39,862 bases of DNA from positions 1 through 39,862 of the IMG/VR virus record IMGVR_UViG_3300046660_000802; one strand, 5' to 3'. Below the pieces are notes generated by a model. The model made no database searches. It was given only the letters and a program-made list of their open reading frames with translations, and was not told the origin of the DNA. The first letter of the stretch is position 1. The number at the start of each line of letters is the position of its first letter. The position numbers were made by a program, and so were the translations under genes. The DNA comes from a virus. Positions 1 through 39,862 of this stretch are shown in pieces.

Positions 1-807
1 ATGCTTTTAGGGAAAAGCTGCAAAAAAGCATTCAATATAAAAAACATAAAAAAAATAAAAGTCGGCACTTTATTTGAATATAGAAAAATAGAAAACCTCG
101 AAATAGCAGATTTACACGAAGGCCGCCTTACGTTTACTTTAAAAGTTGATGGGATCGTGCCCATTAAACCAAAATGGATAAATACCATTTTTGACGGAGC
201 AATTGAACTTGAACACGACGAGAAAGAAGCCACCTTCCAAACCTTAGGTACTTACAACATAGAAGTCGTAACACTTACGATACTAAAAGCAGAGAAACAA
301 TATTTCATCAAAGACTCAGAAGTAAACATAAAAAGAGAGGCGCATAACAGCTTTATATTTTGCATGTCGCACGTTCGAAAAACCACCGACTGTATCGGCA
401 TATTTAAAGGTTACGACGACTATTGGTATCTGTCAGATAAACGTGCTCACCTATTTGGATTAACCTTAGGAAAGGTTCTGCTCAACACCATTACGAAGGA
501 ACATAAAAAAGGCAATTACATTATTTCAAAAGACGCAATACCAGACGAACTAGATATTATGTTGACATTTGGAAGAATCACATACCAAGATAGGGAGACT
601 CACATTTCCAAAGACAGCGTTATTACAATAGAAGAATACGCATCAAAAATTGACAATATGGCGTTTACAAAACCATCTATCCCATTCGAACCCGAAAAAG
701 AGTTTCGTTTCCAATATACGATCTATGGAAAGGACGGCTTGATATACCAACCATTGGTAGACAACATAATCCTAGACGCCGAAGAATTGCTTCAGTTTGT
801 ATTTTAG
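1..807 (+). CDS. AT-rich accessory protein of unknown function (candidate moron)
   Basis: A 268-residue open frame begins at the first base of the window, so a start further upstream cannot be excluded. I do not recognise the family. The product looks soluble, without a signal peptide or membrane segment, and is rich in Lys, Ile, Glu and Phe. The N-terminal part reads GTLFEYRKIENLEIADLHEG and the C-terminal part has an EKEFRFQY stretch. Base composition is clearly more AT-rich than the phage genes next to it. It lies on the strand opposite to the late operon, beyond the lysis genes, which is a usual place for lysogenic-conversion cargo. It could also be a host gene at the prophage border. Function is unknown. 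Confidence 0.75.
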   Translation: MLLGKSCKKAFNIKNIKKIKVGTLFEYRKIENLEIADLHEGRLTFTLKVDGIVPIKPKWINTIFDGAIELEHDEKEATFQTLGTYNIEVVTLTILKAEKQYFIKDSEVNIKREAHNSFIFCMSHVRKTTDCIGIFKGYDDYWYLSDKRAHLFGLTLGKVLLNTITKEHKKGNYIISKDAIPDELDIMLTFGRITYQDRETHISKDSVITIEEYASKIDNMAFTKPSIPFEPEKEFRFQYTIYGKDGLIYQPLVDNIILDAEELLQFVF

Positions 808-853
808 TAGCGGAAGAAAATCCCACCTCAGGCGTCCTGACGACCGCACACAA

Positions 854-1153
854 TCAAACCTCCCTACACCACCACGACTGCGCATACAGGCAGCCTTCGA
901 TTTCCTCAAGGCCGCTTAGCGTGAAAGCGTTGGTCGCCATCCCTGAGATTCGCGCATCCAGCAGCGGTGGAAGCGGTACCGCATCAAGCGGCATGCCTGC
1001 CGGGCGGATCTCTGCAATGTCGCTGGTTCGGTTCAACTGCTCGCACATCTGATTCCTGATGTTGATATCGGCGCGAACGCCGACAGTTTGCCGGATTGCC
1101 TTCCAGTCCCTGGCAACACCCTTCTCTCTCATGCGCGTAATGATGAAGTACAT
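854..1153 (-). CDS. Hypothetical protein at the end of the late operon
   Basis: This encodes 99 residues and is not recognised. It is the last minus-strand gene after the Rz/Rz1 spanin pair, so it would be expressed late. The sequence has no clear membrane segment. It includes a Pro-rich middle (DAVPLPPLLDARISG) and a C-terminal tail with adjacent Trp residues (YAQSWWCREV). The start at 1153 has only a weak Shine-Dalgarno sequence (TAGG). An internal ATG at 1132 (MREKGVARDWK) is an alternative. Whether it is translated is moderately certain because composition and position fit the operon. Confidence 0.5.
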   Translation of the reverse strand: MYFIITRMREKGVARDWKAIRQTVGVRADINIRNQMCEQLNRTSDIAEIRPAGMPLDAVPLPPLLDARISGMATNAFTLSGLEEIEGCLYAQSWWCREV

Positions 1154-1205
1154 GACCTACTCGACACTGGATAAATAAACAGTATCGTAAACGAATGCCA
1201 AGCCT

Positions 1206-1736
1206 TCAATGAAGAGCTGACGATCGGATCAACCCGTCATAAGCCTGCTCGCAGGTCACTCCCCGAGTTCTGGCTTGGTCAGCAATTGCAGCCAGGTCTC
1301 CCGCTCGCTGATCAGCGCGCTTGAACACGTCGGCAAGCACAGCGGCGGCACGGGCAGCTGCCTTGCTTGAGGCGGCAGTGCAGGAATTTCCGCCGGCTTC
1401 ACTGGCTGCGAGTCGACGGGCAAGGCTGGCGGCGGCGAGCTGCACGCCGTCAGCAGAAGCGCGAGCGGCAGCAGCATCAGCCGTCGCTTGATCGATGATG
1501 CGTTGGCCATCTTGAACCGCCTTGTTGATTGACTGTTGGTAGGCCTGCTCCTTGGTGCGCGCAGCGGCCTCATTGCGCGCCCTCGCCTCGGCATCCTGGG
1601 TGTCACGGTCACTCCATTTTGTCTGCCACTTTTCATCCGTGACCGTTACGCCGTGGTGATAGGCGCCGAACAGCGCGCCAAATGCCAGACCCAGTGCAGC
1701 CAAGTACGGGAGACCCCGTAGCCAGATTGGTTTCAT
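1206..1736 (-). CDS. Rz: Rz-like inner-membrane spanin (DUF2514 type)
   Basis: This is an i-spanin of 176 residues. An N-terminal transmembrane anchor (about residues 9-26, LPYLAALGLAFGALFGAYHH) is followed by a long Ala/Arg/Gln/Glu-rich helical, probably coiled-coil region, the usual DUF2514/Rz plan. In the Rz/Rz1 system the i-spanin spans the periplasm and, with an outer-membrane lipoprotein, fuses inner and outer membranes at the last step of lysis. It follows the endolysin gene directly, with a start-stop overlap at 1733-1736. A second reading frame inside it encodes the matching lipoprotein (1256-1510). Two Cys residues in the C-terminal third could form disulfides. Identity as a spanin is well supported by the embedded partner. 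Confidence 0.85.
   Translation of the reverse strand: MKPIWLRGLPYLAALGLAFGALFGAYHHGVTVTDEKWQTKWSDRDTQDAEARARNEAAARTKEQAYQQSINKAVQDGQRIIDQATADAAAARASADGVQLAAASLARRLAASEAGGNSCTAASSKAAARAAAVLADVFKRADQRAGDLAAIADQARTRGVTCEQAYDGLIRSSALH
1256..1510 (-). CDS. Rz1: Rz1-like outer-membrane lipoprotein spanin, embedded in Rz
   Basis: This 84-residue frame lies wholly inside Rz in another reading frame. I chose the ATG at 1510 (MANASSIKRRLML). From there the product has a basic N terminus, a short hydrophobic stretch and a lipobox LLTAC followed by SSPPPALP, which is a type II lipoprotein signal with a Pro-rich mature part. That matches lambda Rz1. The longer open frame to 1636 would put an Arg-rich extension in front of the signal sequence and is unlikely. 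An AAGGCGG-like Shine-Dalgarno stretch precedes 1510. The mature protein (about 65 residues) is longer than lambda Rz1 and would sit in the outer membrane facing the periplasm. Confidence 0.88.
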   Translation of the reverse strand: MANASSIKRRLMLLPLALLLTACSSPPPALPVDSQPVKPAEIPALPPQARQLPVPPLCLPTCSSALISERETWLQLLTKPELGE

Positions 1737-2158
1737 GGCACATCCTTGAAGAACACATGGTGACCGAGCGCCAGCGTCTGCTTGGCACCTTTCACCCAGG
1801 CCGGTGGCTTGGGCATGGTGGTCGCGTAGTAGTGCGTGGCACCGCCGGTAGGATCCGGCACCTTTCCATCGACTACCTGGTCAGCGGCAATCCGCGCCTG
1901 CGCGAGCTCACGAAATGGAATCTTCTTGGCGCCACTCAGGTACGCGAAGTTTGGGTCGTTCCTGTTCCAGCAGCTGAACTGATAGGGCTTCTGGCACACG
2001 CCGGCATAGCCCTCCCCCCACCACGACTTGGTCTTGCCATCGTTCACCCGGTTGCAGATGGTCCAGGCCACGGCGATCTGGCCGGCCAGGGATTCGCCGC
2101 GGGCCTCGCCCCACAACGTGCGAGCGAGGATGTCGCGGTCATTCTCGGATACGGTCAT
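1733..2158 (-). CDS. Endolysin, SleB/Hydrolase_2-type cell wall hydrolase
   Basis: This 141-residue protein covers essentially a single Hydrolase_2 (SleB/CwlJ-like) domain. The family signature is LARTLWGEARGES near the N terminus, where the Glu residues are the likely catalytic acids. It is followed by AVAWTICNRVNDGK and GATHYYATTMPKPPAWV near the end. The enzyme should cleave peptidoglycan glycan strands. There is no signal peptide or SAR segment, so release depends on a holin. The upstream open frame extends to 2299, but the ATG at 2158 has a good GGAG seven bases away and sits just past a terminator hairpin, and the extra residues do not resemble the family. The gene overlaps the start of Rz. 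The holin is far away, at 24 kb. Confidence 0.88.
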   Translation of the reverse strand: MTVSENDRDILARTLWGEARGESLAGQIAVAWTICNRVNDGKTKSWWGEGYAGVCQKPYQFSCWNRNDPNFAYLSGAKKIPFRELAQARIAADQVVDGKVPDPTGGATHYYATTMPKPPAWVKGAKQTLALGHHVFFKDVP

Positions 2159-2172
2159 CACTTTTCTCCGGG

Positions 2173-2198
2173 CAAAAAAAATCCCGCACTTGGCGGGC
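2173..2198 (-). terminator. Intrinsic terminator between tail and lysis genes
   Basis: On the minus strand a 5-bp GC stem (CCCGC/GCGGG, plus-strand 2183-2187 and 2193-2197) is followed at once by a run of eight T. It lies after the tail chaperone-like gene and before the endolysin. It would need antitermination for the lysis genes to be expressed from the late promoter. Confidence 0.75.
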
Positions 2199-2217
2199 CT
2201 TGGTGTGCGCATGGCAC

Positions 2218-2478
2218 TCAGGCTTCGTTGGACTCGGACGCTTCGGCACTCACCGGCAACGGGTACCGGGCTTTGATGGCGGCCACCGAGGCGAGCCACG
2301 CGGTGTAGTCAGGCTCCAGGCCTTGGGAGAGCGCGTCATAGTCAGCCTCCAAGCGCAACGGATCTGACTCGGCAAGGTAAGCGGTGCGACGCGCATTGAG
2401 CGCAGCTTCAAGCTCCGCATTCTTGCGATCTTCCTGCTGCTGCTCGGCGGTGATCATTTGGCTGAAGTCGATGTTCAT
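2218..2478 (-). CDS. Tail-fibre-associated protein, probable fibre assembly chaperone
   Basis: An 86-residue acidic, largely helical protein sits next to the tail fibre gene. The region QQEDRKNAELEAALNARR followed by DYTAWLASVAAIKARYPLP resembles the C-terminal part of phage tail-fibre assembly and XkdW-like proteins, which carry a Trp and a YPLP-type end in the same place. From family knowledge such proteins help fold or attach distal fibres, but the match here is from memory and weak. It overlaps the preceding gene by four bases (2475-2478), which suggests translational coupling in the tail-fibre cluster. Confidence 0.5.
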   Translation of the reverse strand: MNIDFSQMITAEQQQEDRKNAELEAALNARRTAYLAESDPLRLEADYDALSQGLEPDYTAWLASVAAIKARYPLPVSAEASESNEA

Positions 2479-2765
2479 TCTGGAAGCCTCACTTCACCAT
2501 CGGGTGGGTTAACAATGTCGCTGGGGAAGCGGACCGCGATACTGGAATCCGCGTCGCAAGGAATCCCCAGGGCGATAATGAGGTCACCATTGCGACGGGT
2601 CACATCACCCACCACATGCTGGCAGTGAACCGCCGACCAGGGCAGAACCGCACCCTCCGGCAGCTGCCGAAAATCGAACGACTCGTCATTGATGATCAGC
2701 ATATCGCCGGATTTTTGAACTGAAAGCGTCGCACGGCCGCCCTGCGGTGAAAGCTTGATGATCAT
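2475..2765 (-). CDS. Hypothetical protein of the tail-fibre cluster
   Basis: This gene encodes 96 residues from the ATG at 2765 (MIIKLSPQGGRATLSVQ). That ATG shares its A with the TGA of the fibre gene (TGATG), and an AGGAAGGTGG Shine-Dalgarno lies six bases upstream. A GTG at 2774 is possible but less well placed. The sequence is beta-rich with alternating hydrophobic residues (SGDMLIINDESFDFRQLP) and no membrane segment. I do not recognise a named family. Small proteins of this kind often lie between fibre and fibre-chaperone genes in Pseudomonas prophages, so a role in distal tail assembly is an inference from place only. Confidence 0.6.
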   Translation of the reverse strand: MIIKLSPQGGRATLSVQKSGDMLIINDESFDFRQLPEGAVLPWSAVHCQHVVGDVTRRNGDLIIALGIPCDADSSIAVRFPSDIVNPPDGEVRLPE

Positions 2766-3544
2766 CAGAACCACCTTCCTATTGCTAAATACCGGCCACC
2801 GGAGATTGTTTGAGCGGTCGGACCATTTCTGTAAACCGCCTTGGCAGACCAGTTGGCCCTTGAGTTATCTGTGGTGTAGCCATACACATCAAGACTTGAT
2901 TGAGGGGTGCCAAAGGCCTGAAAGGTGTAGGTGGTGTCCACAAACAGAACCGGGAACACGCCCAGTGGCGACACCGTCGCGATGGCACCTGCGGCCACTG
3001 CGAAGTCCGCAATTGGCCCCGTGCAAATCAACCGGCCATCTGCAAATTTCGTGGCCTCACCATTGGCGTTCACCACCTTTTCAAAAATGGCGCCGGTCGG
3101 TACACCGCCGCCTTGCGAGGCGGTTCCGAGAATGGCCGCGACAGCAGCGGCGCCCAGGCCCAAGCCGGAACGGGCCAAAGCCTGAGTCGTGCCACCCGTC
3201 CCGCCTTTGGCCACGGGCACCACGTTTTCAGTAGAGACCGCGCCGAGCCCGGCCAACGTCGCGCCCCATTGGTCGACCAATTGCCGTAGACGGTCGGCGG
3301 ACTCTTTCACGTACCCCTGCATCGGCGCCAGGGCATACACCCCGCCAGATGCGGTAGCACCTTGATACGCGGGGAGAATCGAAAGCACCGTGGCGCTGAC
3401 GATGTTCGAGACTTCGTACCAGCGCCCATCCGGGCCTTGAAAAGCATCACCCACACGGGCGTTGGCGGCAAAGGCCGTACCGGTGCCGGTCACGGTGGTG
3501 CCGCCGCTGGTGACAGCGACTGTTCCTGATCTGTACCAGGGCAT
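2765..3544 (-). CDS. Tail fibre protein
   Basis: This 259-residue protein has the features of a Pseudomonas siphovirus fibre. The N-terminal part (MPWYRSGTVAVTSGGTTVTGTGTAF) is a repetitive beta-rich attachment module found on tail fibres. It is followed by GPDGRWYEV, a helical linker (about 100-120) and the VPVAKGGTGGTTQALARSGLGLG motif that many fibres carry before their receptor-binding part. The C-terminal half is a compact beta domain. It would bind the cell surface at the tail tip. It is preceded by an AAGGAAC Shine-Dalgarno and coupled to the next gene. The C-terminal domain probably sets host range, but its ligand cannot be read from the sequence. Confidence 0.82.
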   Translation of the reverse strand: MPWYRSGTVAVTSGGTTVTGTGTAFAANARVGDAFQGPDGRWYEVSNIVSATVLSILPAYQGATASGGVYALAPMQGYVKESADRLRQLVDQWGATLAGLGAVSTENVVPVAKGGTGGTTQALARSGLGLGAAAVAAILGTASQGGGVPTGAIFEKVVNANGEATKFADGRLICTGPIADFAVAAGAIATVSPLGVFPVLFVDTTYTFQAFGTPQSSLDVYGYTTDNSRANWSAKAVYRNGPTAQTISGGRYLAIGRWF

Positions 3545-3553
3545 GGTTGTTCC

Positions 3554-4423
3554 TTATCCGAAGGGAAATGGGAGGTTTGCAGTTCTGATGATCAGTGCCG
3601 TTGGGAGCAGGGTTGGAATGTTCTGCCACTGATAACCGTTCACGGCTAGGATCTGGGTGTCGTAGGTTGACGCGGCAGAATTCGCCATCATGAAGGTTAT
3701 AAAGCCCGTTCCCCCATATACGCCCTCAACACACCCCGAGTTTGATGCCTGGGCAATAGGACTCAGGTCAGTGCCGATTGTAAGACCACACCCGCGAGAC
3801 CATGGCAGGTGGGCCGCGTACTCGACGCCCGCAGTGAAGTTGTAGGTGAAAGTGCATTGCGCACGGGGGTAGATGATCCGACCAGATGCACTAGTCCCAC
3901 TCGTCTGCAGCATCTGGTTAGTACCCCCAGTGTAGGGGAGGCCGGATGGAGCGGGTGGAGACTGTGTCCCAATGATGTTCAAGGCTGGCTGGAGTGAATT
4001 GAACGTGCAGTTACCCGAGGTATCAAACGTCTTGAGGTACGGAGACCCGGCGATGTTGTCCGCCATCAGGTCAAAGCAGTAGTACTTAGTCGAGGGGCTC
4101 GCATTGACATAGTAGAATGTAATGGTTGTCCCCGACTGCGTGGTTCCATTCAGGCAGCCAGGCCCGACCAGGAACACGATGGGGGACTTGAAGTTGGCCA
4201 GTGTGAACCCGTGCATGATATCGAGCGAGTTGTCATTCGCAACAATCTCGTTTGGTGCCGTCCAACTTGCACCATCGTTCTTATCTAGCCCAGGCGACTT
4301 GAGCCCCCTACGTCCCCAATTGCTGATGTAGGCAAGGTTCCCGCTTTTCACCAACCCATATGTAATCTTGCTGGTATCGAAGAGCAGGCTACCGTCCAAC
4401 TTCTTAACGATCAGGCCAGTCAT
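3554..4423 (-). CDS. Tail-tip associated hypothetical protein
   Basis: A 289-residue beta-rich protein lies between the J-like tail tip protein and the fibre. The N terminus (MTGLIVKKLDGSLLFDTSKITYGLV) resembles that of the preceding gene (MTGLVLKDALDRVMVDMT), which suggests a shared anchoring segment. The rest is rich in Ser, Thr, Gly, Asn and aromatic residues, as in secreted or receptor-binding virion proteins. Start and stop of the two genes overlap as TGATG at 4423. I infer a minor tail-tip or fibre-accessory role. No enzyme motif is visible and I cannot name the family. Confidence 0.6.
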   Translation of the reverse strand: MTGLIVKKLDGSLLFDTSKITYGLVKSGNLAYISNWGRRGLKSPGLDKNDGASWTAPNEIVANDNSLDIMHGFTLANFKSPIVFLVGPGCLNGTTQSGTTITFYYVNASPSTKYYCFDLMADNIAGSPYLKTFDTSGNCTFNSLQPALNIIGTQSPPAPSGLPYTGGTNQMLQTSGTSASGRIIYPRAQCTFTYNFTAGVEYAAHLPWSRGCGLTIGTDLSPIAQASNSGCVEGVYGGTGFITFMMANSAASTYDTQILAVNGYQWQNIPTLLPTALIIRTANLPFPFG

Positions 4424-4722
4424 CAGAAGTACCCGTAGTAGATTCTAGCGTTGGCTGCGAAGAAGCCCCAACCGTTTGTGGGAAAGGAGTAGACCCAGGT
4501 CAACGACGTGCCCGATAGAGTCACGCCGGGTATCTTCCCGTAGAGGCCTACGCTCACGATGGGCACGACGATGAAGTATGCGGTCTTTCCAGCGGGGGGC
4601 GCCGGTATGGTTGTCCCACCATTTACAGCGCCCGTTGTAACCGACCCCATTGTCTGGCTGATGTTCATGGTCATATCGACCATTACCCGATCCAGTGCGT
4701 CCTTGAGTACAAGTCCAGTCAT
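4423..4722 (-). CDS. Small tail-tip associated hypothetical protein
   Basis: This 99-residue protein follows the central tail-tip protein gene by only ten bases and has a strong GGAGGGG Shine-Dalgarno. It starts MTGLVLKDALDRVMVDMT, similar to the start of the next gene, then has hydrophobic, Gly-rich beta segments (AYFIVVPIVSVGLYG) that are not long enough for a clear membrane helix. I infer that it belongs to the tail tip. The shared N terminus suggests duplication followed by C-terminal divergence. Function unknown. Confidence 0.58.
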   Translation of the reverse strand: MTGLVLKDALDRVMVDMTMNISQTMGSVTTGAVNGGTTIPAPPAGKTAYFIVVPIVSVGLYGKIPGVTLSGTSLTWVYSFPTNGWGFFAANARIYYGYF

Positions 4723-4732
4723 TGGCCCCTCC

Positions 4733-7700
4733 TCAGAGACTCATGTCGATCCCCAGCACTCCGTTGGGATGGTAAAACTTGATGGAGGTGTTGGAGAGCT
4801 GCATCCGTGCCCCGCCCGCCGTACCGTTCAGTTCCCACGGGCCGGTCTTCGGAAAGATCCACCCCTGAGTGGCTGCGATGTAGTCAGTCGACTGGAGCGA
4901 GCCCCCGATCTTGGCGTTGGTGATGGTGCCGTCCTGGATGAACGCCGAGTTCATGAACACCTGGCCACCCGTAACAGCAAACGGAGAGGACAGCGTCCCG
5001 CTGATGCCGTTAACCACGGCAAACAGATCGGCGCTCACCAGGAACTTGCTTTGCAATCCCGCCGGACCGTTCTCAATGCCCAGGCCGATGCCCGCCGCCA
5101 CGTACTGACCCTGGCTGTTCAGCTGCATTTTTACCGACCACATCGTGCTGGCCTTGCCGTCGAGGGCTACCACCGCCTGACTGACCGTCTGCACGGTTGC
5201 GTTCGTGCTGCCGATAGACACTTCCAGCTGTTCCGAGCGCCGCGCCTGGGCTGTATCACCGTCCGCCCTGACGCGGGTTTCCTCGGCAAACTTCGCCGTA
5301 GATCCCCACGCCTGCAACGCTCCAGCCAGATCGCCCTCAGCGTCATCATCCCGCCCGGTCGTGTAAACAGCCTCGACGGTTGTCCGCATCGAAGCCACCG
5401 CCGCATCGGTTGTCACCTGAGCGTCTTGCACGTCCTGAATCTTCGCCGTGTTGTCATCGACCTCCAATTCAATCGTGTTGATCCTTCTCCCCAGCGCGTC
5501 ATCAGCACTAACGCGGGCCTCGGACTCAAAACCGATGTCTGCGGTATTGCTGCCAACCTTTGCACTCAACAAATCCAGGCGGCTCGCTGATGCAGTGCGG
5601 TCGGTGGCCAGCACCGTCTCCAGAGTACGGATTCCGGCTTGGTTGCCTGCGACCTGCGCATCGAGTGTGGTCAGGCGGATGGCCGTTGCTTCTCTTTCCG
5701 TAGCGGTGGTTCGCACTTCCACCGCGAACCTCGCGGCGCTATCCCACCCACTCAGCGCCCCGGCCAAGTCCCCTTCCCCATCCTCATCCCGGTACGACGC
5801 CTGCAGTGATTGCAGGGAAGACGATGTTGCCGTGACCTTGCCGTCCACCGTGCTGATGTCGCTCGTGTTTTTATCGATCTGCACAGTTTGAGCGTTGACC
5901 GTCGTCACGATGCCGCCGATGTCGAGCCAGTAGGTCGAATTAGGCGGCGCATTGGCCCCGCCGGCGTTGGCAGGCACGGCCTTGATGGCGGTATACAGGC
6001 GCTGGCCGCCGCGCACGTTGTCGTCCTTCAGGTAGCTTTTCGTCGGGACGTATTCCAGTGCATCAGTGATTCCGTCGATCTGGCCCTGAAGCTCCTCCTT
6101 GGCCGCATCAATCCGACCATTTACAGACGCCGGTCCGGCGCCGGAGATCTTGTCGATTTCACCCAGCAGATGCTCGCCAAGTTCGGACTCGGTGATTTGG
6201 CCGGAAATCATGTCCAGGATCGGGCCGGCTTCAGAGCTGGCCTGCCCCATCACGCCGGCTACCACTGGATAGAACGGGCCGATGTTGCCGGTCCGGTCGA
6301 CTAGGCGCGCCCAGAAGAAGAATCTCGCGCCGGCCAGCAGGCTTTGCATCCGGTAGTCGGCCTGCGGATAGGCCAAGTCTGCCAGCTTGGTCGCGGCGCC
6401 GAGACTATTGGTTGGGCCATACCAGATCTCGGTGCGCTGGGTGTCCCCGGCACCGGCTGGGAACCCCCATTTGATGCCGATCCCGAACAACTCGCTGGTG
6501 ACGGTCAGGAACGACACTGCCGGCGGTGACCCGGTTTTCCCCAGCAGGTTGGTGAGAACCGAGGTTGTAGGAATAGAAGCCACATTCAACGCACTGATTG
6601 CGCGAACCCTGGCCAAGTACTGGCCGGAGTAAATACCCCGCACATCCACCGCTAGCTCACCGGTGCGAGGAATCTTGACCCACTCGCGGGCACCCCAGCG
6701 CCATTCGACGTCATACCCAACAGCGCCTGGTGCAGAATCCCAGGCAATGGTCATGTTCGTGACGGCAATGCCCTGTTCAACAACGACATGCTGGCTGAGC
6801 AACACGCGGGCCGGTGCAGCCTGCGTGCCGACCGGAATACCGGTAATTGGCCGCGTATCAACGACCGCGCCGAAATCGATCGCATCGAACTTACTCGGCT
6901 CATGCTGAATCATCTCGAATTGAAACTGATGCCACTCAGGACGCGTCACGTTGCGGACATAGAACTGCATCAGCTTCAGGTCGTCGTAATCGATGGCCCA
7001 CCCACATTCGACCTGCGGTACCTCGCTGTAATCCGCCATAACGGTCAGCGCCCGGCCGACTGCCGACTTCACCACGCGGGCTTCTGACTTGCCGCTGGGC
7101 AGGTTGACGAAGAGCCTCGCACCGGCTGGTACCGGAGTATCGCGATCCAAGGTTATAACTCGACCGGCAACCGCTGAAATTCGCCCACCATTCGCACGAC
7201 CAGCCAGCGCAGGGTCGGCGATGGCAATCACCTGACCCGGCTTGGGGATTTGCCCATCAAGCCCCACGCGCATGGTGGCGCCACGTGTTTGCAACTGCTC
7301 GGTCAACAGCGCCCATTGTCCAGCGCGCTGCCCTTGGCCCAGCGATGTGCAGCCGATGGCGTCGACCGCGAGCTCGCGCACCATGCCCAGCTCGCCCATC
7401 GCGTCGTCATCAAACACTGGTTCCTTATCAGTCTCGAAACCTTGATTCGGATTATCCCAAGCAACCATCGCCAGGGTGTGCCGGTCGCGCGCCCGGGTGC
7501 CCTCGTACTTGATCTCACCGTTATTGAGGATCTGCGACGGGCTGTAGGTGTAGACCGGATCGCCGGGCATATCGGCGTTGACGACAATCTGGCTGCCGTC
7601 CCAGTAAGCCATGCCATGGAAAATCGAGGCCAGGTCCTGCAATACCGCATAGGCTTCGGCCTGTTTCTGAAAGTACAGGTTGCAGGTGAAACGAGGTTCT

Positions 7701-8743
7701 TGGCCGCCTTTTCCGTCCGGCACCATCTGATCGCAGTACTGACCGATGCGATATAGCGACCAACGATCAACCATGGTTGCGTCGATGCGCTCACCCAAGC
7801 CGTAATACGGATGCAGCACCAGGTCGTAAAACACCCAAGCCGGGTTGTTGGTGTAAGCCTCCCGAAAGGTTCCGTCCCAAACGCCTCCGCTTGTACCAGC
7901 ACCACTGGTGCGATAAGTCCTGGTCGCGGCGTCGTAGTTGGCAGGCACCCGCACGATGCGCCCGCGCATCAGTGCCGCGACCTTGGCGATGTCTCCACCG
8001 AACTGCTGGGCGTCGTACTCAAGGCAGCCCACAGCGGTCAATGGGTATTCCTGATCGCTGTCGACCACCTCAGCGATCGCCTCAACCAGCATCCCGTCTT
8101 GAATCAGCGAGCTGTTTGCCTCAGGTGTCAGGCGCCGAACACGGATTGTCCAGCGACTGCCGGCGGGGAGTTCGATCCGATGAGAACGCTCGTACTTCGT
8201 GACGTTCTTGCGGTCGACAAAAGAACTGAGGACTTGCACGTATGGTCCGGCGTCGGTCGAAATCTCAACGGAATAATCGATCCGGACGCCGTTGATATTG
8301 CCGCTGGCATCCTGGCTTTGCAGCTGCGGCCACGCGAAGCGAATGCGGACGGCGTCTATCAGGGAATTGTTGATGGTGTGCAGCCACGGCGTGGTGCTGA
8401 CCAGCGGCTGATTCACGGAGATTTCGTTGCTCGCTTCCGAAATCCCTTCGAGGCGCGACTGGTTCAGTTCTCCGGAGCGGAACTGCCATTTCACACCAGG
8501 GAAATTGAGCGTTCCGTCCTCAGCCTGCACCGGCGTACCGTCAAGCTTCAACGAACGAAGACCATTCACCAGACCAACGATCGGCCCCCAGCTCCAGAGG
8601 TAAACAATCCGTGCCGTTGCGATAGACGGGACGCTGTTGGATGCGATGCTCGGCTGCTTTTGCTTGGCCTGGCCACCCTTGCTGCCGGTGACAGCGCGGC
8701 GTTTTCTAAGTGCAGTTCGCGATGCCTTCGGTGCTGCGCTCAT
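4733..8743 (-). CDS. J: Central tail-tip / host specificity protein, lambda gpJ-like
   Basis: At 1336 residues this is close to the length of lambda gpJ. The basic N terminus (MSAAPKASRTALRKRRAVTG) is followed by VYLWSWGPIVGLVNGLRSLKLDGTPV, typical of the gpJ hub region, and by a long conserved hub section including ALMRGRIVRVPANYD and NPAWVFYDLVLHPYYGLG. Fibronectin type III-like modules follow at about 650-850. The C-terminal part consists of repeated helical segments alternating with DDDAEGDLAGAL-type sequences, as in DUF1983-containing tail proteins, and then a terminal beta region that should contact the receptor. The protein caps the tail tip and starts DNA ejection. A GGAGAGG Shine-Dalgarno precedes the start and a terminator hairpin separates it from the I gene. 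Confidence 0.93.
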   Translation of the reverse strand: MSAAPKASRTALRKRRAVTGSKGGQAKQKQPSIASNSVPSIATARIVYLWSWGPIVGLVNGLRSLKLDGTPVQAEDGTLNFPGVKWQFRSGELNQSRLEGISEASNEISVNQPLVSTTPWLHTINNSLIDAVRIRFAWPQLQSQDASGNINGVRIDYSVEISTDAGPYVQVLSSFVDRKNVTKYERSHRIELPAGSRWTIRVRRLTPEANSSLIQDGMLVEAIAEVVDSDQEYPLTAVGCLEYDAQQFGGDIAKVAALMRGRIVRVPANYDAATRTYRTSGAGTSGGVWDGTFREAYTNNPAWVFYDLVLHPYYGLGERIDATMVDRWSLYRIGQYCDQMVPDGKGGQEPRFTCNLYFQKQAEAYAVLQDLASIFHGMAYWDGSQIVVNADMPGDPVYTYSPSQILNNGEIKYEGTRARDRHTLAMVAWDNPNQGFETDKEPVFDDDAMGELGMVRELAVDAIGCTSLGQGQRAGQWALLTEQLQTRGATMRVGLDGQIPKPGQVIAIADPALAGRANGGRISAVAGRVITLDRDTPVPAGARLFVNLPSGKSEARVVKSAVGRALTVMADYSEVPQVECGWAIDYDDLKLMQFYVRNVTRPEWHQFQFEMIQHEPSKFDAIDFGAVVDTRPITGIPVGTQAAPARVLLSQHVVVEQGIAVTNMTIAWDSAPGAVGYDVEWRWGAREWVKIPRTGELAVDVRGIYSGQYLARVRAISALNVASIPTTSVLTNLLGKTGSPPAVSFLTVTSELFGIGIKWGFPAGAGDTQRTEIWYGPTNSLGAATKLADLAYPQADYRMQSLLAGARFFFWARLVDRTGNIGPFYPVVAGVMGQASSEAGPILDMISGQITESELGEHLLGEIDKISGAGPASVNGRIDAAKEELQGQIDGITDALEYVPTKSYLKDDNVRGGQRLYTAIKAVPANAGGANAPPNSTYWLDIGGIVTTVNAQTVQIDKNTSDISTVDGKVTATSSSLQSLQASYRDEDGEGDLAGALSGWDSAARFAVEVRTTATEREATAIRLTTLDAQVAGNQAGIRTLETVLATDRTASASRLDLLSAKVGSNTADIGFESEARVSADDALGRRINTIELEVDDNTAKIQDVQDAQVTTDAAVASMRTTVEAVYTTGRDDDAEGDLAGALQAWGSTAKFAEETRVRADGDTAQARRSEQLEVSIGSTNATVQTVSQAVVALDGKASTMWSVKMQLNSQGQYVAAGIGLGIENGPAGLQSKFLVSADLFAVVNGISGTLSSPFAVTGGQVFMNSAFIQDGTITNAKIGGSLQSTDYIAATQGWIFPKTGPWELNGTAGGARMQLSNTSIKFYHPNGVLGIDMSL

Positions 8744-8759
8744 TCGCCTCTCCAGAATG

Positions 8760-8780
8760 CAAAAACCCGCCGAAGCGGGT
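8760..8780 (-). terminator. Terminator-like hairpin between I and J
   Basis: ACCCGC/GCGGGT stem (plus 8765-8770 and 8775-8780) with a four-base loop, followed on the minus strand by TTTTT. It lies in the short gap between the I and J genes, inside the late operon. Confidence 0.7.
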
Positions 8781-8782
8781 GG

Positions 8783-9367
8783 TTAAATGTTGTCTTGGGT
8801 ATAGATTCCGCCGGACTCAATCGCCCCTCCGATCTCCCGCTCGCCATAAAGCAGCGGGTACGGATTGCCCTGGGCAATGGTCGTGACGGCTCCGCCGAAG
8901 CCGTAGCTGGGGTTGTTGCCGTCTTCGTTCTTGTCGTTGGTGTTGGACTTCGTGGTGGGTGACAGCATTTGCACTACGCCGCCCAGCCCCATAGCGGCAC
9001 CACCGGCGAGCAAGGCCATGCCCAACCCTGTGCTCGTGCCACCGCTGAACAATCCACCCACGATCAGCGCCACACCGAGCAGCGTTTGAAACATGCCCGC
9101 CTGCTTGCTGCCCTGAATGATCGGCATGATGCGGATATCGCCACCGCTGGAGTCCTTCAGGTCGAGCTCAGCTTCGGCGATGTTTCGATCATCGACGAAC
9201 ACAGCGAAGACAAGGCCCCGCTCCTCCGCTTGGCGCAGAAACTGCTCGAAGCCTGGTTTCATGTTGCACATCGCGCTCATCGCATCGCGCACGCCGTGGA
9301 TATCCAGCACATACTGGCGGCCGAAACGCTTACCCAGCACACCACCTAATTTGATGGTTCGCTTCAT
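8783..9367 (-). CDS. I: Tail assembly protein, lambda gpI-like
   Basis: This 194-residue protein begins MKRTIKLGGVLGKRFGRQYVLDIHG, which is the standard N terminus of the phage tail assembly protein I family (a ubiquitin-like fold). A very hydrophobic Gly/Ala stretch follows at about 110-150 (TLLGVALIVGGLFSGG... LLAGGAAMGLGGVV). The C terminus includes GEREIGGAIESGGIYTQD. In lambda, gpI acts in tail-tip assembly together with K and J and is not abundant in the virion. The start overlaps the end of K by four bases, matching the K-I-J order of lambda. Confidence 0.9.
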   Translation of the reverse strand: MKRTIKLGGVLGKRFGRQYVLDIHGVRDAMSAMCNMKPGFEQFLRQAEERGLVFAVFVDDRNIAEAELDLKDSSGGDIRIMPIIQGSKQAGMFQTLLGVALIVGGLFSGGTSTGLGMALLAGGAAMGLGGVVQMLSPTTKSNTNDKNEDGNNPSYGFGGAVTTIAQGNPYPLLYGEREIGGAIESGGIYTQDNI

Positions 9368-10146
9368 GGTCGGTAGTCCTTGTGCCGCAGAATCAACTTC
9401 ACCCGATTGGCCTGCGACCAGCCGTAGACTTCACGGCTGGCCAGACGCCCGGGCATGTGGTGGTAAATGAATGGGCCGGCGCCGCCCAGGGTGGCCGCGG
9501 GCTCACTGACCAAAGCGGGCTCATCGCCCAAGTAGATCGCCGCATGGTTGGGATGAAAACAGTTTCTGCCCGGGGTCGGGATCTGCAATACCAGCATGTC
9601 GCCGCGTCGCGCCTCGCTTACCTGGTAAAAGCCGGTGGCTTTAAAGTTGTCTTCGTACAGGCTCGGCCCTGACTCATCCTCCCACCACAGATCCTGTCGC
9701 TCGAAGTTCGGCAGTTGCAGCCCCGCCTCCCGTGCGTACCAGTCCCGACATGCCGCCCAGCAATCCAGTAGGCCATGGGAGAAGTCTCGCCCCAACAGCG
9801 GCGCCTGGAAGCCCGAAGGCTTGAACCATTCAAACTCACCACCGGGCCAGCCGACGATGCCCCAGGGTAGTTCGTGCAGCTCGCAACTGACGCGGTCGGC
9901 CATGCTCGGCGCCGGCGCCTTGTCCGGGTGGCTGTGAATGATTGCCAGCACTTCACCGCGATCCTCGGCGGCGGCCTGGTCACGCTCGCAGATCTGGAAG
10001 TTTTCCCGGTCAGTTTTCGCCAAGTTGGCACACGGCACATATTCACGGCCGCCGGCGGATTTGATCAGCAGCCCGCAGGCCTCAGCCGGATAGGCCTGTG
10101 CCGCGTGAGCGCGAATCGCGTCCTGCAATTGTTTGTTGATGCGCAT
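9364..10146 (-). CDS. K: Tail assembly protein, lambda gpK-like (JAB/MPN plus NlpC/P60)
   Basis: This 260-residue protein has two hydrolase domains. Residues 1-115 form a JAB/MPN metalloprotease-like domain with Glu22 in YPAEACG and the HSHPDKAPAPSMAD motif (His71, His73, Ser81, Asp84), which is a complete JAMM zinc signature. Residues 120-255 form an NlpC/P60 domain with the likely nucleophile Cys129 in LLDCW and His201 in HPNHAAIYLG. The lambda counterpart gpK has the same two-domain plan and is needed for tail-tip assembly, with a possible peptidoglycan-cutting role during ejection. Both catalytic sets look intact here. It lies between L and I. Confidence 0.92.
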   Translation of the reverse strand: MRINKQLQDAIRAHAAQAYPAEACGLLIKSAGGREYVPCANLAKTDRENFQICERDQAAAEDRGEVLAIIHSHPDKAPAPSMADRVSCELHELPWGIVGWPGGEFEWFKPSGFQAPLLGRDFSHGLLDCWAACRDWYAREAGLQLPNFERQDLWWEDESGPSLYEDNFKATGFYQVSEARRGDMLVLQIPTPGRNCFHPNHAAIYLGDEPALVSEPAATLGGAGPFIYHHMPGRLASREVYGWSQANRVKLILRHKDYRP

Positions 10147-10149
10147 GGA

Positions 10150-10851
10150 TTACCTCGAGCTTGCGATCAGGCTCGCGCCCATTGATCCGCCGAACCGGCG
10201 AGTGTTGCCGCGCAGCTTGCAGCTGCTCCACCAGCCGCCGCAGCGATCGAACGCAGGGTTGTCGGTGGGCTGATTCTTTTTGTCGAACATCGCGGTGCCG
10301 GTGTACGCGCAGGCCTCTCCCCGGTACCCGCCACGACAAGCCCAGCGGCAGAGCTTGGTGATCTGTTGTGACGGCAGCTGCTGGCCCTCCATGTCGGTAG
10401 GGCTCGATAGCGAAAACACCACGGCGGCGCGGCTTTCTTCTGTCTTCTGCTCGATGTACCAGAGATTGATCTTGCTCTGGTCACTGGCAGTAGGGTTTCC
10501 CTCAGGGAAGTTCGCCGCGTCCAGAAAGTGCCGAAACGTTTCGATGACCCGTACCTTGGCCCCGGCCAAATCACGGAACTGCAAACACAGCGCGGTGATA
10601 GCGCCGCGAACGCCGCCCAACTCGTTGGCCACCTGCAACGTCGGCGATGCTGGACGGCCATCACCCCGAATATCGAAACCTTTTGCCGTGATCTGGAGTG
10701 GTGAATACACCTGCCCCTGCCAGATGATGTCGCCCTCTTGGGCGTGTCCATGAAAGCGCCAGAGGTTTGCCCCCAGGCGAGTGGCATCGAGCTCGAAGAG
10801 CCGAATCTGGTTGCCCGGCTCGAGCTTCTGGATGTCAGTGCTGTAGTTCAT
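10150..10851 (-). CDS. L: Minor tail protein L, iron-sulfur tail-tip protein
   Basis: A 233-residue gpL-family protein. The N-terminal part (MNYSTDIQKLEPGNQIRLFELD) and the WQGQVYSPLQITAKGFDI segment are typical. The C-terminal part carries Cys168, Cys172, Cys181, Cys204 and Cys211. In lambda gpL four C-terminal Cys residues bind a [4Fe-4S] cluster. The spacing of Cys172/181/204/211 fits that set, so cluster binding is likely by family. The protein joins the distal tail tube to the K/I/J tip assembly. A terminator-like hairpin lies between it and M. Confidence 0.9.
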   Translation of the reverse strand: MNYSTDIQKLEPGNQIRLFELDATRLGANLWRFHGHAQEGDIIWQGQVYSPLQITAKGFDIRGDGRPASPTLQVANELGGVRGAITALCLQFRDLAGAKVRVIETFRHFLDAANFPEGNPTASDQSKINLWYIEQKTEESRAAVVFSLSSPTDMEGQQLPSQQITKLCRWACRGGYRGEACAYTGTAMFDKKNQPTDNPAFDRCGGWWSSCKLRGNTRRFGGSMGASLIASSR

Positions 10852-10861
10852 GAGCCTCCAG

Positions 10862-10890
10862 AAATAGAAAGCCCCGCACTTGGCGGGGCT
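10862..10890 (-). terminator. Terminator-like hairpin between M and L
   Basis: An eight-base-pair AGCCCCGC/GCGGGGCT stem (plus 10870-10877 and 10883-10890) with a five-base loop. The minus-strand tail has only a short, interrupted T run (TTTCTATTT), so termination would be partial. Confidence 0.55.
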
Positions 10891-10905
10891 CGATTGAGTG
10901 ATGGA

Positions 10906-11250
10906 TCAGGGGGTGTAGACCTGCCTGAAGACGAAGGTCAGCGTATAGAGCGTTCCGCCTTGTGGACGAGGCTTGTAACCGGTACAGCGGTACCGGCCTT
11001 GCACGCCACCCGGCGGTGTCCAAAGGAAGGATTTGTAACCCTCGTGACGATCAAGGAACGCCCACACCAGCGGCAACTCATCGCCCGCCTCCAATGAGCC
11101 GGTGTGCGTGAGATTCCAGACTTGGCGCTTGGTGTTGATGCCAATCCCTCCAGCCTGGACGTAGCCATCACCGAATTCGTTCTCCCAGGTTGATTGCGAC
11201 ACGTCCCCATCAGCACCCAGCTGAACGTCGTAAATAAATACTTCGGCCAT
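10906..11250 (-). CDS. M: Minor tail protein M
   Basis: This 114-residue protein belongs to the phage minor tail protein M family. It has the characteristic WNLTHTG... FLDRHEGYKSFLWTPPGG... GTLYTLTFVFRQV pattern. In lambda gpM is part of the tail-tip complex below the tape measure. Its ATG overlaps the stop of the tape measure gene at 11250, so the two are probably coupled. Length matches the family. Confidence 0.9.
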   Translation of the reverse strand: MAEVFIYDVQLGADGDVSQSTWENEFGDGYVQAGGIGINTKRQVWNLTHTGSLEAGDELPLVWAFLDRHEGYKSFLWTPPGGVQGRYRCTGYKPRPQGGTLYTLTFVFRQVYTP

Positions 11251-14200
11251 CAGCTACGCCTCCAAAGTCTTCCGCCTTGGCGCATTTCCCGATCGAGAAA
11301 CTGACCGAACCGCGACTCAAGACCGGCACTGATTGATTCGCCCTGCATTTGCGCCTGTTGCTCGCTCATGCCTGGCTGTGCCTGCACGGTCACCGGAGCG
11401 TTGAAAATGATCGGGGCCGGCCCGCTGGATGAAGAATCACCACCGGCGCCGCCAGACGGCCTGATCATCGCAGCCTTGCCGTTGGCCATGGCCTCCAGGG
11501 TTCCAACTCCGATCCGCGCCGTAGCCTCCGAGTTGAATACGTATTCGCCTCGGTGGACCGGGCCGGCAACTTCGTCACGTCGCCCATTGCCGGTATAGCC
11601 ACCCTCCATAAAGCCGACGCCAGACATAGCCGTCATGCCAACCGCCGAAGCAAGTGGTCCCGTGACGCTCAACGCCGTAGCCATCGCGGCGGGCGCAGCC
11701 GCTGGACCAATGATCGGAATCGCCGCAGTGGCGGCATAGGCGTTCAGCCCAGCCTGCAAAGACATCGCCGCCGCATTGGCGCCGAGCGTCCCCGCCGCTG
11801 TTGCCTGGGTGGACTTCCCGACCAGCATCTGCACGCCTTGATAGATCAGCCACTGCGCGGCCATGTCGCCCAACGCCTTCAACATCGACTTGGCGAAGTT
11901 GCCAACCATGTCGCCCAGGGCATCGCCAGCATCTTCCGCGCCGCTGGCCACGTCCGAGAAGAACGTGCCCAAGTCGCCCGTTGCGGTATCCAGCGCACCC
12001 GACGTGAAGTCGGCGGCGATCTGCGAATAGTCCCGAGCAGCATCGGCATAGTTGGCCCACGCATCATTGACGCCGTTCATCCAGTTCGATTGATACTCGT
12101 CGACCTGCTGGTAAAACATCTCTTGAGCGATTAAACGCTCAGCCAGTGCCTCCTTGAGCACTGTTGTCTCACTGGCGTAGAGCTCCGGTGTGATCTGATC
12201 GGTGTTGCGCTGCTCGTTTAGGCTGGCCAGGTCCGCCGCGTACTTCTGCCGAAGGGCCAGGTCTGCACGCATACGGTCACGGGCTTTGTCGCCCAACCCG
12301 ATGCCGGCCAGTTCTAGGTCGAATCCGTCTTTGGTGGTTTGCGTCCCTGTGGCCTGGGCATTTTTGAAAGCCGTCAGTTTCAGATCGTCTTCATTGGCCT
12401 TTTTGATTTTGTTCAGCGCGTCCAGCTCGGCGGCCATGCCCATGAGCTTTTGCTTTTGCGCTTCGTTCAGCTTGCCGAGCTTGCCTTCCTGCAGCTCGAA
12501 GGACAGCTTCATTACCTCAGTGGCGTCTTTTTGCTTGTCGCCGCTGGTGTTGATGAGATCGATCTGGCGCCTGAAGTTCTCCTCTGTCGACTCAAAAGCT
12601 TTCAGTTGCTGCTTGGCAGCCGACTCCGATTCGCTGGCATTCTTTTTTGACGCCTTGGCGGCTGCATCATCAGCAGCCTTTTGTGCATCCTTGGCGGCTG
12701 CCGCCGAACGGATGGCAACGATCATGCCTTCCGTCAGGTCGGTGTTCTCGGCGATAAACCTGTTTGCTGCTTCGAGGGCTGTTTTGTCCTGGGCGGCACC
12801 CAGCTGCTTTTGCAGTTGCTCGAGGTACTTCTCACCTACTTGAGCGGCAGCTGCCTTTGCTGCAGCATTCTCACGCTCAGCGCGGGTGTTCGCATCAGTC
12901 TCACCGGTTAGCTCGGCCAACGTAGTTTTAAGCCGCGCAATAACTTCTGCGTTCTCCGCGGCCGCCCCGCCATTCTCTTCAAGCGCGTCGGCCATTTCGG
13001 CGGTGACACCAGGAACTTCCCGAACCTGATCGGCGACAGCTTTCCAATCAACAACCATCCCGGCGGACTGATCGGACGATGCCTTCTTGATGATGTCCAT
13101 CGCCGACTGAAACTCGGCTGGTAGCGGCGCCATGCCGCCCATAAAGCCGGAAGCTCCGGCAAGACCGGCGTTGGTTAGGCTTGCCTGAAACTCGAAAGCG
13201 ATCGAGCCGGCTGCTGTGGCGAGGTCCTTTTCTGTATCCGCGATTGAGGCGCGCAACTCGCGCAAGGTAACGGACTGTGTGGCCCGGTTGAGCTTGTTGA
13301 AGCGCTCTGTCAGTTTGTCGAGCGGATCATTCAGATCACCCAATTTCTGCTCGAGCACACTCGTATTGTCGCGCAGAGTGAGAAACGCAGTCGCGGCACC
13401 AATCGCCAACAGCGCGATGCCAGCTGGCCCACCCAACAAGCCAAGGACTGTCCTCGTAGGACCGACAACAGCCGATTGAGCAACCGCCACTGCGTTGGTT
13501 GCTCTCGCTTCGGCCATCCTCGCTTCCGCAAGCTGGAGGGACATTTGAGTCTGTACAGCCGTCCCTTTCGCAGCTATCGATTCTTTCTCGGCTAAAAAAA
13601 CGGCGGTTTGAGCTTTTCTCTGATCGGCTTGAGCGGCGAGCAAAGCAGACGCAGCTTGTGCGCGACGCGCCAGAGAATCCTCAATCGCTGCTTTGGTAGA
13701 GAGAACTGATGCAGCAGTTGAAGCCGCTAACCCGCGCGCATAAACGGCCAAAGCACCGGTGGCGGCGACGCCTGCGATTTCTGCAAGAGTTTCGAAGTTA
13801 TCTGCAATACCACTGATAACTCCGGCAAGAGCGCCAGTGCCATCTGTGCTTTCGTTGAGCCGTCCAACGTACACGGAGAATGCGTTTGACAGGTTTTGAA
13901 TCGCATCGCGGACGGCCACACTCATGCTGTCCGCCAAGACTCCATTGGCCTCAGCAGACTTTTGCAGACCCTCCGTCAGGACGTCCAAGCTGAGCTTGCC
14001 CTGGGCTCCGAGACTACGAATCTCCTCCGCCGTCCTGCCAGTTGATTTGGCGATGGTGTCGACCACCGTCGGCATGGCCGCGAGAATCGACTGCCAGCCG
14101 TCAGCCTCGACCTTGCCGGTTTGTAGCGCTTTCGAATAGGCGTCGATGGCGGCACTGGCCTTGTCGGCCGAGGCCGAGTTGGTCACCAGCAGGAAGCTGA

Positions 14201-14654
14201 AGCTGTCCATCACATCCAGCGCCTGGCCGGTGTCGTAACCCATCGACTTCAAGCTGTCAGCTGTCCGAATGTAAAGCTCTTGCGCTTCACTCAACGGGCG
14301 ATAAGTACGCTTCGCAGTCTCCAGCAGACGCTGTTGCACCTGGTCATATTCACCCACGCTACTGGTGGCCATGCCGATTCGATCGGACATTTGACCATAG
14401 GAGTCTGCCGTCTCGATGATCTTGCTGATAGACGCGGCACCAATGGCCGTAGCAAGAGCACTCTTGATCAGCCCGGCGGCACCTTCAGCGCTCTCCCCAG
14501 CGCGATCAAAAGCCTCATCGACACGCCCAAGACTCTTGTCGATCTTGCCAGACGCCTGGGCGACACTAGCGTCCGCGCGGGCCATTTCCTGCCGCAGCTG
14601 TGCGGTGGTCGCCTCGATGCGAACCAGCATTCCCTGAACGTCTGTATCTGCCAT
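11250..14654 (-). CDS. H: Tail tape measure protein
   Basis: This 1134-residue protein sets tail length and is ejected with the DNA. Residues about 60-270 form the tape-measure domain (YGQMSDRIGMATSSVGEYDQ ... DGWQSILAAMPTVVDTIAKS ... LGAQGKLSLDVLTEGLQKSAE). A hydrophobic segment at about 400-425 (VLGLLGGPAGIALLAIGAATAFLTL) is followed by long Ala/Lys/Glu-rich coiled coils. The lambda-type C-terminal domain follows (WMNGVNDAWANYADAARDYSQI) and then Ala-rich hydrophobic helices that may insert in the membrane. The end has GEYVFNSEATARIG, a motif common at tape measure C termini. At roughly 1.5 angstrom per residue it predicts a tail near 170 nm. An AGGAGA Shine-Dalgarno precedes the ATG. Confidence 0.95.
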   Translation of the reverse strand: MADTDVQGMLVRIEATTAQLRQEMARADASVAQASGKIDKSLGRVDEAFDRAGESAEGAAGLIKSALATAIGAASISKIIETADSYGQMSDRIGMATSSVGEYDQVQQRLLETAKRTYRPLSEAQELYIRTADSLKSMGYDTGQALDVMDSFSFLLVTNSASADKASAAIDAYSKALQTGKVEADGWQSILAAMPTVVDTIAKSTGRTAEEIRSLGAQGKLSLDVLTEGLQKSAEANGVLADSMSVAVRDAIQNLSNAFSVYVGRLNESTDGTGALAGVISGIADNFETLAEIAGVAATGALAVYARGLAASTAASVLSTKAAIEDSLARRAQAASALLAAQADQRKAQTAVFLAEKESIAAKGTAVQTQMSLQLAEARMAEARATNAVAVAQSAVVGPTRTVLGLLGGPAGIALLAIGAATAFLTLRDNTSVLEQKLGDLNDPLDKLTERFNKLNRATQSVTLRELRASIADTEKDLATAAGSIAFEFQASLTNAGLAGASGFMGGMAPLPAEFQSAMDIIKKASSDQSAGMVVDWKAVADQVREVPGVTAEMADALEENGGAAAENAEVIARLKTTLAELTGETDANTRAERENAAAKAAAAQVGEKYLEQLQKQLGAAQDKTALEAANRFIAENTDLTEGMIVAIRSAAAAKDAQKAADDAAAKASKKNASESESAAKQQLKAFESTEENFRRQIDLINTSGDKQKDATEVMKLSFELQEGKLGKLNEAQKQKLMGMAAELDALNKIKKANEDDLKLTAFKNAQATGTQTTKDGFDLELAGIGLGDKARDRMRADLALRQKYAADLASLNEQRNTDQITPELYASETTVLKEALAERLIAQEMFYQQVDEYQSNWMNGVNDAWANYADAARDYSQIAADFTSGALDTATGDLGTFFSDVASGAEDAGDALGDMVGNFAKSMLKALGDMAAQWLIYQGVQMLVGKSTQATAAGTLGANAAAMSLQAGLNAYAATAAIPIIGPAAAPAAMATALSVTGPLASAVGMTAMSGVGFMEGGYTGNGRRDEVAGPVHRGEYVFNSEATARIGVGTLEAMANGKAAMIRPSGGAGGDSSSSGPAPIIFNAPVTVQAQPGMSEQQAQMQGESISAGLESRFGQFLDREMRQGGRLWRRS

Positions 14655-14669
14655 ACATTTCTCCTGGCA

Positions 14670-14696
14670 ACAAAAAACCCGCCGTAGCGGGTTTTA
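14670..14696 (-). terminator. Hairpin terminator before the tape measure gene
   Basis: Nine-base-pair AAAACCCGC/GCGGGTTTT stem with a four-base loop (plus 14674-14682 and 14687-14695). The minus-strand product ends in TTTTTTG; the plus-strand product ends in GTTTTAATGG, so it could act in both directions. It lies between the small membrane protein and the tape measure gene. Confidence 0.72.
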
Positions 14697-14714
14697 ATGG
14701 ATGGCGAACTAAAA

Positions 14715-14972
14715 CTAGTTTTTCCTTGAGTTCGCTCGATTGGCAGCATCAGTAATCTTTCTGATCCGCCGCTCTTCTTTGGCCTGCTGCCGAACCGGGT
14801 CGGAGGCTCTACGCTCCCAAACAAAAATTGCCGCCAGAATTATTAGCACTGAAGCCAAAGAAAACAGGATCACATCTCCCAGAGATAGCACCAACGCGAT
14901 GAGCCCCAGAAAAAACCCCGGAGCCAATGCAATGGCTATGACTAAAAGAAGCAATACTATGAGGAGCTGCAT
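14715..14972 (-). CDS. Small membrane protein between tail chaperones and tape measure
   Basis: This 85-residue product has two strongly hydrophobic segments, residues 2-23 (LLIVLLLLVIAIALAPGFFLG) and about 32-50 (VILFSLASVLIILAAIFVW). A basic, charged tail rich in Arg and Lys follows (EERRIRKITDAANRANSRKN). It has GGAG nine bases before the ATG. I do not recognise a family. The location between the G/GT genes and the tape measure is unusual for lambda but small inserted genes occur there in Pseudomonas phages. A membrane role, perhaps in exclusion or DNA entry, is only a guess. Confidence 0.6.
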   Translation of the reverse strand: MQLLIVLLLLVIAIALAPGFFLGLIALVLSLGDVILFSLASVLIILAAIFVWERRASDPVRQQAKEERRIRKITDAANRANSRKN

Positions 14973-15026
14973 CGGTTTTGACTCCGTTCAAACCGGCAGC
15001 GTATCAAAAAAACTCAATCCCCCCAA

Positions 15027-15604
15027 TCAACTGCTTTGCCGCCCCGTCAGTGCTTGACGCAGCTTGGCGGCGACAGTGGACGGTTTCGGCTTTTCCTTCG
15101 TGCCAGCTGATTTGCCACCAAATGGGTTGGAGATCTGCGCCCATTCAACCCGAGCATCCACTGCCAAAAACAACTCTGGGAGTGGAGTACTCCAAGCCAC
15201 TTCGGGCGACCAGCCAAGCCACCCGGTGGCCACCGCGTAAAGCCGGTCAACGTAACTGCCATCTTCGACAGCGCTTACGCCTTCGCCGGCTGCCGCTTTC
15301 CCGCGTCAGTGCCCTTGGGATTGTAAAGCACGACCAGGTAGGCATTGAGCTTAACGGACACTTCCAAGACTCCCTCCTGCCAAACCTGCTCAGGGATTGC
15401 CTCGGCAGCTTTCCCTGTCAGGCCTGCACCGCTGGCGATGATCACAGCACAACCATCAACACTGAGGGCGTTGATGGCCTGTGACGCGCCACGCAAGCCA
15501 CCAAAGTGGGCCTCAATTGCACGCACTGCACTGAGGGTGGGCTTCAGGGTGTAAGTCTCGCCATCGAGCGTAATGTCGACGGTACCGAGCAGGGTCTTGC
15601 TCAT
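15027..15604 (-). CDS. Tail assembly chaperone GT, -1 frameshift product
   Basis: The 109-residue G-like frame contains the heptamer GGGAAAG at plus 15302-15296, read in the zero frame as G GGA AAG, the same slippery sequence as lambda G-T. A -1 slip there joins residues 1-103 to 89 further residues ending at 15027, giving a 192-residue GT protein. I checked the -1 frame and found no stop from 15296 to 15027. The T part reads RLYAVATGWLGWSPEVAWST and PELFLAVDARVEWAQISNPF, typical of the C-terminal part of frameshifted tail chaperones. In lambda G and GT coat the tape measure and recruit tube subunits, and a fixed G:GT ratio is needed. Confidence 0.87.
15275..15604 (-). CDS. Tail assembly chaperone G
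   Basis: This is the zero-frame product of 109 residues. The pattern MSKTLLGTVDITLDGETYTLKPTLSAVRAIEAHFGGL is that of the small tail assembly chaperones of HK97/D3-like phages, which resemble gene transfer agent and lambda G proteins. It lies between the major tail protein and the tape measure gene, the conserved place for this function. Frameshifting near its end (15296-15302) makes the longer GT form. The C-terminal six residues past the slip site (RQPAKA) are specific to the short form. Confidence 0.88.
   Translation of the reverse strand: MSKTLLGTVDITLDGETYTLKPTLSAVRAIEAHFGGLRGASQAINALSVDGCAVIIASGAGLTGKAAEAIPEQVWQEGVLEVSVKLNAYLVVLYNPKGTDAGKRQPAKA
15296..15302 (-). promoter_or_regulatory. 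Programmed -1 ribosomal frameshift site
   Basis: GGGAAAG on the minus strand, in the phase G GGA AAG of the G frame (codons 102-103). It is identical to the lambda G-T slippery heptamer. The zero frame stops 21 bases later, while the -1 frame runs on to 15027. Confidence 0.85.
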
Positions 15605-15643
15605 GTGACGAATCCTTAAGGATCGGGGCCGAAGCCCCGTAGG

Positions 15644-16141
15644 TTAGGCGGCGGCAGCCGGGAGGATTTCCAAGATGTCGGAGTTGATGCCGATCGTTAC
15701 GTTGCGGCGAACCACATTGTCAGCAGCGCCGGCGGCGACGGTGTTGTTCATCACCTTGCCTCGGAGGTAGAACGTGGTTGGCAACAGCGCTGGGGTGGCA
15801 TCAGGATCGCCGTCGTTCAGGGTGATCTTGATGTTGTAGTCGCCCTTGCTGCGATCCTTGTGAGCGACCTTCAGTTTGGCTTGACCCAGGTCGCCGTTGT
15901 CGAGGCCGACGGCCAGGGTCAGGTCGCCAGCATCGGCAGTGCCCTTGTACTTACGGACCCGGCCATCACGCAGCGAGGTGAAGTTCACCGAACTGAAGGT
16001 GTCACCAAACTCGCCAAGGTCTTCGACCTCGCCAATTTCGACGTAGGTGTCAGCCTTGTAGAGCGCTTCGGTGTCAGCGCCGTTCTTGCTACCGATAGAG
16101 ATTCGGCAGCCGGCGGCTGTGTTGAGGTTGTCTTCGGCCAT
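15644..16141 (-). CDS. Major tail tube protein
   Basis: This 165-residue protein is the likely tail tube subunit. The sequence includes EIGEVEDLGEFGDTFSSVNF, a short SLRDGRVRKYKGTADAGDL and VGLDNGDLGQAKLK, a pattern typical of phage tail tube proteins of the TTP/gpV type. The upstream open frame extends to 16303, but the ATG at 16141 (MAEDNLNTAAGCR) has a full GGAGGA Shine-Dalgarno, whereas the longer N terminus is Arg/Ser/Pro-rich and unlike the family. It comes just before the chaperone genes, as expected. A GC hairpin with a tetraloop (15624-15639) lies between the two genes without a T run. Confidence 0.85.
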   Translation of the reverse strand: MAEDNLNTAAGCRISIGSKNGADTEALYKADTYVEIGEVEDLGEFGDTFSSVNFTSLRDGRVRKYKGTADAGDLTLAVGLDNGDLGQAKLKVAHKDRSKGDYNIKITLNDGDPDATPALLPTTFYLRGKVMNNTVAAGAADNVVRRNVTIGINSDILEILPAAAA

Positions 16142-16196
16142 GGGGGTTCCTCCAAAGGCACATTGGATAAAGCCGCTCGGCGGCCAGGGTTTGGGT

Positions 16197-16583
16197 TCAG
16201 TGGGTGGTGATAACTCGGACCGTGATCGATCCCTGGTACGTGACGCCGTCAGCATCGCGCTGGGCGTCGGCCTGTTCGACTCTGACCGAAACAGCGCGGC
16301 CAACCGTCAAAGTCAGTTTGCGCTCGTCCAGGGCGGCAACAATCTCGCCAATGATGCGCTTCACTTCGGCTTGGCCATGAGCATCGGACCAGACAGACAG
16401 ATAGATCAGGCGCTGCTCGCGCTTCCTGCCAGATATTGGTGAGCTGTTGGTGGATATCTCCCGATCAAACGAGACATATGGCATGGGCGAATCCATTGGC
16501 GCACCGTCGTAGACCGGACACGAAACCTCGGCCTCTAACCGCGCGAACAGTGCCTCCTGCAATGCAACAGATGGATCAGCCAT
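16197..16583 (-). CDS. Tail completion / tail terminator protein (DUF3168)
   Basis: A 128-residue protein with the DUF3168 pattern: SVALQEALFARLEAEVSCPVYDGAP, then PYVSFDRE, a central SVWSDAHGQAEVKRIIGEI and a VEQADAQRDADGVTYQGSITVRV end. Family members (HK97 gp10/SPP1 gp17 neighbourhood) close the head-proximal end of the tail tube. It overlaps the preceding gene by eight bases and precedes the tube protein gene, as in HK97-like phages. Assignment is by pattern and gene order. Confidence 0.8.
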   Translation of the reverse strand: MADPSVALQEALFARLEAEVSCPVYDGAPMDSPMPYVSFDREISTNSSPISGRKREQRLIYLSVWSDAHGQAEVKRIIGEIVAALDERKLTLTVGRAVSVRVEQADAQRDADGVTYQGSITVRVITTH

Positions 16584-17154
16584 TGCTCATACCCTCGCTC
16601 GCCTTGCGCAACGCTTCGGAGACCGCGGCACGAATGTTCGCCAGCACAAAGTCCCGGTTCACGTCTTTTGCGGGCCGCAGCCAAGGGTGAGCCGGACGGG
16701 CCGGGATGTCCGGATACTTGCCGTAGAACGTGGTGCCGTCAGATTTGTTTTTGGTGTCCCTGGCGCGCAACGCATTGCGGCGCCCGGACAGCTTCGATTT
16801 GTCGCGGTTGTTGGTGTGCTCCCCGCCGACCGCGTTTCGATCAGCCCGCCGATACAACGTGCCGCTGTAGCCCTTGGTGCCGTACTCCAGAAAACGGAGA
16901 TAGAAAAACCGCTGTGAGTCGCGCTTGCCTCGAATGCCGATCTCGGCGTTGAGGCCGCTCTTCGAAACGAACACCTTCAAGGCCGCAGACGCAGCACCGG
17001 TGTCCTTGGGGATGAGCTGCCTCATCGTGGCCAGGATCCGGTCCGCGCTCTCCTGCATCACCCCCACCAATTCGTTGTCCATCGTGGCGTGGATGTTGCG
17101 CAGGGTCCGACGCAACTTGAAGTCACCAGACATCCGCGAACGACGGGCAGCCAT
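16576..17154 (-). CDS. HK97 gp10-like neck protein
   Basis: This 192-residue basic protein has the HK97-gp10 pattern: ESADRILATMRQLIPKDTGAASAALKV, then RFFYLRFLEYGTKGYSG, and PARPAHPWLRPA near the C terminus. These proteins connect head and tail. Compared with the usual family length (about 120-150) it carries an extra Arg/Asn-rich loop (about 100-140, YRRADRNAVGGEHTNNRDKS). A Shine-Dalgarno AAGGA stands before the ATG at 17154, and the start of the gene lies three bases after the stop of the small gene upstream. Confidence 0.85.
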   Translation of the reverse strand: MAARRSRMSGDFKLRRTLRNIHATMDNELVGVMQESADRILATMRQLIPKDTGAASAALKVFVSKSGLNAEIGIRGKRDSQRFFYLRFLEYGTKGYSGTLYRRADRNAVGGEHTNNRDKSKLSGRRNALRARDTKNKSDGTTFYGKYPDIPARPAHPWLRPAKDVNRDFVLANIRAAVSEALRKASEGMSNG

Positions 17155-17157
17155 GGG

Positions 17158-17328
17158 TTATTCCTTGGCCTTGCCAGGCTTGTCGGAAGCAGGTGCAACT
17201 TCAGCAACGGGCTTCGCCAGACCTCGCTGGACCAGGTCGGCGCCGAGCTTGTCGTCTACCGTGAATTCTTCACCCTTCTCCCGGTCACCGGTGGCGCCAG
17301 ACAGGATGCCCAAAGCAATGACTTTCAT
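17158..17328 (-). CDS. Small head-region protein, 56 residues
   Basis: This short gene starts MKVIALGILSGATGDREKGE and ends PASDKPGKAKE. It has a clear GAGGTG Shine-Dalgarno six bases before the ATG and fits exactly between the head closure and gp10-like genes. The pattern (short beta start, charged EF, then ADLVQRGLAKPV and a Pro/Lys tail) resembles the gene at 17970-18188, which has RGQEFESAD and LLGKGLAVEL in the same order. I infer two members of one small family. Such proteins occur next to capsid genes in several siphoviruses. Function unknown. Confidence 0.78.
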   Translation of the reverse strand: MKVIALGILSGATGDREKGEEFTVDDKLGADLVQRGLAKPVAEVAPASDKPGKAKE

Positions 17329-17337
17329 GATTCACCT

Positions 17338-17670
17338 CTACGGATTGGGTACGTTTGAACACAGAAGCCTCAGCATTGTTCGGTCGTTATCGAGCAATGC
17401 TGCTTCAATCAGGTAAGTGGTGGTGATGCCGCCAACTATCTCCGCAAGGCGGCAACCCGCGACCACATCTCGCCGAGGTCGGACACGGATCTCTGCGGTG
17501 ACAATGGCCGTCACCTGTTCCGCTACCGGTGCAATACGCCCAGTGGGCAGTGTGATTTCTGCCCACAGCTTGCCGATCTCTGCCCAGGTGACATCAAAGC
17601 CGCCGGATCCATTAGGGACGCGCACCTGCGCCTGAATCGCGCAGCGGTGTTTCATCGGGCCGGCTCTCAT
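17338..17670 (-). CDS. Head closure / head-tail joining protein
   Basis: This 110-residue protein shows the Phage_H_T_join (SPP1 gp16-like) pattern: MKHRCAIQAQVRVPNGSGGFDVTWAEIGKLWAEI, a central VTAIVTAEIRVRPRRDV and a short LIEAALLDNDRTMLRLLC end. Family members close the connector and hold DNA in the head. The start at 17670 shares bases with the stop of the gp6-like gene (TGATG). The internal ATG at 17655 (MKHRC) is nearer to the usual family N terminus. Confidence 0.8.
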   Translation of the reverse strand: MRAGPMKHRCAIQAQVRVPNGSGGFDVTWAEIGKLWAEITLPTGRIAPVAEQVTAIVTAEIRVRPRRDVVAGCRLAEIVGGITTTYLIEAALLDNDRTMLRLLCSNVPNP

Positions 17671-17969
17671 CAGAATCGCTTCCTGTACCAGAGCAGCCTT
17701 TCGACTGCGAGCGGAACAGCCGAGGAAATCGTCCCGATGACCACAGCTTCACGGTTGGCGTACCAATGACCGGTAAGCAGGAGAATGGCCTGCTCAACGT
17801 CCGGTGTCAGGCCCATCTCTTCGGGCTCAACCGGGTCGGCCTCGACCAACAACCGGTCGCAGTGCATCGCGACATGCGCCTTGGCCGCATCGAGGTAACC
17901 GGTGATGATCGAATCCTCTTCATCGCCGTCCACCCGCAGGTGGAGCTTTACGCGGGCAAGGTCGAGCAT
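17670..17969 (-). CDS. Head-tail connector protein, HK97 gp6-like
   Basis: This 99-residue helical protein begins MLDLARVKLHLRVDGDEEDSII, the signature of the gp6-like head-tail connector family (helical adaptor ring below the portal). The end (GTISSAVPLAVERLLWYRKRF) is also typical. It lies directly after the small head protein gene and before the closure protein, in HK97 order. Confidence 0.88.
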   Translation of the reverse strand: MLDLARVKLHLRVDGDEEDSIITGYLDAAKAHVAMHCDRLLVEADPVEPEEMGLTPDVEQAILLLTGHWYANREAVVIGTISSAVPLAVERLLWYRKRF

Positions 17970-18188
17970 TTACTTGGCCTCTTTCGGCGCCGTCGGTTTG
18001 GATTCCTTGGGCTTCGTGTTTTTTGGCTTGCCATTGGCATCAAGTTCGACAGCCAGCCCCTTGCCCAGCAGAACGTGGGCGTATTCGTCATCAGCGCTCT
18101 CGAACTCCTGACCACGCTTGACCTTGGGAGAGTCCGAGCCGAGAAGTCCGGCGTTACCAACAAAGCCCCACAGTGCTTTAATTTTCAT
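17970..18188 (-). CDS. Small head-region protein, 72 residues
   Basis: This gene starts MKIKALWGFVGNAGLLGSDSPKVKRG and ends in a Lys/Pro/Glu-rich tail (NTKPKESKPTAPKEAK). It is adjacent to the capsid gene and resembles the 56-residue product at 17158-17328 in layout. I infer a capsid-associated or connector-associated protein but cannot name a function. A terminator-like GC hairpin lies between this gene and the capsid gene. Confidence 0.75.
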   Translation of the reverse strand: MKIKALWGFVGNAGLLGSDSPKVKRGQEFESADDEYAHVLLGKGLAVELDANGKPKNTKPKESKPTAPKEAK

Positions 18189-18197
18189 GCTGCCTCC

Positions 18198-18226
18198 AAA
18201 AAAGAAGGGCCGGCGATTTGCCGGCC
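18198..18226 (-). terminator. Terminator-like hairpin after the capsid gene
   Basis: Seven-base-pair GGCCGGC/GCCGGCC stem (plus 18208-18214 and 18220-18226) with a five-base loop, followed on the minus strand by CTTCTTTTTT. It could lower transcription beyond the capsid gene so that capsid mRNA dominates. Confidence 0.65.
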
Positions 18227-18242
18227 GTGAGCAGGGGGTGAA

Positions 18243-19445
18243 TTAGGGCGCGGTTGGGAAGTTGCCCTTGACCAGAGCCTCTTTGCGGCGAACGCCTAGG
18301 CCCAAACGCTCCTCGACCAGCAGGGCGATTTCGTTGCGGATGAACTGATCGTTGATCAAGCCCATCTTGAACTGGAACGACATGCGGTCGAACAACGTGG
18401 TGGATCGTGCGAAGTTCGCGACCAGGAATTCGCCACCGGCATCCACGTCACCTTCGTCCATGCTGTCAGAGGTGATGACTGGACGGCCCCACAGGATTGG
18501 CGTGACCAGGCCCTGCAGGTTGGCGAACAGGTAACGGTTCTCGCCGTCTTTTTGCAGCTCGATGTTCATCCAGTCGAGTTCGGTCATCACGACACCGTCG
18601 GCGGACATCTGAGACTGCTTGCGCACCTGGTAGATGGCGCGACGCACGAGGTCAATGGCGGTGTCACCTGCCTTGCTCAACGCGACGTTGTAGTTGGTGG
18701 CCTGAGTCATCAGGCCGTTCAGGTTTTCACCAGTGCCATCACCTTTGAGGATCTGGCCTTCTTCCTCGAGCTTGAGGTCGTAGCGCAGCAGTTGTTGCAA
18801 GTACGCGAACATCTGAGGCACGTCCGAGAGCACTTCGTCGGTGGCCGGCATCCAGACCGCGATCTTTTTCACGCGATCAGTTTCGGTGGTAAAGGTCACG
18901 TTGCTGGTTGGCTTCAGGCCACCTTCAGCCACCGGTGCCGCGCCGCGGGTGTGCAAGTTTTCACGGAAATACGTGTAGCTCTGACCAGTCACCGGAATGG
19001 TGGTAAGCAGATCGCGGATGCGCAGTTCCTGGCGAATGCCTGGCTGAATCACTGGATCGTAGATTGGAGCCACGACGCCGGCGCTGGTGACTTTCATTTC
19101 CTTCATCGACGCCAGATCAGACTTCGTGACTTCGATGTTGGCCGTACTGACGCTCTTTTGCTGGAGTCCCTTGTAGTTGTCGTCGCCCTTGACCATGTCG
19201 ATGAAGCTTTTACCTTCACCGGGTTGCCCACGCAGCTTGACGCCCTTTTGTTCCAGATCCTGGACCTGGTCGATGACACGCTGCAGCTCGCCCTTCTGAT
19301 TGTCGATCTGGCTTTTCAGGTCACTGGTGACTTGATTGCCCTTCTCGACTTCTGCGATTGCAGCGTCATATTTTTTTTGCAGGCCTTCGAAGCCGCTCTT
19401 CAGTTGCAGCTCCAGTGAGTCCTTCAGTTCCTTTACTTCGCTCAT
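18243..19445 (-). CDS. Major capsid protein, HK97 fold with scaffolding delta domain
   Basis: This 400-residue protein has the HK97 gp5 layout. Residues 1-75 are a charged coiled coil (delta scaffolding domain, VKELKDSLELQLKSGFEGLQ), a linker follows, and the capsid domain begins about residue 100. The E-loop/P-domain region (VAEGGLKPTSNVTFTTETDRVKK) and LRYDLKLEEEGQILKGDGTG are typical. In the family the delta domain is removed by the prohead protease, and that protease is encoded just upstream here. The two genes overlap as ATGA (19442-19445). Whether chainmail cross-linking occurs cannot be decided by reading. Confidence 0.95.
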   Translation of the reverse strand: MSEVKELKDSLELQLKSGFEGLQKKYDAAIAEVEKGNQVTSDLKSQIDNQKGELQRVIDQVQDLEQKGVKLRGQPGEGKSFIDMVKGDDNYKGLQQKSVSTANIEVTKSDLASMKEMKVTSAGVVAPIYDPVIQPGIRQELRIRDLLTTIPVTGQSYTYFRENLHTRGAAPVAEGGLKPTSNVTFTTETDRVKKIAVWMPATDEVLSDVPQMFAYLQQLLRYDLKLEEEGQILKGDGTGENLNGLMTQATNYNVALSKAGDTAIDLVRRAIYQVRKQSQMSADGVVMTELDWMNIELQKDGENRYLFANLQGLVTPILWGRPVITSDSMDEGDVDAGGEFLVANFARSTTLFDRMSFQFKMGLINDQFIRNEIALLVEERLGLGVRRKEALVKGNFPTAP

Positions 19446-20083
19446 GGTGATACTCCGAAATGGTGTGTGAACAAGGTGGATATGTCTTTCAGCTCATCCA
19501 CGATCACCGTGGCCTCACTGCCGCCGTCACGGCGTAGTGCGGAGTAGCCGAGCGAAGCGACTGCCGCCGCTTCCTTCTGAGAAAGCCCAATGCGCTCGCG
19601 CAAGGCGTTCTCGAAAAGTCGAATGTCTGATTTCACGGTGAGGATTTGCGCCTCAGGATTCATTCCGAAAGGCACGAAAGAGGCCTCCCAGAGCTCGGCT
19701 TCCTTGATGATCCGGACACGCCGTCCGGCGCGCTCCTCGAAGCTTTCCTTGATGGTGTTGAAGCCGATCGACATGCTGTCGAGGATTTCTGCCTTCATCA
19801 GCTCGTAGGCATCACGGGCATAACTGACTGCCAGATTTACGCGCCCTTTGAGGAGCAGGCCGTGATCGTCCTGCGTATAGTCAGCCGCCCCGACCAACCG
19901 GGTCAGGTCGTGGTAAAGGGCAAGCTTCAACTTGCCGCCGCGGGTGGCCTTCACCCGGGTAAAGGCACCAGGCAGGATGACGTCATCGCCGAGGTCGACG
20001 TTGTTGAACACCGCGGCATAGCCTTCAAAATTGCCAGCGTCATCCACCGCCTTGAGTTCAAACGGGACTTCAAGCTTTGACAT
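19442..20083 (-). CDS. HK97-family prohead protease
   Basis: This 213-residue protease has the U35 family signature: EGYAAVFNNVDLGDDVILPGAF, the catalytic His in LALYHDLTRLVG and the Ser in ILDSMSIGFNTI, then WEASFVPFGMNPEAQI. It should cut the delta domain of the capsid protein during maturation. I chose the ATG at 20083 (MSKLEVPFELKAV), within the end of the portal gene, because family homology starts there. The open frame upstream to 20323 only shadows the portal. The C-terminal 50 residues (LSQKEAAAVASLGYSALRR) are an extension beyond the usual domain. Confidence 0.92.
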   Translation of the reverse strand: MSKLEVPFELKAVDDAGNFEGYAAVFNNVDLGDDVILPGAFTRVKATRGGKLKLALYHDLTRLVGAADYTQDDHGLLLKGRVNLAVSYARDAYELMKAEILDSMSIGFNTIKESFEERAGRRVRIIKEAELWEASFVPFGMNPEAQILTVKSDIRLFENALRERIGLSQKEAAAVASLGYSALRRDGGSEATVIVDELKDISTLFTHHFGVSP

Positions 20084-21284
20084 TGGTCTGCATCTCCCAT
20101 CGGGTGACCCGGTCGTACTCCGCTCCGGACAGGGGCGGCAGGTTCTCTTTTTTGCGAACGTCGTTGACCGACATCCAGCCGGAGCCACCGGAGCCACCGA
20201 GGGCTGCCTGGAAGTAAGTGGCGCGACCGGCGCTGTCGGCACGCAGCAATCCCTCGACCACGAACTCGACAAATCGCGAAGAGGAACGAAACATCTTGTC
20301 GTTGAACTCGTCCTCGACCGCATCGATGTAGGGTTTGAGGCCGAAGGTAATGAACCCGGTGAGCTGCTGCTCGAGGTTCGAACCCATGATCGAGGTCTTG
20401 TTGGCCCGATTGGCCAGCCACAGCGGAACGCCGTAGATGCCGGCCATCGACTCTTCCTGAAACTGCTGCGACTCGATGAACTGCGCGTCTTTCTGACTGA
20501 GACCGGCCGGCACGATCTTGGGATTGCCCTGCAGAATGGCCATCTTGCCGATGTCCGCCGAATCGCCCTGCCGGACGTCCGGGAATTTCTCCATGACCTG
20601 CGCCTGTTGTTGCTTGGTCAGGAACTGCTCGTAGATCACATAGCCGCCGGTGAAACCGCCCTTGCGCATGAAGCGGGAAGACCAATCCTGGCCCGCCTTG
20701 GCAAGGCCCATGGTCTCGGCCTGGTATTCGATGGGCGACAACCCGGTGATGCCATCCAGACTGAACAGTTTGAAGTGCAGCATGTTCTCGGGTGATACCG
20801 GGAACGGCGCCCCACCCTTTGGCGCCACCCAATAAATCAGTTCCCCGTCGGTGTCGATGGATACCGTGTCCGTGGAGACGGGCACCAAACCGATCGGCGT
20901 GCCGTGGACATTGCGCTCAATCAGCGCAAACGCATTGCCCCTTATCGCCATGTTCACAACGATGAACTTCAGAAAGTTCAGCATCGTCATGTAGGGATTT
21001 GGTTTACGCAGAAGCTTTAACGCACGATCGGTCTCCGGGACCTGCTCCCGGCCGGTTGTTTTGTCGTCGTACAGTTTCAGCGGTAATCCGCTGAGAGACT
21101 CCGACAAGATCTTTACGCAGGACCAGACCATGCTGATCGACAGTGCGGTTTTGGTCGTGATGGTGACGCCGGCTTTGGTTCGCTTGCCGCCGACCTCCAT
21201 CTCCACTTCGACATAGTCGCCCGTGTTCGGATCGGTGTAGCCGAAGAACCGCCAGCTGCTGGGGTTGTACCAACGAAATGCCAT
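20070..21284 (-). CDS. Portal protein, HK97 type
   Basis: This 404-residue portal shows TTKTALSISMVWSCVKILSE, LPLKLYDDKTTGREQ, NMLHFKLFSLDGITGLSPIEY and ESMAGIYGVPLWLANRANKT, all typical of the HK97 gp3 family. Twelve copies form the DNA entry ring at one capsid vertex. The C terminus (WMSVNDVRKKENLPPLSGAEYDRVTRWE) is the standard phage_portal end. It overlaps the protease gene and follows the large terminase by two bases. Confidence 0.94.
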   Translation of the reverse strand: MAFRWYNPSSWRFFGYTDPNTGDYVEVEMEVGGKRTKAGVTITTKTALSISMVWSCVKILSESLSGLPLKLYDDKTTGREQVPETDRALKLLRKPNPYMTMLNFLKFIVVNMAIRGNAFALIERNVHGTPIGLVPVSTDTVSIDTDGELIYWVAPKGGAPFPVSPENMLHFKLFSLDGITGLSPIEYQAETMGLAKAGQDWSSRFMRKGGFTGGYVIYEQFLTKQQQAQVMEKFPDVRQGDSADIGKMAILQGNPKIVPAGLSQKDAQFIESQQFQEESMAGIYGVPLWLANRANKTSIMGSNLEQQLTGFITFGLKPYIDAVEDEFNDKMFRSSSRFVEFVVEGLLRADSAGRATYFQAALGGSGGSGWMSVNDVRKKENLPPLSGAEYDRVTRWEMQTNVKA

Positions 21285-21286
21285 GG

Positions 21287-22966
21287 TCAGCCTACTAGTC
21301 CGAAGAATCCGTTATTGAGGTAATCGTCCAGGCCACCGCGCGCCTCGGGATTGAGGGACAGCAGCGAGACGGCGTTGAACGTGGCCATGAGCGGGTCGAT
21401 CTTTGCCGTGCCCGAAGCTTGCTTGGTGATCAGAAAGGCGTTGGCAGATGGCACGCCCTTGGCGTTCCCGCAGCTCCAGGCCATGAGTGGCTGGCCGCAA
21501 TGCAGCAGTGCGCCCTCGGCTAGTTTGCGTTCGGTGGTCTTGATCGCGCCGGTGAGTTTCCAACCCTGGGAGACACCGACGACCTGGTCCTCTTCGATTC
21601 CGGCGTCTGCCAAGGCATCAAGCACGGCACCAATTCCAGCGGGGTCGAGACCAACCTTGTCGAGCAAACCGGCCTCATTGATCCGCGCCACGATTGCTGC
21701 GAGCTGTTCAACGTCATCACCGATCTTTTGAACCAAGGTCAGATCGCCGACGGCCGCCAGATCCAGCAGCCGCGGCGCCTCGGACTTGCGCCGTTCCAAC
21801 ACCGATGGGTGCGCCCAGGCATGTGCCCAGTGCAACCACTGACGGGTTTCGCGTACGCGCCCCAACACGGCCAAGCCCAGCAAGTCGTCGAGACCGCCAC
21901 CATCGACACCGACTTCAACGACCTCGCACTGCTCGAGCAATGAATCGAAGCTGAGGCCCGACAGCGCTTGCGGCTCCCAGAATGCTGCTCCGACCCAGCT
22001 GTCGGACATCAGAGCCAGGCCGATCTCTATGTTCAGGTGTTTGGCCAGGAAGCCGCGCACCTCTGCTTCGCCATCGATCTCCGCCTGCATAAACAAGCGT
22101 TCCAGCGTTGGCCGGTCAACCGAGTAGTTGATGTTCGGGTTTACCAGGTGGAAGTTTTCAGGCTTCCGCGCGTCGCCGCTTTTGATCATCTCCTGCGAGA
22201 ATTCGTAGATGATCGGCAGGAAGCGGTTGTCATTGATCCGGCCATCCCGCACGCCGCGGGCATAGTTCAGCTTTGATCTGAAGACGCCGGCCGGAGGCTC
22301 GTTCGATTGTGTGGTCAGCCAGATGATGAAACCTTCGGGCCTGGACAGCAGACCGCCCGTAGCTTCGCGGATCATGTCCGCCGCTTTCGGGTTCTTGCCG
22401 AACAGCCAGGCTTCATCAATCAGGACGCCGACGGCTTTTTTACCACCAACCACATCGCTATCCGCAGCAACGACCTTTAGCGTGGCTCCCGTCTCGCGGT
22501 GAGTAATGAGGCGCAGGTGCGGCTGGACGTGCAGCAGTATTTTCAGTTCATCGTCATTGTTGACCATGTCCTTGGCTGGGACGAAGGCGTTATCTGCGAT
22601 CTCCTTGGTGGGGGCCAGGATGATGAACTCAGCCGATAGCCGCCAGTTGCGCACCAGAGCAGTCAGCATGATCGCCGCAGCGATCGTCGATTTACTGTTT
22701 TTCTTCGGGATGCAAAGCATGACCTCCCGAATCAGCCGCTCGCCGGTCTCGCTGTTGTAGCTACCGAACACAGCGCCGGCGAACGCCAGAACCCAAGGTG
22801 CGCAAGCTGACTCAATCGTCGGGCTCCCAGGCGCATCAACTATCTTCAGGCCCTTGAAGACCTCAAGGCTTTCTTCCGCTTCGGCTGGAAACAACGGCGG
22901 CGGAATGATGGACTCACCCGCAGAAAGCCGCCGCCACCAGTCCGGGCAGGCGGTTGTCCACTGCAT
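21287..22966 (-). CDS. terL: Terminase large subunit
   Basis: This 559-residue packaging motor has a Walker A-like motif at about residues 87-94 (PKKNSKST) and Walker B VGVLIDEAW at 179-187, with Asp184-Glu185. A coupling-type LTTQS motif follows at about 215. The C-terminal nuclease domain starts around VEVGVDGGGLDDLLGLAVLG, whose acidic residues would bind metal. It belongs to the Terminase_1/HK97 TerL group, whose members usually make 3'-overhang cos ends. It is preceded by the small subunit and an HNH gene, the usual HK97-like cos arrangement. Confidence 0.94.
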   Translation of the reverse strand: MQWTTACPDWWRRLSAGESIIPPPLFPAEAEESLEVFKGLKIVDAPGSPTIESACAPWVLAFAGAVFGSYNSETGERLIREVMLCIPKKNSKSTIAAAIMLTALVRNWRLSAEFIILAPTKEIADNAFVPAKDMVNNDDELKILLHVQPHLRLITHRETGATLKVVAADSDVVGGKKAVGVLIDEAWLFGKNPKAADMIREATGGLLSRPEGFIIWLTTQSNEPPAGVFRSKLNYARGVRDGRINDNRFLPIIYEFSQEMIKSGDARKPENFHLVNPNINYSVDRPTLERLFMQAEIDGEAEVRGFLAKHLNIEIGLALMSDSWVGAAFWEPQALSGLSFDSLLEQCEVVEVGVDGGGLDDLLGLAVLGRVRETRQWLHWAHAWAHPSVLERRKSEAPRLLDLAAVGDLTLVQKIGDDVEQLAAIVARINEAGLLDKVGLDPAGIGAVLDALADAGIEEDQVVGVSQGWKLTGAIKTTERKLAEGALLHCGQPLMAWSCGNAKGVPSANAFLITKQASGTAKIDPLMATFNAVSLLSLNPEARGGLDDYLNNGFFGLVG

Positions 22967-22969
22967 AAG

Positions 22970-23446
22970 TCACCCCTTTACGATTGTGAGGGGCGGTTTG
23001 CCCCGAGCGTACCTGCCCTTCCCCGCCTGCTTCGCAGCATCGGCAACGGCTTCTTTCTTCCCTTGATCGGCAACCTTGCCGTGGATGTAGGGCATCAACG
23101 CCTTGGCGGCGTCGACTCGCAGCCTTGGCTCGGCGGACTGCTCATTCATGACCGCCACCAGGAAGTCCCGGGGGTCGCCGAACTCGGCGAAGACCAAGCC
23201 ATCCTCGGGTGCCGCAGCTTCCGCTGACGAGTTAACTTTCCCCGCAGCTTTAACTTCTGCCGGAGTAGCGTTCTTCACTCTTGTCTTGCGAGCAATCGCG
23301 GCGATGACATCGGGGTCCTTCGCCAGCTTGGAACCCGCCTGCGACGCGGTTTTCTCGGAATATCCGGCGGCAATTGCCGCTTCTCTTTTTGAGGCTCCCG
23401 ACTGCAAAGCGTCAGCAAACCGTCGCTTTTTGTCGGTTAAAGCCAT
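22970..23446 (-). CDS. terS: Terminase small subunit
   Basis: This 158-residue protein begins with the Terminase_2 helix-turn-helix (KRRFADALQSGASKREAAIAAGYSEKTASQAGSKLAKDPDV), which recognises the packaging site. The linker is Ala-rich, and a conserved DFLVAVMNEQSAEPRLRVDAAKALMPYIHGK segment, the usual oligomerisation part, follows. The C terminus is basic (GKGRYARGKPPL). It is just downstream of a GC-skewed non-coding stretch that may contain cos. The stop lies four bases before terL. Confidence 0.9.
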   Translation of the reverse strand: MALTDKKRRFADALQSGASKREAAIAAGYSEKTASQAGSKLAKDPDVIAAIARKTRVKNATPAEVKAAGKVNSSAEAAAPEDGLVFAEFGDPRDFLVAVMNEQSAEPRLRVDAAKALMPYIHGKVADQGKKEAVADAAKQAGKGRYARGKPPLTIVKG

Positions 23447-23576
23447 GGTTAACTTTTCCGTAAATTGGGAAAAAATGTGTGCGTGGGGTCGAGGGCGGTC
23501 TAGTCCCCGGTCGGGGCCAGATTTTTACCCCCCCCCGGGTCAGAGGCCGGAAATCGCACCAAGACGGTGCAAACGG
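23447..23576 (-). other. Non-coding stretch with candidate cos site
   Basis: This 130-base gap between HNH and terS genes contains no gene. It has a run of nine C then GGG (23528-23539), an AT patch before it (ATTTTTA) and the palindromic CCGGTCGGGGCC. In HNH/TerS/TerL cos phages the cohesive-end site usually lies beside the HNH and terS genes, so I infer that cos is here. The cut positions cannot be read. Confidence 0.4.
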
Positions 23577-23915
23577 TCAACCCACGAGCCCAGCGGCCTC
23601 CTCGGCCTGCTTGACCGAGTCATGGCAAGGCTTGCAGAGCGACTGCCAGTTGGCCTCATTCCAGAACAGCTCCTGATCACCACGATGCGGGACCTTGTGA
23701 TCGACAACGCTGGCCGCAGCGGTCAGGCCTTGGCGCGCGCAGTACAAACAGAGCGGATGATCAAGCAGGTACCGCTCTCGTGCCTTCTGCCATTTGTAGC
23801 CATACCCACGTTGACTGCTGGTCTTGTCACTTCTCCAACTGCCTGGGGTGATGACCTTCAGCCGAGAGCCTGCACCCTCCTTCACCCTTGAGCCCAGTGT
23901 CTTCAGCCTGACCAT
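23577..23915 (-). CDS. HNH endonuclease beside terminase
   Basis: A 112-residue HNH protein. The zinc-binding pairs CLYC and CKPC frame the catalytic core VVDHKVPHRGDQELFWNEANWQSLC, ending in HDS, so the DH...N...H set is complete. In HK97-like phages such a protein stimulates TerL cleavage at cos. The ATG at 23915 overlaps the holin stop (TGATG); a GTG three bases earlier is also possible. Basic N-terminal residues (KWQKARERYLLDHPLC) fit DNA binding. Confidence 0.9.
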   Translation of the reverse strand: MVRLKTLGSRVKEGAGSRLKVITPGSWRSDKTSSQRGYGYKWQKARERYLLDHPLCLYCARQGLTAAASVVDHKVPHRGDQELFWNEANWQSLCKPCHDSVKQAEEAAGLVG

Positions 23916-24244
23916 CACTCAGCCCGCCGAGGTAGCTTGAAGTCAGCGAACCGATCAGCCAGGTCAGCGATCTTCTTCACACCGAGGAAGCCGATGAACA
24001 CACCGGCTGCGGTAGCGAAGTTCTGGGGTAGACCGAAATACTCGAGCAGCGGGATCAGGCCAATGGTGATCAAGGTGCAGAGGCTGGCCTCCAAAAGCGC
24101 CTGCCGCCGGGTGCCGCCGCCGTAGATGATCCGCAAAGCGCCCACTACGAAGGACAGCCCACCAGCGTAGATCGTCGGCGAGTGCTGACTCAGCCAGGCG
24201 AGCACAAGCAGCCAAGTATCTGGTTTGTCGGGCATGTTCGGCAT
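23915..24244 (-). CDS. Holin, lambda-S-like superfamily with three membrane helices
   Basis: This 109-residue protein has three hydrophobic helices at about 9-27 (WLLVLAWLSQHSPTIYAGG overlapping the next), 28-45 and 53-75 (LLEASLCTLITIGLIPLLEYF), then a last one in NFATAAGVFIGFLGV, and a charged C terminus (KKIADLADRFADFKLPRRAE). YGGGTRRQALLEASLC is the standard signature of this holin type in Pseudomonas prophages. It would open the inner membrane for the endolysin. Starts at 24244 (MPNMPDKP) and 24235 (MPDKP) are both possible; the GGGAGGA Shine-Dalgarno, eight bases away, favours 24244. It is the first gene of the late operon. Confidence 0.88.
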   Translation of the reverse strand: MPNMPDKPDTWLLVLAWLSQHSPTIYAGGLSFVVGALRIIYGGGTRRQALLEASLCTLITIGLIPLLEYFGLPQNFATAAGVFIGFLGVKKIADLADRFADFKLPRRAE

Positions 24245-24325
24245 CTCGGGTTCCTCCCTTTCGGGGAGCGATAGATCCGGCTCCATCAGCACTCCCAGCT
24301 CGGAGCGATGGGTGTGGTGGAGCCG

Positions 24326-24356
24326 AAAACGAAAAACCCGGCTCAATGGCCGGGTT
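24326..24356 (-). terminator. Strong terminator ahead of the late operon (tR'-like)
   Basis: An eight-base-pair AACCCGGC/GCCGGGTT stem (plus 24335-24342 and 24349-24356) with a six-base loop. On the minus strand TTTTTCGTTTTC follows. It lies about 40 bases downstream of a consensus -35 promoter and in front of the holin gene, so late genes need antitermination. Confidence 0.82.
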
Positions 24357-24398
24357 CTGGAAGTGGTGTGCGTTGGAGGTAAGTTGCGCACTATGGGA

Positions 24399-24427
24399 AA
24401 ATTAACTTCAATTCCCCACCATGTCAA
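24399..24427 (-). promoter_or_regulatory. Candidate late promoter (pR'-like)
   Basis: On the minus strand, TTGACA at 24427-24422 is a perfect -35, followed after 17 bases by TAATTT at 24404-24399 as a poor -10. Transcription would begin near 24392 and meet the terminator at 24326-24356 almost at once, the arrangement of lambda pR'-tR'. Confidence 0.5.
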
Positions 24428-24431
24428 CACA

Positions 24432-25109
24432 TTACGCTGCCGATTCCTCTTTTTCCGAGTGAATCAACTGCCAAACAGGGGATTGCGCCTCAATATCCAC
24501 TTCCTTAATTACTGCTTTCAGCGATTCCCACAAGTCCAGCCAATCGCGATTCCAGTGCTTCGGCTCAATCGATACGCCGAAGAACGCGTTCATTTCTGCG
24601 GCCACTCGGGCTGGCCCCCACTCCGCAGCCCCCGTGACCTCGGCTTTATAGGACTGCAATGCCAACGTCACCAGGTACTGCGCCTTCACGCGCTTGGCCG
24701 AGGTTAGGTCGGGTAGCTGCGCTTTGGCAGTGATCAGCAGCACAGCGTTCATTACGTGCTGCATGGTCAGGCAAGGGTGGTAAAGGAAGTGCCCGAACTG
24801 CTGAACCTGAAAAGGCAACGTGCCAATGGCGCGCTGAATCTTGCCCATCATGGCCAGGTGCGCGGCGCGGGCCGTGGATCGGCCGATCGGTGTACGACGA
24901 GTTTCGCTGATGCTGATTTTCTGGCGGGCGACCTTGATACGTTCTTCCTTGTCCTCGCCCATCGCTGCAAAGACCACTTCGTGTTGCCGAGCTCTCGCCC
25001 TTCTGGCGATGGTGGCGGACTTTGCCGAGTCAATGGCCACGGCGGATATTGAGGCGTTCGACTCATGCTGCGAGTCGGTCCAGGCTTGACGTGCTCCGAT
25101 CAGTTTCAT
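24432..25109 (-). CDS. Candidate late antiterminator (Q-position protein)
   Basis: This 225-residue basic, mostly helical protein occupies the lambda Q position: last gene of the early-right operon, directly before a late promoter-terminator pair and the holin. The sequence has no zinc finger. It includes an Arg/Lys-rich middle (SETRRTPIGRSTARAAHLAMMGKIQRAIG), LPFQVQQFGHFLYHPCLT and a C-terminal Trp-rich part (HWNRDWLDLWESLK). I do not see convincing similarity to lambda Q or to the 21/82 Q families, so the assignment rests on location and on the promoter architecture. It may instead be one of the uncharacterised phage proteins of this position. Confidence 0.5.
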   Translation of the reverse strand: MKLIGARQAWTDSQHESNASISAVAIDSAKSATIARRARARQHEVVFAAMGEDKEERIKVARQKISISETRRTPIGRSTARAAHLAMMGKIQRAIGTLPFQVQQFGHFLYHPCLTMQHVMNAVLLITAKAQLPDLTSAKRVKAQYLVTLALQSYKAEVTGAAEWGPARVAAEMNAFFGVSIEPKHWNRDWLDLWESLKAVIKEVDIEAQSPVWQLIHSEKEESAA

Positions 25110-25144
25110 AGTGACTCTCCCCCAACAAAAATAAAGACCCGCGA

Positions 25145-25468
25145 TCAGTCGCCGGTAAAGTTCGATCCGCCGGCACCGCGGCGGTTGTTCTGGCTGTAGT
25201 AATTGAGAAGGCCGACCGGCTCCTTTTCGCTCGAACCGGCCAACCCAGCGGCGTAAGCGGCGTTCAGGTTGAAGCTGAGCTGAGTAACCAAGTCCTGCAG
25301 CGAAAGCGGCTCACCACCGTCAGCCCGCACCCAGCCCGAGGCGTGACAGTCGATGCAGTCCAAGTGGTGGAACAGGCCGGTGATCACCGCCTGCCCCTTG
25401 CAAGACTTGCAGTGTTCCAGCGGGATCAGCGTGCGACGTAGGGCTGGGCCATGGCTCTTGCTCATCAT
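25145..25468 (-). CDS. Zinc-ribbon protein of the early-right operon
   Basis: A 107-residue protein with a four-cysteine zinc ribbon: Cys20 and Cys23 in EHCKSCKG, Cys38 and Cys41 in LDCIDCHASGW. A conserved helix follows (LSLQDLVTQLSFNLNAAYAAGL). Similar ribbons occur in lambda-type Q proteins and DksA-like regulators, so a nucleic acid or RNA polymerase contact is plausible, but I cannot assign the function. It lies just after the recombinase gene and before the Q-position gene. A GAGG Shine-Dalgarno lies seven bases before 25468. Confidence 0.68.
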   Translation of the reverse strand: MMSKSHGPALRRTLIPLEHCKSCKGQAVITGLFHHLDCIDCHASGWVRADGGEPLSLQDLVTQLSFNLNAAYAAGLAGSSEKEPVGLLNYYSQNNRRGAGGSNFTGD

Positions 25469-25470
25469 TT

Positions 25471-26766
25471 TTAAACCTCGCCCTTAACAAATTGCGGAAT
25501 CGACTCGCAGGCCGCGCCGTTCAAGGCGTCTACGATGTTTTGCGAATCTTCATATCTAACGCCTGTCTGCTCGTGAATCGCCTTGAAGCCGCGCTCATCT
25601 AACCAGTTGTGCCACTTCACCAGAGCGAGCCGCCGCTGCTCCTTGGCCTGGGTGTTGATGTAGGTCGAAGCGATCTTGCCGAGCGAGTGGTTCAGCAGCA
25701 TCTCGCCGATGTGGCCGTCGACGCCGAGATCCGTCCAGGCGGTACGCGCTACCTTGCGCAAGTCGTGACTGGTCCAGGCGCCCTGCCCCAATCGGGTGAA
25801 CACGGCACTGGCCTGGTTATCGCTCAGCGGCTTCCCCCGGCGAGACGGGAACAGGAATGGCCCCTCGTACCCTTGGCCGGTCTGTCGATCACGGTAGCGG
25901 CGCAGCAACGCGCACACCTGGTCGGTCAGTGGCACCCGCAGCTCGGTCTTGCTCTTCGTGTGGTCGGCCGGCAGGAACCACTCACGCTCAGCCAGCGCAA
26001 TGTCGGCCCAGCGAGACTGGCGGGTTTCGCCGATGCGAGTACCGTGGCAGAGCATCATCAGGGCCAGCATGGCGTCAGCCGGCGCACGCTCGAAACGCTC
26101 GGCCAGTTGCGCCACCAGCTCGGGCAACTGGACATCGCGCAGGCGGGCAGGCTTGGGCAAGATGCGGGCCGTCGTGAAGTGGATGAACTTGAGCTCGGCC
26201 ATCGGGTTGACGGGGATCAGGTCCAGCTTGCGGGCCTGACGAAAGGCCACCGCGAGCAGGCGGTACAGCTGCTGGACGTACGACAGCGACAATTCTTCCT
26301 GAGCCGGCCACATCAGCAGCTTGTCCAGGTTCTGGGCATTGACGTCGCGAAGCAGCAAATCATCCAGGCGCGGCTTGAGCTGGCAACTGATGGCGGACTT
26401 GCCAGCTGACCGGCGTTTGTCGGAGAGCGCACGCGAGCGCGCCATGCGATCGGCAAACCAGTCCAGTAGCTCGCCGACGGTGACCCAACCCGAAACGCTG
26501 GCTGCGCCATCGGCCGCCACACGCAAACGCACCGCCGGCAACGCCGTCACCACCTGCTTGGTACTCAGTTCCGGAAAGCCGCCGATGCGGTGCCACTGGC
26601 GCTTGCTTAGCAGGTACCAGGAGCCGCGCGCGCGATTCTTCGCGTAACGAAAGTGCAGCGCGGGGTGACTGGCGTCCCGCAGGTCGCGCACATGCTCAAG
26701 CTTGGCATTGCGCTGAATTTCGGCGTCCGACAGCTTCACGGTCAAGGTCTTGATCAGAGTGCTCAA
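25471..26766 (-). CDS. Tyrosine recombinase in the replication operon
   Basis: This 431-residue recombinase has a phage-type N-terminal arm/core-binding region (RGSWYLLSKRQWHRIGGFPE) and a complete catalytic domain: Arg in MLCHGTRIGETRQ, Lys in DHTKSKTELRVP, the HDLR pair in TSHDLRKVARTAW, a second His in MLLNHSLGK and the Tyr in ASTYINTQ. It should cut and rejoin DNA at specific sites. I chose TTG at 26766: it overlaps the preceding stop (TTGA) and has GGAG eight bases upstream, whereas the GTG at 26820 has neither. The position inside the replication operon is odd for the prophage integrase; it may be a second recombinase. Confidence 0.9.
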   Translation of the reverse strand: MSTLIKTLTVKLSDAEIQRNAKLEHVRDLRDASHPALHFRYAKNRARGSWYLLSKRQWHRIGGFPELSTKQVVTALPAVRLRVAADGAASVSGWVTVGELLDWFADRMARSRALSDKRRSAGKSAISCQLKPRLDDLLLRDVNAQNLDKLLMWPAQEELSLSYVQQLYRLLAVAFRQARKLDLIPVNPMAELKFIHFTTARILPKPARLRDVQLPELVAQLAERFERAPADAMLALMMLCHGTRIGETRQSRWADIALAEREWFLPADHTKSKTELRVPLTDQVCALLRRYRDRQTGQGYEGPFLFPSRRGKPLSDNQASAVFTRLGQGAWTSHDLRKVARTAWTDLGVDGHIGEMLLNHSLGKIASTYINTQAKEQRRLALVKWHNWLDERGFKAIHEQTGVRYEDSQNIVDALNGAACESIPQFVKGEV

Positions 26767-26972
26767 TCGGTCGTCTCCGGCTTGGCGAAACGGTCCACCA
26801 CTTCGAACGTTGTCGGCCACATCAATGCGCCATACCGATTGGCCATGGCCTCGTCAGCGAACAGCGCCAAGGCGTGGTCGGGTGTACTGCCCAGCTCCAT
26901 TTTGTAAGAGCAGCAAAACACTGCGAAGCGGTAGTTGGACGGAACGGGGACGGCGAGTCGTTGGGTACCCAT
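26763..26972 (-). CDS. Small hypothetical protein between dnaB and recombinase
   Basis: This encodes 69 residues, MGTQRLAVPVPSNYRFAVFC ... FEVVDRFAKPETTD. The ATG shares its A with the stop of the helicase gene (TGATG at 26972), and its own stop overlaps the TTG start of the recombinase. Both overlaps argue for a coupled, real gene. The open frame extends far upstream but that part only shadows the helicase. It has a hydrophobic start and a conserved-looking GALMWPTTFEVVDRF end. I do not recognise it. Confidence 0.68.
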   Translation of the reverse strand: MGTQRLAVPVPSNYRFAVFCCSYKMELGSTPDHALALFADEAMANRYGALMWPTTFEVVDRFAKPETTD

Positions 26973-28351
26973 CAGAATTTTTCCTTTTGGCGGTATCGGC
27001 TGGCCAGGCTGGTGACCTTCTCCGGTTTCTCGACCGGCTCTGGCTTCCACCCGGCGGCAAGGTTTTCGAATCGGTTGAATTGGCCAAGGAAGGCCGTGCG
27101 GACAGTGCCCATCTCGATGTCGCGACCCTTGCCGATGATGATTTCGGCAATACCTTTGGCGTCGGTGTTTTCGTGATAGACCTCGTCGCGGTACACGAAC
27201 AGGATCACGTCGGCGTCCTGCTCGATGGCCCCCGATTCCCTCAGATCCGAGGGGATTGGTCGCTTGTTCGGGCGTTCTTCGCATTTGCGGGAAAGCTGAC
27301 TCAGCAGCACGACGGGAATGCCCAGCTCCTTGGCGAGCAGCTTGCAACCACGGCTGATACTGCTGACCTCTTCGGTGCGGTTGCCGCCCTCGCCCTCCAG
27401 CAATTGCAGGTAGTCGATCATCAGCAGGTCCAGGCCGTAACGCAGCTTGTGACGGCGGGCCAGCGAGCGGATGCGACCAATCGACGAGCCGGCGCGGTCA
27501 GCGATGTACAGCGGTGCGCGACGAAGCACGCCGGCGGCAGTGCAGAGTTCAGCCCCGTGGCTCTGGCATGCCGTACCGTTCTTCACCAGCGTGAGCGGAA
27601 TGCGCCCCTCGGACGCCACCGCCCGGTCCAGCAGTTGCCCTTTGTTCATCTCCAGGCTGATGACGAGCGCAGACTTGCTCTGACGCACCGCCGCCTCGAC
27701 AACGAACCCCATGGCGAGCGTGGTCTTGCCCATGGCGGGACGGCCCGCAACGATGTACAGGTGATCCGGCTGCAGGCCGCCCAGCTTTTCGTCCAAGTCC
27801 TTCAGGCCGGTCGACAGGCCGATCAGTGTTTCACCGCGGACATGACGGTCATGGCGCTCTTGCCAAACTTCCAGTTGGTCGTCCAGCACGTCCCCCACCT
27901 TCACGATGTCGTCATCACCCGAACCACAGTCAATGGCCATGGCCGCCGCCTGGACGGCGGCGATTTTCGCCTGCAAATCCTGATCACTGTGCGCGATGTC
28001 CATGGCCTGGCTGCCCAGGTCAAACAGGGAGCGCTCGACCGCCCGCTCTCGGACGATTGCCGCGTAGGTCTTGGCGTTGGCAACGCTGGGAGTGCCGTTA
28101 ACGATTTCGGCGCAGTAGGCGAACGCGGGGGTTCCATCGAGCAGAGTGCCGACGTGATTGCCCACCGTGAGGAAGTCGACGGCCTTGCCAGCCGATCGAA
28201 CCGCCATGATTCCCCGGTACACCTCGGCGTTCTCGGGAAAGTAAAACGATTCGGCGGAAAGGTCGTCGCTCAGGGAGTCGATCAGCTCAGGACGCTGCAT
28301 CATCGCGCCCAGCAGACCGTGTTCGGCTTCGATGCTGTGAGGATCACGCAT
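26972..28351 (-). CDS. dnaB: Replicative DNA helicase, DnaB family
   Basis: This 459-residue helicase has an N-terminal DnaB domain (HSIEAEHGLLGAMMQRPELI), a linker, and a RecA-like C-terminal domain. The Walker A motif GRPAMGKTT is at about 203-211 and the Walker B region is LDLLMIDYLQLL. The sensor/arginine segments VVLLSQLSRKCEERPNKRP and DLRESGAIEQDADVILFVYR are typical. It would be loaded at the phage origin by the O-like protein, replacing the lambda P plus host DnaB system. The ATG at 28351 has GGAGGG eight bases before it; the TTG at 28369 lacks this. It overlaps the O-like gene by eight bases. Confidence 0.95.
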   Translation of the reverse strand: MRDPHSIEAEHGLLGAMMQRPELIDSLSDDLSAESFYFPENAEVYRGIMAVRSAGKAVDFLTVGNHVGTLLDGTPAFAYCAEIVNGTPSVANAKTYAAIVRERAVERSLFDLGSQAMDIAHSDQDLQAKIAAVQAAAMAIDCGSGDDDIVKVGDVLDDQLEVWQERHDRHVRGETLIGLSTGLKDLDEKLGGLQPDHLYIVAGRPAMGKTTLAMGFVVEAAVRQSKSALVISLEMNKGQLLDRAVASEGRIPLTLVKNGTACQSHGAELCTAAGVLRRAPLYIADRAGSSIGRIRSLARRHKLRYGLDLLMIDYLQLLEGEGGNRTEEVSSISRGCKLLAKELGIPVVLLSQLSRKCEERPNKRPIPSDLRESGAIEQDADVILFVYRDEVYHENTDAKGIAEIIIGKGRDIEMGTVRTAFLGQFNRFENLAAGWKPEPVEKPEKVTSLASRYRQKEKF

Positions 28352-29045
28352 TGTAATTGCCCTCCACAACCTTGACGAAGTTGCTCGGGGCGATCAGCCA
28401 GTCGAAGCTGGCCCGGAATGGTGCGCCGCCGTTTTTACCCGAGGCACGCCCCATCAGGAAATCGGACTGGGCGACAGTGGCGAAGTACTCGGTCCAGAAC
28501 TCGAGGTTCTGGTGAACCTCGCTCTGGTTCCAGCGCGAACGGATTTGCTTTTTGCGGGCTTCGGATACGAGAACGACCGTAGGCAGCACTGGCGTGAGCA
28601 GTCGGTTGAACAAATCTACGATGTCCTGAACCGGGCAAGACGGGGAGCGCGGAACGCGATTCCCATCAGGTGACGGTTCAATTGACGGTTCCTTTACGGT
28701 TCTGGGGGCATCTGGTGCCGGGGTGACCGGCATATCCTGCCGGGGTGATGGGGCATCTGGTGCCGGGGGGCATTTACTGCCGGGGGCATATCGTGCCGGG
28801 GTAATGGAATACCAGGTCGAGCGGCCAAAACGCTGATTGCTCGACAATATGCCGGCCTCTTCCAGCCAACGCAGTGCATTACGAACGGCGCGTTCAGACA
28901 GGCAAGTGCGCACACCAATAGTGGCAACGGAAGGCCAGCAAACACCTTCGTCATTGGCATTATCGGCCAAGGAAATTAGAACGGCCTTCTGAGCTGGGCT
29001 CATGCCGTGCAGAGGCCAGCACGCGCTCATGATGACGGTGCTCAT
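28344..29045 (-). CDS. Replication initiator, O-like with winged-helix N terminus
   Basis: This 233-residue protein has an N-terminal winged-helix domain (QKAVLISLADNANDEGVCWPSVATIGVRTCLSERAVRNALRWLEEAGIL). A Pro-rich linker follows that is coded by five DNA iterons (residues about 82-113), then a C-terminal helical domain (IVDLFNRLLTPVLP ... RSRWNQSEVHQNLEFWTEYF) that in this family binds the helicase. By analogy with lambda O, it should bind the iterons within its own gene and recruit DnaB, which is encoded next. It overlaps the neighbouring genes at both ends. Confidence 0.85.
   Translation of the reverse strand: MSTVIMSACWPLHGMSPAQKAVLISLADNANDEGVCWPSVATIGVRTCLSERAVRNALRWLEEAGILSSNQRFGRSTWYSITPARYAPGSKCPPAPDAPSPRQDMPVTPAPDAPRTVKEPSIEPSPDGNRVPRSPSCPVQDIVDLFNRLLTPVLPTVVLVSEARKKQIRSRWNQSEVHQNLEFWTEYFATVAQSDFLMGRASGKNGGAPFRASFDWLIAPSNFVKVVEGNYNA
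28673..28702. repeat. Three ACGGTTC direct repeats beside the iterons
   Basis: ACGGTTC occurs at 28673-28679, 28685-28691 and 28696-28702, spaced 12 and 11 bases, next to the iteron array and inside the O-like gene. It may be part of the origin or a coding repeat (E-P-S motif on the minus strand). Confidence 0.5.
28707..28801. repeat. ori: Probable replication origin: five palindromic 17-bp iterons
   Basis: GGCATNTNNTGCCGGGG occurs at 28707, 28729, 28752, 28769 and 28785 (starts). All five keep GGCAT and TGCCGGGG; the first and third copies are identical. Each contains the inverted pair GGCA/TGCC around five bases. Spacing is 22, 23, 17 and 16 bases. The array lies inside the O-like initiator gene, as lambda ori does, so I infer it is the phage origin. 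Confidence 0.82.
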
Positions 29046-29263
29046 GCGGAAACATCCTGGACAGGAACCAGCGATGCCTTGAGGTGATCAAGGCATTCTC
29101 GGCTGAAGTGAGATTTGGACTCGCGCGAATATTGGCTACGCACCATCAGAGCGGCGCGCATCGCGGCGGATTGGTGGCCTATGAGGTGTTGCGACACCCT
29201 TGGAGATTTCGCAGATCGTGTCGGAGCACGACCGGTGTTGCCTGGAACAGTGTTCATGCTCAT
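29042..29263 (-). CDS. Small hypothetical protein upstream of the O-like gene
   Basis: This encodes about 73 residues from the ATG at 29263 (MSMNTVPGNTGRAPTRSAKS); a start at 29257 is also possible. The C-terminal part reads AALMVRSQYSRESKSHFSRECLDHLKASLVPVQ. The stop overlaps the start of the O-like gene as ATGA, which supports coupled translation. The open frame continues upstream to 29365, but that part crosses a plus-strand terminator and is unlikely to be coding. Arg/Ser-rich and without membrane segments. I do not recognise a family. Confidence 0.6.
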   Translation of the reverse strand: MSMNTVPGNTGRAPTRSAKSPRVSQHLIGHQSAAMRAALMVRSQYSRESKSHFSRECLDHLKASLVPVQDVSA

Positions 29264-29266
29264 AAT
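29238..29266 (+). promoter_or_regulatory. Plus-strand promoter for an oop-like RNA
   Basis: TTGCCT (29238-29243), a 17-base spacer and CATAAT (29261-29266) form a good sigma-70 promoter on the plus strand, opposite to the replication operon. The -10 overlaps the start codon of the small gene that ends at 29042. Confidence 0.6.
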
Positions 29267-29271
29267 GGCCC

Positions 29272-29324
29272 CGCATTGTTGTACAAGTTGTTGAAGAAGC
29301 CGGGGTGCGACCCGGCTTTTTTTT
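29272..29324 (+). ncRNA. Candidate oop-like small antisense RNA
   Basis: A predicted transcript of about 53 bases starts some six bases after the CATAAT box and ends at a strong intrinsic terminator. It lies between the cII-like gene and the replication genes and runs against the early-right operon toward the cII-like gene. That is the geometry of lambda oop RNA. Unlike lambda oop it stops about 220 bases before the cII-like gene, so it would be antisense only to the leader of the replication part. No open frame of note lies in it. Confidence 0.6.
29297..29324 (+). terminator. Strong plus-strand intrinsic terminator (to-like)
   Basis: Eight-base-pair AAGCCGGG/CCCGGCTT stem (29297-29304, 29311-29318) with a six-base loop and eight T in a row (29317-29324). 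No plus-strand gene precedes it, which is why a small RNA is proposed. Confidence 0.85.
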
Positions 29325-29542
29325 GCCTGAAATTCAGGCGTTCGCTTTCTCGCAGACGTGACCAATCCCGCCGACTGAGCTACCGCTCTCAGCGTTCAAT
29401 GTCCCCACACGTCCTGATGTCTTGCCGTCCATTTCCTTTCCCCTAATCGTCTTCCTGGTGCGATCGGCTTAAGTGCCAACTACGCATTCATTGCTCACCG
29501 GCCCCCGCCGATGCAGATTCGTTTTCGTCGTAGCCCAACTTC
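29325..29542. other. Non-coding interval between cII-like gene and small RNA terminator
   Basis: I see no gene here. It begins with a perfect short palindrome GCCTGA-AAT-TCAGGC (29325-29339). A tRNA-like fragment (TAGCTCAGTCGG on the minus strand near 29380) lacks the rest of a tRNA. This is leader sequence of the right operon and could hold antitermination or processing signals. Confidence 0.4.
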
Positions 29543-29965
29543 TCAAGCGACCTTCACTGACTGCTCCATCACGTTCAGCTCGTTCCGGACATGCTCGATT
29601 TCTTTGCGGATACCCTGCTTCTCGATCTGGCTGACGTGCCCGTCGTCGAGAGCCGAGTGCACCGCTATGGTCAGGTCAGCGATTTCTTTGCCAACGTTCA
29701 TCATCGAAGCAGTGAGCGTCTTCGGGGCCGGGGCTTCCTTTTTCACCAGGTCGAAACCGAACTGATCAGCCAAGGCAGCGAGCGGTCGCATATCGCCGGT
29801 ATGCAGCAGAATCCCGAACAGATGCTCGATGGTGAGGTGGTGGGCGTCGTTATCCGGGTTCGCACGCTGCAGCAGGCTCACGTGCGGAACACCCATCTGG
29901 CCGGCAAGCACCTTCGCCTCGTTGTCCAGGACTGCGCTTTGGCAAGCCCGCAGGAATTCGTCCAT
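29543..29965 (-). CDS. CII-like phage regulatory protein (CP76 family type)
   Basis: A 140-residue protein that follows cro in the early-right operon. It starts MDEFLRACQSAVLDNEAKVLAGQMGVPHVSLLQRANPDNDAHHLT, a helix-turn-helix pattern found in the Phage_CP76/CII-like family, with a long C-terminal helical part (KEIADLTIAVHSALDDGHVSQIEKQGIRKEIEHVRNELN). By family and place it should activate lysogeny promoters such as one for cI or an integrase. A GAGG Shine-Dalgarno is eight bases from the ATG. No CII target repeats could be confirmed by eye. Confidence 0.8.
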   Translation of the reverse strand: MDEFLRACQSAVLDNEAKVLAGQMGVPHVSLLQRANPDNDAHHLTIEHLFGILLHTGDMRPLAALADQFGFDLVKKEAPAPKTLTASMMNVGKEIADLTIAVHSALDDGHVSQIEKQGIRKEIEHVRNELNVMEQSVKVA

Positions 29966-30047
29966 TCGTAAAACCTCGTTCTTGTTTCAGTGGCGACTTG
30001 CCAGCAGGCGGGTAAAAATTCATCTCATGGATCGGAGAACAGGGACG

Positions 30048-30227
30048 TTAAGCGGCGGTAATCTTTCGATCGGCTTTGAACTTCCCTTTCGAAAGAACCT
30101 GAATTTGGTACTGACGAGACTCAGGGATCGTTTCCCCCCACATCGTCACGGCGCTTGGATGAATACCTAACGCCATTGCCAACTTTTTCTTGCTGCCGAA
30201 GTGTTCGGCGACCTCACGCGTATTCAT
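30048..30227 (-). CDS. cro: Cro-like repressor
   Basis: This 59-residue protein starts MNTREVAEHFGSKKKLAMAL. It has a helix-turn-helix (KKLAMALGIHPSAVTMWGE) and a short C-terminal strand region (SRQYQIQVLSKGKF), the usual Cro/YdaS-like form. It diverges from the CI gene, with a GAGG Shine-Dalgarno seven bases before the ATG. It should bind the same operators as CI and favour lytic growth. Cro and CI share the site cluster at 30257-30326. Confidence 0.92.
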   Translation of the reverse strand: MNTREVAEHFGSKKKLAMALGIHPSAVTMWGETIPESRQYQIQVLSKGKFKADRKITAA

Positions 30228-30252
30228 TGCGCATCCTCATTCGAGCGTGCCT

Positions 30253-30326
30253 TAATTTCAGCATGCTGAAGTTATGGAGTCAACGAGGATTTCAGCACTC
30301 TGCATACTTAAATTCAGCTAACTTAA
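30253..30326. promoter_or_regulatory. Right operator cluster (OR-like) between cro and cI
   Basis: The perfect palindrome TTCAGCATGCTGAA is at 30257-30270 (dyad extends to 30253-30274 with one mismatch). Related sites are TTCAGCACTCTGCA at 30291-30304 and TTCAGCTAACTTAA at 30313-30326. The same consensus returns at 31443-31501. These are the likely CI/Cro operators, and they overlap both divergent promoters. Confidence 0.85.
30255..30283 (-). promoter_or_regulatory. PR-like promoter for cro and the right operon
   Basis: On the minus strand TTGACT (30283-30278), 17 bases, then TGAAAT (30260-30255). The perfect operator at 30257-30270 overlaps its -10 and spacer, so repressor binding would block it. 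Confidence 0.8.
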
Positions 30327-30336
30327 TATTGGCGTC
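30324..30336 (+). promoter_or_regulatory. PRM-like -10 for a leaderless cI mRNA
   Basis: TAATAT (30324-30329) lies seven bases before the cI ATG (30337), so transcription should start at or next to the A of ATG. No Shine-Dalgarno precedes the ATG. The matching -35 (TGCATA, 30301-30306) is weak, as at lambda PRM. The -10 overlaps the third operator site. Confidence 0.6.
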
Positions 30337-30990
30337 ATGGACAGACACGAACGTATTGCCCGGGCCATCGCGCTCAGCGGGAAAAAGAAAGGCGAAATCG
30401 CATCCCTCTGCGGGGTCGCGAACTCTGCCGTGACACAGTGGATTTCGGGCGAAAGCAAAAGTTTGCGTCCAGAAAATCTGTATGCGTTGGCCAAAGCAAC
30501 CGGATTCCGAGCGGAATGGCTCGCCATCGGGGAAGGCGAAGAGAGAGAGCTGTCCGATCTAAACGTTGCGGACACGCGCCAACCCGTAGAGTCTTTTCGG
30601 TACCCAGTAATAAGCTGGGTGGCTGCCGGAGCCTGGGCGGAAGCAGTAGAGCCATTTCCACCTGGTTTCTCCGACCGGTACGAGCTCTCGGACTACAACT
30701 CAAAGGGTCCGGCATTCTGGCTCGAGGTCAAAGGAGACTCGATGACATCGCCTGTAGGGACGAGCATTACCGAAGGTACGTTGATTCTGGTCGACACCGA
30801 GGCCGATGCTCAATCCGGAAAACTGGTGGTGGCAAAGCTTGCTGATAGTGACCACGCCACATTTAAAAAGCTGGTAGAAGATGGTGGCCGGAGGTTCTTG
30901 AAGCCTTTAAATCCGGCCTATCCCACTGAAATGTGCGCTGAAAACTGCCGAATAGTCGGAGTTGTAGTTAGGGCTCTACAGAAGCTCTAG
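30337..30990 (+). CDS. cI: CI-type repressor with S24/LexA-like autocleavage domain
   Basis: This 217-residue repressor has an N-terminal helix-turn-helix (GKKKGEIASLCGVANSAVTQWISGESKSL). A LexA-like C-terminal domain follows with the cleavage pair Ala97-Gly98 in WVAAGAW, Ser135 in KGDSMTSP and Lys177 in ATFKKL. The Ser-Lys spacing (42) fits this family, so RecA-stimulated self-cleavage and SOS induction are expected. It keeps the prophage silent by binding the two operator clusters on either side of it. The mRNA appears leaderless. A strong terminator follows (31034-31057). Confidence 0.95.
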   Translation: MDRHERIARAIALSGKKKGEIASLCGVANSAVTQWISGESKSLRPENLYALAKATGFRAEWLAIGEGEERELSDLNVADTRQPVESFRYPVISWVAAGAWAEAVEPFPPGFSDRYELSDYNSKGPAFWLEVKGDSMTSPVGTSITEGTLILVDTEADAQSGKLVVAKLADSDHATFKKLVEDGGRRFLKPLNPAYPTEMCAENCRIVGVVVRALQKL

Positions 30991-31033
30991 CTGCCCAGGT
31001 AGATTCCAACCTATCCCCTTCCCATTCAATTCC

Positions 31034-31057
31034 AGCCCGCCAATGAGCGGGCTTTTT
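31034..31057 (+). terminator. Terminator after cI
   Basis: AGCCCGC/GCGGGCT stem (31034-31040, 31047-31053), six-base loop, followed by a T run. Confidence 0.88.
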
Positions 31058-31090
31058 GTTGTCCGCACGACAAGGAGTACAAATGTACTC

Positions 31091-31133
31091 TTGTCAAAAT
31101 AATTCCGAAACAATACTGTATGTACGTACAGTT
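31091..31133 (+). promoter_or_regulatory. LexA (SOS) box and promoter of the DUF1654 gene
   Basis: A perfect 16-bp palindrome CTGTATGTACGTACAG (31116-31131) matches the LexA consensus CTGT-N8-ACAG. A -35-like TTGTCA (31091-31096) stands 17 bases before TACTGT (31114-31119), which would be the -10 and overlaps the box, so LexA should block it until DNA damage. The start codon follows at 31151. Confidence 0.85.
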
Positions 31134-31150
31134 ACGGTAAGGAAAACCTC

Positions 31151-31402
31151 ATGCTGCGTTTCTCGATGTCTACACCCAAAACATCAACGTCCTACGAACA
31201 GGCGGGTCGGCGACTTCAGGCGCTAATTGCCGCGCCAGGTGTTCAGAAGGTACAGGCGGTGACGGTGTCGAGGCTTGAGCATGAGAGCGCAGAAGACTGG
31301 CAGCGACTTATTGACGAGATCAGCGAAACGGCTGGCGTAATGGTTGAAGCTTTAGGAGATGGCTCCGTAAAGATTGGATGGCGAGAATATTGCGAAGCAT
31401 GA
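31151..31402 (+). CDS. DUF1654 family protein, LexA-controlled
   Basis: An 83-residue protein with the DUF1654 pattern: TSYEQAGRRLQALIAAPGVQKVQAVTV, then HESAEDWQRLIDEISETAGV and a DGSVKIGW end. The family is found chiefly in Pseudomonas, and its biochemistry is unknown to me. AAGGA lies eight bases before the ATG; internal Met6 (MSTPKTSTSYE) is an alternative start. The gene lies between cI and the left operator, the place of rexAB in lambda. It has its own SOS promoter and its own terminator, so it is a separate unit that would be on during lysogeny only after DNA damage. Confidence 0.88.
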   Translation: MLRFSMSTPKTSTSYEQAGRRLQALIAAPGVQKVQAVTVSRLEHESAEDWQRLIDEISETAGVMVEALGDGSVKIGWREYCEA

Positions 31403-31405
31403 ACC

Positions 31406-31430
31406 AAGCCCGCCGTAAGCGGGCTTTTTG
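31406..31430 (+). terminator. Terminator after the DUF1654 gene
   Basis: AGCCCGC/GCGGGCT stem (31407-31413, 31419-31425) with a five-base loop and TTTTT. The stem is the same as in the cI terminator. Confidence 0.88.
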
Positions 31431-31442
31431 TTGCGTGTCGAT

Positions 31443-31501
31443 TTCAGATTGCTGAATTATTTTATTCAGCATACTTGACTCTTTAATTTCAGCTTGCTTA
31501 A
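31443..31501. promoter_or_regulatory. Left operator cluster (OL-like), three sites
   Basis: TTCAGATTGCTGAA (31443-31456), TTCAGCATACTTGA (31465-31478) and TTCAGCTTGCTTAA (31488-31501) share the consensus of the sites beside cI and are evenly spaced 22-23 bases apart. The last two overlap the PL-like promoter. Confidence 0.85.
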
Positions 31502-31503
31502 AT
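31475..31503 (+). promoter_or_regulatory. PL-like promoter of the left operon
   Basis: TTGACT (31475-31480), a 17-base spacer and TTAAAT (31498-31503). This is nearly the same promoter as the PR-like one (TTGACT-N17-TGAAAT). Transcription should begin near 31510. Confidence 0.78.
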
Positions 31504-31509
31504 CACCTC

Positions 31510-31794
31510 AAGCCAGACGACAACGGCCAGCAGCGAAAGCCGCGAAGCTCTTTAACAGTCAGCGCAACAAACAACAGACCGCATTGCCTCTACCGGCGAC
31601 CGGCGAGCAGACAGGCCCGAAAGCCTGCCTACGACAGGAACAACCTGGACGGCTGCTCGAGGGTGAAACGCCTTAACCGTGTGAGTGACCCGGCATGCAA
31701 TGCGCCCCGCTCCTCCAGCGGCAATAGGACGGAAAGCATCACTGAGCAGCCTTTCACCGAGGGCTGCTTGGGATGACAACCGAGGTAACAAACC
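31510..31794 (+). promoter_or_regulatory. Left-operon leader with boxA element
   Basis: A 285-base leader without a convincing gene. GCTCTTTAACA at 31547-31557 matches the rRNA-type boxA consensus (TGCTCTTTAACA) in all but the first base. A short hairpin CAGGC/GCCTG (about 31613-31630) could be boxB-like but is not typical. The leader ends with the first copy of a hairpin plus GGGATGACAACCGA element. I infer processive antitermination on this transcript. Confidence 0.6.
31745..31783 (+). repeat. Structured leader element, copy 1
   Basis: A seven-base-pair stem AGCAGCC/GGCTGCT with loop TTTCACCGAG, then GGGATGACAACCGA (31770-31783), 11 bases before the ATG at 31795. The same layout recurs at 31966-32003. 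Confidence 0.7.
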
Positions 31795-31956
31795 ATGAAG
31801 CACACATCTGCAGTTTCCCTGCTCGAAAGCAGCGCCACCAACTACGAGCGCAACGCGGTCATTCAGGAAAAAGAAGGACGGTACGACGACGCGGCAAACA
31901 GCAGGACGATCGCTGCCGACTACCGGCAGGCAATCGAAACGCTCCAGGCTGAGTAA
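31795..31956 (+). CDS. Small hypothetical protein, first gene of the left operon
   Basis: This gene encodes 53 residues, MKHTSAVSLLESSATNYERN through QAIETLQAE. It is helical and acidic, with no membrane segment. It has a GAGG Shine-Dalgarno nine bases before the ATG and is flanked by two copies of the structured leader element. In lambda this place holds N, but the product lacks an Arg-rich RNA-binding motif, so I do not call it an antiterminator. The YDDAANSRTIAADYRQAIETL part resembles short helical phage proteins of unknown role. Confidence 0.72.
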   Translation: MKHTSAVSLLESSATNYERNAVIQEKEGRYDDAANSRTIAADYRQAIETLQAE

Positions 31957-31965
31957 GCATCACTT

Positions 31966-32003
31966 CTGCCCATTCACTGAGTGGGCAGCGGGATGACAAC
32001 CGA
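31966..32003 (+). repeat. Structured leader element, copy 2
   Basis: A seven-base-pair stem CTGCCCA/TGGGCAG with loop TTCACTGAG, then GGGATGACAACCGA (31990-32003), 18 bases before the ATG at 32022. The stem differs from copy 1 while loop and tail are kept, which suggests conserved RNA structure. Confidence 0.7.
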
Positions 32004-32021
32004 TCAAGCACGGAGCACCAA

Positions 32022-32795
32022 ATGAGCGAACAAACGATTCAAGCCCTGATGCACGACCATATCGCTCGCTTTTCCGCGAGTGAGCGCCCAGCAGAAATCA
32101 TCTCTGCGAACGTGGAAAAGATGTTCACGGACATCATCAAAGATGCTTTCAGCTCGTACAGCGATATGGGCAAGTTGGTGAAGGAAGCCATCAAGCAGGC
32201 GCTCCCGTCGAACGTCGAAAACCTTTTCGAGCTGTCCCGCTACAACGACCTCATTGCGACCGCAATGAAGGCCCAGTGGGAATCATCGGGCGTGACTGGC
32301 GAAATGCTGCGCCGGTCCCAAGCCGCGATTGACGAGGCCCTGAAAGACGACATCGTGCCAGCGTTCGTAAACCTCAGCGACTTGCTGAATGCATTCGTCG
32401 AAGAGCACAAAGAACGCGCCACCGATGAACAGTGGGAACGACCGCACATCACTATTCGCGAGGATGAAAACAGCTACAGCAGCATCACCAAGCACATACA
32501 CATCTGCTTTGACCCCCAACCAGAAGAGCGCACTTCCGCGGCCCGGTACTCTTCTGACCGCAAGCGTAGTGAGTGGGAGCTGGCAAACCGGATCAGCGTC
32601 AGCATCCGCGGTCAAAACGAACAGGGCTATGACTTCGGCGAAGCCTATAGCGCGAAGTTGGAAGGTAAACCGATAGGTCGCAACTTCATGATCTACAAGC
32701 GGTGGGAAAAGCTCACCGCTGCACTGTACTTCGGTGGCGCCCAGTTGGTGATCGATTGCGACGAGCACGACTTCTGCTACGGACTTTACGACTGA
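32022..32795 (+). CDS. Hypothetical phage protein, left operon
   Basis: A 257-residue protein that I cannot place in a named family. The first half is helical (IQALMHDHIARFSASERPAEIISANVEKMF; AAIDEALKDDIVPAFVNLSDLLNAFVEEHKERA) and the second half beta-rich (HITIREDENSYSSITKHIHICFDPQPEE; YDFGEAYSAKLEGKPIGRNF). It ends with DCDEHDFCYGLYD. GGAG is seven bases before the ATG. It lies in the early-left operon, where lambda-like phages keep recombination, host-takeover or exclusion genes. No nuclease, ATPase or DNA-binding signature is visible. Confidence 0.8.
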   Translation: MSEQTIQALMHDHIARFSASERPAEIISANVEKMFTDIIKDAFSSYSDMGKLVKEAIKQALPSNVENLFELSRYNDLIATAMKAQWESSGVTGEMLRRSQAAIDEALKDDIVPAFVNLSDLLNAFVEEHKERATDEQWERPHITIREDENSYSSITKHIHICFDPQPEERTSAARYSSDRKRSEWELANRISVSIRGQNEQGYDFGEAYSAKLEGKPIGRNFMIYKRWEKLTAALYFGGAQLVIDCDEHDFCYGLYD

Positions 32796-32858
32796 ACAAC
32801 CAGCGCCACGTCAGCCTGACGATAACTGCCCGAGCACCTGGTACTCCCCAGCACCAGG

Positions 32859-32987
32859 CCGCATCGGAGATCGCTCGGCTGACTGCCCCGAGATAGCAAG
32901 GTGGCCACCTTTACCCGAGCCAGAGCGGATTTTGTCGCGGCGAAGACGGTTTACTCGCCAGCCAGATTCGAGCGATCTCCGATGCGG
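32859..32987. repeat. 19-bp perfect inverted repeat around a 91-base loop
   Basis: CCGCATCGGAGATCGCTCG at 32859-32877 is the exact reverse complement of 32969-32987. A transcript would form a long hairpin. The enclosed part has the 14-bp palindrome AAGGTGGCCACCTT near 32900. Confidence 0.9.
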
Positions 32988-33126
32988 ATGATTCTGCACC
33001 GCGCAACGCGGCCCCCCGCATTTCCACCAACCCAGCACGGAGGATTGGCAGCCATGTAACCGACAGATATCGAAGCCCGCCCAATGGCGGCACCTGCGAC
33101 ACGTAGGGAGGTCTTCGTGACGCAAA

Positions 33127-33156
33127 CAAAAGCCCGGTTCCGATCGGGCTTTTTTT
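33127..33156 (+). terminator. Intrinsic terminator inside the left operon
   Basis: AAAAGCCCG and CGGGCTTTTTTT arms around an eight-base loop, with stem 33131-33136/33145-33150 extended by A-T pairs, then TTTTTTT. Genes beyond it need read-through or another promoter. Confidence 0.85.
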
Positions 33157-33255
33157 CGCCTGCCTTTATCCGCCAGCACTCTCCCCTGCGCCCAACGGCA
33201 ACCAGCAGGCGAACAGAGTGCTGACGAATACACGCAACCCCACCAAGGAATCGCC

Positions 33256-33528
33256 ATGCATCCATCCATTCAACAGCGAGTCGACGGGGTTGCCGCCCTG
33301 CGTGCTCGTGCGAGCATCGCCACCGCCGCGTTCTACGCCCTGATCGGCCAGGCATCACCTGCGCAGAAGGTTCGCTTCCAGGTTAAGACCGTCGGGACGA
33401 AGGCGTACCACATCGTTGACCTGGTCACCGGCAAGATCTGCGGGTTTCGCTTCGAATACGCGGCCGCCGTCGACTACGCCATCCAGTTTGAGGAAAAGGC
33501 CAAGCGCCAGTCGGGAGCTGCCCAATGA
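33256..33528 (+). CDS. Hypothetical protein, left operon
   Basis: This encodes 90 residues, MHPSIQQRVDGVAALRARAS through EEKAKRQSGAAQ. An N-terminal helical part is followed by KVRFQVKTVGTKAYHIVDLVTGKICGFRFEYAAAVDYAIQFEEKAK, which reads as a compact beta-alpha domain. I do not recognise the family. An AAGGA Shine-Dalgarno is seven bases before the ATG. It overlaps or abuts the next gene (ATGA at 33525). Confidence 0.72.
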   Translation: MHPSIQQRVDGVAALRARASIATAAFYALIGQASPAQKVRFQVKTVGTKAYHIVDLVTGKICGFRFEYAAAVDYAIQFEEKAKRQSGAAQ

Positions 33529-33539
33529 TCGGAGCACCA

Positions 33540-33839
33540 ATGCCCCACCCGCGCGACTCGATCATCGCGAACCTGAACCAGCAGCTGGATCACTACTTCG
33601 GCGCCGGCAAGAAGGTGCAGGAGATCGCCGCCGGCGTCAGCGGCGAAAAGGAGGCCATGTTCGGCACATCCCATAGCAACAAGTTGCGGATCGAGCGCAA
33701 CAAGCAAGCGCCGCGGCTGAAGGAACTGGCCGACGCCGGCAAGACCGTCATCGAGGCAGCGAAAGAGATGGGTATGGAAGCCAAGCGCGCCAGGCTCATC
33801 GCCCGCGAGAACAACATCAAGTTCCCGGGGCCGCCGTGA
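33540..33839 (+). CDS. Hypothetical protein, left operon
   Basis: This encodes about 99 residues, MPHPRDSIIANLNQQLDHYF to ENNIKFPGPP. I prefer the ATG at 33540, which has the CGGAGCACCA context also used by the gene at 32022; the ATG at 33525 overlaps the previous stop and is possible. The C-terminal part (LADAGKTVIEAAKEMGMEAKRARLIARENNIKFPG) looks like a helix-turn-helix of the small phage type, so DNA binding is plausible. The middle (KVQEIAAGVSGEKEAMFGTSHSNKLRIERN) is basic. Function unknown. Confidence 0.72.
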   Translation: MPHPRDSIIANLNQQLDHYFGAGKKVQEIAAGVSGEKEAMFGTSHSNKLRIERNKQAPRLKELADAGKTVIEAAKEMGMEAKRARLIARENNIKFPGPP

Positions 33840-33930
33840 GACGAATCAGCAACCAGGTGCGCCAGCGCCTTCGCCAGTCGCAATTCAACCTTCCACCCAG
33901 CGGCCTATTGGCCATCCCGGAGCAACAGCT

Positions 33931-34278
33931 ATGCCCACTCCTACCGATACCGCAGAGTTCCTCGAAGAGCTCAACGGCGGCGCCTTCGCCAGCCAAATCG
34001 GCCATGCCCTTTCCGAAGTAGCTGCTGGGGTCGTTGACCACGGCAAGACCGGCAAGTTGGTGATCACCCTGGACTTCAGCCAGATCGGCGAATCGAGCCA
34101 GGTGAAGATCAAGCACAAGCTCGACTACAAGGTGCCGACCAAGCGTGGCACCCGCAGCGAGAACACCAGCCTGGACACCCCGATGCACGTCGGCACCGGC
34201 GGCAAGATCACCCTCTTCGCGGAGAAGCACGATCAACTCTTCAGCCGCGAACAAGCGCCTATCACTCCCCGCACCTAA
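33931..34278 (+). CDS. Hypothetical protein preceding the YfdQ-like gene
   Basis: A 115-residue protein, MPTPTDTAEFLEELNGGAFA to EQAPITPRT. The pattern ASQIGHALSEVAAGVVDHGKTGKLVITLDFSQIG and VKIKHKLDYKVPTKRGTRSE is one I associate with a conserved small protein next to DUF2303/YfdQ genes in prophages. Its role is unknown. A GGAGCAACAGCT Shine-Dalgarno region precedes the ATG. The next gene follows after 26 bases. Confidence 0.78.
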   Translation: MPTPTDTAEFLEELNGGAFASQIGHALSEVAAGVVDHGKTGKLVITLDFSQIGESSQVKIKHKLDYKVPTKRGTRSENTSLDTPMHVGTGGKITLFAEKHDQLFSREQAPITPRT

Positions 34279-34304
34279 CCGCCCGACCATCAAGGAACTG
34301 AACA

Positions 34305-35120
34305 ATGTCTCTGACCAAAGAAGCAATCCAGCTCATCACCGACACCGCGCTCGAAGCCAGCGGTAAGGTGCTGGCCACTCAAACGCCGACCGTTGTCCTG
34401 CCCGAGGGTTGCCAAGTGGTCACTCTGGAGAAATGGCAAGCAGGCCGCAGCCGTTTCCGTGGCATCTATTCCACCCACTCGCTGGCCGACTTCAGCGCGT
34501 ACGTCGCCGCCCGGGCAATCCCAACCGCCAAGGGCTTCATCGACCAAGACGAAATGACCTGCACCCTGCTGTTCAACCTTGGCACCGATGCACTGCCAGG
34601 GCACGCAGATGACCGCGCTGTTTTGAAACTGAAGGCATCGGCAGGCTATAAGGCCGCTCAAAGCATCGGCGGCCGAGCCATGACACAGAAAGATCTGAGC
34701 GATTGGATCGAGGACTGGCACCAGTACCTGACGCCAGTGAATGACGAAGGCGAAGCGATTCCTGTTGCCCGAGCCATTGCCGCCGTGCGCACGATCACGG
34801 TCAAAGCGACCAGCGAATCCGAAACCACCGTTGGCGACACCAGCGCCAGCCGCAGTGCCATGGATCAGATCGAGGCTCGCAGCAAAGAAACGCTGCCAGC
34901 GGCCCTGCTTTTCAGCACCATCCCGTTCGAAGGGCTGACAGAGCAGCAGATCAACTTGCGGATCTCGGTTATCACTAGCGGCGCCCAGCCGGCACTGAAG
35001 CTGCGTTGGGTCGGGGAAGAGGTACAGCGCGAAGACATCGCGCAGGAATTCAAGACGGTACTCCAGCAAAAGGTTGGTGATGCTGCCGCACTATCTTTGG
35101 GTGCTTTTGATCCGAAGTAA
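34305..35120 (+). CDS. DUF2303 (YfdQ family) protein
   Basis: A 271-residue member of the DUF2303/YfdQ family, known from prophage early regions such as E. coli CPS-53. Signature parts are LEKWQAGRSRFRGIYSTHSLADFSAYVAA, FIDQDEMTCTLLFNLG and DDRAVLKLKASAGYKA, then MTQKDLSDWIEDWHQYL. The end (LRWVGEEVQREDIAQEFKTVLQQKVG) is typical. Function is not established; DNA metabolism or host takeover is suspected for the family. AAGGAACTGAAC precedes the ATG. A 9-bp hairpin with a GTGA loop follows the stop. Confidence 0.88.
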   Translation: MSLTKEAIQLITDTALEASGKVLATQTPTVVLPEGCQVVTLEKWQAGRSRFRGIYSTHSLADFSAYVAARAIPTAKGFIDQDEMTCTLLFNLGTDALPGHADDRAVLKLKASAGYKAAQSIGGRAMTQKDLSDWIEDWHQYLTPVNDEGEAIPVARAIAAVRTITVKATSESETTVGDTSASRSAMDQIEARSKETLPAALLFSTIPFEGLTEQQINLRISVITSGAQPALKLRWVGEEVQREDIAQEFKTVLQQKVGDAAALSLGAFDPK

Positions 35121-35125
35121 GCGAC

Positions 35126-35147
35126 TCAGGCCGGGTGACCGGCCTGA
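35126..35147. terminator. Perfect 9-bp hairpin after the DUF2303 gene
   Basis: TCAGGCCGG/CCGGCCTGA around a GTGA (GNRA) tetraloop. There is no T run on either strand. It lies between convergent genes and may act as a weak two-way terminator or RNA 3'-end stabiliser. Confidence 0.5.
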
Positions 35148-35182
35148 TCCTCTCTCACAGATTGATCCGAAAAAAAGACAAC

Positions 35183-35902
35183 TCATTTTAAAGTATCGTT
35201 TAGCTCTTTAGTGAACTTTGAAATTTCGGAATGTGACGTTTTTATAAGCGCCAATATATCGAATAGAGACCCATCGATTTTAAACTCGACCCAATCAAAC
35301 TCTCGCAAAACTGGGATAGGCACAAATAAATCTTTCTTAATTTCCGAAACTCGACGATTTGCTGAAACCTCCAGCGTTCCGCCAATTGCCATCGGGAGTC
35401 CATTATAGGAACAATCTGTAAATGAAGAAGTTGCATTACCATAATTTTTTACAATACAGCCCAAAGAAGTATTTGAGTTAGAGGAGTTTTCTCTCTTCTG
35501 AGGACTTAAGCGGTCATGCTTATTGAAATTCGTATGCCTGCATAACTCATACAACCATTCACTACCACACTTATGTGGCTGCAAAGCTTCAACCAACTCA
35601 AACAAATTTGGCGCTTGCTCCTTAAGCGCTGGTAAGTTTTTACCTAAACTTCTATTAAAGTCTTCCTCCGTCTTACCATAAGGGAAATAGACAGAGGTCT
35701 GCTTCTTGGTATAGGAACGCCAAATATCTTGAGCAGAGTATTCAAGTGCACTTCTTAAATGCTCAAAACAAGACTTTATTTTTGGCCTTAAAATTTTAGC
35801 CTGATCCTCGTCATTTCTCGCTTTTTCATATGAAGCAGAAATCACTTCTATATCGCCTTGAACTTCTTCAAGTAGCTCAACAATATCTGGGTATCGTTCC
35901 AT
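35183..35902 (-). CDS. AT-rich cargo protein with HEPN-like motif
   Basis: This 239-residue product lies on the minus strand inside the plus-strand left operon and is far more AT-rich than its neighbours. I chose the ATG at 35902 (MERYPDIVELLEEVQGDIEV), with GGAAGGG before it; the long open frame upstream only shadows the methyltransferase. The first 130 residues are helical. They end in Arg122-His-Thr-Asn-Phe-Asn-Lys-His129, which fits the R-x(4-6)-H active-site motif of HEPN ribonuclease-like domains. The second part is beta-rich. HEPN proteins often serve as toxins or abortive-infection RNases, so a superinfection-immunity role is possible but inferred. Confidence 0.7.
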   Translation of the reverse strand: MERYPDIVELLEEVQGDIEVISASYEKARNDEDQAKILRPKIKSCFEHLRSALEYSAQDIWRSYTKKQTSVYFPYGKTEEDFNRSLGKNLPALKEQAPNLFELVEALQPHKCGSEWLYELCRHTNFNKHDRLSPQKRENSSNSNTSLGCIVKNYGNATSSFTDCSYNGLPMAIGGTLEVSANRRVSEIKKDLFVPIPVLREFDWVEFKIDGSLFDILALIKTSHSEISKFTKELNDTLK

Positions 35903-35971
35903 AGTCCCTTCCGAATCAGTGCCATTTTCCTCTTTTCTAACAGATAACACGCTAAAGCGCGAGGTCTCCCC
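35903..35971. promoter_or_regulatory. Divergent intergenic region, HEPN-like gene and methyltransferase
   Basis: A 69-base gap between divergent start codons, AT-rich in its left half, with a small palindrome CGCTAAAGCG (about 35950). It must hold the start signals of the minus-strand gene. No promoter stands out clearly. Confidence 0.35.
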
Positions 35972-37777
35972 ATGTCCGCACAACAGAAGAACCCCCAGTT
36001 CATCCATGGTCAGCCAAGCATGGGCCTGCCCTTTCAGAAAGAACTGGTGGTGGATCTGTTCGCCGGCGGTGGCGGCGCGAGTACCGGCATCGCCCGGGCA
36101 TACCGGGAGCCAGACGTAGCGGTAAACCACAACCCGATTGCCCTGGCCGTTCACCGCGCCAACCACCCGCTGACTGCCCACTATGTCGCGGACGTGTTCG
36201 AGGTCGATCCGGTACACGCCACTGGTGGTCAGCCGGTCGGTATTCTCTGGGCCTCGCCGGACTGCCGCCACCACAGCAAGGCCAAGGGCGGTGCACCGCG
36301 TGACCGCGGAGTACGCGGGCTGGCCTGGGTCGTGGTTCGCTGGGCGCACGCCACTCGGCCGCGCCTGATGTTCCTGGAGAATGTAGAAGAATTCTGCGAC
36401 TGGGGCCCGATCGATGAAGACGGCCAACCGATCAAAGCCGAGCGCGGGCGCACCTTCAAATCCTTCATTGCCGCGCTCAGCACCGGGCTGGCAGCGGATC
36501 ACCCGGACATGCCCGAGGTTCTTGAATCGATTGGCGACTTTGTTCCGATGGAAGCGCTAGTGCGCGGCCTCGGCTATAACGTCGAATGGCGCGAGCGCAT
36601 CGCGGCCAACGCCGGCACCCCGACCATCCGCAAGCGTCTGTACCTGGTGGCCCGCAGCGACGGAAAGCCGATTGTCTGGCCAGCACCAAAACGCCACAAG
36701 GCTCCAACAGCAAAGCAGGTGCCTTGGCGAACCGCCGCAGAGTGCATCGACTGGAGCAACCTGGGTCGCACGATCTTCCGTGACAAGCCGATGGCAGTGA
36801 ACACCATGCGCCGCGTGGCCAAGGGTTGCTGGCGGCACGTGCTGACCAGCGCGAAGCCATTCATCGTGCCAATGCGCGGAACATCGCAAGCGCATACCAG
36901 CACCCACGGCGTCGACGAGGCGCTATCGACCATCAGCGCCGGTGGTACGCATCACGCATTGGTGCAACCAGTGGCAGCGCCGTTCCTCACCGAGTGCGCC
37001 AACGGCTCCTCTCAACGCAACTTCGACGCGCAAGAGCCACTGCGCACGCAGGTCGCCCAGGTCAAAGGCGGCCACTTCGCGATGGTTGCCGCACACATGA
37101 CTGCCTTCGGGCAGAACGCCGTCGGCAGCTCGCCGGACGAGCCAACACAAACCGTTCTGGCCGGCGCCGCGCGACACGGTGTCGTCGCTGCGTTCTTCGA
37201 ACAGGCAAATGGCGGGTATTACAAAGGCGACGGCCGTTCGGCCTACGATCCGATCTCGACTATCTGCCAATCAGGCGCCAACCAGCGATTGGTGAATGCC
37301 TATCTGGTGAAGTACTACGGCAACGAGAAGGACGGCATATCGCTCACAGAGCCGATGCACACCCTGCCAACGAAGGACCGCGTTGCACTGGTCGAAGTGG
37401 TGCAGGTGCCGGACACGCTGACGCCCGAACAGTTGGAAGGTGCTCGCCGCTGTGCCGCTTTCATGCACGAACATCTGCCGGAGCACTTCAAGGACCCGGC
37501 CGAAATGGTCATGGTCGGCGGCTATGTGCTGGTGGATATCACCCTGCGCATGCTCCAGCCGCCAGAGCTGAAGGCCGCGCAAGGCTTCGACAAGGACTAC
37601 ATCATCGATCGCGGGTTGTTTGTCGATCCGGTCACCGGTGCCGAAGAATGGCGGAACATCAACAAAACGGACCAGGTCCGCCTGATCGGCAATAGCGTTT
37701 GTCCGGATGAGGCCGAGGCATTGGTCAGCGCCAACGCCGCCGACATTATTGAGCTTTATCAGCGACTGGCCGCATAG
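35972..37777 (+). CDS. Cytosine-5 DNA methyltransferase
   Basis: This 601-residue enzyme has motif I LVVDLFAGGGGASTG (about 25-39), motif IV WASPDCRHHSK with catalytic Cys98, motif VI FLENVEE (136-138 ENV), motif VIII PTIRKRLYLVA and motif X RLIGNSVCPDEAEALV. The usual PPC of motif IV is SPDC here. Between motifs VIII and X lies an unusually long segment of five degenerate repeats ([DE]-[PA]-x-x-T at Thr320, 359, 394, 430 and 464). It should place 5-methylcytosine on phage and perhaps host DNA to resist restriction. No matching endonuclease gene is seen. GAGG is seven bases before the ATG. Confidence 0.92.
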   Translation: MSAQQKNPQFIHGQPSMGLPFQKELVVDLFAGGGGASTGIARAYREPDVAVNHNPIALAVHRANHPLTAHYVADVFEVDPVHATGGQPVGILWASPDCRHHSKAKGGAPRDRGVRGLAWVVVRWAHATRPRLMFLENVEEFCDWGPIDEDGQPIKAERGRTFKSFIAALSTGLAADHPDMPEVLESIGDFVPMEALVRGLGYNVEWRERIAANAGTPTIRKRLYLVARSDGKPIVWPAPKRHKAPTAKQVPWRTAAECIDWSNLGRTIFRDKPMAVNTMRRVAKGCWRHVLTSAKPFIVPMRGTSQAHTSTHGVDEALSTISAGGTHHALVQPVAAPFLTECANGSSQRNFDAQEPLRTQVAQVKGGHFAMVAAHMTAFGQNAVGSSPDEPTQTVLAGAARHGVVAAFFEQANGGYYKGDGRSAYDPISTICQSGANQRLVNAYLVKYYGNEKDGISLTEPMHTLPTKDRVALVEVVQVPDTLTPEQLEGARRCAAFMHEHLPEHFKDPAEMVMVGGYVLVDITLRMLQPPELKAAQGFDKDYIIDRGLFVDPVTGAEEWRNINKTDQVRLIGNSVCPDEAEALVSANAADIIELYQRLAA

Positions 37778-37801
37778 AACATCCAATTACCAGAAAATAA
37801 C

Positions 37802-38455
37802 TCAACTCAAAAATGCGTGTTTTTGAACCTCATAAGAGTGGGAGCTGCCTTCTGCGTAATGAGTAGCGGTAAATTTTTGAGAGTTTGACAAACCGCTTCT
37901 TGTTTTGTAATCAACAACGACCTCAAAGTCTTCCCATTCATGGAGATTCCTGAATCGAACAAAGCGTTTAGACCCGTTAATTAATGGATCGACGCCTTGC
38001 TGCATAGCCTTACCAAAATGAGAGAAAAGGTTAACGCATACCGACTCACAATACTCCCCTGCATTGCTTAGACTAAGATCAACACTCATGCCATGCCCTG
38101 TCCACTCCGCATCAGTAACTTCCAAATGCAACAGTGGTTCGAGTGATCTTTCGTAATTTTTAAGGCTTTCTTTTTGAGCGGCGACGAGCTCACTTTGTTG
38201 AACTACAGAATTACTAAGCTCTTTTGCCTGAAGCCTTAACGCATCAGTACCCTGACGAAGCTCAATACCCTGTTGAAAGAAACCGAGTATCAACCAAAGT
38301 ATAGCCACAGGCCCAAATGCACCAGCGAGAAAGTCACCAACCTCATTAAGTGGCATTGATTGAAGAGTTTGAATTCGACCGCCAATTAACCACCAAGTAA
38401 AAACAGCATACAGCACAGTAAGAAAGATCCCTATTAAAGCAAGCACCCTACCCAT
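37802..38455 (-). CDS. AT-rich cargo gene: membrane protein with coiled coil and C-terminal beta domain
   Basis: This 217-residue protein is the second AT-rich minus-strand gene in the left operon. It has two membrane helices (about 4-24, VLALIGIFLTVLYAVFTWWLI, and 44-62, GAFGPVAILWLILGFFQQG). A coiled coil follows (about 65-108, LRLQAKELSNSVVQQSELVA), then a beta-rich domain (LHLEVTDAEWTGHGMSVDLSLSNAG to the end). GGAGAAGG precedes the ATG. The lay-out suits a membrane-anchored sensor or an exclusion protein, but I do not recognise the family. Composition and orientation mark it as recent cargo expressed from its own promoter in the lysogen. Confidence 0.72.
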   Translation of the reverse strand: MGRVLALIGIFLTVLYAVFTWWLIGGRIQTLQSMPLNEVGDFLAGAFGPVAILWLILGFFQQGIELRQGTDALRLQAKELSNSVVQQSELVAAQKESLKNYERSLEPLLHLEVTDAEWTGHGMSVDLSLSNAGEYCESVCVNLFSHFGKAMQQGVDPLINGSKRFVRFRNLHEWEDFEVVVDYKTRSGLSNSQKFTATHYAEGSSHSYEVQKHAFLS

Positions 38456-38516
38456 CTAGCCTTCTCCATTTAAAGATGCTTTCGAGTTTACCTCGTCGAA
38501 GCGTTGAGGAAGCCCC

Positions 38517-39041
38517 ATGCCAGAAGAAAACCAATCCAGCACCGTCCTGGCGCCGCGTCCGGGCAAGGAGTTCTGGGACAAATTGAATGCCCTGCCGCGC
38601 TACATGTTCCTGCTGAAGCCTTCAGACGCTGGCATTCAAAAGCTGGAGGATCGCACCGGCAACTGGATCGACGTGCACGAAGCGCAACAGGTTGTTGACC
38701 AGGCTCAAGAGAACATCAACCAACTCCGCGCCGAGCGTGACGCCCTGCAGCTTCGTCTGAACGCAGCGGATGAGCGGATTGATCAACTGGCCACCCCGCC
38801 GGCAATAGTTCCAGAGCTGACCGCCGAGCTCCGCTACATTTTCGGGATGATGTGCTTTCAGTGCATCACCCCCGCTCAGGCGCTTCGTCGACTGGGCCAC
38901 TCCATCGCGAAAAAAGCAGAAGATGAGCAAGCGGCAACCATCCACTGGATGTTTGGCCACTACATGAAAGATCCGGCCAACTGGCGTCAGAACGCAACAG
39001 CCGACCTGAAACAAGCGGCCGCAGTCGCCGAACAGCAGTAA
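38517..39041 (+). CDS. Hypothetical protein with coiled coil, left operon
   Basis: A 174-residue protein. The N-terminal part (GKEFWDKLNALPRYMFLLKPSDAGIQKLEDRTGNWIDVHEA) is followed by a coiled coil (about 55-92, QVVDQAQENINQLRAERDAL) and a helical end with AELRYIFGMMCFQCITPAQALRRLGHSI and EDEQAATIHWMFGHYMKDPANW. GAGGAAG stands before the ATG. I do not know the family; similar genes are frequent in Pseudomonas prophage early regions. It starts 61 bases from the divergent membrane-protein gene. Confidence 0.78.
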   Translation: MPEENQSSTVLAPRPGKEFWDKLNALPRYMFLLKPSDAGIQKLEDRTGNWIDVHEAQQVVDQAQENINQLRAERDALQLRLNAADERIDQLATPPAIVPELTAELRYIFGMMCFQCITPAQALRRLGHSIAKKAEDEQAATIHWMFGHYMKDPANWRQNATADLKQAAAVAEQQ

Positions 39042-39090
39042 CTCCCTCCCCCCTACCAGTCTGCCGATGAACGGCGGGCGAGGAATTCGC

Positions 39091-39585
39091 ATGTCCGCAC
39101 TAAACCGTTTCCACGAAACCGCAAGCGATGCATTGGAAAAAATCAGCGCCAGCCTCCCTCCCGGCGCCAAAATCTGCCTGGCCATCTACACCCCCGAGAA
39201 GCCCGAGCTCGACATCGTCCTGGAGGACAAGGGCCTGGACCTCAATGAAGTGATTTCAACCCTTCGCCGACGCGGCCTGAGCATCGATGGCGACAACGCC
39301 TACAAGCGCGACGTACTTGATTCAGCCGTGGGAGCGATGGCGTTTGGCGTGCGAAACCGCAACCCGCCACCCGTGGGGCACTGGGGCCAACGTTTCTGGG
39401 ATATAGGCCGAGAAGAACGGGCGCTGTGTGAAGAGCTGGTTGTAGCGCTGAAACTCACCCGAGAGAACCTGCGCGCCTGCCAAGCAACCATCCACCTCTG
39501 TGGTGGCTTCGACCCTGCCTATGTCACCGAAGCCCAGGCCGCGATGATGATCGCCGACGCAGCCCTCGCCAAAGCCACCCAATAA
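39091..39585 (+). CDS. Hypothetical protein, left operon
   Basis: This encodes 164 residues from the ATG at 39091 (MSALNRFHETASDALEKISA), which has GAGG seven bases upstream; the ATG at 39067 has no such site. The first half contains PPGAKICLAIYTPEKPELDIVLEDKGLDLNEVISTLRRRGLS. The second half is helical (EERALCEELVVALKLTRENLRACQATIHLCGG) and ends in an Ala-rich helix. I do not recognise a domain. It is the penultimate gene, before the AlpA-like regulator. Confidence 0.75.
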   Translation: MSALNRFHETASDALEKISASLPPGAKICLAIYTPEKPELDIVLEDKGLDLNEVISTLRRRGLSIDGDNAYKRDVLDSAVGAMAFGVRNRNPPPVGHWGQRFWDIGREERALCEELVVALKLTRENLRACQATIHLCGGFDPAYVTEAQAAMMIADAALAKATQ

Positions 39586-39592
39586 CCAACTT

Positions 39593-39626
39593 CTGCCGCT
39601 ACGCGCGGCATAGAGTCACAACCAAG
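39593..39626 (+). repeat. Degenerate third copy of the structured leader element
   Basis: TGCCGC/GCGGCA stem (39594-39599, 39605-39610) followed by AGAGTCACAACCAAG, similar to the stem plus GGGATGACAACCGA elements at 31745 and 31966, again just before a start codon (39650). Confidence 0.4.
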
Positions 39627-39649
39627 CCGGAAACGGCGAGGAGTCACAC

Positions 39650-39862
39650 ATGGCAGCGACACAAAACATCGATCGTTTCCTGCGCCTCGACGAGGTGCTT
39701 CACACCACCGGCCTGGGACGAAACACGGTTTATCGGCGGATCAGGGAAGGCACCTTCCCAAAACAGGTTAGAATAGGCCCCAACTCGGTGGCCTGGCGCC
39801 AGTCAGCAATCGCTCAATGGATGCTTGATCTGAACCCCAGCAGCGATCAATCAGTACATTAA
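39650..39862 (+). CDS. AlpA-family DNA-binding regulator / excisionase-like protein
   Basis: A 70-residue protein with the AlpA (MerR-like wing) pattern: FLRLDEVLHTTGLGRNTVYRRIREGTFPKQVRIGPNSVAWRQSAIAQWM. Members activate integrase genes or act as excisionases, and in Pseudomonas prophages the gene is usually followed by the integrase. The window ends at its stop codon, so the neighbour cannot be seen. A GAGGAG Shine-Dalgarno is six bases before the ATG. Confidence 0.9.
   Translation: MAATQNIDRFLRLDEVLHTTGLGRNTVYRRIREGTFPKQVRIGPNSVAWRQSAIAQWMLDLNPSSDQSVH

Follow-up and report, generated by a model that had tools for sequence, protein, structure and literature searches.

The locus studied here raises two linked questions: whether the palindromes on either side of a cI gene form a lambda-like OR/OL pair bound by CI, and what a gene of the DUF1654 family is doing between them. 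It lies in a virus record of 39,862 bases, analysed over its whole length and called the window below, whose closest relatives are Pseudomonas phages and prophages. Leftward run cro, a gene for a CII-like regulator, a replication-type gene with an HTH_36 match and a DnaB-like helicase gene. The first two genes of the PR operon lie on the minus strand: cro (30048-30227, 59 aa) matches Pfam P22_Cro (E 1.2e-20), its product resembling P22 Cro itself (1rzs, E 1.5e-9), and the CII-like protein (29543-29965, 140 aa) matches Pfam Phage_CP76 (E 6.3e-27) and the CII-like PHROG 101 (E 1e-26). Rightward come cI, DUF1654 and then the PL genes. The plus-strand cI gene (30337-30990) encodes a repressor of 217 aa with an HTH head and an S24 self-cleavage domain (Pfam HTH_3 and Peptidase_S24) that matches lambda CI (3bdn, E 1.8e-28). 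An HTH-plus-S24 CI with a divergent cro is the mark of a lambdoid phage, and the region serves a temperate lambdoid Pseudomonas phage as its immunity region; an Rfam search of the window gave no matches. Taken as one joint claim, the sequence makes it highly likely that this region holds an OR/OL pair together with a LexA-controlled DUF1654 unit.

An earlier note on this DNA had described six sites of consensus TTCAGC-N2-GCTGAA in two clusters. All six are where it placed them and five are firm, but the sixth, at 30291, is doubtful because its score is that of the background. We scored every 14-mer of the window with a symmetric weight matrix built from the OR1, OR3 and OL sites of relatives, defined as 80 loci with a related CI, the window itself being excluded. 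Five sites took ranks 1 to 5 among all 14-mers of the 39.9-kb genome, with 18.9-22.9 bits against 12.8 for the next best: OR1 (TTCAGCATGCTGAA, 30257-30270, 22.9 bits, rank 1, no mismatch to the consensus), OL1 (TTCAGCTTGCTTAA, 31488-31501, 21.7 bits, rank 2, one mismatch), OL3 (TTCAGATTGCTGAA, 31443-31456, 20.6 bits, rank 3, one mismatch), OR3 (TTCAGCTAACTTAA, 30313-30326, 20.2 bits, rank 4, two mismatches) and OL2 (TTCAGCATACTTGA, 31465-31478, 18.9 bits, rank 5, three mismatches). Nearly all relatives have OR1 at -80 from cI, and OR3, just upstream of the cI start, is conserved at -24/-23. That the six are chance or repeat-derived palindromes is exceedingly improbable: loose matching (up to three mismatches) does return 42 sites where 21 are expected, and the 30291 site is no better than such matches, but the five sites exceed all other 14-mers of the genome by 6 bits and hold their positions in relatives although the intervening DNA differs.

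OL has three sites, and OR has two firm ones plus a middle site at background level (30291-30311) whose register is uncertain. One frame, 30291-30304 (TTCAGCACTCTGCA), departs from the consensus at two positions and scores 10.4 bits (rank 9), the level of chance matches in coding DNA; the other, 30298-30311 (CTCTGCATACTTAA), scores 9.1 bits. Across 72 distinct OR regions the median score is 4.8 for the 30291 frame and 10.3 for the 30298 frame, and the left half of the 30291 site is often lost in relatives, with CTGCATRCTTAA, made up of its right end and the bases that follow, being kept. This block falls on the likely -35 of the cI promoter and could have been kept for the sake of the promoter, for a CI site or for both. 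Measured from start to start, the OL sites are 22 and 23 bp apart, as had been claimed, and the OR sites 34 and 22. The OL triplet with 22/22-23 spacing recurs in 51 of 81 loci, the others often being incomplete or longer than the stored flank, and the distance from OR1 to OL3 in relatives ranges from 1,155 to 4,540 bp. Since OR and OL are not mirror images of each other (34/22 against 22/23), the lambda order of occupancy is not transferable to this locus.

The promoters likewise read as previously described, PR and PL both being TTGACT-N17-TNAAAT with an operator over the -10. PR (30255-30283, minus strand) has its -35 TTGACT at 30283-30278, conserved as TTGAC or TTGAT in relatives, and its -10 TGAAAT at 30260-30255, covered by OR1. 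PL (31475-31503, plus strand) has TTGACT at 31475-31480, overlapped by OL2, and TTAAAT at 31498-31503, covered by OL1, in an N17 geometry shared by immunity types II-IV. The likely PRM -10, at about 30323-30329, is just upstream of the cI start and abutted by OR3, and the likely PRM -35 is overlapped by the middle OR site. The PR and PL -10 hexamers match the consensus at four of six positions and are supported by the N17 spacing, which every immunity type conserves at PL. A generic promoter scan of the window gave no promoter, because it requires an A at the second -10 position.

Comparison among loci shows the operators, their pairing with the CI head and the LexA boxes described below. Loci of other immunity types, collected through DUF1654, have an identical layout, with the operator ATAAGC-N2-GCTTAT in type II, ATGGGAATACCCAT in type III and TATTACCTGCGGTCTTG in type IV, whose CI head is lambda-like. 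Between the window CI and those of types II-IV the DNA-binding head is 25-29% identical and the C-terminal domain 75-80%; for one type II CI and one type IV CI the figures are 20% and 98%. The OR-OL match within a locus, taken as the best 16-mer match, is 14.54 out of 16. Permuting the pairs 5000 times gave 13.15 (sd 0.12) and never more than 13.57; the comparison is uncorrected for phylogeny, and the relatives are not independent. The locus sets are uneven (52, 21, 1 and 5 for types I-IV), so that types I and II carry most of the weight of the test; for type I alone the signal is weaker, with 5 of 2000 permutations reaching the observed value. A former measure of OR-OL similarity, restricted to 14-bp palindromes, was abandoned because it failed to capture types III and IV. 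Within a locus, the clusters at the two divergent early promoters share one specificity, and because the CI head and both clusters change together while the rest stays constant, CI very probably binds both. The proposal of a lambda-like OR/OL pair is thereby strongly supported, its layout being conserved and the operators of both clusters changing with the CI head in four immunity types. We regard it as very improbable that the palindromes are bound not by CI but by another regulator, for example Cro only or a host factor: in the lambda scheme Cro shares the CI sites, and the binder is not readable from sequence alone, but the operators track the DNA-binding head of CI although the remainder of the protein is nearly constant. 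With CI as the predicted binder of both clusters, the loci form a natural head-swap series that should be useful for deriving recognition rules outside lambda.

Self-cleavage upon RecA stimulation is established for the S24 family. The A97-G98 dyad, S135 and the FKKL lysine of the window CI align with the cleavage site and catalytic residues of lambda CI, and from this alignment over dyad, serine and catalytic lysine RecA-stimulated self-cleavage is expected. Of 91 distinct related CI proteins, 90 have the A-G dyad; the exception is the repressor of the P. putida KT2440 prophage P1, which has GTAQLGNDG. Cro probably uses the same sites as CI.

Repressor loops have been shown for HK022 (about 700 bp), phiKO2 (about 630 bp) and lambda (2.3 kb) (PMC8053113), and the 1.2 kb between OR and OL in the window is within the range of these known loops (about 0.63-2.3 kb). 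A loop shorter than that of lambda is not unusual, and we consider an OR-OL loop of about 1.2 kb likely; the helical phasing of this distance was set aside as uninformative over such a length. Binding and repression at both OR and OL without a loop, each cluster acting independently, seems unlikely to us. Looping is unreadable from sequence, relatives differ in their OR-OL distance (1.16 to 4.54 kb) and the regular spacing of OL is absent from OR, all of which would suit independent clusters, but the C-terminal domain of CI is lambda-like and all three lambdoid repressors tested do loop, over 0.63-2.3 kb (PMC8053113).

The DUF1654 gene, which the earlier note had treated as a bystander, appears instead to be a separate SOS-controlled unit with a LexA box of its own and is probably part of the switch. 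The gene (31151-31402, plus strand, 83 aa) matches Pfam DUF1654 (PF07867; E 1.4e-21, 76.4 bits against a curated cut-off of 27), and its product is a homologue of PP_3901 and a predicted SOS-controlled prophage inducer. It is bounded by two plus-strand terminator-like hairpins with T tails, one after cI (31034-31053) at a position shared by relatives and one between DUF1654 and OL/PL (31406-31426), also conserved. Its promoter reads TTGTCA-N17-TACTGT (31091-31119, plus strand; conserved as TTGCCA-N17-TACTGT), and the LexA (LexA1) box CTGTATGTACGTACAG (31116-31131) lies over the -10. A LexA box stands 5' of DUF1654 at 120 of 122 loci, such boxes totalling 185 in 1.33 Mb, and the same is true of F116 and YMC11/07/P54 and of 10 out of 10 high-scoring genome copies that were checked; a conserved LexA box over a promoter, the signature of a LexA-regulated gene, is what the DUF1654 unit carries. 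Just upstream of the promoter, the LexA2-type box GAGTACAAATGTACTC (31075-31090) is the sole match in the window at up to three mismatches. At that tolerance GAGTACAAATGTRCTC, which we take to resemble the LexA2 site GTAC-N4-GTGC, is present in the window and at 18 other DUF1654 loci, that of PP_3901 among them (19 of 122). The DUF1654 slot between cI and OL is fixed in phages of four immunity types. One locus, L002, is the only one of 60 CI-linked DUF1654 loci to have no LexA box. In its place, at cI+776 and 5' of DUF1654, is a perfect CI operator (TTCAGCTGGCTGAA), as if control of the gene had passed from LexA to CI.

P. putida PP_3901 is reported to be under the control of both LexA proteins and to be needed for the SOS induction of prophage genes, a result of the original PP_3901 paper (Abella 2007) taken here as given in PMC4595014; LexA binding and SOS induction are reported for this homologue only. 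We located the gene through both qPCR primer sequences of PMC4595014; a search of 400 Pseudomonas genomes did not find the primer, and both primers match one IMG/VR record, L164. The gene between them encodes a DUF1654 protein (E 1.7e-32) that is 31% identical to the DUF1654 protein of the window, and the boxes upstream of it, LexA2 GAGTACAAATGTGCTC and LexA1 CTGTCTATGCATACAG, match those of the window in position. It is followed by a terminator, OL/PL with ATGAGCATACTCAT and a boxA leader, and on the far side of cI, at a distance of about 4.4 kb, there is a matching OR. PP_3901 is a DUF1654 gene in the same slot adjoining OL. From the primers and from a gene content (CI, a RexAB-like pair, HicAB) that fits the published description (PMC12894663), we take L164 to be the KT2440 prophage; a Pfam search of the record did not recognise the RexAB pair.

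The KT2440 prophage P1 (PP_3896 to PP_3901, with RexABpp) is like the window in having CI, a LexA1/LexA2-controlled DUF1654 gene, OL/PL and a boxA leader; its cargo includes RexAB, and its cI is positively autoregulated (PMC12894663). It is unlike the window in its CI, whose C-terminal domain is only 25% identical and has no A-G dyad, in its OR-OL distance of 4.4 kb and in its operators, ATGGGAATTCTCAT and ATGAGCATACTCAT. The same P1 CI in the records L166 and L172 has the different C-terminal domain, with GTAQLGNDG in place of the dyad. Because the dyad is absent, the P1 CI may not cleave itself, which would explain the need for PP_3901; given this difference and an identity of 31%, the requirement need not extend to phages with a self-cleaving CI.

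In the mechanism that we propose, CI dimers on OR1 and OL1 would cover the -10s of PR and PL and so keep both early operons off, and OR3 and the middle OR site would govern the promoter of cI itself. Cooperative binding is suggested by the spacing of 22-23 bp between sites and by the lambda-like C-terminal domain of CI, probably with an OR-OL loop. DNA damage would then act by two routes, RecA-stimulated self-cleavage of CI at A97-G98 and loss of LexA (and of LexA2 where present) from the insulated promoter, by which DUF1654 would be driven. By analogy with PP_3901 and its reported requirement (PMC4595014), DUF1654 would most likely help to lift repression. Occupancy by CI and Cro, looping and the action of DUF1654 in the window phage are thus predictions from its sequence and from a published homologue with 31% identity.

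On that analogy we lean towards DUF1654 being an SOS-controlled helper of induction. A less probable but serious alternative is that it does not induce its own prophage and is instead a general SOS accessory common to host and phage, for example a modulator of RecA or of cell division. Genes of the DUF1654 family are present in 35 of the 40 Pseudomonas genomes that were sampled, where some copies will be prophage copies, and a family present in most genomes of the genus may have a general SOS role. The LexA box carried by each of the 10 high-scoring copies examined and the probable ability of the window CI to cleave itself are in keeping with this, as is a fold search with the DUF1654 model (pLDDT 81, pTM 0.66), whose best PDB matches were SepF-like with an E value of 0.14, which is not significant; viral matches included none below 0.03. 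A SepF-like fold was considered, and the assignment was withheld because the matches are insignificant. Set against a general accessory are the reported requirement for PP_3901 in prophage gene induction (PMC4595014) and the fixed place of the gene between cI and OL in four immunity types. If DUF1654 is a helper of induction, a bolder and rather doubtful extension is that it is a widespread LexA-controlled prophage inducer acting on the shared C-terminal domain of CI (or on RecA) and not on the DNA-binding head, a target that would make it effective across immunity types. Were this true, the DUF1654 copies of hosts and of other prophages could induce prophages in trans. DUF1654, a large uncharacterised family, is now tied through PP_3901 to a published SOS phenotype and to a fixed position in the switch.

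The arrangement belongs to the lambdoid kind and follows ordinary lambdoid logic, with the probable addition of an SOS-controlled inducer inside the immunity region. Lambda, 434, P22, HK022 and phiKO2 share with the window divergent PR and PL, multi-site operators flanking cI, an HTH-plus-S24 CI and a Cro, and the operators of 434 are 14 bp long, as they are here. The window is unlike these lambda-type regions in its separation of about 1.2 kb, in its 34/22 OR spacing and in having, inside the region and between two terminators, a LexA-controlled gene with its own promoter. Comparable layouts have been described in the Pseudomonas phages D3, whose record has three putative operators of 14 bp annotated in the cI-cro interval, and YA3, which has PL, PR, PRM and an ORF between cI and PL (PMC7326022). 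In psageK9, whose CI is 54.5% identical, cI is flanked on either side by TTTAG-N4-CTAAA-like sites, and a boxA follows PL. All three differ from the window in operator sequence, and neither D3 nor psageK9 is among the 24 phage records in which DUF1654 was matched. The LexA-controlled antirepressors Tum of phage 186 and those of Gifsy (PMC3121763) are products of small LexA-governed phage genes that aid induction, as is expected of DUF1654, and no sequence relation between them and DUF1654 was found; unlike in those systems, the CI of the window is probably also self-cleaving, and antirepressor activity of DUF1654 is putative. What sets the locus apart from other lambdoid regions is the clean head-swap series and the insulated LexA-controlled DUF1654 unit beside OL.

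Between cI and DUF1654, relatives carry varied genes, including those for cytosine methylases, HipA-like kinases, an AAA ATPase and a YafO toxin family match, in a slot that corresponds to the rexAB position of lambda. In one Pseudomonas phage with operators of the window's type (L038, 3048-4359), RexA (E 5.3e-54) and a weak RexB match lie between cI and DUF1654. In relatives with an OR-OL distance above 2 kb (for example L028, L077 and L064) the slot holds methylases, an AAA ATPase, an HTH plus Peptidase_M78 gene and many unknown genes. Such long cargo slots are a place to seek new defence or exclusion genes.

The PL leader (31530-31557, plus strand) consists of a short hairpin position, weak in the window, followed by boxA, GCTCTTTAACA, at 31547-31557. 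The form GCTCTTTA, identical to the boxA element of rRNA antitermination leaders, occurs at a near-constant place after PL in loci of all types, 79 out of 105, and most of the others have variants of it. A boxB-like hairpin before boxA is suggested in many loci, but folding gave it too little support for it to be claimed: consensus folding of the leader gave no pairs, and single-sequence folding gave a weak trend only (mean z -0.95). In the PL leader region (window 31504-31790), the stretch after boxA falls into several distinct sequence classes in relatives, with boxA and its position constant, which suggests that the PL leaders are exchangeable antitermination leaders. Further downstream, GGGATGACAACCGA occurs twice, at 31770 and 31990 of the window, each copy lying 3' of a hairpin (CAGCCTTTCACCGAGGGCTG and CTGCCCATTCACTGAGTGGGCAG, respectively) and 5' of a small ORF (31795 and 32022).
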